Source: Sialis fuliginosa
Taxonomy: Eukaryota > Arthropoda > Insecta > Megaloptera > Sialidae
Assembly (NCBI GenBank): GCA_961205875.1
Contig: OY540809.1
Location: 35,228,267 to 35,292,266 of the forward strand
DNA length: 64,000 bases
Direction: 5' to 3'
Under the pieces are notes generated by a model. The model ran no database searches and was not told the DNA's origin. It worked only from the letters and a program-made list of their open reading frames with translations. Both the position numbers and the translations under genes were made by a program. The first letter of the stretch is position 1; the number at the start of each line of letters is the position of its first letter. Positions 1 to 64,000 of this stretch are shown in pieces.

Positions 1-395
1 AATAAATTGAGATAAATCTTTGTAAGGGAATATTTTACAACAAACGTTGTAGACCTATATTATAGGAAATTTAATGCTCTACAAAAAAGGTACCCTAAAA
101 TTTTTACGTAACATGTATCGTTCTTGAGATATCTTGAAAAAATAAATATTTTGGGGTGTCACCCCTCCCCCTTACACACGATTTTGATGATTTTGAAATG
201 GGACTGTCCTCAAGCCAGACCCAACCATCCGACCAAGTTTCAATAATATCGGTTCAGTGGTTCATGAGTTATGCGTGTGACATGGATTCAGGGGACAGAC
301 AGACGGACACACGGACAAACGGACGGACAGACAGACAGAGACGGAACGAAAAGTGTTTGTCTTAACCTGAAACGGAAAGATCAATTTAAAATTTT
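1..395 (+). repeat. Family A interspersed repeat, partial copy at window edge
   Basis: This is the plus-strand copy of a family that recurs at 1539-2349, 11969-12784, 42214-43044 (all minus) and 43046-43650 (plus). The shared text includes a stretch coding a spurious 68-72 residue ORF (starting MSPLPLTHDFDDFEMG) and a short GACAGACGGAC-like tract. The copy runs off the left edge of the window and stops after the GACA tract, short of the usual terminal GCGAGGAAGC. The ORF is shared only because the copies are similar, and I see no domain in it. Confidence 0.75.
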
Positions 396-1129
396 GAAAT
401 CGGAGAACATTTTTATATTTGGAAACATATTTTCAAATTTAACTATTCAAAATTCAAAATAAATAAATATAAATAATAAAGAATTTAAAAAATTGAAAAT
501 TAATTTTTTTTTAATTTCTAATAACTTACTACTGGAAAACGAAGAAAATGCGGTTTCTTAGTCACTTAAACTAAAAATATACACCTTAACTACAAGAAAA
601 CAATGTCACTGGACACGTGTTTCCACTTCACAAGAAGTCCTCATCAGGAACCTAACAGTTTCATTCTGGAACAGTACAATTAAGCTGTTTAGAAGCTAGT
701 CAATAAAATCGATTTTCTTAAGTAGGCTTATTACAAATATGAAACCATCAATTAAAAAGACTATTGTTAGAATATTGAATAATAGTGAAGTTAGTCGTTC
801 TGGCCTCAGAATGACGTATGTTATTTTAAACCAGAAATGCACATGTAATAGGTGTGTAAGTGTGTACAAATACGCAAACTGCAATTTATCACGGGTAAAT
901 TATTTTTAATAAAACATAATTGCAATATAGTTAATACTTTCAATGAAATTCTTATTCGGTTCATTGGACATGTTATGTGAGAAACAATGAAATAAGTTCT
1001 TTTTGTTTAGGCATTTACCCGTTTATGTATTTACTGATGCATGTACATACAGTGAAAGTAAATAATCGAAACAATCAAAATGTGTTGCATAATTGTTTTT
1101 TTCTTCTTAACACATGACCTAATGATTTT
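396..1129. other. AT-rich intergenic sequence, nothing recognised
   Basis: I see no exon-like stretch, RNA gene or well-defined repeat terminus here. Short ORFs are what AT-rich noncoding DNA would give. Confidence 0.5.
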
Positions 1130-1445
1130 TATATAAATAAAAAATATAAAAAAAATATTTTCTTTTTTAATAATTTACCTTTTAAAAACCAACTAAAAAG
1201 CAGAAAATAAAATTCAGTTAAACTCTTTTCGTACTAAATAAAGCATTTAAAAAAAAGTTGATTTTGTTCATACTAAAAGAGAAATTTTTTTAAACTATTA
1301 TAGTAAGAACGAAATCAACTTTTTTTTAAATGCAATATTTAGTACGAAAAGAGTCTAACTGAATTTTATTTTCTGCTTTTTAGTCGGTTTTTAAAATGCA
1401 AATTATTTAAAAAAAAAAGATTTTTTTATATTTTTTATTTTTGAG
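1130..1445. repeat. Foldback hairpin element
   Basis: The left arm (about 1130-1262) reads through AAAAAGCAGAAAATAAAATT and CTCTTTTCGTACTAAATA. The right arm (about 1310-1445) is its reverse complement, with a short AT-rich loop between them. The arms are well over 100 bp and only lightly diverged, as expected of a MITE or foldback element. I could not fix a target-site duplication, because the edges are simple A/T runs. Confidence 0.7.
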
Positions 1446-1538
1446 TTTTTAGTATTATACAAAGAAAAACATCAAAATAGTTCATGTAAATATACCTACT
1501 TATTCTGTCCTAAATCTTTACCAACAAATAACCATTTT

Positions 1539-2349
1539 GCTTCCTCGCAATATCGAAGATACGAGAAGCTATGTGATCGTTTCAGATTGAGACAAAAAAA
1601 AAGTTATCCGATTTAAAAATTTTAAATTGATTTATCCGTTTCACGTCAAGACAAACACTTTTCGTTCCGTGTCTGTCTGTCTGTCCGTATGTCCGTCCGT
1701 CCGTCCGTCCGTCTGTCCCCTGAATCCTTGTCACACGCATAACTCATGAACCGCTGAACCGATATTATTGAAACTTGGTCGAATGGTTGGGTTTGGTTTG
1801 AGGACAGTCCCATTTCAAAATCATCAAAATCGTGTGTAAGGGGGAGGGGTGACACCCCAAAATATTTATTTTTTCAAGATATCTCAAGAACGACACATGT
1901 TACGAGAAAATTTTATAGAATATTTTTTGTAGAGCATTAAATTTCCTATAATATGGGTCTATTACGTTTGTTGTAAAATATTCTCTTACAAAGATTTATC
2001 TCAATTTATTTTAAAAATTCGTGTTTTGTTTTTCTAAATTGATATTTGATTGGATATATTAAATGTCATTTTTACGTTTAAATGTCATTTTGGCGTTTTA
2101 AATGTCACTTTGACGTTTTAAATGTCATTTTGACATTTGCATAAATTTAGATTTAGATTGAAATTGTCAAAAAATTAAAAATATATGAAAAAATATTCAG
2201 GTGCGTTTTAAAAAAAATTTCGAACTAAGATTTTTTAGTAAAATTTGTATAAATATTAAATGGTTAACCAATGCCAGGCAATTTATCTGAACACTATCGG
2301 TTTTAGTGAATTTAGCACGAGGAAGCACTGTGCATTTACTTGGCAGATG
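1539..2349 (-). repeat. Family A interspersed repeat, full-length copy
   Basis: This copy runs from GCTTCCTCGCAATATCGAAG at the left to ACTTGGCAGATG at the right. Both ends coincide with those of the copy at 11969-12784, so they are likely true element ends. Inside are the (GTCC)n/(GTCT)n tract, the conserved spurious ORF on the minus strand, and a run of degenerate AAATGTCATTTTGACGTTT units. No transposase or reverse-transcriptase coding is visible, so it is a non-autonomous element of uncertain class. Confidence 0.75.
2062..2140. repeat. Short tandem repeat, about 19-20 bp units
   Basis: Four degenerate units of AAATGTCATTTTGACGTTT lie in tandem inside the family A copy. The same block is present at 12495-12572 and is one unit shorter at 42770-42828, so unit number varies between copies of the element. 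Confidence 0.75.
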
Positions 2350-3052
2350 TTTTTAATTTCGTTTTTGTGCCAAGTTTGAAATGATCATTACAACTATATT
2401 TTTTGCTGTAACTTATCACTAAAACACATCACGTATAATAATATATGTATAATTAATATTTATTAATTTTAATAGATTTCGTTCTATTTCTTTCGTTGTC
2501 TAAAGTACATATAAGAATTAAAAATATTCTTAATTGAAAGTAATGACAAGTAAAATATTCAAATAATGAAAAATGTATTTCAGTATTTTTTTTGTTATAC
2601 GTACCTAAACAGCCATAGAAGGGGTGAAAGGCGAAAACCACCCTTAAAATTTGAATTTTAAATATTAATAAATAAGTTGTTGCCTTGGAAACAAATGCAA
2701 TTAAATTTAAATTGTCAGATTAGTTATTATAAAAATAAATGCAATTTAATTCAAATTGTCAAATTAGTTATTCTAAAAATGTGTGTTATATTATTGACAT
2801 TAGGATATTAGAAAACTAATATTCATAATACAAAAGTGAGTTTTATTTCTGACCAATTCCATTAAATTTTTCATGTACATATTAAAAAAAATATTCACAT
2901 AAACTATACGAAAACAATAAATAATCAGTTTTCAAGTATTTATAATCATACCGTGTTGGGAAGTTGATTGTGTGGACTTAAAGAGTCTCAGTCTCACCCC
3001 ACCCCAAGCTTGTTTTTTATTAATTTTATTAAATTTTGACTCTACATTCCAG
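2350..3052 (+). promoter_or_regulatory. Region upstream of the cuticle exons; possible TATA near 2938
   Basis: The sequence just before the first recognised cuticle exon is AT-rich and has a TATA-like string (TATTTATAATC) at about 2937-2947. A polypyrimidine stretch and AG acceptor end at 3052. The missing first exon, which would hold the start codon and the first residues of the signal peptide, should lie upstream. I could not identify it: no ATG followed by a convincing GT donor stands out. The TATA call is weak in DNA of this composition. Confidence 0.3.
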
Positions 3053-4304
3053 TACGTATCACTCATCGCGTACTTCGCGATCTCCTCTGCCCAGTACAAC
3101 AACAACAACAACAACAACGGGCAGTACAATAGCGGCCAGTATAACGACGGGTCGTACGATCAGCCAGCCGCCGCTCCAGCGTATCAAGGCGGCGGTGGTA
3201 GTTTGGCCAAACACCCCGCTATTCTGTCGCACAAGCAGGCTCTGGCCCATGACGGAGGGTTCAACTATGTGTTCACAGCCGACAACGGTCTTAAACAAGG
3301 CGAGTCGATATCTCCCGACGGTACACGCACAGGAGCGTATCAATATGTCGATCCTAATGGAAAGACCATCAGTGTGAAATACACAGCAGGTAACTTGACA
3401 TTTTAAATAGGTGGTTATCAAATTATTATTATATGAAACGTAAAGTCTTTAACAACATTTTTGATATCGTGGACTGTATGGTTTAAAAGTAGGGGAAAAG
3501 GTTGTACCTTGGGACATTTTTTACTTTTCAGGTTTTCGTAGAAAACTAGGAAACCTTATAGTTTCGCCATGTCGTCCGTCCTGAAAATTTTAAGCCGATT
3601 AAGATGAAATTTGGTATACGGACGAAGACTGATAACATAAAAAAAAAATGATAAGATTTAAAAAAACAAATTTTGGACCCCCTTTCCATAGACTGAAAAG
3701 TGAACTCACATTTTTCTTTTCACTTACCCCATTGAGTGGGGTGTCATTAGATAGGTCTCCTAAAATGCAACAAAAAATGTTAAATGGTCTTTTGATTTAG
3801 ATTTCTAGAGCAATTGTCTCAAGGTACAACCCTTTCCCCTATAAATTAAAAAAAGGCGGTCTTGTTTTACAAACGTTTATAAAAGTCTCGTCTGAATTCC
3901 TAGTACAAATAAAGCCCCTAATAACTTATACAGGGCTAAAATAAATTATTACATTATTAAACTTCTCTATTCTAGGTAAAGAAGGATTCAGAATTCTGGA
4001 AGGCGATCACATCCCAAAAGCACCAGTACCCCAACATCCGGTTCCACAGCCTGCTTACCAGAGCTACCAACCTCCGGCTCCGGTTCAGCAATACCAACCC
4101 AGCCCATCTTACAACACCGGTGCTTACCAACCTCAACAACAAAACTCATATCAGGCAGGCCCTCAAACTTTCCCAAAATACCAGCCTCAATATAGGACCG
4201 CAGCACCGCAAGAAAATGCCCAACAAGATGATAAATATTACGATGTTCAGCCTGGCAAACCACATTCGTTCGGTACAGGGTACTCATTCGAATTTGCTGG
4301 TTAA
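3053..4304 (+). CDS. Cuticle protein with Rebers-Riddiford chitin-binding domain (5' exon missing)
   Basis: Structural protein of the chitinous exoskeleton, secreted by epidermal cells. Two exons are clear: 3053-3389 (after a CAG acceptor, ending at G|GTAACT) and 3976-4304 (after TCTAG), joining in phase 1 to make GGT; the stop is TAA at 4302-4304. The first exon opens with YVSLIAYFAISSAQ, the end of a signal peptide, so a short upstream exon must supply the Met. Next come an Asn/Gln/Tyr/Gly-rich segment and then the chitin_bind_4 domain: FNYVFTADNGLKQGESIS, GAYQYVDPNGKTISVKYTAG and KEGFRILEGDHIPKAP. The usual YTADENGF is here YTAGKEGF. The tail is rich in Pro, Gln and Tyr (repeats like YQPPAP and YQPQ) and ends GTGYSFEFAG. 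It looks like the RR-1 type, but the subfamily is uncertain. The 586-bp intron hosts a TA-flanked MITE. GC content and codon use are clearly higher than in the flanking DNA. Confidence 0.93.
3492..3839. mobile_element. TA-flanked MITE inside the cuticle gene intron
   Basis: Terminal inverted repeats GGGGAAAAGGTTGTACCTTG (left) and CAAGGTACAACCCTTTCCCC (right) are flanked by TA at 3490-3491 and 3840-3841, as in Tc1/mariner-type non-autonomous elements. The 348-bp interior is related, in reverse orientation, to the tandem units and the 26200-26490 segment of the foldback at 24617-26947. There is no coding capacity. Confidence 0.8.
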
Positions 4305-4459
4305 ATTATAGGAAATTGAAGAATTTTATAATTAGGTTAATAGTTTTTTTTATTTAGTCAATGTCAATAGACATTGTTATTTTTATATTTAAGAATTTAT
4401 CTCTTAAAATGAAACTAGTCTTTTTATCAGTTCTGCGTTTTTGTTTTTGTAATATTTAA
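4305..4459 (+). other. Cuticle gene 3' UTR start
   Basis: AT-rich sequence after the TAA. There is no strong AATAAA before the MITE at 4460; the first canonical AATAAA downstream is in GAATAAAATG at 4801. The transcript may therefore run through the MITE. Confidence 0.35.
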
Positions 4460-4644
4460 AACCTCTATATACACCACCAAATCTGCAGGGCCGATTTGTT
4501 GGGAGGTAGAGCGTGGGTACTGCAAATTAGGATGTGTATAGGCAAATCGGGCCAACTATTCGCGGAATAAACGATCCAATCTGCAGAACCCACACTCTAC
4601 CTCCCGACAAATCGGCCCTGCAGATTGGGTGGTGTATAGAGGCC
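4460..4644. mobile_element. TTAA-flanked foldback MITE
   Basis: TTAA at 4456-4459 and 4645-4648 flanks inverted ends AACCTCTATATACACCACC and GGTGGTGTATAGAGGCC. The arms extend about 60 bp inwards through CTGCAGGGCCGATTTGT and its complement GACAAATCGGCCCTGCAG. TTAA targets with inverted ends suggest a piggyBac-like MITE; no transposase is present. Confidence 0.8.
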
Positions 4645-4954
4645 TTAAAAGCTTAGTTATATCGATATCTCAATGAATATTTTAGAAAGTTTAACATATG
4701 TAATTATTTCTTTTTGGCACCTTTTTCTTGAAATGTTTACTAACTACAAAAATCTATCTTACTGAAAAAATCTCCATAAGCAAAACTTATGTTGTTATAA
4801 GAATAAAATGCGTAAGTGTTTATTAGGATTGTATTGAAAATAGCAGTCTATTAAATTTGTATCAACAGAGTATTCTATCGAAATTTAAAAAAAATGCCTT
4901 TTGCTTAAAAGGCACTACATTAAGGTATATAAAGACAAGGTAGTCTCATCACAA

Positions 4955-5215
4955 GGTTGTCTCATCAGCTCCTTGACTAATCAGTGTTGGCGCGGGAATT
5001 GACGTCACCACGAAGACATATTAAAATGTTATAAATGGATAATAGAATATCAATTACAAAAAATTCCTTTATTTATTCTTGTCTTCGTATTTTTTAATAT
5101 TTTAACAACACATAGAATCAAATAAGTACAAATTCGACATTGCAAATTCATAAAGAGCTGCCAGAATCACAGAACGTATTGCCAACTTAGATCCACTATT
5201 GTATGGAAAACAGTG
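4955..5215 (+). repeat. Family B repeat carrying a promoter-like module
   Basis: This segment is shared with 37480-37740 inside the pogo-like element. The conserved core at 4977-5010 reads CTAATCAG, then TTGGCGCGGGAA, then TTGACGTCACC: a CCAAT-like box, an E2F-like site and a CRE. Downstream similarity continues through TAATAGAATATCAATTACAA and AATTCGACATT. The 4955 copy has no recognisable inverted ends of its own and may be a fragment of the pogo-like family. Confidence 0.6.
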
Positions 5216-5819
5216 GTGCGTTACACTTTATCTTACTGCTTAGGACCCCGAAGTAAATCTGATGAAAATGACTCGAGATATAAATGAGAAGACCTTTTTA
5301 CAATTTTGGTAAAGAAATTTATAAATTTATTAAAAAAATTTATTCAACAAAATTTAAAATTCCTCGAGCCCCAGAATTTCATAACGCGCTACTGCGCTGT
5401 GTAGAAATGTTTTTCATGTGACTAAAGACTACTATATTCCAATGTAATGTTTTTTATCAGATTTTTTCAATATGATAAATATTTAATTTAATTTCTTTAC
5501 GCTTTTTTGGGTGCTTAAAAATATAAAATGCTATTAATTAAAGTAATATTTTCTCATTACTAACTAACTGAAACTTTTTGGACATAATCAATGGCATAGG
5601 ACATAGGGATACTTATCACTTCTTCTTCTTCTTTATTTTTTATTCTTCCATCAAAACGTGATAATTCTAACACCTACCTTATATTCCCTGATATTTATCA
5701 TAATTTTCCTTTATATACACTTAAAACTATTTTCTTGTTTTTATTTAAGTTAAAATATTCTTGCACGTGTAAAAACTTAACTTTTTCCTTATATTAATTT
5801 TTTTTTATTACTATTGCCT
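5216..5819. other. AT-rich intergenic sequence, nothing recognised
   Basis: There are no exon-like segments or defined repeats, only low-complexity runs such as CTTCTTCTTCTTC near 5620. Confidence 0.45.
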
Positions 5820-5822
5820 TTA

Positions 5823-6009
5823 AGCCTTGGCACTTTACAGAAACAGTGTCCGTCAGCGCTTCGACCTTGCAAATCTAGTATATGTGATTCAATACAAGTG
5901 GCATTTTAGCTGCGTTGAAACGCGGCGGCGTTTTTTTTATTGAATCACATATATTACATTTGCAAGGTCGAAGCGCTGACAGACACCGCTTCTGTAAAGT
6001 GCCAAGGCT
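5823..6009. mobile_element. TTA-flanked foldback MITE
   Basis: Inverted ends AGCCTTGGCACTTTACAGAA and TTCTGTAAAGTGCCAAGGCT have about 60-bp arms that include GTCAGCGCTTCGACCTTGCAAA. They are flanked by TTA at 5820-5822 and 6010-6012. A 3-bp TTA duplication fits PIF/Harbinger-type MITEs. A diverged relative may lie at about 19070-19310 (GTAAAGTGCCACCGCTTA). Confidence 0.75.
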
Positions 6010-6012
6010 TTA

Positions 6013-6428
6013 TTTTCCATTCTTAACTAAACAATTTACTAAAATATTTTTTATTTACACATATACCACCATACTTTTCATCTGCACTTTTTAATTATTG
6101 TAGCACTTGTGATCTTGTAACTAATTTTTTGTTTATAATTTTATGTTTCATTGATACTATTGAACATATTCTTTTTACTGCCATTTAAATTTTATACGTA
6201 ATTAAGTAAATGTAGATACTTGTGTGTATTGACAATATTTTTATACTTAATGCTTATTATTACCTACTCATAATATATTTGTTCTTAAAAGTAATGTAGA
6301 CATATTTTAATAATCTATACATTGTAATGACCTTGTGAATATATGTATTTTTACATTTTAATAAAAATATGATGCATTAACTTTCGCATATTAATATTTT
6401 TATTTGTTACCCAACAGAAATAGCATTT
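6013..6428. other. AT-rich intergenic sequence, nothing recognised
   Basis: Very AT-rich with no supported gene or repeat terminus; it ends at the target duplication of the next element. Confidence 0.45.
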
Positions 6429-6814
6429 AGATCGAACAGCGAGCCAGGGCGACCGCCCGGGGCGCCAGGCCAGGTGGGGCGGCGCAAAATGGGGCATAAA
6501 TGACTTTTTTGGTTCAAATCAGTATACAGGCTGTAATTTTTGAGTAATCTTTTTTTTAATCTTTAAATTTTTTGTCGATCTGTTAAACCCGATAAAGCAA
6601 AAAATATAGCTAAATATAAACAATGTTAATTTAAACAAAAATCGATTATTTGATAGCTGCTAACTAACAAATCCTTATTCACCAACCCAGAAAACCTTTA
6701 ATAAGGTATTAGCTGAGATATTAACTAATCAAGTTATTTGTTAATTTATCAATTTTAATTTGTTAATAAGAGGGGAAGGGGGTCTCGACGGTCTTAGGGC
6801 ATTTGATAGTCTTA

Positions 6815-7095
6815 TGTCCGGTATTATAAAGGAGCTAGCAAATTTGCTAGCTAGCAAGCACTTTCAAATGAAAGTTGAAGACTTTGACAAGTTTCGCGCA
6901 CGCGTTGTAGGTAAATACCAACGGTATTAAAACAGTGGTGAAATTATTAAAATTATTTTGTACGGTGAAAGATGCCAACTGTGTTACAATTAGTTGAAGT
7001 GTCACTGCTCTAAATTCTTAACTAATCCATAGATACTAGTACAGAATTAATACCCCATTTGAAAGTAATTGCTAGCTCCTTTATAATACCGGACA
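6815..7095. mobile_element. TTA-flanked MITE (family C)
   Basis: Inverted ends TGTCCGGTATTATAAAGGAG and CTCCTTTATAATACCGGACA are flanked by TTA at 6812-6814 and 7096-7098. The ends then continue into GCTAGCAA/TTGCTAGC palindromes. A second, left-truncated copy is at 29226-29649. The duplication size suggests the PIF/Harbinger group. Confidence 0.8.
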
Positions 7096-7262
7096 TTAAA
7101 GTTAATGATGTAAACTATCAAATTCAAATCCCCTAACCCCCCTAACCATAAACATTGTAAAAGTTTAGACTTACACATATTTCAATAGCAATGCTATCAT
7201 CATTGGATGATAAACTCTTATAATTTTTATGGTTAGGGGATTTGTATTTGATAAGTCATAAC

Positions 7263-8581
7263 TAGGGGTGTACCGGAACTGAAATTTTGAGTTCCGGCCG
7301 GAACCAGAATTACCGGAATTCACGAAAAAAATCCGGCCGGAATTCCGGCCGGAACCGGAATTTTTTCAAAAAATTCTGTATGAAATAGTAACAAATAAAG
7401 AATATAAATAAAAATGTTTTATACATAGGTAACGTTTTATATCAATACAATTAATTATTTTAAACAGTACAGGAATGAGGTACATTACATTCTACAAAAT
7501 TGCTGTTTCTAATAAAATGTTTATCATACGTTCTTTTCGATTATAAATTATAAAAGGATTAAATCGAAGGTGGTAAATCAGATATTTAGAAATAATTAAA
7601 TATATCTAAACTGTTATCCATAAATGGGGATTAGTATTTTTCCAAAAAAGATCAATAATTAAATATCATTTTTATTACCTACATATCTTGTATTACTAAA
7701 AAATTATTTTATGATGGTTAATTAATGTAATCATTTTAATTAAATATATCTAAAATATAAAGTAAACAAATTGATTTTGTGTTATGAAGTTTTTATTTCC
7801 ATTAAAAATAAAATATAAAATTATATTAATTTTTTTTTTTTTACAAAAATACTGATATTTTAGAATCTCTTATACACGGTCTCACTACTCAAACTTATTT
7901 CTGTTCCTTATCTAAGTGTTCCTTAGTCTTAAGTTGAACCTAAATTTTACGTCGATCTCACAGGTCTATCTTATCATCAAGGTAATTAAACCTTGGTTTA
8001 TGACAATATAATTAATTTTGGATATAAATTGTGCATTTGATCATCATATATTCAAATATTCAGTAATACACAGAAATGTCACAAGCTATAAAAGATATGA
8101 AATTTCTAAGTATTATAATTTTTGTTCTTTTTTATATTAGTTTTAAAAATTACTACTAACATGTCATATAAATATTCGAGTCTATTTTTCAAACGAGTTA
8201 TAAAAGCATACACTGGAGGCTTTGTTAAACGAAACAGTTTTAAAAAGGTTAATTTTGATTTGAAAATGGTTATATCTATAATAATCTTGGCTTGAAATGC
8301 CATAAACTATTATACCTATGATATCTGCATCATTACCATCAATAATTTTATCAAAAATGTTTACAATATTCATTTTTGTGTACAGTTTTCAGGTTAAGTG
8401 GAACTAAAGTATCACTTTGACTAGGACTTAAATTTAGGTAATACTTAACGACTTAAGGAACACAATAGTAGAATGTAGAAATAAAATTAAAAATTCCGGC
8501 GGGGTCCGGCCGGAATTTTCTAATTCCGGCCGGAACCGGAATAAAATCGTAAATTCCGGCCGGAATTCCGGTACACCCCTA
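7263..8581. mobile_element. hAT-type non-autonomous element with CCGGCCGG subterminal repeats
   Basis: A perfect 8-bp duplication GTCATAAC flanks the element at 7255-7262 and 8582-8589. Terminal inverted repeats are TAGGGGTGTACCGG and CCGGTACACCCCTA. Both subterminal regions, about 100 bp each, are built from degenerate GGAATTCCGGCCGGAACC motifs; the roughly 1.1-kb middle is AT-rich without coding capacity. It is inserted in the older element at 6437-8799. Confidence 0.9.
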
Positions 8582-8807
8582 GTCATAACCATAATTTTTG
8601 TATATTGTTTGTTATAGATGTAAGCTATATTTAAAAAAAAGTAAGGGTCTGTAGGATCGCGCCAAGCTGAGATATTAACTATTCTTATTAATTTATCAAT
8701 TTTAATTAATTCCGGTGATTTTTTAACATGTTTTTATCGGGAGAGAGGGCGGAAAAATAAATCTCGCCCAGGGCGCCAGAATCGCTAAGGCCGGCTCTGA
8801 GGTCGAA

Positions 8808-9659
8808 TGCCCATTGAAGTGAAGTCGCATAGTGCAAGAACATATGACATATTTTTCTGCCCCATTTGAACACTAGGCTGACTTACGGAAATCCGTTATT
8901 CGTGGAAAAAATAGTGCCAACCCACACACTCGTGGATAAAGGGGTTTAATTCCTTAATGAACATGTTAAGAAAAAGTGCATTTTTGCCCCATGTGAGCAC
9001 TAATAAAATCACGACAGGGAGTTAGTTTATGAAAAGTTAGATAGTGAAAGTGCAATATGCAGACGCGTAGGGTGGGGATAAAGGGTGGGCAGATGCAATT
9101 GAAAGTGACAAAGGGTTGTAAATTTAAAAAAAATATATGAGGCGTTTATTTTGAAAGTGGCCTAAGTCCACTTATGTTTACTGAGATATTTAAGGGTTTG
9201 CGTTTCAATAAAATTAAAATGTATACAATTCAGGAAATCTAAGTATGTATACAGGGTGATATTTTAATCTTGAGATTATTAATATATGGAAAACTATGAG
9301 ATTACTTTAAGTGTATAGGGAAAACTATGGATTTTTAGGGAAAATATTTGGTACAAAAGTTTCAGGATTTAGAGGGACAAAATCAATGGAGGTAACAATT
9401 TTGACCTTGAGTGGAGGTTTGAAGGTCATTTTGGGGTCAGAAATTTTTATTCAAACGAAACCTATTTTTTTTTTAAATTCGTATTTTGCAGCAAAAAAGA
9501 AACAACTTTTGTCTGAAAAAATTTATAAAAATTTTAATTTTAACATTTTTTTTTTTATTTTGTTACATTAAAAAAAAATTTTTTTGATTTAAAATATTAT
9601 AAAATTATAAAAAAATTATTTTTTTAAACTGCATTTTTTCTCAAACATCTAATAGTATA
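8808..9659. other. Intergenic sequence, nothing recognised
   Basis: There is no supported gene. The string GACGCGTAGGGTGGGGATAA near 9063 reappears in reverse complement near 14343, just left of the CGTGTAAACAC-rich block, so the two may be displaced parts of one element. The segment ends in long A and T runs. Confidence 0.4.
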
Positions 9660-11141
9660 GGAGCCAGCTGCAAAATGGGTGTAGATTTAACAACCGTCTG
9701 CCGTTGTGGTTTTTTTGAAGTACTCACTCATACAAAGCTCGGACGATGAGTCCGGTCCACCAGCTTGTAGGGATTTAATAGATAGGGCCCACGAAAAATA
9801 CGCACAAAAAAATCACGTAACAACCGTTTGAATGAAACGGTTGCTTATAGTAGACCCCAATTAAAGATGTTTTGGATATACGGCAGAAATTTTTGCGTAG
9901 GGGTTTAATTACAGGGGCCTCTCAAAATTTCGACCCAAAAAAATCAGATAACAACCGGACCAGACCTGGTGCAAAATGTTTATTTGGACATATACTTACA
10001 TAAAAACATAATGGCAGAAGTTTTTATGTAGGGACTTCGGTGCTATAAGGCCTACAAATGGCCAGAATTGGGCCCAAATCTTAAAAATGCTGTAAAATCT
10101 AAAATACCGAATGAAAATTTCTGCCGCGCGGTGCATGCCTTTGTTATGAACTATAAAATAGATATATACACATGGCAGAAGTTTTTATTCATGCAGTTCC
10201 CCCTCCCAGCTCCCCCAAAAGGTAAATTTGGATTAGTAATAAAATGCAATAAAAAAATCATAACAAATAGGCCTATAGAGGCTTATAAACTTATAAAATG
10301 ATAATATATTATTGTATTTAATGTTAGACACCCTCCGTGCCCCCCCTCATACAATAATAAATTATCATTTCAAAAGTTCATAAGCCATTATAGACCTAAT
10401 GTAATAATTTTTTAGCGAATTTTATTACCCACCCAAATTTTCTCTTGGGGGTGAGGGGGGCCACGGGGGGTGTCTAACATTAAATACAATAATATATTAT
10501 CATTTTATAAGTTTATAAGCCTCTATAGGTCTATTTGTTATGATTTTTTTAGTGCATTTTATTACTAATCCAAATTTACCTTTTGGAGGAGCTGGGAGGG
10601 GCAACTGCATGAATAAAAACTTCTGCCATGGGTATATATCTATTTTATAGTTCATAACAAAGGTATACACCGCGCGGCAGAAATTTTCATTCGGTATTTT
10701 AGATTTTACAGCATTTTTAAGATTAGAGCCCAATTCTGGCCCTTTGTAGGCCTTATGGCACCGAAGTCCCTACATAAAAAATTCTGCCATTATGTTTTTA
10801 TGTTAGTATATGTCCAAATAAACATTTTGCACCAGGTCTGGTCCGGTTGTTATCTGATTTTTTTGGGTCGAAATTTTGAGAGGCCCCTGTAATTAAACCC
10901 CTACGCAAAAATTTCTGCCGTATATCCAAAACATCTTTAATTGGGGTCTACTATAAGCAACCGTTTCATTCAAACGGTTGTTACGTGATTTTTTTGTGCG
11001 TATTTTTCGTGGGCCCTATCTATTAAATCCCTACAAGCTGGTGGACCGGACTCATCGTCCGAGCTTTGTATGAGTGAGTACTTCAAAAAAACCACAACGG
11101 CAGACGGTTGTTAAATCTACACCCATTTTGCAGCTGGCTCC
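9660..11141. repeat. Approximately 1.5-kb near-perfect palindrome
   Basis: The left half starts GGAGCCAGCTGCAAAATGGG and the right half ends with its exact complement. The arms are over 600 bp each and so similar that the two halves yield nearly identical 77-residue spurious ORFs on opposite strands (10068-10301 and 10500-10733). Inside each arm a phrase like GGCAGAAGTTTTTATGTAGG recurs several times. There is no clear direct duplication at the edges. High arm identity suggests a young foldback element or ongoing gene conversion. Confidence 0.85.
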
Positions 11142-11143
11142 TT

Positions 11144-11383
11144 TACTAGATCAGGCCTTGAAAAAGTAGCCCGATCCGGTCCGAAACTTTTTTTTTTCGG
11201 CCCGATCTAATCCGATCCGATTTATACTAAGGTCAGTACCCAGCCCGGTCTGGTTTATACTAAGGTCCGATCCGACCCGGTCCGAACATTACAAACAAAA
11301 ATTAAACCCGGTCCGATCCAATCGAATTTCGAACCGGGTAATTCGGACCGGATCGGGCTGGCCCAGCCCGAACTGATCTAAGA
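11144..11383. repeat. CCGATCCGGTCCGAAC-rich degenerate tandem block, copy 1
   Basis: This block of overlapping CCGATCCGG, GGTCCGAAC and TTTATACTAAGGTC words ends in CGGGCTGGCCCAGCCCGAAC and TGATCT, with AGATCAG at the left. A second copy at 14100-14326 shares the same phrases, including ATTACAAACAAAAATTAA. The style resembles the subterminal arrays of the hAT-like elements in this window, and the two blocks may be the ends of one interrupted element. Confidence 0.65.
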
Positions 11384-11438
11384 AAAATGTATTGTATTAC
11401 AATACAATTTTTTGATAGTTCATATAATAAATTATATA

Positions 11439-11758
11439 CAAGCTGTCAAATATGTTCCGGGACGGTCGAATATTTCGAATGGTACATACAGCATCGAAAA
11501 ACAAAAAAATACGTGTTCAATATTTTTGAAAAAGCTATTCAACTACACCAAACTCGACCCCCCACTGGGGATGGGGAGGGGGTAACTTTGATATCTTAAA
11601 TGGAAACTCCCAATTTTTATTACAGATTTGGATGGGAGGTCAAGTTTGGTGTAGTTGAATGGCTTTTTCAAAAATATTGAACACGTATTTTTTTGTTTTT
11701 CAATACTGTATGTAACATTCGAAATATTCATCCGTCCCGTTACATAATTGACAGCCTG
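11439..11758. mobile_element. TA-flanked foldback MITE
   Basis: Inverted ends begin CAAGCTGTCAA and, complemented, CAGGCTGTCAA, with TA on both sides (11437-11438, 11759-11760). The arms run about 130 bp through ATTCAACTACACCAAACT and its complement, around a central G/C-rich spacer. It is non-coding and of mariner-like type. Confidence 0.75.
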
Positions 11759-11968
11759 TATATTAAAAAGGAAGTATATAAGTAATATAAAAATATACCA
11801 ATTCATTGATATTAGGGCATACAAACCGGTTTTAACAGAAACCGGTTAACCGGTTTTTTGTTAAAATTTACCAAAACCGTAAAACTGGGTTTTTCCCGAA
11901 AAACCGAAAGTCAATTATATGTTATATATATTTTTTTGTTTCTTTAAGTGACAAATAATTTTATTTTT

Positions 11969-12784
11969 GCTTCCTCGCAATATCGAAGATACGAGAAGCT
12001 ATGTGATCGTTTCAGATTGAGACAAAAAAAAAGTTCTCCAATTTCAAAATTTTAAATTTATTTATCCGTTTCACGTCAAGACAAACACTTTTCGTTCCGT
12101 GTCTGTCTGTCTGTCCGTGTGTCCGTGTGTCCGTGTATCCGTCCGTCTGTCCCCTGAATCCTTGTCACTCGCATAACTCATGAACCACTGAACCGATATT
12201 ATTGAAACTTGGTCGGATGGTTGGGTTTGGTTTGAGGATGGTCCCATTTCAAAATCATCAAAATCGTGTGTAAGGGGGAGGGGTGACACCCCAAAATATT
12301 TCTTTTTTCAAGATATCTCAAGAACAACACATGTTACGAGAAAATTTTATAGAATATTTTTTGTAGAGAATTAAATTTCCTATAATATGGGTCTACTACG
12401 TTTGTTGTAAAATATTCCTTTACAAAGATTTATCTAAATTAATTTTAAAAATTCGTGTTTTGTTTTTCTAAATTGATATTTGATTGGATATATTAAGTGT
12501 CATTTTGACGTTTTAAATGTCACTTTGGCGTTTTAAATGTCACTTTGACGTTTTAAATGTCATTTTGACATTTGCATAAATTTAGATTTAGATTGAAATT
12601 GTCAAAAAATTAAAAATATATGAAAAAATATTCAGGTGCGTTTTAAGAAAAAATTCGAACTAAGATTTTTTAGTAAAATTTGTATAAAAATTAAATGGTT
12701 AACCAATGCCAGGCAATTTATCTGAACACTATCTGTTTTAGTGAATTTAGCACGAGGAAGCACTGTGCATATACTTGGCAGATG
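11969..12784 (-). repeat. Family A repeat inserted into family D element
   Basis: Comparison with the uninterrupted family D copy at 41518-41540 defines the insert exactly: it begins GCTTCCTCGCAATATCG and ends ACTTGGCAGATG, within a T-run that it duplicates (7 T in the empty site, 5 T left and 7 T right here). This is the best evidence for the true ends of family A. The T-run target and the A/T at the GCGAGGAAGC end leave open whether it moves as a retroposon or as a DNA element. Confidence 0.85.
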
Positions 12785-13639
12785 TTTTTTTACTGTTATT
12801 CATGAAGTATTTATGTTGTGAATTTATTTAAATTAAAAAAGGGTGACATCTATAAACTAACGCGCAATGTGTTAATAAAAATATTATAGCGGAGTAAATG
12901 GAATTTGAGGGTCATTCGTGAAGTGTATAATAATATGTTATAAAGAAGATTATACAATTTTAAGTTCAAATTTAGACTAATCAATTTCAAATTGGGAATT
13001 GTAAATTCCAAATTTGAGATGAAAATAAATAAATAATTTATTTCAATATAATATAATGTATTATAATACAAAATATATTTGCTATAGCTGCAATTATGGC
13101 CTCCGCATACTATCACCAACCCCCAGATTGGAATTGTTGGCGGACCCCATAAGAAATTTTTTCTTGGCCAGGCTTTTTTTCGGCCATTCAATTAATAATT
13201 TAAATACGTAAATATACCATTCACTGACTTTTATTTTTGCTCGCCGGGCCAGATCTCCCTTAGCCCTAGACCCCCAGGTTAGAGCCTTGCCCCCCCCCCC
13301 CCCTCCAACGCACTCATATAGGGGCCACTGTTACAATTATTATTTAACTTATTATTGTTACGAATATTAATTAATTAAGTTAATATATATTAAAAAAAAT
13401 TTATTTCTTAATTTTATTTAAAATCAGGCCCTCAATTATTTACTATTGTCCAAATTAACAAATCATAATTAATGCATCATATATATTATACATCATGAGT
13501 GACATATCAGATATAATTAACAATAATTTTCGTAATATTTTCTCGTACAATATTTTTTAGCTACTGTTATCAAAACTCAGTTTGAGTCATATTTACTGTC
13601 TTCACCTAGATCACTTTTAATACTAGCTTTTAAACTAAC

Positions 13640-13790
13640 TTTACTAATTTAAAATTAATCGTTCCCAATTAGAAATTGATAAGTCTCAGTTCGAAATTGA
13701 TTATTTACAGTTTGAAATTGAATAGTCTCAATTTTGAAATTGATTGTTCCCAATTTGAAATTGAATAGTCTCAATTTGAACTTGAAAAGG
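13640..13790. repeat. Degenerate tandem repeat, TTGAAATTGAATAGTCTCAA-like units
   Basis: About five units of roughly 28-30 bp, alternating AATAGTCTCAATTT and TTGTTCCCAATTT around TTGAAATTGA, lie inside the family D element. They are matched in reverse complement at about 40800-40915 in the second copy, so the array belongs to the element. Confidence 0.7.
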
Positions 13791-14099
13791 TTTAGTTAAA
13801 TAAGTTTTAATTTTTTAATATTAATTTATTATTTAAATAGTTTAAAATATTTTTTAAAGTTAATTGAAAAACCCGACTAAAAACCGGTTAACCGGTTTTT
13901 CACTTTATGAAAAACCGAAAACCGGTTTTTGTAATTTTATCGGGTTTTTGTATGCCCTAATTGATATGTATCACGAAGGTAGCGTCGAGTTTGTGGTAAA
14001 AATCGAAATTAACACGATTATTATAAATTATAATATTGTTAATAAATTGTAAAAGTAATTGTAAGTAAAAGTTCTGTTTTGAAAAAATAATATATTTAT

Positions 14100-14326
14100 T
14101 TATTCGTTAGGTCCGATCCATCACTGTCCAATTTATACTAAGGTAAGATCCGACCGGTTCGATTTATATTAAGGTAAGGTCTAAGGTCAACCCAGCCCAG
14201 TCCGATGTATACCAAGGTCCGGACCGGTCCGATCCGACCCGGTCCAAACATTACAAACAAAAATTAAGCCCGATCCGAAATTCGGACCGGGCTAAATTCG
14301 GATCGGATCGGGCTGACCCGAACTGA
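14100..14326. repeat. CCGATCCGGTCCGAAC-rich degenerate tandem block, copy 2
   Basis: It shares phrases with 11144-11383 in the same orientation, including TTTATACTAAGGT, ACATTACAAACAAAAATTAA and a GGATCGGGCTG ending before AACTGATCT. Confidence 0.65.
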
Positions 14327-14375
14327 TCTCTAACTGCCCACCCCTTATCCCCATCCTACGCGTCTGCCTTTGTTT

Positions 14376-15190
14376 TTCCGGTCATCTATAGTGATCTCCC
14401 CAACGGATTCGGGTACACGCGTACACTGTGTGTATACGCGCAGTATACACACAGTATATGGCGTGTAAACGCTGTATGCGCATAAAGTCTGTGTAACAAC
14501 CGTGTAAACACCCGGTATACGGCGTGTGCTTGGGAAAATTATATACGCGCGTTACACTGTGTATAGTGCGGTATACACGCGATTCATACGCAGTAAACTC
14601 TGAGTAAACACTTGTGTTATACAGTGTTTACGCGTGTAAACACTGAGTAAAAACGCGGTAAAAACACAATGTACTGGGTATACCAAGAAGTTATTCTTCG
14701 TGTAAATTCGGTGTATATGCGAAGTTTATACGCTATAAAAAACACAAACCGCAAGTTACCTCTCACTAGGGAATCATGTTTGTGGTTTTTATAAAGGCTA
14801 TAAATGTTACTTGTTTTTTTAAACGAAAAGTAGGGCTGTAAGTATAAATACTGTTAACATACACGGTTTATTCGACGTAATCACTGTGTAAATTCTATTA
14901 GTTACACGTCTACTACACGTATGAAAACGCGATACATTCGAATAATCACTGTGTAAACTGCGTGTAAATTCTATAAGTTACACGCGTTGAAAACGCGATA
15001 CATTCGGAATAATCACCGTGTAAACGGCGTGTATACATCGCATAAACGCCGTATAAAAAATTCCCAAGGACACGTCATATACACGGTGACTACACCCCAT
15101 AAAAGCGCAATAATCAGCGTGTATACTGCGTGTATACCGTGTGTAAACCGTGTATGATCAAAACCGTTAGGGCTATAGATCAAAAACTGT
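14376..15190. repeat. Approximately 800-bp block of degenerate CGTGTAAACAC-like repeats
   Basis: Almost the whole block is built from short variants of CGCGTGTAAACACNGTGTATA in both orientations, with no fixed period. The flanks are imperfect inverted repeats: GTTTTTCCGGTCATCTATAG at the left and, complemented, GTTTTTGATCTATAG at the right, each followed by a CC(C/T)AACGG-like word. This suggests one transposable unit whose entire body is a binding-site-like array. There is no coding capacity. It ends about 200 bp upstream of the MTRES1 start. Confidence 0.65.
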
Positions 15191-15399
15191 CATCCCTCCA
15201 AAATTATCAATACTCAAACGGGGCAAATTAAAAAAAAATGGCATCTTTGATTGCGTCTGCCTGCCACTTATCTCGCACTTTCTCAATTATTTGATAAGTG
15301 GATTTATTTTATTTTGGCTTTGAACGACTCAAATTATCAGAAATTAGTTTAGAGGTTAACTACTGTTACGGTAGTGGTTAGTTTAGAAGTGAAATAAAT

Positions 15400-16200
15400 A
15401 TGTTGTCAATACTACGAAAAACAAGAATCGCTTCTATTTATTCAACAAGAATAACTAGTATCCTTTTAAATTATAATAGAACTGTTAATACACACAATTA
15501 TGACTTAATTTCAATTAGCGACAAATTCAAATTATTGAAATTACAACCATATAACCTAACTTTTAATAGATGTAAATATAATAAAGGAAAACAATCCAAT
15601 AAGAATAAGACTGATGAAGTATGTGTGTATTAATTTATTACCATAAAATTAAACCAGAAATTATTTATTTAATTTAATTTAAGGATGAAGATTCTGATGA
15701 AACAAATGATGAAAATTTTGATTTCTCAGAATCTGATAAAAGTACTAAAATTGTAACTGCAACTGTAAATTCTTTACGAACTGATTTGATTTTAAAAGCT
15801 GGATTGGGTATAGCTCGAAAGTAAGTTGAGTTGATTAATATTTTACTTAAAAATAATACTGTTTTCTTTTTATAGTAAAGTTGAATCAGCGTTTTACCAA
15901 AGTAAAGTAAGAGTAAACAGTAGAAAGGTCCATAAGAAAAGTCAACAGGTAAATATAGATGTTAAAAATATGTTTGTACATATTGTAATATTTATTAATG
16001 TTTTGTAGATTAAAATAGGTGATGAAATTGATATTGTAAGAGGTACAAGTCCGACAAATCCAAATTTTTTAATTGTATCTCGTGTTGAGATACTATCACT
16101 TACAGAACGTGGGGAAAATATATCTGTTAAATTAAAAAGAAATAAATCTTTATTAATAGAAAACTATGAAGAGCCTTGGAAACCAACTACAGAAAATTAA
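15400..16200 (+). CDS. MTRES1: Mitochondrial transcription rescue factor 1 homologue (S4-like RNA-binding protein)
   Basis: Homologues (C6orf203) bind mitochondrial RNA and support mitochondrial gene expression. There are four exons, all with GT-AG introns: 15400-15618, 15684-15820, 15876-15948 and 16009-16200 (stop TAA), giving 206 residues. The N-terminus (MLSILRKTRIASIYSTRITS) is basic and Ser/Thr-rich without acidic residues, as a matrix-targeting presequence would be. An acidic linker (DEDSDETNDENFDFSESD) precedes the S4-like fold at about residues 103-200, with the signature LRTDLILKAGLGIARNKVE, then VRVNSRKVHKKSQQIKIGDEID and a C-terminal strand VKLKRNKSLL. AATAAA occurs at 16252-16257. 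The gene is tail-to-tail with the ATP synthase subunit e gene, the two stops being 125 bp apart. Identification rests on the domain signature. Confidence 0.9.
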
Positions 16201-16251
16201 AAGAAATATTTTAGTACTCACATTTTATTCTGAATTAAAATATAGGTACAT

Positions 16252-16287
16252 AATAAATAAATTTATAACTTAAATTATTGTTTATTA
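16252..16287. terminator. Back-to-back polyadenylation signals of convergent genes
   Basis: AATAAA on the plus strand at 16252-16257 (MTRES1) and TTTATT at 16281-16286, which is AATAAA on the minus strand (subunit e), face each other. The two 3' ends probably overlap by a few tens of bases. Confidence 0.6.
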
Positions 16288-16325
16288 ACATTAAACTACA
16301 ATTGTAGAGAATAACAATTTTACAA

Positions 16326-16654
16326 TTATTGAATCTTTGAACCTGATATTTCAGATAATGACCTTAATTCTTCTTCGTTAGCTCTTTTCTTTTCCGCTGC
16401 AGCTTTTACATCTCTAATAGCTTTTCGTTTCTCTTCTTCTTCTCTGATTCCTACTTCACGTCTTGATAACCGGCTTTGATTTGCAACTCCATATAAAACT
16501 CCAGCAATAAGAAAACTCCATCTGCCAAACTAAATTGGGAAAAATAAGACAGGTTATCTTATTATGTAATATGTAAAAAATACTTGCGTATGTAAAACTT
16601 AAGACTTACCTTGATTAAAGGTGACACACGAACAGGATTAGGAAGATTTGACAT
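16326..16654 (-). CDS. ATPsynE: Mitochondrial ATP synthase subunit e
   Basis: Small inner-membrane subunit of the Fo part of ATP synthase; with subunit g it supports dimer formation and cristae shape. There are two exons on the minus strand: 16654-16610 (MSNLPNPVRVSPLIK, then GTAAGT) and 16529-16326 (after TTTAG; stop TAA), giving 82 residues, near the usual length. The single membrane helix is FGRWSFLIAGVLYGVANQ and contains the family's GxxxG motif (GVLYG). A charged coiled-coil tail rich in Glu, Lys and Arg follows (RREVGIREEEEKRKAIRD onwards). The start is the only in-frame ATG. The gene converges on MTRES1 and diverges from the acyltransferase gene 0.8 kb away. Confidence 0.93.
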
Positions 16655-17445
16655 TTTTCTAAAGTAAATGAATTTGGAATGACAATTAATATAAAATTGA
16701 CAGAAATTCAGAATTTGGAGAAATTAGTCTTCAACACTGTCAAAACTGAAAGTAGTAAATTTTGTGAATTTTAGTTGTTATTCTGCAATACACACTTATT
16801 GCTGTATTCCGTTAAATACGATTTTTACCGGAATGTAACGAAATAAATTTAAAAAAATGCGGGAATATTTAGATTATATCATATTTAATACATGATTATA
16901 TCGATCTTAAATTGAAAAATATTTTTTTTAATAAAATAATAATAGGTAATATATATTTTTCAATTATATACCTTCTCAAATCTTGACACATTACTGCCTT
17001 TAAAAAAAAAACAGAGTAATAATTTAAATATAACATGAATTGAATTGTAAAAAGTTATAAAGTAAAAATCGTTAAAATTTAATTTATAATAAGAAATGTA
17101 AATCACAAGTTAAAGCAATCGTTTTCTGTTTAATTCTATACATAATTATAAATAATGTAATTATTAAAAAAGTCATTCTTGGAATTGTAAACCTACATAA
17201 TTGATATTAAATGCATTATAATCAAAATAATAACGAAAAATAACAGATAATGCGAGATAATACATGAATTGTATGCATTTAATGCGCATGTTTAATTAAT
17301 TTTTATTGGAGAGTGATTGGAGAATTAGAGATAAACCACGAGATAAATGTCCACGCGTGTCACGCTGTTTAAAAATCACTGTCAGTTGCCTGCGTGCATT
17401 GTTCATGTATACCAAACTTCATTCTTGTGTGTAGTGCGAATAAAC
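16655..17445. promoter_or_regulatory. Shared upstream region of divergent ATPsynE and Gpat4
   Basis: These 791 bp separate the start codons of two head-to-head genes. The sequence is AT-rich, with no TATA box I would trust and no repeat recognised. The stretch 17340-17445 is less AT-rich, contains the probable Gpat4 5' UTR and has an in-frame upstream ATG at 17347. A bidirectional promoter is possible but unproven. Confidence 0.4.
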
Positions 17446-20400
17446 ATGGCGATAATCGGAACGCTTGTGTCACTTACGGGGTCCTTGTATGTGACACCTT
17501 TTCTAATGATTATTTTGTGTGTAGTATTTTTAGCTTCCATAGGCATGACCGTTGGTGTCAGAAGATTGTATATACAATTATTAATATGGATTTTTGAGGT
17601 ATATTATGTATTATGTGTTAGCTGACAAATATTTTGTTAATAATAACTGTCAATTTATGTTTTTAAACGGGATTATATACACTGAATATTAATTTATTTA
17701 ATTTTTATTTATTTTTAAATAGTATGGCCGTGCCAATATTGAAGTAGCAAATAAGAACAAGAGACAAATTAGCAAAGAAAATAGGGATGGAAAAGGTGAA
17801 GCGCAAGTGTCTTCAGAAACATCTGATGAGAAAGATTTAAGTAATTTGGATGCGGATACTTTACTTGAGTCATGTAATAAAAAACCTAATGGATTTTGTA
17901 ATGGAACAATGTCTGTTATTAGGAGAGAAGATCTAATTCTGGTACCAGATCCTGAATTAAATTATCACAATAACCCTATTCAAAATAATGATAATAAAAC
18001 AGAAACTGGTGAAGAGGACGAGAAAGATACACAGATTGAAAATCAGGTAATTGTGCTTCCAATTTATTAATTTATTAAGGTACAAAAAATCTATCATTTA
18101 ATATTTATTAGAAAATACATAGAAAATATGTTAAATTATTTTGGTCATTTTAGATTTTTAAATATAGAACACCTATGGATTTTTAAAATACTTTTTAGAA
18201 TATTTTGGCACACAAAAAAGAGCATATTCTTATTTTTCAGTCTTGTTATTTACTCCACATAACTATTTTTGTATAAAAATATAAACAAACATTTGTATTA
18301 CAAATTACAGTAGAAAGTGCAAGTAATATAAAAAAAGATCAAAATAAAAATACAATTAAAAAAAAATATTTTCTTAGGTTATTGCCAAATTGGTTTATAG
18401 TTTTTAAAAACGAATAGAAGAATGTTAAACAAAAAAAATTGTTATTACCTTTTGCCTCTTTGCATTATTTTAAACAGAACAATAATTTGTAAAAATAGAA
18501 TCTGCATTTTACTTCATTATGTCGATTTTGTTTTATTTAAAGACATTCAAGGTCTTATTTGATTTTTAGTAACTAAGATCATGAGTAGGCTAAATGATTA
18601 TAGACCAAAGGTTTTTAATTTGTCTGTAGTCTAGATTTTATCACACCTTTACTTTATATTTACATTAATAGTGTTATCAGCAATTTTGAACTTTATTTGT
18701 TCACAATCTTACAAATTTATCTTTATCAGTGTCTGTTTTGTATAAAGATGAGCTGATAAATGATAGAATATTATTTATTTGCATTTTCTTCATTAAAAAA
18801 TATAAAGTAGATTACATGTACATTAGTATGCAGTTCATAGGTCATATATTTAATAAATAAAGGATAAATAATTATTATCTTTACTAACTTTTTTGTTCTT
18901 ATTTTTAGTAAAAATTTCCAAGAAAAAGAATTTGGTTAGTTTTTTCCCATTATTTTGATCTGCTTTGAATAACTTTACATTTCAAGGTCATAAAATTTAT
19001 TATTTAATGAGTATAAAGCACTGGAACTTAACAAAAACGGAGACCGTTACTGTATTATTTGCATAGAATCCAAATGAACAGATTTTCAGTGCTGGACGGA
19101 CACTGTTTTTTCTATATTGAATTCAATAATAAAGATCTTCGAGGTCATGATGGCCGTTGTCTTACACACCAGCAAAACGTTTTTTTAAACTCCTGTCGTA
19201 CCGTTTTGACGGTGCTATAATCAACTCGTATTAAATCACATATAATAGATTTTCAAGGTTGAAACGGTGATGGCCTCCGTTCTGTAAAGTGCCACCGCTT
19301 ACGAGTTTCTGCAACTCTTGAAAATATTGAAAAAGTTATATATGTATTTTAAAATATGTAATGTAAAGATCTTGACATTTAAAAAATATAAAATTTACAT
19401 TTATTTAATTTATTTATATTTCATAATGACAGAAATAATTACAATTTGTTATTACGCTTAATAAATTCATTAATTTGACATTAATTGCAATGATTCATTA
19501 TTTTTTACATGCTGTATCACTATGTTATTGTTACACTGTAAACAATTTTATGTGTCCAATTGTAATAAAAAATTATAATTTACACATTTACAAGTTAGAT
19601 AAAAACAAAATAATATACTTTTTTTACTATACCAAGTACTTTCATATTTAAGTGATTTATTTACTTATTTTATTTTTAAAATTTTTATTTATTGTATTTT
19701 ATAATTTCAACAACCTGAGTTATTTTTATGTTTTTATTTCAAAATGAAAAAAAAACTGCAAAAGTATCTTAAAAATATTAAAGCTATGCTTGAACTAAAA
19801 TAAGTTTACTTTACAAACAACTATCGAATTGGCAAAATGAGTAACTGAGGACTGAGGATTCATATAACTTTCAGTTTCAGATTTTTTTTTATTTATATTT
19901 ATACAGTGCCGAATTAACCATGTAGCAGGAGTAGCAAATGCTTTTCGGAAATATATCTCTTATTGGATTTACTATCTACCGTCCAATGATTGGATATACG
20001 GGGTGTCCAAATCTACAGTAATTAATAATTTAATTTTCGGGTTTCCAATCTCGATTTAATTTAATCGAAAAATCGATTTTTAAAGCTCCGATCTTTGATT
20101 TTTTCAATCGATTTTTCTAAATTTACGCACATATATTTTTTTCGGTTCGGTACATGTTAAAATATGCACGTTAACATGATCTTACTCCCCACTTCAGTTG
20201 TTCAGGACTATCATACAAGTACATTTAAATATTCTAAATTATGATAGAAAATAAATTTTTAATACAAATAAAAAAAAATTATAATTAATCACTCGGAGCT
20301 GAATTGAAAACCGGAAAAACTGTTATTATTTTCGGAATGAAAACTGGAACCAAACGAAAACCGAAACATAAAAAATAACGGTTCGAAGTCCTGATTTAAA

Positions 20401-23400
20401 GCTTCCAAGGGATAAAATGTCTAATAAATTGAATCAATTAACTTTTTTTTGGTCATTGTCAAATCTCTAAGGGGTGATAACTGTACAAGTTATTTTAAAA
20501 AAATAAAGCTCTGAAATTTTTTCTGCTGTAAAAAATTGATCAGGATGTCCACTTTCTGGAAAGTCAGGGAAACCTAAAGTGGTCAAGGAAAGTCAGGGAA
20601 TTTATTTAAAATTCTGAAAAGTCAGGGAATTCATTAATTTTTTTTTAGAAAGTCCGGGAAAAAAGAAAAGGGTCATTGAATTGAAAGTAAGTAATAAGTG
20701 TAAAATTTTCAAGTTTTGACAAAAAATAGGTCTTCAAATATTATTTCTGCACATTCTTGCCCCGAGTCAGGGAATTTTGAATCTGTGGTCAGGGAAAAGT
20801 CAGAAAATTTTATTTCCAAAAACCAGTGGACACCCTGTTAATTCACAGGAGGTAACACTCGCCAAATGCACAAAAAATAAATCCTATTGACTTTTTTTGG
20901 GGGGGTGGGGGAGAGGGGCACTATCGATTTCCGCCCTGAGTCACCCTCCCCCCTAGCGACGCCACTGCCAATGGCCTCTATAACATTTGCTACAGGCTCC
21001 TCGCTGACTTAATTTGGCACTGTATTTATAGTTAAATGTATTATAACTTGCAAGTATTAAATGTTATTTATATTCACAGACAAAACTGGATTTCCAAATA
21101 TCTACATGCCTAGATTTACTAAAAGCCGGTGTTGAAGCAATAATTGAAGATCAAGTAACATCGCGATTTGAAGCCGAAGAATTGAAAAACTGGAATCTTT
21201 TAACAAGGACCAATCGACAATATGAGTTCATTTCATGGAAGCTGACAGTTATTTGGGTGTTTGGATTTTTTGTCAGATATTTCTTCCTGTTTCCTTTAAG
21301 AGTACTAATTTGTTTCTTTGGGGTAAGTAAATAAAAAGCATGCATATATGTTAGTTTTAACTGACTTCAGAATGTTATAAAAAAAAGTGTTTATAAAAAT
21401 TAATTCGGTCAAGACATATGCCATAAGGGTTCCGAACTGTGCCGGATTAACTATGTAGCAGGAGTAGCAAATGCTACAGGCCCCGCGGTTTTTCGCAAAA
21501 ATATCTCTTATTGGTTATACCATCTACCATCCAATGATTGATATGGGGTGTCCAAATTACAGTAATTAATAATTTAATTTTAGAGTTTCCAATCTCGACT
21601 TGATTTAATCGAAAAATCGATTTTTAAAGCTCCGATCTTTGATTTTTTAAATCGTTTTTACTAAATTTGCTCACATTAAACGCCCCGGGTGACGCCCGTC
21701 TCATTTGTTAACCCTCAAGCAGTCGCGCGGCGTCAAATCGACCGCACTTGATATATTATTGTTTATAATTTTGAATATTTTCGTCACAAACATTTCTCGT
21801 CTCAAGTACCCTCTTCTAAGTTCACTACAAACAAAAACAACTAATTACCCCTTTCTCCGCGCATCCCATTTTGTACAAATAGCTTTTGTTTTAGTCGCGG
21901 TGAAAATTCTGATGAGGAAGAAAACTGAGATTTTGGATTTTATAATTTTTTTTTAACTATTTGGTGTTTTAATTCCCTAAAATCTTCAATAGATCCGTAG
22001 CGACGCCACTGCCAATGACCTCTTTATAACATTTGCTACAGGTGACTTAATCTGGCACTGGTTCTGAAATACGTACTACCTGGACTGTTTGGAGCCACAG
22101 GTGCATTTTTGAGTTATAAAAAAAAATTGGGTCTTATTCTACTAATTGTGATCTACATTTCGACACTCTTGTCTTGGTATACAATTTTTTTTGGATTTGC
22201 TTTAAAGCCCCCTGAAGGCGCCATTTAGATTTAGAAAAAAATAAGAGAAAGGGTAAAATTTCACTGTTTTGGTTATACATTTTGACGTGCCACATGGCTT
22301 GGTATAAAAAAAATATTTTTTTGTCTTGCTTTAACCCCTCTGAAAAATTATTTTTTCAAAAAATTTGTATATATTTATTTACATGTTCAGTACAAATTTC
22401 AAGTTTCTAGCTTGTATAGATTATGAGATATTTTGCTTTGACTGAAAAGGACGGACAGATGGATAGACTGACGGACGACAAAGTGAGATTAATAGTGTTT
22501 CTTCGGAACCCTAAATATTTAAAAATACTTTATATTTTTTGAAGGTGGTTAGATTAAAATAAAAATAATTTTATTATAATAAGATTATATTTTCCACTTT
22601 AAATATTTTATTATTCGTTCTTTTTGCTAGTGATAATTTATTCAAGGTTTATTAATCTTAATGTTTTTTCATATTGTTTGTATTACACATGTAATAACTA
22701 ATTGATAATTATAGTTTCTAGAAATTTTCAGGTTTTTTGATACTTACAAATATATTAATAAATAATTTATAAATGCTGACATTATGAATTAGCATTATAA
22801 GTTTTTAGATATGAATCTTTGATATCGACCAGTACCACATACTGATGATTATTATTTAGTTTTTAGTATTAACGTAATAAAATATGTTTGTTTTTTTTTT
22901 TAAATAAAATTATAAATGATATGTTTATTAGTTTTAGTTTATTAATTATTTACGGTTGTTGCAAAATATGTTTTATTCACCATACATTTTATTATACCGG
23001 GTGTTCCAGACCACCCGTCCACTCTGTTTTACGCCTAAACTATTGAATATAGAGTTTTATGATAAAAAAATTACTATATATATATCGACCCTAAAGAATT
23101 TTAAGAAAATATTTTCAACCCTCTAAAATCACCCCTTGGGGGGTAGTTTGAGTGGTACATGCCCGTTTCTCAGCAAAATTAAATGGAACGGTTTATCTAA
23201 AAGTACATAATTTTAAAGATTTATAAGAAACTTTTGTAAAAAAAATTTCATACATTCAATTGTTTAGAAAATATGGCGACTTGTTCCCAAATTTTAAGGT
23301 TTTACTAAAAGTGCTCTAGTTTCGTTAAATATTAATGAAATTTTATTTAAATTTTTTTTTTGAAAGTAGAAATAATGAACTTTCTAATGATATATGGTTA

Positions 23401-26400
23401 TTTGAGATTTGTATAATTTATAGTGTCATACGCGACATCAAAAATGCAAAATTTCAATTGGGGATAATTCAAAAATTTTAAATGGAAAGAAAATTTAAAA
23501 TTAAAAATTTTTTTAACAAAAGTTTCTTACTTTTTTATGATCTTTAAAATTACATACTTTTAGATGAACCGTTCCATTTGATTTTGCTGAGAAACGGGCA
23601 TGTACCACTCAAACTACCCCTCAAGGGGGTTTTTAGGGGGTTGAAAATATTTTCTTGAAATTCTTTATGGTCGATATATATAGTAAATTTTTTATCATAA
23701 AACTCTATCTTGAATAGTTCGGGCGTAAAACATAGTGGACAGGGTAGTCTGGAACACCCGGTATATTTTTATTACACTATGTACATATTTTTCTTACTTT
23801 CTCAATTGATTTTATTTTGTAATTTTAAATAACCTTGATGTCAATCTATGTATGTATGTATTTTTCTGAATTGCAATGAATAGGTATTATGGAGCAGTAC
23901 TTCAATGCCTATTATAGCTTTATTACCTCAAAGTCGTTTACGTCGTTGGTTAAACGTGCAAGCGTACCTTATAACATCCAGGTTGATAGCTCGCTCGCTG
24001 TCAGCCGTCATCACGTTTCACAACCACGAGTACAAACCTACCAAGTCTGGGGTGTGTGTTGCTAACCACACAACGCCGATAGATACTGTTTTTTTGTCCA
24101 CAGAGAATTGTTACTCTTTGGTGAGTTAATGGGCAAAGTTAGCACGACTCTGGATTGCACGAAAAATGGGATTTGTGTTGTACTGTGTTGTTGAGAATTA
24201 ATACATTTTCAGGGATTTGCTGGTGTGCAGAGGCAGAGGTCATCTGTAATTTATATTTTTTATTTGCTGTTCTGTCAATAAATATTATTTTTCATATTTT
24301 GTGTATTTAAAAATTTGTTTTTAATAAGTTTATCTAATCTCAGTCATAAATATATCAGTAAGTAAACATATATTTGTATATCAATTACAATTATGTTATT
24401 CAATGTATGACGATAATAGAAAAATAGTAAATTTGAAAATATTTTTGGCTATCATAAAATAAATAAAATGATGTAATTATTATTGTTTCATAGATAACAA
24501 TAATAATAAATACGTTACTGATATTGTTTTAAATATTAAATTAATAACATAAATCAGAGGTATTTCATTTTTACTTTTTGAATATTTAATCATTAACAGA
24601 TTCATTTATCTTTCACGGTGCTCTGGAAGCCAATTTTAATAAAAAAATTGATTACCTCCGATTTTCTTGTACAAATCAATTCTTTAGTATTTAAGGAACA
24701 TTTTAAGACCAAAAAGAAAAAAATCACCTTGGCGCATTTTTAATAATTCATAAAACAAAAAAATACATAAATTGTGTGCAGGTCATAACGCAATTTTTTT
24801 TGAATTATTTATTATTTATTAACTTTTTACTCTACAAAATAAACAACAAAAATAAAAAATTATTGGAATTCGAACTCAGGACCCATTGTTTATAAGATCT
24901 TTTATAATTTTTGTAAATTTTGAAATATAAAACAAACGGTATTTTATATCGAAAAATCACAAGAAACACAATTATTTGCTTTTATTAAGGGGATTCCAAA
25001 ACATATTTGATATTATCGATACGATAATTAATACCCGAGATATGAATTATTTTCAATTTTGAACGGCCGCCATTTTGAAATTCATAAAGAAATTCCGCTA
25101 ACTAACGAACTTAACTGAGGTATTTACAAGATCGATTTTACTACCAAGTTTCAAAAAGATCAGAAGAATACCTGAAAGGCTAGAGACTCCACATGAAAAT
25201 AAAATGGCCAAGTGCGTGTTGGGCACGCACATGATATGTTTCCGTAGTCATTACGATTTATAAACAAGAATTATTTCAACGGACGCTCTGATAAAAACAT
25301 TTAAATGCAAATATATCGTGACTGAAGGGTTCAAATCAAAAGGTCATATAACATTTTTTGTTGCATTTTAGGAGACCTATGTATCTAAAGATACTCCACT
25401 CAATGGGTTAAGTGAAAAAAAATTTGAGAACAATTTTCAGTCTATGGGGGGGGGGGGGGGGGTCCAAAATAATTTTGACAGTGTTCGTTATAATTTTCAG
25501 TGAAAGTACTAATTCAAAGCTACATTATGAATTTTTTTCAGATTTTTTGAATAGATAGTTTAGAAATTAGGGTGGGGGGGACGCTCTGATAACGACATTT
25601 AAATGCAAATATATCGTGACTGAAGGGTTAAAATCAAAAGATCATTTAACAAGTTTTGTTGCATTTTAAGAGACCTATCTAATGACATCCCACTCAATGG
25701 GTTAAGTGAAAAAAATGTGAGTTTATTTTTCAGTCTATGGGAGGGGGGTCCAAAATAATTTTGACAGTGTTCGTTATAATTTTCAGTGGAAGTACTAATT
25801 AAAAGCTACATTCTAAATTTTTTTCAGATTTTTTGAAAAGATAGTTTAGAAATTAAGGGGGGGGGGGGGGACGCTCTGATAACGACATTTAAATGCAAAT
25901 ATATCGTGACTGAAGGGTTAAAATCAAAAGATCATTTAACATTTTTTGTTGCATTTTAGGATACCTATCCAATGACATCACATTTAATGGGATATGTGAA
26001 AAAAAATTGTGAGTTCATTTTTCAGTCAATGGGAGTGGGGGCCAAAATAATTTTGACAGTGTTCGTTATAATTTTCAGTGGAAGTACTAATTAAAGGTTA
26101 CATTCATGAATTTTTTCAGATTTTTTAAATTGATAGTTTAGAAATTAGGGTGGGGGGACGCTTTTATCACGACTTTGAACGCAATTATATCGTGACTGAA
26201 GGGTTAAAATCAAAATGTCATATTGCATTTTTTATTGCATTTTAGGAGACCTATCTAAAGACTCCCCATTTAATGGATTAAGTGAAATTTTTTTTTTGAA
26301 AATACTTTTCAGTCTATGGAAAGGGGGTCCAAAAAAATGTTTTTTTCAAAAATATTATCATTTCTGTTTTTGGGTTATCAGTCTTCGTCTGTATACCAAA

Positions 26401-29400
26401 TTTTATCTTAATCGGCTTAAAATTTTTGAGGACGGACGGACGGACATGGCGAAACTATAAGGTTTCCTAGTTTTCTACGGAAACCTAAAAAGCCTTATAA
26501 TAAAATTGAAAATAATTCATAACTCGGGTACTAATTGTCGGATCGATATTATCAAATATATTTTAGAATTTTCTCAATTTATGTTATTGTATCTCTTATG
26601 ATTTTTCGATATAAAGTGCCGTTTGGTTGATATTTTAAAATTTACAAAAAATTATAACAAATCTTGTAAACTAAGGGTCCCGAGTTCGAATCCCAATATT
26701 TTTTTATTTTTTTGTTTATATTGTAGAATTGTAGAGTAAAAAGTTAATAAACAATAAATGCTAAATAAAATTCGCGTTATAATTCTGCATACGGTTTATT
26801 TATTTCATATTTTATGAATTATTAAAAAAGCGCCAAGGCGATTTTTTTCTTTTTGGTCTTAAAATGTTCCTTAAATACTAAAGAATTGAACTGTACAAAA
26901 AAATCAGGGGTAATCAATTTTTTTAATTAGTCGGCTTCCAGAGCACCATACTTTGGAACTGTTTGAGAAGCATAATATACTATATGGGATGTATAGTTTA
27001 ATACATATACGGTTAGTGCCAGGTAGGGTGATCAGATTTTAGTTTTTGTAAACCCTGACATGTAATTTTTTTTATTTTATTTTATCCTTTTTATTTTTAT
27101 TTTATTCTTTTTATTTTTATTTTCATAAAATTTATGAAAAATTTATTACCCTAATCTGCACTTTTGTGCTCCCTCTCTTTTTGTCGACCGTTTTTTTTAG
27201 TCGTTATCATTTTTTTGCATAACCCGGAGAAATTGCACTGAAACCTTGAGCCCGGAGAAACAGTATGCAAACCCTGAGACTTCGGGTCAAAACCTGAGAC
27301 CTAGTCACCCTAGTGCCAGGGGCAAAAATTGTGTGGATAAAAATTATTTATGTTGGGCTTAAATTGTAGCTTAGAGAGAGAGCTTTCAAGTGTTGATAGG
27401 TGTTTTTAATTATTCATTATAAGGGAGGCTAAAATTTGGACTGAAATAGTTAAAATTTTGTAATTAAAAAAACATACAAAATAATGCAAACATTTCATTA
27501 CATATGTATTCCTTGGCTGATTAGGAATAATTCCAAAATTTTGATATTTGGAGTTTTAGAAAAATTTTCAAAATGTAAAAAGTGCTTAGATTAGTCCAAA
27601 AATGCAAAAAGTCCAGATCAAAAATTGCAAATATCATAATTTTGAAATTGTTCCTAATCAACCAAGGGATACATAATAATATGAGGCTTAGAAATATTTT
27701 TTTTACTCTGTGTATGTTTTTTTATAGTGATTCATAAACACACACCCATCTAAAGTGATCTCTCTAAGCAGCAATTTCAGCCCCAAAAAAATTATTTTTT
27801 CCACACAATTTTTTGGCCCTTCATACGGAACGTTCCATTTAAATTTTAAAAAAATTATAACTTTTAGGGTGTGTGTGATTCTAAAAACTGCATTTCATTA
27901 TGCTCCTAAATCCTTATCCCCTTTGTAAGGTCAATGAAAGGTCACTATTGTAATTTTAAAAAGTTGACCTTTCAAATTATATATTTCTATCTCTTTATGG
28001 TTACTTCTGTCTCACTTCTTTACACGCTTAAAAAATGACATTCTTTAAATTTCTGGTACAATCCACCAGAAATTCCATGAATCAACCAATCAAAGCTCGT
28101 TGTTCACTGTTTTTGGTCAGTCGTGAACGTGACCAATGTGTTTTGTAGAATCACACAGTATTTAAACATTTCATACATGGCATTTATTCTGAAACATATT
28201 TAACCTAATCAAATTGTATATTTGTTCTGCATTGTTCTACAGAGTCATTATTTTTGTTTTAAATTGTTCGGGAGGAGTGGAGGGTGTTCTGTGTATTACA
28301 TTAAATTGGCGCGGTCTATGGCCTTGAACGTTGTCCGCCATAAGAGCGAAAACTTTAAACGCAATTATCTCGTAAATCGTTCATCCTACGATAAAATGTA
28401 TTACCATCTTTTTTGTTCAACAGACTTGAATATACAAATTTGTTCAAAGGTCTAACTGTCTACCATCAATTGGTAACGAGATATAATGCAATGAAGTTAA
28501 CAAAAAACGTTTTTTTTTGCATTTATTTCGTAAAAAAGCAATTATATTGAAAAAACTTAAATAGCAATCTTTTAGAACTATCAATTTGCAATATTTTTTC
28601 TAACAGCCATCATTTCAGAAAACTTATAGTTTGCCAGTTACAGCCCGTGAAACATTGCAAAAAAGCATTTTTTCGTTATATTTCAAAAACCATAATGCAA
28701 CCTTCGAAATGTGTAATGACAAAAGTGTAGATAACAAAATTTTACACTTTTTTGTTTGAAAAAAAATTTTTTTTTGTTGATTAACAAACAATTTTTTTTT
28801 TAAACAAAAAAAGTGTAGAATTTTGTTATATATACCTACTTTTGTCATTACACATTTTGAAGATTGCATTATGGTTTTTGAAATATAACGAAAAAATGTT
28901 TTTTTGCAATGTTTCATGGGTTATAACTAGCAAACAGGGTTTTCTGAAATGATGGCTGTAAGATAAAATATTGCAAATTGATAGTTCTAAAAGATTTCCA
29001 TTTAAGTTTTTTCAATATAATTGCTTCTTTATGAAATAAATGCAAAAAATCGTTTTTTGTTAACTTCATTGCATTATATCTCGTTACCAATTGATGATAG
29101 ACCTGTGAACAAATTTGTAGATTCATTTGTTGAAAAAAAAGGTGGTTATAAATTTTATCGTAGGATGAACGATTTACGAGATAATTACGTTTAAAGTTTT
29201 CGCTCTTATGGCAGACAACGCTCAAGCAAATTTGCTAGCTAGCAAGCACTTTCAAATGAGGTATCAAACTTATATGACAGTTCTTTTGGAGTTTGTTGAA
29301 GAGTTTGACAAGTTTCGCGCACGCGTTGTAGGTAAACACCAACGGTATTAAAACAGTGGTGATATTATGAAAATTATTTTGTACGGTGAAAGATGCCAAC

Positions 29401-32400
29401 TGTTACAATTAGTTGAAGTGTCACTGCTCTAAATTCCATAGCTATGGATCTTGGTTTCTGGGTGTAAGCCGCGTCGGTTTAGTCGTGTTATCGGCCAACG
29501 TTTCGTCACACATTGCAGTGGACATCTTCAGGGCTCTTCTAAGACCTGTATTCCATAGCTAATCCATAGCTACTAGTACCGAATTAATACTCCATTTGAA
29601 AGTTCTTGCTAGCTAGCTTATTTTGCTAGTACCTTTATAATACTGGACATTAATGTAGTATTCAGAACCCCCCCCCTCCCCAGCAATTTAAAACAAAAAA
29701 AATGGTTCTGTAGAACAATGTCTTATTTTATTTTGATAATTTGATTGGACTAATTGTAAATAATAAATTGACTGAGATTTCAGAAAAAATTGAACTAATT
29801 CATTTTGAATATATTATTATCATTAATTAAAAAACTTAATTGACAAAACACAAATGCTTTTAATCAGGGACTTAAACAAAACTCTGTTTGAGCAGATTCA
29901 TTCTGATTCTGGTTTTGAATCAGTTTAGTCTTTAATTTTAGTCCATAACATTGGTTGAATACTTACAGGTAATGTTGCTGACCGTATGCACTGCGCTGGT
30001 CGGGTATGCTTCGGAAGGCCCTTTCAAGACAGCTCTGAACCGTTATGTGTCGATGATGTGTTTTGGGGTGTTATCTCGAGCATTGTCATCGGTCATCATG
30101 TACCACAATGCCGAGAATCGGCCAAAGAATGGCATTTGTGTTGCGAATCACACTTCACCGATTGACGTGCTCGTACTTATGTGTGATAATTGTTATTCGT
30201 TGGTATGTTGTACTTAATAGGTGTTGTGGTATGAATGATTGATTCATAAAACCAATAAGTACCATTTAAATAAAATATATTGTCTAAATAAAATAATTTA
30301 TAACATGAAAATTACATTTTTAAACTGTTTCAATATCATTATTTTTAATAAAATGGGCTTGAATGGAAAAATATCAAGCTATGTAAATTAATACCTTCAT
30401 TATCACAAAAAAATTAACAATGTGCTTTAAATGTAATGTATCCTATTAACATATTAATTTAAGTTTTTTGACAGAAGGTAATAATAAATATTAAAAATAT
30501 TTATTTACAAATTAGTTCTATTTTTACTCTAGGCTGTCTAGGCTAAAAAGTACCTAAAATAGGAATTTTTGTGTACAATTTTAATACTTACAGGATAAGT
30601 TACAGAAGTGATGAAGAATAATACCCTAATTTTGCTCCGATTTTGGTTGTCCGTGACAGGAGTTAACCATGGTTCAATTGCAAAATTCTTAAATGTGATG
30701 CACACATCACACCATCTCATTTAACATCTTCTATCTTCCAGTGTGAGACCGACACCTCTCTTTCTATGCTCAGTATATTCTTTTATATGTATATGGTTTT
30801 CAGCCATTTTAATCAGCGTAGCGGATAAACAAATGATTTTTTAAATTTGTTTCAAAATGGAGGTTGTAGGAAATTTTATAGCAAATAACTTTTATGTATT
30901 TAGCAAAAATCAGAAAAACTTAAGAATTTTGCAATTGAATCATGGTTAACCCCTGTCGCGGACAACCAAAATCGGAGCAAACTTAGGGTATTATTCTACA
31001 CCACTTTTATAACATATCCTGTAAGTATTAAAACTGTATGTAAAAATAATATGTTTTAGCCTCCATAGTCTAGATTATTTCTGCCATTTATACACATTTT
31101 TCATTAGCATATGTGCTTTATGCATGAATGGATTAATAATATTATTTTATGTGCATGTATTTTTGTTTGTTTATATATTATTTTCGTATTTGAATTTTAA
31201 TACTTGTGCTTTAATTTCGAAGTGGTTGTTTTTAGATCGGACAAAGGCACGGAGGCTTTCTTGGCGTGTTACAAAGAGCACTGGCTAGAGCATCTCCGCA
31301 TATTTGGTTTGAACGTTCTGAAGTAAAAGATAGAAATGCTGTAGCTAATAGGTATGCTTTTTCATTTTAGAGATTTAATATTTTTAATTCTTTGGGCGAC
31401 AGGGTTGTTTGTATGTAGAAATTTATTTTTGAAAAATATTTTGGATAAAACAATAATTGTTATTTTTAATTGTATACAGCCTATTGATATTGTTTATGCT
31501 ACTTTTAAATACACTGAATAGATTTTGTTACAATTAACAATGGCAATGAATATGGATATGAATTTCACATGTAAGATTGTGACCTAATTCTTATTCATCT
31601 ATATTTTATTTAAAATATGTCCACTGTTGTTTGTTTAAATCAGTAAAATTTATATTTGCATTTTTTTGTACTTTTTTCTTTGAAAAATCATTATACACTT
31701 TTATAATATTTATAAAGATATGCAGCTAACAGTAAAAAAAATGAACAAATGTATCCCTCCTTTAGGGGTTGAATTTCGATAAATCTATTTATAGTGGGTG
31801 CTTACGTCTTAATGTTTCTAGGTCCGGTCAGTTACCCAGAACTTTCTTTATATATTATTTATATAATCCTTTACTAATATTTCGATGGTTTCTTTGACTC
31901 ATTGATTTTTTCATAATTTAGCTAGTATAATAGTTAAAAATTCATATTTTGTCAAACTGTCTGTTTGAAGTTTGATCACCAAATTTTTATTTTGACTGAT
32001 AAAAATATAAAAAATGTCTATATAGTCCAGGCTGTGGAGGCTAAAACAGATTATTTTTGCGTACAGTTTTAATACTTACAGGATATGTTACAAAAGTGGT
32101 GTAGAACAATACCCTAATTTTGCTCCGATTTTGGTTGTCCGCGACAGGAGTTATGTCATTTCTTCAAGTTATAGGTAAATATATAAAGACAAATTTTGAA
32201 AACAAAAACTCTTAATATACTCTGTTTTTGAATATAAATGTGATAATTATAATTTTAATTATGTGCTTTCTATATTTACCTGCCTATAACTTGAACGAAT
32301 GATTTTTCCGTGGGCTCTATTTCAATAACTATTTATGATACATAATTTTCAAAAACACCATTTTGTTCGAAATTTTAATCAGCTTTAAGATTTATAAAAC

Positions 32401-34976
32401 CTATTTTATCCTAAAACTGATCATTCCAGTGTTATTCCCAAATAACTGATTGTTCAAAACGAACAAACTATCACAGCAGCGCTGAAAAGTAAATAAATAA
32501 GTTGTAGCGGCTCTGAAATAAAACAATTGTATTTTATTAGTATAATTGTGAAAAATGTATTGAAAATGTCACAAAATTTGTATACTCTCGAATAATTGTA
32601 AATTAAAGAAATATACATATATAACGGACAAATATTGTCTCAAAATAATTCCGACCAGTGATTACTTCAATTTATACACTGATTTTAGAAATTTTTGTAA
32701 GCCCTTAGAAAATTATGCACCCCCCTTCGAAGTTATTGCCATGTTCTATACATCAAAATCTATCAATTTCTTGAAAAAAAATGTACTCCGTCATTTTTTT
32801 CTATACAAAATTGTCTGACGACTGAATTATTAAAAGTTTAATTACTTGTAAGTAATATTTTACAGATCAATTATTCCCTAACATATTCTGTTGGTAGTAA
32901 TTATTTTAGCCAATCAGAAAAGAACATTCTTTGTATTCCATGAAAATAACAATTAAAAACATAACATAATTTTCCCAGATTAAAACAGCACGTTTCTGAT
33001 CCAAAAAATCCACCGATTTTGATATTTCCCGAAGGAACATGTATCAACAATACATCCGTAATGCAGTTTAAGAAAGGTAGTTTTGAAGTGGCCAGCGTAA
33101 TCTATCCAGTTGCGATCAAGTACGATCCTAGGTTCGGGGATGCGTTCTGGAACAGCCACAAGTATTCCATGATGCAGTATTTGTACATGATGATGACAAG
33201 CTGGGCAATTGTCTGTGACGTTTGGTATTTGCCTCCCATGTACCAACAGGAAGGCGAATCAGCTATCGAGTTTGCCAACAGAGTGAAAAGTGTCATTGCT
33301 AAACAAGGTGGTCTCGTCGATTTAATGTGGTATGTTTGTTTATTTACTTCTGTGGATAAAAACTTTTGTTGTAACTTAGCCAATCTAGGATTGTAACAGG
33401 TTTGTGCTTCCTGAGCTGGATCTTCTTTTGAATACAGTAGGACTCCTATAAGGTCTAAATCAAACTTGTCCAACCCGCGGCCTGCGAGTATCTTTGGAGC
33501 GGCCCTTATCGGATAATTTAAAAAAAATCTTAAATTAATAAAATAATGTTGAATATAACACATAACACAACGCTAACAGGATTCTACAATTTAAAAAATA
33601 AAATACAATGTTTTTAGAATCAAAAAGAAAAACTAGAGGTACCTTATTTGGAAGATCATAAATGGTTGGCAGATTTAGTTTTCAAAACTTAAAGAATAAA
33701 ATAGACTTTAAAAAACCAGAAACACTGACATGTATACCTAATAATTTTTAACAGTTTTTGAAGTCAGTTTTCTTTTCTTTTTATTAAAAAGTTTTTTATT
33801 GGCTTGGTACCGATTTCAAAAACTGTTAAATTTAATTATTAGGTATATTTCTCAGTGTTTTTAGTTTTTTAAATCGATTTTATTTTTTTCGTAAAATTAA
33901 GTTTTTTATTTTTCTCTTTTGAGTGGCGTATCTTCGAAGTCCATGGTCAGATTCCAGTAGCGTAGTAAAAAAAAATTCGGAGGGGGGGTAAATACATTGA
34001 GCAAAATGTTTTCTCAGAACACGTTTTTTTTAGAACACTAAATATTTTGGGGGGGGGGGGGGGTTATCATGTGTGGCCCTTGGTAGATTGGGTTTATGCT
34101 ATGTGGCCCAAAAGGTTGGACACCTATGGTCTAAGCTACGGGACCGTAAATTCTAGGAATTAGAAGATACAGGGTACCCCTTCTATCACAATAGCAATCT
34201 AATGAAATGAGACGGGAATAGTTTTCTCTCACTCGCACACTTTGCTCAGAGCTATCAAACATAACCCACGTGAATGATACTCTGGTGGTTTTGAAATGTT
34301 ATATGACAGTTCATCATTTGTAATGTAAAAGATATTGACTATATTTGAGTTTTATTTTTGTTTTTTCTCTTTATTATAACCTTAACTAAATTTTCCGACT
34401 GGTCCTTGCCTGTTATTAATTTTTTTTCTTCAAAAAGGTATTGACACTAGCCTATAATGAAAGTATTTGATTACATATTGGTTTTTTTTCGTCTGTTTAA
34501 TAACGTTGTACATATATTTCTATTTATATAATCGTGAAACCATTTTAATAATTATTTTCTCGCCGTTTGCGAAAAAATCTGAAAAATATAAATTTCAATC
34601 TTTAAAATGTAATTTTATTTTTGCCTTTTTTTCTAGCAATACTTTAATGATTATTAATGTTTTTTTCTTCAGAATATGTTTTATTTGTTAATTATAATTT
34701 TTTGTTCGAACAAAATAATTTTCTTTCAATTACAAACTTGAAACCAAACCTGAACCTGAACCCTAAAAAAATAACGGTTTTTGAACCCAAATAGTTTGCA
34801 ACATGTTGAACCCAAACCATAAATAAATTCCGGTTCAAGTCTATGCTTTACAGGCATATTTTGACACTGTATTTATTATTATTTTTAGGGATGGGCAGTT
34901 AAAACGATCAAAACCAAAAAAAGAATGGAAAGAACTACAACAACAAGAAGTTAGTAAAAGATTGAAAATAGAATGA
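17446..34976 (+). CDS. Gpat4: Glycerol-3-phosphate acyltransferase, GPAT3/4 type, with alternative catalytic exons
   Basis: Predicted ER enzyme that acylates glycerol-3-phosphate to lysophosphatidic acid, the first step of glycerolipid synthesis. Exons: 17446-17598, 17723-18046, 21080-21322, then either 23884-24120 or 29969-30202, then 31236-31351, 32979-33329 and 34889-34976 (stop TGA). All introns are GT-AG and phases match throughout. The products are 503 or 502 residues. Order: membrane segment near residues 12-35 (GMTVGVRRLY follows), acidic linker (exon 2), amphipathic region and second hydrophobic stretch (WKLTVIWVFGFFVRYFFLFP, exon 3), then the acyltransferase domain: NHT(T/S)PID, FERSEVKDR, FPEGTCINNTS (about residue 374), PVAIKYDP and a conserved GGLVDLMWDGQLKR tail. 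The start at 17446 has a good context (AAACATGG). An in-frame ATG at 17347 would add 33 residues. AATAAA occurs at 34996-35001 and again near 35260. Confidence 0.93.
18047..19903 (+). other. Gpat4 intron 2, left part, no gene seen
   Basis: AT-rich intron sequence. About 19070-19310 contains GC-richer inverted fragments (GGACGGACACTG, GTAAAGTGCCACC) that look like a decayed relative of the MITE at 5823-6009. The rest shows no recognisable feature. Confidence 0.45.
19904..21022. mobile_element. hAT-type element in Gpat4 intron 2 (family E), copy 1
   Basis: A perfect 8-bp duplication TATTTATA flanks it (19896-19903, 21023-21030). Terminal inverted repeats are CAGTGCCGAATTAA and TTAATTTGGCACTG, followed by GTAGCAAATG and CATTTGCTAC words. 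The interior is a composite of a CGAAAACCGAAAC-type fragment (about 20140-20396) related to 62189-62540 and a family F element (20541-20837). No transposase is present. The element stops 58 bp before exon 3. Confidence 0.88.
20541..20837. mobile_element. Family F MITE with GTCAGGGAA repeats, copy 1
   Basis: Inverted ends CAGGATGTCCACT and AGTGGACACCCTG. The body is built of variants of AAAGTCAGGGAATTT. A second copy at 40322-41677 is interrupted by family D. The flanks TTGAT and TTAAT could be an imperfect short target duplication; the second copy has AAATA on both sides. Confidence 0.7.
21400..22515. repeat. Family G repeat interrupted by a family E element
   Basis: The ends read AATTCGGTCAAGACATATGC, then AAGGGTTCCGAA, at the left and TTCTTCGGAACCCTAAA at the right. 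Near the right is a GGACGGACAGATGGATAG tract preceded by ATTTCAAGTTTCTAGCTTG. The same text occurs at 49540-49740 (left end) and 63290-63440 (right end). It is probably a non-coding retroposon-like family. The family E copy at 21437-22060 splits it. Confidence 0.65.
21437..22060. mobile_element. hAT-type element (family E), copy 2
   Basis: Ends CTGTGCCGGATTAAC and TTAATCTGGCACTG match the first copy. The flanking 8-mers are GTTCCGAA (21429-21436) and GTTCTGAA (22061-22068), one mismatch apart. It is inserted into family G. The inner part holds a 9-codon-scale ORF remnant at most and no recognisable transposase. Confidence 0.8.
22997..23761. mobile_element. TA-flanked foldback element upstream of Gpat4 exon 4a
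   Basis: Inverted ends CCGGGTGTTCCAGACCACCC and, at the right, CTGGAACACCCGG are flanked by TA (22995-22996, 23762-23763). The arms exceed 200 bp, with matching words such as CTCAAACTACCCC and GAAACGGGCATGTACCACTC. It is 765 bp long, non-coding, and ends about 120 bp before exon 4a. Confidence 0.82.
23884..24120 (+). CDS. Gpat4: Gpat4 alternative exon 4a (HTTPID catalytic motif)
   Basis: 79 codons in phase 0 at both ends, between an ATAG acceptor and a GTGAGT donor. It encodes a hydrophobic start (MPIIALLP), SRLIARSLSAVITFHNHEY and the catalytic block GVCVANHTTPIDT; in the 503-residue form the His and Asp of HxxxxD fall at residues 302 and 307. It is homologous to exon 4b along its whole length, with identities concentrated in the second half (CVANHT-PID, NCYSL). 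It departs more than 4b from the canonical HTSPID. It keeps intact splice sites and an open frame, so it is not an evident pseudo-exon. Confidence 0.88.
24617..26947. repeat. 2.3-kb foldback with internal tandem array, in the Gpat4 intron
   Basis: The left end GGTGCTCTGGAAGCC and right end GGCTTCCAGAGCACC start arms of about 450-650 bp with matching text (CGCCTTGG-type words, GGTCTTAAAATGTTCC, ATTATCGATACGATAA-like segments). The centre is occupied by tandem units of about 290 bp. There is no clear target duplication. It is non-coding and lies between the two alternative exons. Confidence 0.82.
25282..26460 (+). repeat. Tandem array of about 290-bp units
   Basis: Units start at 25282, 25579, 25870 and 26158 (spacings 297, 291 and 288 bp), each opening ACGCTCTGATAACGACATTT or a variant. 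They run through AATATATCGTGACTGAAGGG, GGAGACCTATCTAA, a G-run of variable length (20 G at about 25446) and AATTTTGACAGTGTTCG. The fourth unit diverges after its midpoint and continues into sequence shared with the MITE at 3492-3839, including a GGACGGACGGACGGACATGG tract. Confidence 0.85.
27024..27312. mobile_element. hAT-type MITE, 289 bp
   Basis: A perfect 8-bp duplication GTGCCAGG (27016-27023, 27313-27320) flanks terminal inverted repeats TAGGGTGA(T/C) and (T/G)TCACCCTA. Subterminal words such as AACCCTGACAT and AACCCTGAGACTTCGGGT recur on the right side. It is non-coding. Confidence 0.88.
27319..27820. repeat. Foldback repeat in the Gpat4 intron
   Basis: AGGGGCAAAAATTGTGTGG at the left faces CCACACAATTTTTTGGCCCT at the right. 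Further matching pairs, such as ATTCCTTGGCTGATTAGGAA and TTCCTAATCAACCAAGG, lie nearer the centre. The left edge overlaps the target duplication of 27024-27312, so the hAT MITE landed at or just beside this foldback's end. Confidence 0.7.
28324..29225. repeat. 0.9-kb palindrome in the Gpat4 intron
   Basis: The left arm begins TTGAACGTTGTCCGCCATAA and the right arm ends TTATGGCAGACAACGCTCAA, with about 400-bp arms. Long stretches are nearly identical in reverse (AATCGTTCATCCTACGATAA and its complement). The arms yield mirror-image short ORFs with no domain. It abuts the truncated family C copy. Confidence 0.82.
29226..29649. mobile_element. Family C MITE, left-truncated copy with a retro-insert
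   Basis: It matches 6843-7095 from GCAAATTTGCTAGCTAGCAA to TAATACTGGACA. The left inverted terminus is missing where the palindrome at 28324-29225 abuts. It carries the 106-bp insert 29444-29549. The copies share GCACGCGTTGTAGGTAAA and CAACGGTATTAAAACAGTGG. Confidence 0.75.
29444..29549 (-). mobile_element. 106-bp Penelope-like insert with hammerhead core boxes
   Basis: The insert is defined by comparison with the empty family C copy and by an 11-bp duplication ATTCCATAGCT (29433-29443, 29550-29560). On the minus strand it reads CCCTGAAGATGTCCACTGCA, then ATGTGTGACGAAACGTTGG. CUGAAGA and GAAAC are the two conserved boxes of a hammerhead ribozyme, and between them GTCCAC can pair with GTG(T)GAC as stem II. 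Penelope-like retroelements are known to carry such hammerheads followed by CGTTGGCC-type sequence. No reverse transcriptase is present. Stems I and III were not verified. Confidence 0.6.
29969..30202 (+). CDS. Gpat4: Gpat4 alternative exon 4b (HTSPID catalytic motif)
   Basis: 78 codons in phase 0 at both ends, between a TTACAG acceptor and a GTATGT donor. It encodes VMLLTVCTALVGYASEG, then LSRALSSVIMYHNAENRP and GICVANHTSPIDVLVL, ending NCYSL like exon 4a. The catalytic His and Asp would be residues 301 and 306. This version is the closer of the two to vertebrate GPAT4 as I know the family (SVIMYHNAENRP and HTSPIDV are near-canonical). It lies 5.8 kb downstream of 4a. Inclusion of both exons would keep the frame but duplicate the motif. 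Confidence 0.88.
30528..31073. repeat. Family H foldback between Gpat4 exons 4b and 5
   Basis: The left arm (GCTAAAAAGTAC, ACTTACAGGATAAGTTACAG, TTTTGCTCCGATTTTGGTTG, AGTTAACCATGGTTCAATTG) and the right arm (CAATTGAATCATGGTTAAC, CAACCAAAATCGGAGCAAA, CATATCCTGTAAGTATTAAA) are complementary over about 180 bp. One arm recurs alone at 32021-32152 in the next intron. The left arm contains acceptor-like CTTACAGG and the right arm donor-like TGTAAGTAT, so cryptic splice signals are repeated around the alternative exon. Confidence 0.75.
32021..32152 (+). repeat. Family H single arm
   Basis: It repeats the left arm of 30528-31073: GGAGGCTAAAACAG, TTTTAATACTTACAGGATA, AATACCCTAATTTTGCTCC and GTCCGCGACAGGAGTTA. 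It is followed at 32162-32298 by a small inverted pair around AAGTTATAGGTAAATATA. Confidence 0.75.
33461..34128. mobile_element. hAT-like MITE in the last Gpat4 intron
   Basis: Left end CAAACTTGTCCAACCCGCGG and complemented right end CATAGGTGTCCAACCTTTTG share TGTCCAACC. Flanking 8-mers GTCTAAAT and GTCTAAGC agree at six positions. GCGGCCC/GTGGCCC subterminal words are present. A hairpin at about 33730-33865 (ACTGACATGTATACCTAATA and complement) and a 13-G run near 34052 lie inside. Confidence 0.65.
34395..34860 (+). repeat. Repeat fragment with AACCTGAACC motifs
   Basis: It shares text with 61950-62150 (TTTTTCTAGCAATACTTTAA, AACAAAATAATTTTCTTT, AACCTGAACCCTAAAAA), which lies in the hAT element at 61516-62626. 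It is probably a decayed copy of the same family. It precedes Gpat4 exon 7 by about 30 bp. Confidence 0.6.
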
Positions 34977-35395
34977 GTTAACTTCAAATATATAAAATAA
35001 AATGAATTAACTATCAAGAAGTGTGCCTACCTAAAATGTGAAAAATGGTTTTCTTATCAATTAGTATTTTCAGATGGACATGTACTATACATTTTTTTTA
35101 ATGTACGTTTCATTTTTTTTAAATGCATTATTATTTAGTGAGATAAGTCAATTCTATAAGCGAATGTGTATTTTTTAACAAAATTTTTTATTAACTAAAA
35201 ATTGATAATTTTATCGAATAAGTATATAAGTCAGAAAATGCCAAAATATTTTGTTAGAAAATAAAAAAAGTGAGAGTACTCGAGTGATAAAATTGTTTTT
35301 AGAATGATTTTTGGTAAATTAGATTTATATGCTTATTTTTTGCAAATTTCGAGTTAACAATTGCTTTTGGTGGAAGAAAATTATTATATAATATA
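34977..35395 (+). other. Gpat4 3' UTR and downstream AT-rich sequence
   Basis: AATAAA signals lie at 34996-35001 and about 35260. The first is only 20 bp after the stop, so the later one may be used. Nothing else is recognised. Confidence 0.45.
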
Positions 35396-36530
35396 CAGGC
35401 TGATTCAGCGCTGTCGTGCCAAACTTGAACAGTAAATTAAGAGAAATATTTTAAGCAAAAAACATTATATGAACATGTGTCCGGAAATTTTTTATAAGGG
35501 GGCTACAGCCCTCCAAAGATTTTATTCAAAATTAGTTTTTATTTAATATCTGGAGACCCCATTGTGCTAAAATTTGATACAGGGTTTAGTATTAATAAGT
35601 GTTATCAATTTCCAGTATTGAGCAATTATAATTTAGATCAGGGCTGTATGGGGCCAGTGGGCCCATCGATTTTTATCTAGTGTTTTTTGTTCTTTAATTT
35701 TTTTCTAAATTAGACATTTGAATAAGATTGTATGGCACAAAATACACAAAAATATACTTTGCTCATTTATCATAGTATAAACTGTTTATGAGAAATATGA
35801 ATGCAGAATTTTATTTAATACGGATGCTTAAAATTACAAAAAATATTTTTATATTCTTGTTCCATGATAAAAAATAAAACAAAAAAATAATAAAAATATA
35901 CCTCCAAAAATTCATCCTTACCAACAAATAGCCATTTTAAGTATCACTTTCTAGTTATGTTAGTAAATTACTTGCAACATTAATAGAACTGGCTATAGGT
36001 CTAAGAGGACACATATCAGGTGATATATGTACATGAACTTTTTTCTTACCTTTAATCAAAGAACAGGAATATAAATTTATTTTGTTTAATTTGAAGCATC
36101 CGTATTAAGTAAAATTCTGTATGCTTTCTTTTGCATCGATATTGCTTGTAAACGGTTTATCCTATGATAAATGAGCAAAGTATATTTTTGTGTATTTTGT
36201 CTCATACAGTCTTATTCAAATTTTTAACTCAGGAAAAAATTGGAGAACAAAAAATACTAGATAAAAATCGACGGGCCTCCTAAGCCCATACAACCCTGGT
36301 CAAAATTAATATTGGTTGATACTGGATATAGATAACACTTATTAATACTAAATCCTGTATCAAATTTCATAACTATGGCACAATGGGTTCTCAAGATATT
36401 AAATAAAAACTAATTTTGAGTAAAATCTTTGGAGGGTTGTAGCCCCCTCATGACAAATGTCCGGACACATGTTTATATAATGTTTTTTGCTTAAAATATT
36501 TTTCTCGATGTACCGTTCAAGTTTGGTCTG
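35396..36530. mobile_element. TA-flanked foldback element, about 1.1 kb
   Basis: Flanked by TA (35394-35395, 36531-36532). Ends are CAGGCTGATTCAGC and, complemented, CAGACCAAACTTGAAC, with arms of over 400 bp that share GCCAAACTTGAAC, ACATTATATGAACATGTGTC, GATACAGGGTTTAGTATTAA and TAGATAAAAATCGA. It is non-coding. The central 0.5 kb is AT-rich and also contains inverted pairs. Confidence 0.8.
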
Positions 36531-36801
36531 TATACATGGGTTAAAAAAATCCAAATTAATTATTATTGTAAATTTGTTATTGCACAATTTAGTATTTATT
36601 ATATTGTTTTGTTAATATTACATTTTTTGTTAATGTTTTTGAGACATTTTATATTTATATAATTGTATATATTTCTTTATTATTATTTTTTTCATCAACG
36701 ATCGGCGAGATGTAGTTTTTATGAAAACGTATTTTAATTTTGTCATTTTTGGCAATGCAAAATGATATTAATTATATTTATTATGTCTATGATATGTAGA
36801 T

Positions 36802-37326
36802 TAGGGTGTTTTTTTTATTTTTATTTTTTCGGTCCTATTGGCCTATATTTTAGCTTTGGATCAAAAGTTAATTGTCTCAAAATTTCAGACTCATAGATCA
36901 AACCTTAATTTCTTACAGTAGCATATCATAGAGACTTAAATTTCTTAAAAAAAAGATCCCAAGTGCTCAATTCATAGATCGAGAATTTTTAAAGATATGT
37001 TCGTTTAAACATCATAAAAAGTAAAATCCAATTTTTATGATAATTTTAAACAAACATTTCTTAAAATTTATTGGATTTATGAATTGAGCACTTAATTCTC
37101 TACAAAATATTGATCTAAAAAATTTTCAAAAAAATAATTTTTTAACGAGATATTCACGCGTAAGTAAAAAAATAATTTTTCCCATGTTAATCAAATAAGA
37201 AAAAGACTCGGTTTGCGCCGTCCACAGGTTTGATCTATGAGTTTGAAATTTTAGGACAATTAATTTTTGATTCAAAGCTAAAACATAGGCCAATGGGACC
37301 GAAAAAAAAAAAAAAAAAACACCCTA
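36802..37326. mobile_element. hAT-type foldback MITE, 525 bp
   Basis: A perfect 8-bp duplication ATGTAGAT (36794-36801, 37327-37334) flanks inverted ends TAGGGTGTTTTTTT and AAAAACACCCTA. The arms of about 130 bp share GGCCTATATTTTAGCTTTG and its complement. An 18-A run sits at about 37303-37320. It is non-coding. Confidence 0.88.
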
Positions 37327-37387
37327 ATGTAGATGTACAAATATTCTAATAAACATTTCTTCTTCTATCACCTAGTTGTTACAATTA

Positions 37388-38157
37388 CAGTCGGGACTCA
37401 TTTATTCTAAGCCTCCTGAATCGTTTTGAATCGAGGAAGTCGCGTTTATTCGAAGTCGAGAGGGGCTCCCACCAAGTTATGTATAGATCCTTGACCAATC
37501 AGCGTTGGCGCGGGAATTGACGTCACCACGAAGATGTATTCAAATGTTATAAATGTATAATAGAATATCAATTACAAGAAATTCTTTATTTATTCTTGTC
37601 TTTGTATTTTTTGATATTTTAACACATACAATCAAAGAAGTACAAATTCGACATTTCAAAATTATGAAAAAGCTATCGCAGACAATTTTGTCTATTCGGG
37701 AAGTCTCATTTTTACTATTCTTAAGTTGGCAATACGTTTTGTGGTTTTGAAAACTTTATATACCTTGGTATTTAATATTTATCGTTAATAGTTAATCGTG
37801 GTTTACTTTTAATTTCGAATATGGCAAAATATGAGCAAGGTGATGAGTGACGACGGTGATAAGTGTAAATTATAATATATATTTATTCTATCTGATCTAA
37901 CCTCAAATCTATAGATATGATTTTCGTTGCGTTCGTAGCATGCGATGAATATCAAAAAATTAAAATCTTTTGAAAAATATTGTACAGTCAATGAGATGAA
38001 TACAAATGCTCTAATACATTCTACAAAAAATATCAAAAATATGTTCGTTTACGCCATGACTCGAGAATGGTGGGAGGTGAAGAAGGAGAAAAAATTATGA
38101 ATAAACGAAACTCGGCATTTCAGATAAACAAGACTTAGAATAAACCAGTCCTGACTG
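37388..38157. mobile_element. pogo/Tigger-like MITE carrying the family B promoter module
   Basis: Inverted ends CAGTCGGGACTCATTTATTC and, complemented, CAGTCAGGACTGGTTTATTC are flanked by TA (37386-37387, 38158-38159). A CAG-starting terminus with TA target is the pogo/Tigger pattern. At 37490-37530 it carries CCAATCAGCG, TTGGCGCGGGAA and TGACGTCACC, the block shared with 4977-5010, plausibly the remnant promoter of a former transposase gene. No intact ORF follows. Confidence 0.82.
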
Positions 38158-38203
38158 TATTATAAGTAGTGACATAAAACACCGATGAATATAAAAATAA
38201 CTA

Positions 38204-39632
38204 TACGCTAGGAAACCATCGCTACTAGCGCCGCCCAGTGGCGAAAATTAACATTTTTGGGTTTATGTCAAACGTATAAATTCAAACTGTCATAAAATTA
38301 TTATTAAAAAATCTATATAATTTATTGTGACTAATCAATATAACGAATATTTTTGTGACTCACACGAATTTGTATTCCCTCGAGTAATGGCTAAAAATAA
38401 AAGTAGCCGCATTTGTTGTGTACCCAATCAAAAAGTGCATCGCTTTGTTATATACCAGAATTACGTTTTCTTACATTTTAATATGCTTTGTTTCTTGTAC
38501 AGCCTACGATCAACGCTGTATAAATTGAAGCTAGAAGTGTAATTTGAAAAAAAAAACATTGATTCCTGATTTTTTTACTTAGTTTTTAGTGCAACATATT
38601 TTTTTTAAATATGTATTTCTTCACCCTTATATTGGCTAATATCATTGGTAACGCTATTCATATTTGGTTATATTATGGTTGATCTCAATTTTTTGGAGCT
38701 TTAGGAAGAATTTAAGCTAAATTACGAGTTTGCGTGATGATGTCCCCCCAAGTTATTTAATTTTTACTGCTTAGGACCGAAAATTAGCAATGTTATGGCT
38801 TTTTCACCCTGTGAAAGTGGTGTTTTTTGATTGTATTTTATCTAACTGATCTCAATTGATTCGTTTAAGTATCAGTTACAAATATCAATCATAATATAAC
38901 TCTATCGTCAATTTAGATTGTGAAATAAATCGAAAAAACGGGGGGAGGGGAACTTGATGTTCACCCTTTTATCCAATTTTTAGAGGTAAAGTTATTTTTT
39001 TCGTGTTCAGCGGCTCAAAATCTATAAGAATAAACTTAAACATCGTTGTTCAGGAAAATTTCCCATTTTGATCATTTTCTTTGTTTCATTGGTTGGACTA
39101 TTCGGAGATATTCGCACTTTTGTAATCCGCCATATACATTTACATTAGATACGCGTATCCATGAATCACAATAGGAATATTTCGCTTTAATATAACATAC
39201 ATAACTTTATGTTCGACCTCCGTAATTTTCGTATTGAATAAAATAAGAAATTTGAAAATAAAAATGCCATAAAAAAAGTTAATAAAAAATTTAAAAAAAT
39301 GGTTTTTAAGACCATATATCAACCTTAAGTTTTCCTGAAATTTTCATCCAATTATATGAAGCTATTAAGTAAAAAAAAAATGTTTTCGATTTTCAAATTT
39401 TAATTAATTACAGCTAAAATAATTTTCAAAATTAATTCAAACTTAGTGAAATACTTCTTCAGATAGAGGTGCATAGATAAAAAAAAAATGAGCGAAATCG
39501 AAACATAGGCACACTGCTAATGACACACCCGGCTATCCCGATTATAGTATTTTTGAAAGTACAAACCCAGTTTTGCCAGCGTCGCTCACTAGGTGGCGAC
39601 GTGTCGTTTTTGACAGATGGTTTCCTAGCGTA
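38204..39632. mobile_element. TA-flanked element with TACGCTAGG ends; possible THAP remnant
   Basis: Inverted ends TACGCTAGGAAACCATC and GATGGTTTCCTAGCGTA are flanked by TA (38202-38203, 39633-39634). It is 1429 bp long. Near the left end an ORF at 38387-38541 starts MAKNKSSRICCVPNQ, which resembles the start of THAP zinc-finger proteins (a C-x-x-P-type opening), but it loses similarity quickly and ends at residue 52. The rest is non-coding AT-rich sequence. Confidence 0.7.
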
Positions 39633-39639
39633 TAATAAT

Positions 39640-40321
39640 ATTTTTTTGTATTATTATTTTAATTAATAATTATAAGAAAAAGGAAAATAGGAACAGAATA
39701 ATAGATCTGTATTATTAATAATTATTTTTTGATAGTTTATTTGTACAAAAAGGAACTTGTAAAGTTTTTCTCTGCATTTTATAAGACATAAAATATGTAA
39801 TATGATATTTAATTTAATTTTTATATTGATATTCAGCAAATCAAAAGAAATTGATATAAATAGAATCGAGTATATTTGCGTAAAAAATTGATGAACGAAT
39901 TTGTTATGAACATCAGTTAAAGTATTTAAAAAATCTATTTTCGTTGTATATATTGTAAATGTTTACATACAGTAGACTCTAAGTGATTTGAGTTAAGTTA
40001 CCAAAGTAAAGAATGCCTGTTAAAATTATGTCTATTGTATATTCATTTACAAGTAACTAAAAAGGTTGTATAATAATTATTGTTAAAAATATTGTTTTAT
40101 ATAAAAAATTACTTTGGCTCTACTGTAATGTTGAGACTGAAGACTGAGGGTAGATAATAATGTAATTATTGTTTATATTTTACTATAATTTAAACATTTT
40201 CTACTGTATCATTGTAATTAATTTGTTTAAATAAATGCTCAGTTTTTAAGTTAATTAAACTATTTTTAATAAATCAAAGTTAAAGTCAACCCCCTCGCGG
40301 TTTCGAATAACCGTATAAATA
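39640..40321. other. AT-rich intergenic sequence, nothing recognised
   Basis: No exon-like segment or repeat terminus is seen; short A/T runs dominate. Confidence 0.45.
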
Positions 40322-41677
40322 CAGGTTGTCCACTTTCTGGAAAGTCAGGGAAGCATAAAGTGGTCAAGGAAAGACAGGGAATTTCTTTAAAATTCTGGAA
40401 AGTCAGAGAATTTATTGATTTTTTTTTTGAAAGTCAGGGAATTTATTATATCTGGGAAGTCAGTAAAAAAGTGTATAAATTTAAGTTGACAAGTAAAAAA
40501 AAGGTCTTCAATTTTTTTTGTACATTCTAGGGCTTCTTGATCACTTCTTGCCCCGAGCTTCTAGTGGTCAGGGAATTTTGAATCTGTGGTCAGGGAATTT
40601 TATTTTCAAAAAACAGTGGACACTAGGGCATACAAAAACCCGAAAAAATTACAAAACCCGGTTTTCGGTTTTTCATAAAGTGAAAAACCGGTTAACCGGT
40701 TTTTAGTCGGGTTTTTCAATTATAAGTTTAAAAAATGTTTTAAACTATTTAAATAAAATAATAAATTAATATTAAAAAAATAAAACTTATTTAACTATAC
40801 CTTTTCAAATTCAAATTGAGACTATTCAATTTTAAATTGGGAATAATCAATTTCAAAATTAAGACTATTCAATTTCAAACTGTAAATAATCAATTTCAAA
40901 TTGGGAACTATTAATTAGTAAAGTTAGTTTAAAAGTGATCTATAGGTGAAGACAGTAAATATGACTCAAACTGAGTTTCGATTACAGTAGCTAAAAAATA
41001 TTGTACGAGAAAATATCACGAAAATTATTGTTAATTATATCCGATATTATTTGGACAATAGTAAATAATTGAGGGCCTGATTTTAAATAAAATTAAGAAA
41101 TTAAATTTTTTTAATATAATGTTAACTTAATTAATTAATATTCGTAACAATAATAATGGGGTCCGCCAACAATTCCAATCTGGGGGTTCGTGATAGTATG
41201 TGGAGGCCATAATTGCAGCTATAGCAAATACATTTTGTATTATAATACAATATATTAATATATTGAAATAAATTTATTTTTTTTCATCTCAAATGTGGAA
41301 TTTACAATTCCCAATCTGAAATTGATTAGTCTAATTTGAACTTGAAATGGTATAATCTCCTTTATTAACATATTATTATACACTTCACGAATAACCCTCA
41401 AATTCCATTTACTCCGCTATAATATTTTTATTTAGACATTGCGCGTTAGTTTATAGATGTCACCTTTTTTTTAATATAAATAAATTCACAACATAAATAC
41501 TTCATGAATAACAGTAAAAAAATAAAATTATTTGTCATTTAAAGAAACAAAAAAATATATATAATTGACTTTCGGTTTTTCGGAAAAAACCCGGTTTTAC
41601 GGTTTTGGTAAATTTTATCAAAAACCGGTTAACCGGTTTCGGTTAAAACCGGTTTGTATGCCCTAGTGGACACCCTG
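40322..41677. mobile_element. Family F MITE, copy 2, split by family D
   Basis: Ends CAGGTTGTCCACTTTCTGG and CAGTGGACACCCTG. AAATA lies on both sides (40317-40321, 41678-41682). The GTCAGGGAAT-type body is complete on the left, and the family D insertion sits 12 bp from the right end, inside the terminal repeat. Confidence 0.75.
40624..41665. mobile_element. hAT-type element with AACCGGTT repeats (family D), copy 2
   Basis: A perfect 8-bp duplication GTGGACAC (40616-40623, 41666-41673) and ends TAGGGCATACAAA and TTTGTATGCCCTA. The orientation is opposite to 11813-13959. It lacks the family A insert and is otherwise shorter inside, for example it has no counterpart of 13200-13340. No transposase is present. 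Confidence 0.92.
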
Positions 41678-42213
41678 AAATATTTTTTTTAAATTGCATA
41701 AAATACGTAATAACGCCGTTTTGCCCGAGTATATTTGTGCAAATATTTATTAATTTAGAAATATATAGTAATCGCTTGGTATTTATATTAGAAAAATACC
41801 GGCGGAAGTTTTGGAAGGTAAATTCCGTATAAATACTGTATTATTACAGTCATACAGTGGCATAGTCACTGGGGAGGGGGGACCCCCCTCCCTCTAAAAA
41901 AGTATGTTTTTAGAAAACATCAATTCAAAATACCTTCAAAAAATTTAACTGTATGTATTTTTATTACATTTTTATTACTGTCGCAAGTTTAGGCACGCGG
42001 CATACATGCGTAGACTATTTTCATTAGGGCCTATAATACCTGAATTTGATTTTTATTTCAAATGAGTTGAACTATTATGTTTACTGATGTATACTTACTT
42101 ATACAAAACATAATTTTTATTGAAAATTTTCTATATTTTGTTGTGGAAAAATAAACAAAGTTAAATATCATTTTCAGATGTTTTATTGTCATTTTTATAT
42201 TAATTTAAAAAAC

Positions 42214-43044
42214 ATCTGCCAAATAAATGCACAGTGTTTCCTCCGCCTGATTATTGCTTCCTCGCAATATCGAAGATACGAGAAGCTATGTGATCGTTTC
42301 AGATTGAGACAAAAAAAAAGTTCTCCAATTTCAAAATTTTAAATTTATTTATCCGTTTCACGTCAAGACAAACACTTTTCGTTCCGTGTCTGTCTGTCTG
42401 TCCGTGTGTCCGTCCGTCCGTCTGTCCCCTGAATCCTTGTCACACGCATAACTCATGAACCACTGAACCGATATTATTGAAACTTGGTCGGATGGTTGGG
42501 TTTGGTTTGAGGACGGTCCCATTTCAAAATCATCAAAATCGTGTGTAAGGGGGAGGGGTGACACCCCAAAATATTTATTTTTTCAAGATATCTCAAGAAC
42601 GACACATGTTACGAGAAAATTTTATAGAATATTTTTTGTAGAGAATTAAATTTTCTATAATATGGGTCTACTACGTTTGTTGTAAAATATTCCCTTACAA
42701 AGATTTATCTAAATTAATTTTAAAAATTCGTGTTTTGTTTTTCTAAATTGATATTTGATTGAATATATTAAGTGTCATTTTGACGTTTTAAATGTCACTT
42801 TGGCGTTTTAAATGTCATTTTGACATTTGCATAAATTTAGATTTAGATTGAAATTGTCAAAAAATTAAAAATATATGAAAAAATATTCAGGTGCGTTTTA
42901 AGAAAAAATTCGAACTAAGATTTTTTAGTAAAATTTCTATAAAAATTAAATGGTTAACAAATGCCAGGCAATTTATCTGAACACTATCGGTTTTAGTGAA
43001 TTTAGCACGAGGAAGCACTGTGCATTTACTTGGCAGATGTTTTT
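42214..43044 (-). repeat. Family A repeat, copy with inverted ends
   Basis: Unlike the other copies, this one continues at its left past GCTTCCTCG into CATCTGCCAAATAAATGCAC, an inverted match to its right end GTGCATTTACTTGGCAGATG. Either this is the ancestral DNA-transposon form with terminal inverted repeats, or one copy landed in another. Its tandem block is one unit shorter than in the other copies. Confidence 0.75.
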
Positions 43045-43045
43045 T

Positions 43046-43650
43046 TTCATATATTTTTAATTTTTTGACAATTTCAATCTAAATTTAAATTTATGCAAAC
43101 GTCAAAATGACATTTAAAACATCAAATTGACATTTAAAACGTCAAAATGACATTTAATATGTCAAACCAAATATCAATTTAGAAAAACAAAACACTATTT
43201 TTTAAATTAAATTGAGATAAATCTTTGTAAGGAAATATTTTACAACAAACGTTGTAGACCCATATTATAGGAAATTTAATGCTCTACAAAAAATATTCTA
43301 TAAAATTTTCACGTAACGTGTCGTTCTTGAGATATCTTGAAAAAATTAAAATTTTGGGATGTCGCCCCTCTCCTTTACACATGATTTTGAAATGGGACCG
43401 TCCTCAAGACAGACCCAACCGTCCGACCAAGTTTCAATAATATCGGTTCAGTTGTTCATGAGTTATGCGTGTGACAAGGATTCAGGGGACAGACACACTC
43501 ACAGACAGACACGGACCAAAAAGTGTTTGTCTTAACCCGAAACGGAAAGACCAATTTAAAATTTTGAAATTGGAGAACAATTTTTTATCTCATTCTTAAA
43601 CGATCACAAAGCTTCTTGTATCTTCGATATTATACGAGGAAGCAAAATAA
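43046..43650 (+). repeat. Family A repeat, 5'-truncated copy, head-to-head with the previous one
   Basis: It begins inside the family (TTCATATATTTTTAATTTTT) and runs to TACGAGGAAGCAAAATAAA. It lacks the ACTTGGCAGATG end. The spurious ORF seen in other copies is disrupted by a short deletion (ACACATGATTTTGAAATGGG lacks the GATGATTT segment). Confidence 0.75.
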
Positions 43651-44118
43651 ATATAATATATCTAAATAAAAATATGATAAACATATGTTATTTATGACTA
43701 GTATATTGATACAAAAAAAATTGCAATTAAAATGTTACTAAGGAATGACGATCAAAATTAGATATTTTTATTTAGGTAAAAATGTGCAAATATATGTCAT
43801 ATGGCCTTTTAATGCATATTTGCCGGATTATTGCTGTTTTTAGAATAAATATTGCAACGTCCCCCATTTGCCTCCTTCCCTCCCTGCGGACACCCATGGC
43901 TATAATGGTGTGGGGTTCTGCAATTATGAAAAACGTGAACACTCAGTATTATCCAAAACTGTGTGGCTTTATTAACTTCCATGCAAATTTTTTTGAGTCA
44001 AACATGTCTATATTTCTGAAATTAGTAAAATATAATACACACCCATAATAAAATAAAACCACTATTTCTTACAAAAATGATGAAAATAAAAAATTGAAGC
44101 ACAACAAAAATAGTTACA
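43651..44118. other. Intergenic sequence, nothing recognised
   Basis: No supported feature; an 88-codon ORF at 43782-44048 shows no recognisable domain. Confidence 0.4.
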
Positions 44119-44337
44119 CCGTTAGGCGCGCGGTATACATGCGTAGACCAGCCATTTTTGATTCGCTATAACTCGAAACACCATGCTAAAACACTGTAAC
44201 TAACAATAAGTAACTAATATAATATTAGGATATGTAATCGGCAGCTATTCAAAAGGGCATGTGTGTAAATAGATTATAAGTTTTAGTTGTAAGTTTTAAT
44301 ATGAGTGGTCTATGCATGTATGCCGCGCGCCTAACGG
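44119..44337. mobile_element. Foldback MITE with CCGTTAGGCGCGCGG ends
   Basis: Left CCGTTAGGCGCGCGGTATAC and right GTATGCCGCGCGCCTAACGG pair over about 35 bp around an AT-rich centre. A single related arm (TTTAGGCACGCGGCATACAT) is at about 41989-42020. The target duplication is unclear. Confidence 0.7.
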
Positions 44338-44683
44338 GGGGTTAATAATTTTAAATTTCTTCAGCAGGTATTACTTTCTATAAACTTAAAAAAAATAGTA
44401 GATAAAATTCCTTGTAGACTTTCAGTAACAAATATAATCGTTGAAAATGCGTTGCCCCCAAAATTTGTTGCTCTAGGTCCGGGCCAATTAGGAAATCTGA
44501 CCTTGCTGGTACTTTAAATTAAGAGTTATAATGGGTTTAAGGTACGGTACAAAACATTTCAATCAAATTAAGTACAGAGGTTTAAAAGATTATTTATATG
44601 TATAATAAATAATATAAACGGGTAATTAATCGCTATATTAACTATAAAAAATATTTACAAATATGAATTAAAAACTACTAAAT

Positions 44684-45381
44684 TCATTCTGCTCTTGACT
44701 CGTCAATAGATTTCTGTTGTTTTTTAAACATTTCTATCAACGTTTCTGTTGCTGTAGTTTCTAACTGAATTGCTTGAGAAAGTTTTTCGTCTGGGAAAGT
44801 GACTAAATTATGTGCAAGATCTCGGTTTGTAAAAGGTGTCCAAGGTCCTTGTATCGATGGATTTTCTGTGTGCCATAATTTACGCATCCGTGTTGCCGAT
44901 GTGTCACCGTTCTGTGTACGTAATAAATTAATCCATTTACTAACTTCTTCGCCTGAGTAATTTCGGCATCCGATCACTTGTCTTTCTCCATTTACTGAAA
45001 GTATTCACAATTGATGCATAAATTATACACAGCTGTTTATAAATATATGTATTTTGAAATTATATACAATACTTACAATATTCACCTACTAGTGATGGCA
45101 TGTGATGTCTTCTTGGTTTAACATACACAACTATTCCAGGGTTTTCATTAGCAAAGTCAATTAAATTTTTTTCTATGAAATCTCTAAAAAATATAATGTA
45201 AAAATTTAATTTATTGCAAACTAAATATGTAATAAAATAATAACCTCATTCCTCGACTAGAACCATGGCTTTTACAAAATCTTAAAGTAATTCTTTGTAA
45301 TTGGCAAACGTATCTGCCGACACCATTCTGTAATGAAGCCCTAGGAAAACCTGATTTTAAAAATAAATGGGAATTCGACAT
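44684..45381 (-). CDS. mRpL43: Mitochondrial ribosomal protein L43
   Basis: Large-subunit protein of the mitochondrial ribosome. There are three exons on the minus strand: 45381-45245, 45183-45077 and 44994-44684 (stop TGA), with GT-AG introns and matching phases, giving 184 residues. The N-terminal L51/S25/CI-B8 fold reads [20 protein letters not shown], then [36 protein letters not shown] and [17 protein letters not shown]. The metazoan mL43 extension follows: [29 protein letters not shown] and IQGPWTPF, with a charged tail. The length is usual for insect mL43. The start is the first in-frame ATG, with no ATG in the sense strand just upstream. No operon-like neighbours. Confidence 0.93.
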
Positions 45382-45620
45382 AATACTCAAGTTTGTTCAA
45401 TGTTCTTATTTGAATTGACAATAGAAAATTTGATTTGAGGTTAAGTTTGACCACAGAATACCATAGACTATAGACAAGAAAATAAAAAATAAAATCCAAA
45501 TAAAATAGAAGTACCAATGGTACCAATTGTTATGTAAAGCACACAGGAAATTTTTTTTATGAAATTAGTTTCGTGAAACTTGGTTTGTGAAACGTGTTTC
45601 ATATTTGGGTATCCGGCGAG

Positions 45621-45788
45621 TTTTTCGAAACACAATTTTTCGAATCACAATTTTTCGAATCACAATTCTTCGAATCACAATTTTTCGAAACACAATTTTT
45701 CGAAACACAATTTTTCGAATCACAATTTTTCGAATCACAATTCTTCGAATGAACAATTTTTCGAATGAACAATTTTTCGAAAAATTTA
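45621..45788 (+). repeat. 15-bp tandem array, left arm
   Basis: About ten head-to-tail units of CACAATTTTTCGAAT, alternating with CGAAACACAA and CTTCGAATCACAA variants. They end with two variant units containing GAACAATTTTTCGAA. The array creates repetitive spurious ORFs in several frames. Confidence 0.9.
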
Positions 45789-46086
45789 AGTTTTATTGTT
45801 CAAATTTTATTTAGTTTAAAATATTAAGTAATGTAATATTTACGAAATATATTTAAGTTGTATTTGCATGTTTTTTGAAAGTTGGTTTATTAATAAATTC
45901 AATTTAAGCGATTTTCTTTTGTTTTTTAAATCCCAATAAATGTTCTTTTTGACGCGTATGTTATTATTAACATTAAACAAAATTAGTTTATTGATGAGAG
46001 GATTAACCAACCCTCTCACAAACTGCATATCTATTAACATATGCATGTATGTACCTAAATAAATTACATGGCTTATTGTTTATTAA

Positions 46087-46608
46087 ATACTAACTGCTAC
46101 CCGCGGATTCGCTCGCGTGGATTTCGAAACCCCCATCTCCATGATATTTTTTCCGCCGGATCAAATGAAACTAACTATAACCCTTCATATGTGACAGGGG
46201 GTAAAATATTAAATTTATCTTATTTTTAGTTTTCTTTCATTATACAAAATCGTAAATATCTCGGCTCCTATGCGAGATAGAGGGTTGTTTTGCCCCCTAA
46301 AACCCTCGCCCCCGTGGTATTTTTTCCGCCGGATCGAATAAAACCACTTACAACCCTTCATATGTAACGGGGGGTAAAATATTAATTACTAAAAAAAAAT
46401 TAAAAATTTTCCTCCCCCTTGCATTTCCTTAGGGGTTGAATTTTTAAGATACGAAATAGCCTATGTCCGTCCTCGGGATGCAAGCTATCTCACTGCCAAA
46501 TTTCATCAAGATCGGTTCAGAGGTTGAGCCGTGAAAAGGTAACAAACAGACAGACAGACAGACAGAGAGACAGACAAAAACACTTTCGCATTTATAATAT
46601 TAGTATGG
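46087..46608 (+). repeat. Short retroposon with (GACA)n tail region
   Basis: It starts TAACTGCTACCCGCGGATTC and GCTCGCGTGGAT, and carries two internal, similar halves (TTTTTCCGCCGGATC occurs twice). It ends CGGTTCAGAGGTTGAGCCG, ACAGACAGACAGACAGAC and TTTATAATATTAGTATGGAT. This start and end are typical of a widespread insect non-LTR-derived short element. It sits in the loop of the foldback element. Confidence 0.7.
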
Positions 46609-46683
46609 ATATCGTAAAATGTCCAAATATTACTTTACTTAAGATTTTATTAACTAAATAAAATTTGAACAATAAAACTTAAA

Positions 46684-46850
46684 TTTTTCGAAAAATTGTT
46701 CATTCGAAAAATTGTTCATTCGAAGAATTGTGATTCGAAAAATTGTGATTCGAAAAATTGTGTTTCGAAAAATTGTGTTTCGAAAAATTGTAATTCGAAG
46801 AATTGTGATTCGAAAAATTGTGATTCGAAAAATTGTGTTTCGAAAAATTT
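46684..46850 (-). repeat. 15-bp tandem array, right arm
   Basis: Inverted counterpart of 45621-45788, made of GATTCGAAAAATTGT units with GTTTCGAAAAATTGT variants in almost the same order, which shows the arms arose as one inverted duplication. Confidence 0.9.
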
Positions 46851-47458
46851 ACACCAAACCCATATTTGCCGCACACAAATAAAACTTTTTTAATAAAACT
46901 AGAAATTAGTTTAAGTGCTAATTACTGCTAATGCTGTATTGGTGGCTCCGAAATAAAAAAAAGGAAACGTAGGTTCTGGGTTCATTTATTTCGATAACGA
47001 TTACTGTTTTGCAGGTCATAAGTCCATGTAAACAGAACCCAAACATTTTTAATTAAAAACTTGCAAAAAAACTTATGTCACTGCACTGAATACTCTACTA
47101 CCAAGGTCTATTATTTATATCAATATATTTTTTTATTTAACATTATATTAATAAATTATAATAATGATTGAATTTGGAACTTCCATGCAAAATTGATGAA
47201 ACTATGTTTGATGTTGATGAAACCAAAATCACAAGTTTCACGAAACCACGTTTGTGAAACCACGTGAAATTTAGGTTTCGTGAAACTTAGTGTGCTATAT
47301 CTGATTGTTTTTCAATTGAATGGTTTCATGAAACTAAAGATTCAAGTTTCACGAAACTGGTTTCATAAAAAAAGTTTCCTCTGTGTGCGGCTTGCCTTAT
47401 AGTTACAAAATTCCTAAATAAATATAACTAGTAATAATTTTTAAAATATGTATGTATT

Positions 47459-49312
47459 CATGGGCGCCGGCAGGATTTCTTTCAGGGGGGTGCATCTAGG
47501 TATATAAAATTAAATTTATTTAAAATTCATATCACGCGGGTATTTTAATATGCATCTGTGGAGCGCATCTTCCAGGTTGAAAATAAAAAAATATTTTTTT
47601 TTCGAAAACTATATTTTTTTGGAAGCTAATAATTTGGTCAGGTTGAAAGTTACATAGAATGTGTTTCCAAAAAAAAATCAGCCAATTATGCAAAGGCCGA
47701 TTTTGTATGCTTACCTGGCTATAGCCTTTGAGAAAAATACAAAGTTTTGTACCAAGCCTTGACATGGCACAAATATATTTTTCAATCGAAAAATATATAA
47801 ACTTTTATTTGGTCATAGTTTGAAGCTGTTACTCGATTGGTATAGTCATTTTTTAAAGTTTTGTGCCAAAATATTACAACAGGATTTAATAAGGCACTGA
47901 TGTTATTTTTTATATAACTTTAGGAATACTCAATTTTGGCAGCGATTTCAAACTGTTACTTTATTGGTATAATTGCTGTACAAAAAATTTCCCGGAAGAG
48001 GGGAAGGCTAAAAATGTTTAACAAGTTCCGGCCAGGCACAAAATCATTTTTCTCATAGTCGTTATGGGTACTAACATTTAAAAAACATTTTACCCTATTA
48101 CTTGATCTAATACGTGTCGTTCATTTTTTTTAAATAATGAACGACATAAGACGATTTTTGTGCAAAAAGCGCAAGACTGATAATATCAATCATCAATCTG
48201 ATGATGATAATGATGAAACACATATTAGGACATCCAGTCTAGGTATGTTATTTTTTTAATATTCTTCGGCCCGTATTATGCGTGTAGACCTCTTATTCGC
48301 GTCATATTTTTTGACAAAACGTAATTTTCATCAAGTATTAGGTACAAGGTCAAAATGGTACATTTAATGTTTGGACAACCAAGGCGACTTAAGCCTAGCT
48401 CACACGACGATAGATTTGCCACTGGATTGCTTTCCAAGCGAGCTGTCGCGCTGGGTGTTGTGATGGTTTCTCTACGATGTTGGCTGCACACGATGATAGG
48501 ATCGCTAGATGGCTCCGATACGTGAAAAATGACAGTTTAGAAAAATGGACGCGGTTGCATTAAGAGTAATTCGTCGTAGACGATTAGTAATGAGCTTATT
48601 ATTAGTAAAATAAAGTGAGTTTACAAATCTGTAAAATGTTAACTGCTTTCTTAATAGGAAATATTCATTCTATCACATTTATAATATAAAAAACGAATCA
48701 CCTGAAGAAAATACTTTAGATAAAAACTTCATTTATAATTGTTAGCAAGTATCAAATGCATGGCAACAATTTAAAAATAAAAACTGAGTTTTCTCTACTT
48801 TCATCTAAATGCAGATACCATATTTGTGCTTAGCAGGGCAGTATAGTTATTGCATTAAAATAATCATCATTAATATCACAGAACATATTAATATTAATAA
48901 TAAAATTTATGAAATGTTTTTACATATCTATCGTTGATCCTGATACAGCCACCTTAAAACTACCACCGGTCGTAAAAAACACGTGCGGCGTTCCTATTGG
49001 TTAACTTAAAATCTAGCAACAAATCTATTACGAAAAATAGGACATGAACTATTACAGAATTCTACCTAGCGTCCACGTAAGGCAGCCAGTAGTGACGTCA
49101 TTTTCCATTACAGTAACCATCGTAGTTGCCATCACAGCGCCCCGTAAGCAATCCAGTGGCAAATCTATCGTCGTGTGAGGCTAGCTTTAAACTGTTATTC
49201 AAAGAGTGAATTTTAAAATAAAAATTGTATTTCTTAATTTTTTCATGTGTTTTTTCTTTTTTGACAGGGGGGTGCAAGTGCACCTCCTTGCACTCCTCTC
49301 TCGGCGCCCATG
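47459..49312. mobile_element. Composite hAT-like element with CATGGGCGCCG ends
   Basis: Ends CATGGGCGCCGGCAGGATTT and CTCGGCGCCCATG are followed inside by CAGGGGGGTGCA at both ends. No direct 8-bp duplication is seen. A PIF/Harbinger-like MITE (48392-49186) is nested in it. Text at 47980-48130 recurs in reverse at about 63590-63710. There is no transposase ORF. Confidence 0.6.
48392..49186. mobile_element. PIF/Harbinger-like element with possible transposase start
   Basis: Inverted ends AGCCTAGCTCACACGACGAT and, complemented, AGCTAGCCTCACACGACGAT are flanked by TTA (48389-48391, 49187-49189). The arms extend about 110 bp, with GCCACTGGATTGCTT shared exactly. Just inside the left arm, ATG at 48545 opens MDAVALRVIRRRRLVMSLLL and stops after 23 codons; a basic, leucine-rich opening is plausible for a deleted Harbinger-type gene, but this is inference. 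Confidence 0.75.
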
Positions 49313-49539
49313 GATCTCACTATATTTAAAACTGCCGTTGCCCAATTCCAGGAGTGAACTAAAAAACTTACCGTATAGGTTCAGCTTGTAAATTTTTCTG
49401 CCGCAGTTTTTACGAACTTCGACAGTTTTGTTACCTGTGTAAAGCTATCTACTATCTGTATTGGACAACAAAACTGCGATTTTATTTAGGTAGGTATGTT
49501 TAAAACATAAAAGAGTACGGCCGAAGTTGAAATATATAT

Positions 49540-49740
49540 AAATAATTCGGTCAAGACATACACGGGTGTATGCCATAAGGGTTCCGAAGTACGTAATACG
49601 ACTGTTTAGAGCCACAGGTACATTTTTCAGATTGAAAATAATATAAAAATAGAGTCATATCATACTAATTGAGATCTACATTTTGACATCCCATATGAAA
49701 AAAAATTCTCTCTATTATTCCGAAATTTAAAATGATATAT
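49540..49740 (+). repeat. Family G repeat, left-end fragment
   Basis: AATTCGGTCAAGACATACAC, then ATAAGGGTTCCGAAGTACG and GAGCCACAGGTACATTTTTC, match 21403-22110 once the family E insert there is removed. It continues into TTATTCCGAAATTTAAAATG, also found near 63850. Confidence 0.65.
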
Positions 49741-49949
49741 TTGTCGTTGGTAGTCCCACCAAAAAATAATAATAAAAACACAAGGAATCTAATGCCATGC
49801 AATGTTTATAAAATATTATATCAAATAGACAAAACCGTAGCACGGTGTTTTTAAAACAAATCGTATTTAAAAATGGATAGAATTTTTTTGTTATTTTATC
49901 AAAAAAACATCGTATTGCAGTTTTGTCTTTTTGGTGTAAACACATTATA

Positions 49950-50125
49950 TTATAAAACATATTTGGGTTCCTAAATTGATCGCTTTTATTTACATGTAAA
50001 ATCCGAAATTTCCAAAAAGCAGGCAATCTTTTTTTAAATATTATCAAGCTTCATAAAAAAAATATTTATCTGCGCTCCACAAATATATGTATTTTCGCAG
50101 TGGAACATTATAATCCTTAATATAT
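49950..50125 (+). repeat. Flanking direct repeat, copy 1
   Basis: It is shared with 51029-51215: AAAACATATTTGGGTTCC, ATATTATCAAGCTTCATAAA, ATCTGCGCTCCACAAATATA and TATTTTCGCAGTGGAAC. The two copies flank a retroposon in inverse orientation (50126-50985). Confidence 0.7.
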
Positions 50126-50985
50126 ACGTCTCTCTGTCTGTCTGTCCGTTTGTGAGCTTATCACTCGAGAACCACTTACCAGATTTACGTGGTTTCTTTT
50201 TTAATTCATAGGTACATTCTCTGGCCAGGTTATAGGCTATATTATGTTACGTTAGGTAACATAACAACTAAGCAGTGACGATAATAGTAAATCAACTTAG
50301 AAAAAAATTTGGCGTTGGTGCGCTATTTTGCAATACGCTGCCTAAACCGTTCAATATTGAATAAAATAATGTATTAAATAACTATGTAGAATCAAAAGAT
50401 CTATAATAAAGTCAGCGACACCATATGTCTAACTTTTATATTTAAGCCACAATGACTACTTTTATGTTACAAAGAAAATTATTTAAAATATTTGGGTTTT
50501 GTTTACGTGGACTTATGACCTGCAAAACATTTATCCTTATCGAAATAAATTATTTCATTGTCATAAGTACTTAATGTAGATATAATTTGCCCTTTACAGC
50601 ATCCAATTTGGTCGTATAGTTTAGAAAATATCGAAATATACATACGGGAACATATTATTCGCGCGATGGTGACCCCTGTCGCGGTGTGCAACAAGGAGGG
50701 AGCGTGTCAAGTAGACGCAGAATAATCACAGACCGGTATTCTTTTGATTGCCAATTCTTTATTTTGTTTTCAGTAATTAACTTTTAAATTTAAATAGAAC
50801 AAAAATTATTTTTACTTTTTGTTCTGATTGGTTTTTGTTAGGTATGTTAGGTAATTTAAGTGTTGTTTGGTTTTTATTACAGTAATAACTAATCGTGTTT
50901 GTATTTAATTCAACCATATATTTTTTAAATCCTAAACAATAATTTCCACGCGAGCGAAGCCGCGCGGGTCTAGCTAGTATTAAAT
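50126..50985 (-). repeat. Retroposon of the GCCCGCGCGGCTTCG family, minus copy
   Basis: It runs in reverse from CGCGAGCGAAGCCGCGCGGG (right, about 50950-50975) to GTCTCTCTGTCTGTCTGTCC (left). The body is shared with 54095-54905, including GGACTTATGACCTGCAAAAC and GTTATGTTACGTTAGGTAAC. It is non-coding and of the non-LTR-derived type. Confidence 0.7.
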
Positions 50986-51028
50986 AAAGATGTTTACTGT
51001 CGCAATAGTCAGCCCAGCTACTCATATT

Positions 51029-51215
51029 ATAAAACATATTTTGGTTCCAAAATTGCACGCAGTTTATTTTTATGTATAATCCGAGAGTTCCAAAAATTTG
51101 CCGGTAATTTTTTTTTAATATTATCAAACTTCATAAAAAAATATTTATCTGCGCTCCACAAATATATGTATTTTCGCAGTGGAACACTATAATTTGAAAT
51201 AAAATACTTAATATA
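51029..51215 (+). repeat. Flanking direct repeat, copy 2
   Basis: A diverged second copy of 49950-50125 in the same orientation. The arrangement could be a large segmental duplication or two independent copies of one element. Confidence 0.65.
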
Positions 51216-51239
51216 TATGTATGTCTTTGTATGTTTCAC

Positions 51240-52559
51240 TATGGAGGCCTTAAATAAATATACATTATCGTAGTTAATATTTTACTCTTTATAAAAGAAG
51301 GGCTATGAAACACTCTTTCAAATTCTCTTTCAGTCTGCTTACTACGTCGCGTTAGCCGGCTGATTGGTTTTTAAGTTATTTTTGTCTCCATTTTCTCCAT
51401 CGTTCTAAATAAAATTACCTAGTGTAAAATTGATACAAAGCATTATTGGACATAGGTATTATACTGTATTAAATTAGCGAGCATAGGTGATTTTTAATTA
51501 TATTTATTATAAGGTATTGACACCAGTCTTGGTCGCTTTAAGAGTAAGGTATACTGTTTTTTGGGATTGATAGGCTTTTTTTAGTAATTCTCATGAACTC
51601 ATGTTACTAATAAAACAAGTAGGTACCTCTTTATTAAATCAAAGTTTGTTTTTTAAATTATAACCTTTTATTTTGTTTATGTTTTGTCTCCAGTAATGGA
51701 CAAAGTAAAACCAGCTAATGATTACAAAATGATAAGTTCTACGACACAAAAGTTATAAAATAAAGAATTGTAAAATTTGAAACAATATAAAGCAGATGCT
51801 ATGATAATATAATAATGATTAACTAGATTACACTAACAATTAGTCTATTAGTCTACCATTTTGACACTCATTGACGATTGTTATCAAATTAAGCTGTTTT
51901 ACAGTTAAGTGTCTATAAATTATGGTTCAGTAATGACAGTAATCAAATATCAACAAATATATTTTTAATATAGTCAATTTAATTAAATAAGTGTCCATCA
52001 TTGTCAGTACCTTATGCGTTTTATATATTACGAAACGTGGGATTCGATTAAGAATAGGCATGATGCCAGTAACAAAGTATCACTGAAATTATGATTTTAA
52101 ATAATAAAATAGGTTAAAAAGATTCTAAACAAAATATTTATTTTTATATTAAAAGCGAGATTAATGTAATTTTTGTTAAAATAAAAACACAAAATACAGC
52201 AATCCGCCATGTTTGATGAAACACCAATCAGAGTGAATGACGTCACGCCTAAGTAAACATCATTTTTGTTTCATTAATATCTGCACTGCTTATAAATTAT
52301 TTTGTGATTTTAAATTATCAATTTGCTCAGTTTCGTGTTACCAAAACTAAAACCGAAAAACGTTAGCGAAGGAACAAGGATTTATTATTGTTGACGAGTA
52401 GTGTTTACATAGACGTGACGTTAAAAATGCGCCATGACATCTGTGAGCGTTTTGGCGTCAAATTCAAAATTAGTTTTAAAAGGGTCAATTTTTGTGATTA
52501 AACCTTTATTTTCTGCAGAAATAAGTATATTTTTTGGAAATAGGAGCGTATTGCAAAAT
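51240..52559. other. Intergenic sequence, no gene seen
   Basis: AT-rich. At 52209-52255 there is GATGAAACACCAATCAGAGT followed by GAATGACGTCACGCC, a CCAAT-like box plus CRE similar in layout to the family B module but without the E2F-like word. No coding exon is supported. Confidence 0.4.
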
Positions 52560-52750
52560 AGCGCGCCGACGGCAAAATTTTTTTCGACTTGATTTACTTT
52601 TATCGTCACTGCTTAGTTGTTATGTTACCTAACGTAACAAAATATAGCCTATAACCTGGCCAGAGAATGTACAAGCGCACTAACGGACAGACAGACAGAC
52701 AGAAAGACAGACAGACAGACAGAGAGACGTTGATATACTATATTAAAGAT
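52560..52750 (+). repeat. Retroposon 3'-end fragment
   Basis: It matches the last part of 54095-54905: TTATCGTCACTGCTTAGTTG, TTACCTAACGTAACAAAATA, ATAACCTGGCCAGAGAATG, GGACAGACAGACAGACAG and GAGACGTTGA. The 5' part is missing, as is common for retroposed copies. Confidence 0.7.
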
Positions 52751-52803
52751 GTTTGTTACAAGACTATGTCCTTAAGTTGTATACTCGACCTATAATACTT
52801 TTA

Positions 52804-53747
52804 GTACGCCTGGTTCGTGGCAAATAAATCCAAAACGCTGCACTTTTTGATTGGGGTATGCCACTTTCTGTGGTCATACATATATAAAGTCAATGGAAAG
52901 ATTTTCAGATAGGGAGCCACTTTAAAATCCGTGTAGAACACTGTTATATCGGCTATTAATGATGGCCCCCACGGTTTTTATTACATTGGCTGTATCTCAG
53001 CTCCTAATCATCCGATTTCAATTTTCGTTTGTTTATTTTAAAGTTCTTATTAAAAAAATATTTTTTATTATATTCATTTTTCTCTAAATCTTAACGGTTC
53101 CCACAATTTTCCGAAATCTGAAGATTTCACTTTTCTTACAAACTTAATTGTTATATAACTTTTTTATTGTGCCCAATATCATTTTTTTACCTCATAAAAA
53201 AATACATTTTTTTCTGCATTCCATTGATAACAAGATAATACTGTTTTAACTAACAACTTCTTAGTCTATTTTTCTTAGTTTAACACGCTTTTTCCAAAGA
53301 AGTTGTTAATTAAAACAGTATTATCTTGTTATCAATGGAACGCAGAAAAATGTCTTTCTTTTTTATATGAGGTAAAAAAATGATATTGGGCACAATAAAA
53401 AAGTTATATAAAAATTAACTTCGTAATAAAAGTAAAATTTTCAGATTTTCGAAAATGTGGGGAACCCTTAAGATTTAGAAAAAAATGAATAATGACAAAA
53501 AATAATCTTCTTAATAAGAACTTTAAAACAAACAAAAGAAAATTGAAATCATATGCTTAGGGGCTGAGATACAGCCAATTTAATAAAAACGGTGGGGACC
53601 ATCTTTAATAGCCGATATAATGGTGTTCTACACGGATTTTAATGTGGCTCCCTATCTGAAAATTATTCTTTTGACCTTATCTATGAGCACAGAAAGTGTC
53701 ATACCCCAATCAAAAAGTGCAGGGTTTTTTTTACGTACCAGACGTAC
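52804..53747. mobile_element. TA-flanked foldback element, 944 bp
   Basis: Ends GTACGCCTGG and CCAGACGTAC have TA on both sides (52802-52803, 53748-53749). The arms of over 400 bp match closely (GCACTTTTTGATTGGGGTAT, TAGAACACTGTTATATCGGC, CAGTATTATCTTGTTATCAA with complements), meeting near 53270. It is almost a complete palindrome and is non-coding. Confidence 0.85.
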
Positions 53748-54094
53748 TATATTACAGTTTACTATTGTACAGCCCTAACTCGCGATAAAATCCTTTATTT
53801 AGTTTTGTTTGAAGACTTGAACATGTTAAAACCGGTACTGTACTATCTCCAGTGTACGTGCACGAGGTTAAAATACACTCATTTTGTAAGTTTTACTCGT
53901 TTTTTGTTTTAGAAACCATATTTCTTTATTTTAGCTTGGTTTTCAACGAGCTTTTGAAAAATTAAACTCGCTTTAAGTTTTTAGCGAAGAGTACATAAGC
54001 TTCTCGTAAAACTAGAGGAAAACCGTTATCTAGAAGAGAATATAATAGAGTTATGGTTGTGTAGCATAGTTTTGCATATTTAAATTTATAGTAT

Positions 54095-54905
54095 ACTAGC
54101 TGTGCCCGCGCGGCTTCGCCCGCGTGGACTACGAAATTATCGTTAAGGATTTTTGAAAAAAAAGTGTTAAATTTAGTACAAACACGATTAATTATTATCG
54201 TAATAAACCTAAATTACCTAAAAAACGAATCAGAACAAAAATTACAAATAAATTTTGTTCTGTTTAAAAAAAGTTAATAATTGAAAACAAAATAAACAAC
54301 TGCCGGTCGAGCGCAGAATATTTCCCTCTGCCCAGCGACACTTTATCATAGTTCGCGCGAATTGCCGCGAATAATATGTTACTGTATGTATATTTCAACT
54401 TATTTCCTAAACCAAAAAACCAAATTGGATGCTGTGTAAAGGGCAAATTATATATACATTAAGTATTTATGACTATGAATTCATTTATTTCGATAAGGAT
54501 TAATGTTTTGCAGGTCATAAGTCTACGTAAACAGAACCCTAATATTTCACATTTTCTTTGTATAAAAGCAGTCACTGTGGCTTAAATATAAAAGTTTGAC
54601 ATATGGTATCACGGACTTTAGTTTAGAACTTTTGATTCAACATAATTCTTAATACATTATTTTGTTCAATATTGAACGGTTTTTTTGTGTGGCAGCAAAT
54701 TTTTTTCCGACTCGATTTACTATTATCGTCACTGCTTAGTTGTTATGTTACCTAACGTAACAAAATATTATAACCTATAACCTGGCCAGAGAATGCACTT
54801 GTGAATTAAAAAAGAAACCATGTAAATCGGATAAGTGGTTCTCGAGTGATAAGCGTACTAACGGACAGACAGACAGACAGAGACACGTTGAACTTTATAT
54901 GTACA
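54095..54905 (+). repeat. Retroposon of the GCCCGCGCGGCTTCG family, plus copy
   Basis: It opens ACTAGCTGTGCCCGCGCGGC and TTCGCCCGCGTGGAC, and ends GGACAGACAGACAGACAGAG, CACGTTGAACTTTATATG. ACTAGCTGTGCCCGCG starts are typical of short non-autonomous retroposons in many insect genomes. Internal text is shared with 50126-50985 and 52560-52750. Confidence 0.75.
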
Positions 54906-56694
54906 TAGATGACTACTTATTATGCTGGTTGGCTAGGAATATATGCTATAATATTTATAAGATCTTAATTTGAGAGAACTTGATAACAAATAATCGATGA
55001 AAAATTTGTTCTGGACTAACGCTGCTCAGCCCGGAAAAATAATTTTATTGCCTGCTAAATATAGCTATTTAACATTTAACATTTTTATGATGAAAGTAAT
55101 CAAAATAGATTCAGGATCGTTTAAACAGAAAACACTTTACGATAGGATCTGCTCTTTAATAAGACATGATTATAGGATGGTTACAGGCAAGGATCTAGAT
55201 TTACAATTTGGGAGGGGCTCATGGTCCAGGAAGTGGAGTACAGTCAGTCGTTTTGGCTCTTAAAAGTGGCGTAGCAACATATTCAGTCTCTTTTCGAGTT
55301 CAAAAGTGACGCCCGGTGTTAAACATACATACATATATACATATGAGCATTTCCCGTAGTTTTAAAGTTCCGATTTTAAAGTACATATCAAAAAAACATG
55401 TTTGCCAAAAAAATTTCCCCCTCCCCCTTTTTTCTGTCGAGTTATTTTTTGTTTAAGTTTTTAAATCGAGCGAAATTAGACTTTTTTCGAGAGTACCTTA
55501 TTTTTCGAAGCATACCCTTTTTTATGATGTTATAGGGCTCATTCTCTTAGTTTTCTTATTGAACTTTCATTTGAAATCGGTATCAGAGCCGAGTATTCAA
55601 TTTTGACAGAATGCGGTACCAAAACATTAAGTTTGTTTTTTTGTAAAAATAGTCGATTTTAAAATTGCCGCCAATTATTTTGGTTTCAATCAAAATATTT
55701 CTGGTATAGGTCATTTTATGCTATTTTTTATGTAGTTTCCAAATATTTCTACATTTTTTAAATTGGTCTAAAACTTTTAAAGTTAAACTTGTTTTAAGAT
55801 GTCTTATTTTCCAAAAAAACGCTATATTCACTACATTAAATCTTTTTTCTCCATACTCCAAATTGTACCAAATTTTGGCAAAAGTTTCTTTCCTTTATCC
55901 TTAAAACAACCCTCAAGAAACATTTTTTCATATTGAGCTCCTAAGTGAGATATAATTTATATAAAACACCTAATTACTCGTGTATTGAAGATAAGAATTT
56001 ACAGGAATGTTCAGTGTTTCTCCTGATAATCTAATAAAAAATATACCACTTAATTCGTTATGAAATTCTCTACAAACATACATACATAAGTTTAATTTTT
56101 TTAGATTAATTAAAAAAATAAAAAGCCGAGCGAGCGCAAGCTAGTCTTAAAAATCAGTACATATTAAACAATGAAGTAATGAGACACTATTTATTACATT
56201 TAAAAATTTCCTTTCAGTTAATTAAATAATTTTTTTTTTAATATTTTTTCTAATTTTTTTTCGATATGCTCGCGCCCCCCTATTAGTTGTATTACGCTCC
56301 CCTGGAAAATTCAATTGTTTTCCTATCAAAATTACACTTTATTCTGTTTCCAACGCCAACGTTTAGAAATCCCCGTATACAGATACGATTTTCGCATGAA
56401 TTCACGTACAAGTTCTTTTTGACCTTGAAATGACTCCAAAACATGACATTTGACCTTATAAATCAACATATCTTATTGTAGAATTTCCCGTTGTTTCCGA
56501 ATCCGGGGTCGAAAATAGGTGTTTCCATTTGAAAAAATTTATTTTCTTTCAAATAACCCCTACGGTCAAAGTCAAATTCAAGGTGATGGTCGTACGTCCT
56601 CCTCCTTGCCCAACAACTTTTGCATAAAACTTTTTTATTATTTCGCTTACCGGTCGAGCTATTTTCCATTAAAGGTTAAAATGGTCCACCCGGT
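54906..56694. other. Intergenic sequence with repeat scraps
   Basis: There is no supported gene; ORFs at 54997 and 56463-56716 show no domain. Fragments of repeats include AAAGCCGAGCGAGCGCAAGC near 56122 and GCGCCCCCCTATTAG near 56270, which resembles the GGGGCGCGCCC ends of 61516-62626. Confidence 0.45.
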
Positions 56695-57133
56695 TAGAGC
56701 TGGGCGCGGGCCGTAAATTTTTCGGGTCACACACGTGACGTGAGCGATTTTCAAATATTGGATCGTGAGCGGACGTGATCGTGAGTCAAAATAAAACAAT
56801 CGGGCGTGACCGGGCGTGAGTACATTTTTGTCGTGCGTGAGTCCGTGAGTATATGTATGTATATTTTGATATTTATTTAATTTCTGATCTCATGCATATA
56901 TGATCATCTGTTAAATCGAATTTTTATATTAAACATTTTATTTATAATATATTATTCGGGTCACGAGCGTGACCCGCCGTGCGTGATCGGGCGTGAGTAA
57001 AAAAATAGAATTCGTGAGCGGGCGTGATCGTGAATACTTTTTCTGTAACCGTGAGTGAGCGGGCGTGACTAAAAATTTTTCTCTCGTGAGCGTGTGTGAT
57101 CGTAAGTAAAAATTACTCACGCGCCCAGCTCTA
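56695..57133. mobile_element. hAT-type MITE with GTGAGCGGGCGTGATC repeats
   Basis: A perfect 8-bp duplication CACCCGGT (56687-56694, 57134-57141) flanks inverted ends TAGAGCTGGGCGCG and CGCGCCCAGCTCTA. Almost all of the rest is degenerate GTGAGCGGGCGTGATCGTGA, around an AT-rich centre. It is non-coding. Confidence 0.92.
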
Positions 57134-57529
57134 CACCCGGTATAATAATATATACCATATATACATATATGTATTATGTATATTAGGGTGGGTCAATTAT
57201 CCAACCGACCTCGGCTACCCCACGTTTAAGAAGAAACGCCCATGGAACTATACCTCTACATTCAACTTTAGTTCGGCGTATTTTTGATTGAAAATTTTAA
57301 GTTTGAGTCCCTCGAATTCAATATGTACGTACATACATATAATTAAATTTATAATTTTTCATTGATTTTTTTAAGCAAAACACCAACCCAAGGGCTTTTG
57401 GGTACGATGATTCCGAATTTGAGATCCATTTTTTTCTTGAGCGCCACCTGGCGTCATTTTTGGAAACACAAAGTTTGTTTTCAAAGTGTTCCATGAATAT
57501 GCGAAAAAACGCCTTAAATATATATTTTT

Positions 57530-57925
57530 AACTAGCGCGCTGGACCCGGTGTTACTCGAGTATATACATTTAATCTGTAAAGTAAAGATTCTGTAATAAT
57601 TTTTTTCAATTAAAGTATTTCTATATTGGAATCAATTAATTTTCAAGTTTTTTAATACAATGTCATGGATAACAGCCCAGAAATCAAGTTCATACAAAGT
57701 CTCCTCGTTACAGAGCCTTCCGATTTTCTATAAGATATGTCCCCGCAGCATGATATGTACTTATTTTCTATCTTTATGAATATGAAGGAATCCTTACATA
57801 ACTAACGCTTTGGACCCGGTGTTACTCGGGTTTATAAATTTAATCTCTAAAGTAAAAATTATTTAATTTTTTTTCTGTTCAATTATATCTATATTGGAAT
57901 ACAGTAATTTCCAAGTTAATTATTT
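57530..57925 (+). repeat. Two direct copies of a GGACCCGGTGTTACTCG fragment
   Basis: 57530-57660 and 57796-57925 both read TAACTAGCGCGCTGGACCCG or the variant TAACTAACGCTTTGGACCCG. Both continue GTGTTACTCG, TTTAATCTGTAAAGTAAA and ATATTGGAAT. They are probably the ends of a retroposon family arranged in tandem. Confidence 0.65.
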
Positions 57926-58508
57926 TCAAAATTTTAATTTAAAACAAAATTCACACCAAATTATTTAATTTAAAAAAAATACACACATTATTATAAGTCG
58001 AATCTCGATAAATCAAAATCCGTTCACATCTATGGTTTCTCTATCGATGTCACCTAACTATAACCTCTATAACTCGAAACTCTCATTAAAAAATTTACTT
58101 CTAATATTGGAATATAATAATTTCCAGATCAACAAATAATTAAATTTTTAATTTAATGTTGAATTTCGCCTTGACATGTTGATGTATCCTAAGTATGAAC
58201 GATTGGCGTAGTGTTTTTGTTTGATATGTTTTAAACTCTTGTCGTATAAAAATATATTACATACTTATATCACATTTGTTTTTGATACGACAACGATAAA
58301 AAATTGTTTTATAACTTTTACGCCATAACTATAGAATTAAAAATGTTTCAAATTAATATAAAGAGTGACAAATTAAGAGTGACCCATTTTTAATTAATGA
58401 TATCGAAAACAGTAATCACTTAGTGAACCTAATTTTAACTGTAAAATCTTTTGTTAACCTTAACCAATTAAATTATTCAGACTCAGTGGTGGTTCCGACA
58501 ACAATTAA

Positions 58509-58853
58509 ATGTTCCCGTGGCTTCAAATCGCAAGACAATTGGAAGTGAATCGGAGAAGAAAAACAAACAGGATTGAAGCAAATTTTAATCAATCAAATCT
58601 AATTTTGAAGAAAGATTTACACTTTCATCCATACAAATGGCAAAACGCTCAAAAACTTTTTCCAAATGACTTAAACACATGTTTGGATTTCAGTCGTTGG
58701 ATTTTAGATAGAGGGAATAATTTTGTTAACATCATAATTATGAGCAACGAAGCGCATTTCCAATTTCTTGGCAAGAGGAATAAACAGAATTTGTGTTACT
58801 CGTCTGTCGAAAACCATCAATCGGCCATAACACCATTTTTACAAAAACTTTAA
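58509..58853 (+). pseudogene. Tc/mariner-like transposase remnant
   Basis: 114 codons with recognisable DDE-transposase text: HFHPYKWQNAQKLFPNDLNT, CLDFSRWILDRG and NNFVNIIIMSNEAHFQFLG, then KRNKQNLCYSSVENHQ. This corresponds to the central part of insect Tc/mariner-type transposases, in which SDEAHF holds the second catalytic Asp. Here it is SNEAHF, so a key residue is lost. The N-terminal DNA-binding region and the C-terminal catalytic part are absent, and a stop follows. It is inactive. Confidence 0.8.
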
Positions 58854-58887
58854 GGTTCATAAAAGATTTGATAGTTAAAATTAGGCC

Positions 58888-59707
58888 CACTAAGGGTGCG
58901 TTCCAGGGATGAATCTAGACCCTATTTCAGCCAAAGCGCCGTCTTCTGACAGTATCTGGAAGTTCCTGAACCATATATGATTATCCAAAACACTGAATGT
59001 GTAAACATTATTGAAGAACGGCTGGTTCTTTGGGTGGTGGTTAGGAACACCAAATGTTTGACTGAATACTTCCTTCATCAGAACATAATGAGGTTCTTCG
59101 GTGAAATTGTTATTGAAGGAAAGTAACGCACGTGAACCTCTTAAGCAATTCCCTGTTAGTTTTAACTCCTTATCGTATTAACTGAAAAAATAAATGTTTT
59201 TTTTTGGTAATTTTTTTAATTTTAACTCGTTCAAAACTAAAAATAATACAGAACAAAGAAAAATATCACAGTTAAAAAACATTATTATAATAGTTTTTTT
59301 TAAAATATTTTAACTATCCGGCATAGAAATAATTTTGATTGTAGAAATTATTGTAAAATGCAAATTTTGATTTCTGCAACAATCACAAAATAATGCAAAT
59401 CATTTCAACGATGAAAAATATGAACCCCGGTAAACAAAGAATCTTAAGGATATTTAATTAAATTATAAAAAAGGAGGGACTTACTCTCCTGACAGATGTC
59501 CGCTGGCTCCGTTGTTTACAACTTTGGTATATACGTATAAGGAATTGTATCAGATATATCCGGTTTAATTTCTGGCTTTTACTGACACTCATTGGTTCTT
59601 ACAATTGCATCATTCAGAATATTTGACACGTCATGATCGTTTCAAGACGGAACGATGTAATCAACGATCGTAACGTTACAAGTGCCATCTGGAACGCACC
59701 CTTAGTG
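58888..59707. mobile_element. Nested element with CACTAAGGGTGCGTTCCAG ends
   Basis: Exact 19-bp inverted ends, CACTAAGGGTGCGTTCCAG and its complement, enclose 820 bp of AT-rich non-coding DNA, inserted in the mariner-like element just after the transposase remnant. No direct duplication is evident beside CACTA/TAGTG, so the superfamily is open. Confidence 0.7.
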
Positions 59708-59765
59708 ATTACTTATTTCGATATTATTAATTAAGAATGGGTTACTCTTAATCTGTCACCCTGTA

Positions 59766-60985
59766 TTACACATACCTTTAGTCTTATATGAAAAAGACTC
59801 CGACATGGAAGTCGAAACATCAAGCCATACATATGTTCAACGGCAACAAAAAAACATTTAAACGTTGACATCAGTTCGGAAACCAAAGTTCATATATGAA
59901 CAGCCATGAAAGCCTACAGATGATAATTACTTTTTTATGATAATGGAATAATGCTGACTTTTAAATATATTGTATATACTTACATGATTTGAAATAACAT
60001 TTTATGAATATTACAAATAATTTCATTTTCGGTTTTTCTCCTCGTGTCTTTCAAAAAGTCATCTAAATTAAATCAATGTTTCTATATAAATATATTATTA
60101 GTAGCTTGTATACATTCTTGTTGTACATCCTTTCTACAATTAATTACAATTAACTATATATTAGTATATACCTACATTTCGTATTAAAAAAGATTAACCT
60201 TTTTTAAAATCAAATATTCTTGTAAATTAAACGAATTTTGTCACTGTATTCGAACAATTCGCAATAAATCATTTGAAATCAGTTCAACTATTTAAAAGTT
60301 AGAGCACAGTATGAGTAGATACACATTGACATTTTAGATGTATGATATACAGATTGGTACAGATGCTTGCATACATAGATAAGTAAATGTGGATCCTTAA
60401 CAGATGTACAAATTCTAACAATTAAAAAAATATCATTTAAAATTACGTCAATGTTAATTGTTAATTAAATAAATACTTCTGATATTTAAAATACCTATGT
60501 AGGTAAAAATATTGATATATCAATAACTTTAAGTTTTAAATTTTAATGTATTACCTATGTTATGCCGAATGTTAGTCATTCGAATGCTGTAATTGTTTGT
60601 CTTCAATTTTTTTGTCAAATTTATTTATGAAAATTAAATTATTTATTACATTAGAGTTGTGCATATTTTTTCGTTCGTTATGCTCTTTATATTTCTTTTT
60701 TGTTATATTTTATTGTTCACTTCAAAATTTTAAATGGCCACTGACATTTAAAATTTTTAAAAATAATCAATAAAATATAATGTATCCATAGTTACGACAT
60801 TTGCAATTAATTTAGTAAATGCTTAAAGCGCATTATATGTAAACGTATTTTGTTTATTTTCTCCTCTTTAACATATCTTTTTCAAAAATCAGACACGGGT
60901 TCATGGTTGTCAATTAACCAAAGTATTTGAAAAAAATTAAAAAAATTTAATATCGGTTTTCGTTTTGATACTTTTTTACATCAAA
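59766..60985. other. AT-rich intergenic sequence, nothing recognised
   Basis: Short phrases only; no gene, RNA or defined repeat is supported. Confidence 0.45.
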
Positions 60986-60989
60986 ACTT

Positions 60990-61275
60990 TTTTTTTCCTT
61001 TTTTTTTCATTTTTTTTAAATCTGAAATTTGAACCTTACATTATATCACCCAAGGAATATAAAAAAAATAATAAAAAAATTCTAACTTTTTTTTTGAAAA
61101 ATTGGGGGCCCCTTGTCACCCCATTTATGAACTTTTTCAAAAAAGGCCCACTAGTTGTTATTTTTTACCCCCAAGGAATATATATACCAAATTTCAAGGT
61201 TCTCCGATGAGTGGAAATGGTCAAAAAAATGATTATCAGTGAGTGAGTGAGGACACTTCGTTATATATAGTAGAT
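60990..61275 (+). repeat. Probable retroposon 3' end
   Basis: A run ending CCAAATTTCAAGGTTCTCCG, AGTGAGTGAGTGAGGACA and TTATATATAGTAGATTGG resembles the 3' ends of insect non-LTR retroposons, in which a short degenerate tandem precedes an ATATAGTAGATT-type tail. The GTGAGTGA tract stands where GACA tracts stand in the other families here. Confidence 0.5.
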
Positions 61276-61515
61276 TGGTATTTGGGTCTTAATTAATTTG
61301 AGCCCTTTGTTATAGTTAATATAGAGCAACCTCGCTTCGCGGTAGCTGCACCACTGCTGTTTAGGCAGTTTCAAGATGGTGTTTGAAGATTAAAGTTTTG
61401 CCAAAAGTTTTGGGATGATAACAAACTTGTGCTTTGTTTTGTTTAGCAGTGAGTGTAATAATGCTTGATGTTAATGTTAATAAGTGATATGAAAACAGTA
61501 AATATGGATTTAAAT

Positions 61516-62626
61516 CAGCGATTCTCAACCTGTGGGGCGCGCCCTCTTAGGGGAGCGTGATAAAACTAAATGGGGGGCGCAAGAATATGGAGAAAAAATG
61601 TTATTAACAAATTTATTTAATTTACTGAAAGAAAAGCAATAAAATTACATTCTGAACCTGAACCCGAACCCGAACCGTAAACCTGAAAAAACCCGGATTT
61701 TTCATTAACCTGAACCCAAACCGAACCGCTGTATCTCAAATTCAACGAACCTGAATCTGAACCCGAACCTTTTCATGGATAACCGGTAACCATATATTTT
61801 TAAAAGGTTCAATAAATTATTTTTAATATTTTAATATTTTCCAGCAATTTTTAAAAGAGAATATAAAATGTACTGATATTGGAAATCTGTTTGAATTTTA
61901 TGGTATCAAGTCAACTACTGAAATTTACATATTTTTTACTTTCTTTTTTAATTCTATAACTGAATTACATTTCAAAATTTTCTTTTGGCCCTTTTTTCTA
62001 GCAATATTTTAATGGCTATTAATGTTTTTTACTTCTTCAGAAAATAGTTTATTAGTTAATAATAATTTTTGTTCGAACAAAATAATTTTCTTTTAACGAC
62101 AAATTTGAACCCGAACCTAAACCCTAAAAATATAACGGTTTTTGAAAAATAAATAAAATACACGTTTACATTTACACTGATATAATACCAGGGCTTCGAA
62201 CCGGAACTGAATCGAAAACCGGAAAACTGTTAGTTTTGCCGGAACGAAAACCGAAACAGAATCGAAATAAAAATATCGGTTTTTACGGTTCAGTTCATGT
62301 TAAAATACGCGCGTTAACATGATCTTATTTCCCACTTCAATTGTCGTTCGAATTATCATACAAGTACCATAAAATGTAGAATTTTTTTTTTAATACAAAT
62401 AATTTTTTTTTAAGTAATCACTCGGAGCTGAACCGAAAACCGAAAAAACCGTTATTTTTTTCGTAATGAAAACCGGAATCGAAGCGAAATATATTTTTTT
62501 ACTCGAACCGGAACGAAAAAAATAACGGTTCGAAGCCCTGTATAATACACTTATAAATAGGATTTTATCAGTACTGCACAATATATTTAATAATTAACTT
62601 TGAAATTAAAAGGTTGAGAAACACTG
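61516..62626. mobile_element. hAT-type element with CAGCGATTCTCAACC ends
   Basis: A perfect 8-bp duplication ATTTAAAT (61508-61515, 62627-62634). Ends are CAGCGATTCTCAACCTGTGG and GGTTGAGAAACACTG. It contains GAACCTGAACCCGAACC repeats (61655-61775) and a nested hAT MITE (62189-62540). No transposase ORF is present. Confidence 0.9.
62189..62540. mobile_element. hAT-type MITE with CCGGAACCGAAAAC repeats, nested
   Basis: A perfect 8-bp duplication TATAATAC (62181-62188, 62541-62548). Ends are CAGGGCTTCGAACCGGAACT and AACGGTTCGAAGCCCTG. Subterminal words are GAACCGAAAACCGGAAAA-like on both sides. A decayed copy lies at about 20140-20396. Confidence 0.92.
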
Positions 62627-62634
62627 ATTTAAAT

Positions 62635-63289
62635 GTATTCCGTATTTATACTTATCAACAGATGTTCATGTGAACCACAAAATCATTTCTTTCTACCCGA
62701 CTAACGTAAAACCGAATGGAGGGTTATGATTTTGACACCTGAAAAATTAATCTTACCTAGCTTTACTTGGCATTCTAAAAATTCAAAATTGACTTAAATT
62801 TTCTCTAACTTGTTTAACAACGTATTATTTCTTAAAATAAAAAAATTAAACATTTTATAATTTGTTTGTGATATTTAACATTAGTTTACAAAAATTATAC
62901 TATTCCAAAATTAAGGGATCACAAAATTTTTTCAAATTTTTTTAGTTATTTTTGAATGGCTGCATTTTCGCGAAAAATGACCGTAGAACAGTTTAAAAAA
63001 GCTTGAACATTTTTCAAACAAAATTAATCTTAAATATAAAATTTCACCCTTCTACGATTTGTCGTATTTGAGTTACAACGCTTACAGACCGACAGACAGA
63101 CACACAGACATCCTGATGAAAATAGTCAGAATGGATTCAGGAAAGGTCAAATTGGATAATTCCATCAAAATCCGGATTTCGAAAGAAATCGGCTTCACTA
63201 TACTTAACTTACTTATAGATACTATATGTATATTTTATATACAATATACATGGTATAAGAAAGTAAAAATATTTTTTCAACAAGTTTGT
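62635..63289. other. Intergenic sequence with a (GACA)n scrap
   Basis: No gene is supported. GACCGACAGACAGACACACA at about 63088 and GATTCAGGAAAGGTCAAATT are scraps of GACA-bearing retroposons; similar GATTCAGGA text occurs near 55110. Confidence 0.4.
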
Positions 63290-63440
63290 AAATCTTTTAC
63301 ATGGCATCATTTTACATGTTCAGTAAAAATTTCAAGTTTCTAGCTTGTATAGTTTACGAGATATTTTGCTTTGACTGAAAAGGACGGAGGGACGGACGGA
63401 TGGACAAAGTGAGATTAATAGGGTTTCTTCAGAACCCTAA
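63290..63440 (+). repeat. Family G repeat, right-end fragment
   Basis: It matches 22375-22515: TTTACATGTTCAGTA, ATTTCAAGTTTCTAGCTTG, GATATTTTGCTTTGACTGAA, a GGACGGACGGATGGA tract and GGGTTTCTTC, AGAACCCTAAA. Confidence 0.7.
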
Positions 63441-63469
63441 AAACGCACAGCAGTATAAACTTTAGGTAA

Positions 63470-63960
63470 GATTTTTTATCGCCCTTATTAAAATAAAACG
63501 CAATAAATAATGGCACGAGGTCCGAACACCGCAATGAATCATTATAGCCATGCGTTGCAATGCATATAGACCAAAAGCTGGCTGCAAAAAAACTAGCCTA
63601 TCGAGTAATAGGGTAAAATGTTTTTTAAATGTTAGTACCCATAGCAACTATGAGAAAAAACATTTTGTGTCTGGGCGGAACTTGTTAATTTTTCAGTGGG
63701 GGCGGGGGGGGGGGGGCGCTAAGAAAATAAAGCTAGGTAAAAAAAAATATTTTTTTATACCAAGGCATGTTAAAATGTATAACCAAACCAGTAAAATATG
63801 AAATAAAAAATATGAAATATAAAAATAAAAAATTATATGACGCCCCTCCCTATTATTCCAAAATTTAAAACGATATTGTTGACGTTGACTTTAGTATTTG
63901 TTGTTCGTAGTCTCACCAAGCTTCGTTACCAAATTTTTTAAAGATTTTTTGAGCCAGTTG
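63470..63960. repeat. Mixed repeat fragments at the right window edge
   Basis: 63590-63710 is an inverted partial copy of 47980-48130 (GGTAAAATGTTTTTTAAATG, TAGTACCCATAGC) and ends in a G-run followed by GCGC. 63750-63960 resembles, in reverse, the family G interior (GGTTATACATTTT-type words near 22268, and ATTATTCCAAAATTTAAAA near 49715). Confidence 0.55.
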
Positions 63961-64000
63961 TTTGAAGAGCTCTGCTGGCACCATTTTTGAGTTAGAAAAA

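What the first reader, a model, noticed from the sequence alone, without database searches (positions are those of the whole stretch)
23884..30202. Probable mutually exclusive exons encode two versions of the Gpat4 catalytic motif I
Exons 23884-24120 and 29969-30202 are homologous, both phase 0-0, 79 and 78 codons, share the C-terminal NCYSL junction and each carry HxxxxD (NHTTPID versus NHTSPID). The flanking exons are single-copy. Swapping them changes a membrane-associated stretch and the acyl-acceptor/acyl-CoA active-site block while keeping motifs III and IV fixed, so two enzymes with different specificity or location could come from one gene.
Basis: partly seen in the sequence, partly recalled or inferred. 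Interest (0 to 1): 0.85.

Follow-up and report, generated by a model that had tools for sequence, protein, structure and literature searches.

The report
Swappable exon pair in GPAT4 gene
One gene for a fat-building enzyme carries two alternative versions of the same exon, which would let the animal make two enzymes that differ in half of a membrane hairpin and the start of the active site; this is a likely but unproven case of a known kind of alternative splicing.

Summary
A GPAT4-type acyltransferase gene (17446-34976, +) has two homologous, open, phase 0-0 versions of coding exon 4: 4a (23884-24120, 79 codons) and 4b (29969-30202, 78 codons). They share 37% identity (E 3e-20), both carry HxxxxD, and each completes a PF01553 domain. 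The genome search found no other convincing copy. Codon-position identity (41, 52, 27 of 78) shows protein-level selection, so 4a is unlikely to be a relic. 4b is closer to the family profiles. Mutually exclusive splicing is the likeliest use but is inferred: there are no RNA data here, and transcripts with both exons or neither also stay in frame. The more interesting consequence is membrane targeting: the e3/exon 4 junction falls inside the hydrophobic hairpin known in fly GPAT4 as the lipid-droplet module LiveDrop. 4b gives a strongly hydrophobic second arm; 4a a weaker one with two added tryptophans and more basic residues. Three of the four foldback stretches in the introns were searched and are dispersed repeats; one moderate RNA pairing across the 4a-4b intron is a lead only. 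Other insects could not be searched.

The parts
17446..17598 (+). coding exon 1, from ATG (start codon assumed)
   Evidence: open, GT after; joins in frame
17723..18046 (+). coding exon 2, linker
   Evidence: AG before, GT after, phase 0-0
21080..21322 (+). coding exon 3, ends in first arm and hinge of the membrane hairpin (ISWKLTVIWVFGFFVRYFFLFPLRVLICFFG)
23884..24120 (+). alternative exon 4a: divergent second hairpin arm, basic helix, motif I NHTTPID
29969..30202 (+). alternative exon 4b: more canonical second hairpin arm, motif I NHTSPID
31236..31351 (+). coding exon 5 (IGQRHGG...WFERSEVKDR), shared by both forms
   Evidence: alone only 13.6 bits to PF01553, below the cut-off of 23
32979..33329 (+). 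coding exon 6 (FPEGTCINN motif, PVAIKY)
   Evidence: PF01553 E 1.5e-9 for the surrounding ORF
34889..34976 (+). coding exon 7, C-terminus and stop
   Evidence: acceptor
24121..24426 (+). possible RNA-pairing partner downstream of 4a (lead only)
   Evidence: duplex with 29701-29967, E -98.3
29701..29967 (+). possible RNA-pairing partner upstream of 4b (lead only)
   Evidence: duplex with 24121-24426

Best explanation
Exons 4a and 4b are an old tandem exon duplication in what appears to be the genome's only gene with this exon, and they are spliced as alternatives, one per transcript (inferred). Shown from sequence: either exon joins e3 to e5 in frame and yields a complete acyltransferase of 504 or 503 residues with the same HxxxxD. 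Inferred: because the swap replaces the second arm of the membrane hairpin and the stretch leading into the active site, the two enzymes differ in how they sit in the ER bilayer versus the lipid-droplet monolayer, with 4b the general (ancestral-like) form and 4a a form with altered droplet or ER partitioning and perhaps altered acyl preference. The confidence given is for alternative, one-per-transcript use; for the membrane-partitioning step alone I would say about 0.45.
For: Homology, length, phase and splice sites. Selection pattern at codon positions 1 and 2. No other convincing copy in the genome, so no retrocopy or close paralogue was found. Each exon alone passes the PF01553 cut-off of 23 bits (23.9 and 28.1), and each spliced form covers profile 2-132 of 132 at 93.4 (4a) and 98.8 bits (4b). 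In the last stretch before the acceptor (-15 to -4) 4a and 4b have the poorest pyrimidine content of the 7 acceptors, 4/12 and 6/12 against 7-9/12. Fly GPAT4 residues 160-216 are the lipid-droplet hairpin (PMC5035145, passages); its accumulation on droplets is said to rely on tryptophans and basic residues (PMC13278972, passages; PMC12687460, passages). A fly splicing network lists CG3209:4, an exon of what I recall as the fly GPAT4 gene, among exons changing in development (PMC4603746, section 6).
Against: No RNA evidence. Both-included (582 aa) and both-skipped (425 aa) transcripts are also in frame, so frame imposes no exclusivity; the 5.8-kb intron between the exons speaks against steric crowding (inference). 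Over the wider stretch -25 to -4 the two acceptors do not stand out: 12/22 and 11/22 against 11-15/22, e6 also 11; and their donors match the consensus at 6 of 9, like those of e1, e5 and e6. No orthologous locus could be compared: three scans of viral contigs and one of prokaryote genome contigs confirmed no relative. The localisation claim rests on hydropathy and on fly and human-cell literature; in that literature the 3W mutant still reached droplets and only the combined 3W+KRR mutant essentially lost targeting, and full-length GPAT4 behaves unlike the lone hairpin. Structure models of the lone exons were poor (mean pLDDT 55.0 and 53.5). The cited fly table gives no exon type and lists CG3209:4 under Top Regulators, set against 'Top Targets (non-RBPs)', which is odd for this enzyme.
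Confidence: 0.78

Rival explanations
1. The swap chiefly tunes catalysis (acyl-CoA or acceptor choice), with location unchanged: exon 4 also encodes the stretch leading to HxxxxD. This rivals the functional part of the best explanation, not the splicing part.
For: Exon 4 supplies profile positions 2-33 of 132 of PF01553; a weak match to the bacterial acyltransferase structure 5kym covers this region (E 0.0038, residues 68-236 of the 343-residue 4b fragment).
Against: The motif is the same apart from Ser/Thr; most differences lie upstream in the hairpin arm. Shorter queries of 161 (4b) and 162 residues (4a) did not recover 5kym.
Confidence: 0.35
2. Not exclusive: 4a is a cassette exon that can be joined to 4b, or one of the two is usually skipped.
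For: All combinations stay in frame; both acceptors have poor proximal pyrimidine content.
Against: A transcript with both would duplicate the hairpin arm and motif I; a transcript with neither lacks HxxxxD (inference).
Confidence: 0.12
3. 4a is a decaying or unused duplicate exon.
For: Lower profile scores than 4b in Pfam and NCBIfam; a less hydrophobic hairpin arm.
Against: 79 open codons in AT-rich surroundings, intact motif, intact splice sites and position-2-biased conservation.
Confidence: 0.06
4. Assembly error (collapsed or misplaced copy).
For: None found.
Against: The exons are 37% identical in protein and 300 nt of flank on each side share only short matches; no second gene was found from which a copy could be misplaced.
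Confidence: 0.02

Closest known systems
Mutually exclusive tandem-duplicated exons (Drosophila Dscam, Mhc, 14-3-3 zeta, as named in PMC3923563, passages)
   Same: Neighbouring homologous exons of like length, phase and splice sites, coding for the same protein segment
   Different: Here a membrane lipid enzyme with only two versions; no docking or selector element established; long introns with repeats
GPAT4 of Drosophila and its hairpin probe LiveDrop (PMC5035145 and PMC13278972, passages)
   Same: Same type of enzyme (my assignment, by recall) with a hydrophobic hairpin bearing tryptophans and basic residues
   Different: The passages that I saw treat one hairpin; here the second arm exists in two versions
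Metabolic enzymes with exclusive exons that change kinetics or substrate choice (KHK, PKM, ACOX1, CYP4F3; all recalled; one paper search on ACOX1 returned nothing)
   Same: Swap of one coding block in an enzyme
   Different: Those are vertebrate genes of other families

Membership tests
Mutually exclusive exon pair | similar length | tested here: met
   237 and 234 nt
Mutually exclusive exon pair | same reading frame and compatible splice sites | tested here: met
   phase 0-0, AG and GT at both
Mutually exclusive exon pair | sequence homology | tested here: met
   37% identity, E 3e-20
Mutually exclusive exon pair | exactly one exon per transcript | not testable with these tools
   no RNA data; frame does not force it
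Mutually exclusive exon pair | competing RNA structure (some members only) | tested here: inconclusive
   1 of 15 segment pairs stands out, z -4.1, 0 of 60 shuffles; 0 of 80 and 1 of 600 random pairs as strong; no conservation test
PF01553 acyltransferase / GPAT4 | PF01553 domain over curated cut-off | tested here: met
   98.8 (4b) and 93.4 bits (4a) against 23
PF01553 acyltransferase / GPAT4 | HxxxxD and FPEG motifs | tested here: met
   NHTTPID / NHTSPID and FPEGTCINN; motif names recalled
PF01553 acyltransferase / GPAT4 | GPAT4 rather than another member | tested here: inconclusive
   no GPAT4-level model matched in Pfam or NCBIfam; TIGR00530 is below its cut-off (38.6 and 33.4 against 102.95); assignment rests on recalled sequences
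Lipid-droplet hairpin (LiveDrop type) | targets lipid droplets | not testable with these tools
   sequence features only

The most novel reading that the evidence does not exclude
Alternative splicing swaps half of the lipid-droplet hairpin of GPAT4, so one gene makes an ER-resident and a droplet-seeking form of an enzyme of glycerolipid synthesis; if the fly gene has the same pair, the LiveDrop probe reports only one splice version.
Probability: 0.3. Interest if true: 0.75.

Novelty: new member of a known kind. Interest (0 to 1): 0.52.

Why it matters
[quoted passage not shown] its hairpin is a standard model for protein targeting to droplets. A natural pair of hairpin arms in one gene would be a ready-made experiment on what makes a hairpin choose the droplet, and a switch by which tissues could set where fat is made.

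Tried and rejected
Relatives elsewhere: scans of viral contigs with 4a, 4b and exon 6 (35, 3 and 1 pattern matches, none confirmed) and of prokaryote genome contigs with the 4a/4b alignment (18 pattern matches, none confirmed). PDB by sequence: no match for 4b alone up to E 10; for the 343-residue 4b fragment 24 sequences up to E 10, of which 18 are TPR or TPR-designed proteins matched through a stretch of exon 6 and one is an acyltransferase, 5kym; 161 residues with 4b gave none and 162 with 4a gave one unrelated protein at E 1. Structure models of lone exons were too poor for a fold search, which I did not run.

Competing RNA structure: of 53 inverted repeats in 21323-31235 the 25 longest were shown; 19 of these 25 lie within one intron and 6 span an exon (five around 4a, one around 4b), the latter 31-40 nt and 74-78% complementary, not tested against shuffles. 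Of four foldback or inverted-repeat stretches I searched three in the genome; all three are dispersed: 87, 92 and 178 matches at E <= 0.001 with 40 of 1343, 40 of 222 and 40 of 1215 candidates scored, self-matches and both strands included. The remaining lead, 24121-24426 with 29701-29967, had E -98.3, z -4.1 and 0 of 60 dinucleotide shuffles; the other 14 of 15 pairs tested had z -1.1 or weaker. With local shuffles z -3.2, 0 of 60; against random window pairs of like length and AT content 0 of 80 and 1 of 600. I chose the segment bounds by eye; with 15 pairs tried this is suggestive only.

Literature: searches for CG3209 or Gpat4 with 'mutually exclusive', with 'isoform' (17), 'splic' (53), Gpat4 with alternative splicing and Drosophila (44), general exclusive-exon searches (13: 20 of 74 listed; 16: 15 of 218 listed), an ACOX1 comparison (45: none) and lipid-droplet targeting with alternative splicing (54) showed no paper on this exon pair by title and abstract start in what was listed; the library holds open-licence papers only, supplements were not readable, and the hairpin paper PMC7696655 is not held. 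The passages in PMC4215868 that I saw named CG32096, not CG3209.
Full report
WHAT IS THERE. On the + strand lies a gene of seven coding positions: 17446-17598, 17723-18046, 21080-21322, exon 4, 31236-31351, 32979-33329 and 34889-34976 (final bounds as used). Position four has two exons, 4a at 23884-24120 and 4b at 29969-30202. With either, the gene reads open to a stop, 504 or 503 residues. The spliced parts from exon 3 on carry a full PF01553 domain, 98.8 bits with 4b and 93.4 with 4a against a cut-off of 23. The name GPAT4 rests on recalled vertebrate and fly sequences; no model that fine matched in the two libraries searched.

ARE THE TWO EXONS RELATED AND REAL. They align over their whole length with 29 of 79 identities and one single-codon gap. 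Identity by codon position is 41, 52 and 27 of 78, where composition alone predicts about a quarter: the second position is the most kept and the third is close to saturation. That is what two coding exons look like after a long time under selection. Exon GC is 43.5% and 47.0% against 27-30% in the introns around them, and 25 of 9,208 windows of 78 codons in those introns lack a stop. Of 300 nt of flank on each side only short matches (9-33 nt, best E 0.002, no low-complexity filter) are shared, in mixed orientation, so the duplication looks old. The genome search shows 4a, 4b and one weak hit to 4a at E 0.10 on another contig, which I did not follow up; no close paralogue or processed copy was found. 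Exons 1, 2, 3, 5 and 6 occur once in the window.

WHICH IS ANCESTRAL. 4b scores higher in the profile comparisons made: PF01553 alone (28.1 against 23.9 bits), spliced (98.8 against 93.4), TIGR00530 (38.6 against 33.4) and two lyso-ornithine lipid acyltransferase models (29.8 against 21.5, 26.6 against 14.8), these three all below their cut-offs. On the other side, the one weak genome hit matched 4a and not 4b. I take 4b as the conserved and 4a as the derived version; no outgroup tree was made.

HOW IT PROBABLY WORKS. Both lengths divide by three and both phases are 0-0. A message with both exons (582 aa) or neither (425 aa) would also be open, so neither frame nor nonsense-mediated decay (recalled principle) can enforce exclusivity, and the 5.8-kb intron between them speaks against crowding. 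The seven donors and seven acceptors listed are GT-AG. Next to the acceptor (-15 to -4) 4a and 4b have the poorest pyrimidine content, 4/12 and 6/12 against 7-9/12, which would fit exons that need help to be chosen; over -25 to -4 the difference vanishes (12/22 and 11/22 against 11-15/22), and their donors are no worse than those of three other exons. Competing RNA structure is one known mechanism for such pairs (PMC6071210, abstract). Of the 25 longest of 53 inverted repeats here 19 lie inside one intron, and three of the four foldback stretches were searched and are dispersed repeats. One other pairing, between the start and the end of the 4a-4b intron, takes in the 4a donor and the 4b acceptor region and is stronger than 60 of 60 shuffles and 599 of 600 random pairs. 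It could keep 4a from being joined to 4b, but 15 pairs were tried and no relative was on hand to test conservation.

WHAT THE SWAP CHANGES. The motif NHTTPID or NHTSPID keeps the His and Asp. The bigger change is at the other end. Exon 3 ends inside a hydrophobic hairpin, and the first residues of exon 4 complete its second arm. Exon 4 begins at residue 241. In fly GPAT4 residues 160-216 are this hairpin, and fused to a fluorescent protein they go to newly formed lipid droplets, which full-length GPAT4 does not do at first (PMC5035145, passages). W172 of fly GPAT4 is named as a central tryptophan; mutating three tryptophans reduced confinement on droplets without blocking access, and mutating tryptophans and basic residues together essentially abolished targeting (PMC13278972, passages). 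If W172 is W218 here (my alignment, not tested), the hairpin is residues 206-262, of which 22 come from exon 4. With 4b the fixed 20-residue second arm has KD 2.21 and summed insertion energy 0.17; with 4a 1.54 and 4.61, and the 4a arm is broken by SSTS and proline; the best 19-residue window that reaches into exon 4b scores 2.56 and -2.41 (scales from memory). 4a gains W243 and W262, and its first 47 residues have 5 basic and no acidic residues against 3 and 1. By the published rules 4a could bind the droplet surface more and sit less deeply in the bilayer. The direction is a guess; that the two differ in membrane behaviour is the reading I find most likely.

WHAT IS KNOWN. Exclusive exons of this kind are well known in flies, and an algorithm predicts them from the four features met here (PMC3923563, passages). 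One paper lists CG3209:4 in a table of exons that fluctuate in fly development (PMC4603746, section 6). I recall CG3209 as fly GPAT4; how that paper numbers exons, and whether its exon 4 is this one, I could not check. So the pair may already be annotated in the fly or other insects. In the searches named in Tried and rejected I saw no paper that describes it.

VERDICT. A real, selected exon duplication in a lipid enzyme gene of which no second copy was found, most likely spliced exclusively. It is a new member of a known kind. Its special interest is that the swapped block includes half of a much-studied lipid-droplet hairpin, which makes a clear and easy test.

Noticed in passing
window 22995-23770, 24640-26925, 28300-29240, 30565-31047: Each of the three introns around 4a and 4b holds foldback or inverted-repeat stretches; three of the four (24640-26925 was not searched) are dispersed in the genome, listed matches mostly at 80-93% identity.
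   Followed up: partly
window 23847-23862: A TATGTATGTATGTATT run lies about 20 nt upstream of the 4a acceptor; UG-rich runs of this kind are sites for CELF/Bruno-type splicing factors in other genes (recalled).
   Followed up: no
G000:C8:4302733-4408784: Seven PF01553 matches lie within about 106 kb on contig 8, on both strands: probably a cluster of other acyltransferase genes.
   Followed up: no
G000:C5:21258691-21258813: Weak match to 4a only (E 0.10, 34% over 41 residues), perhaps another acyltransferase.
   Followed up: no
window 32060-32140 and 30580-30690: By eye, a near copy of an arm of the 30565-31047 foldback stretch lies downstream of exon 5.
   Followed up: no
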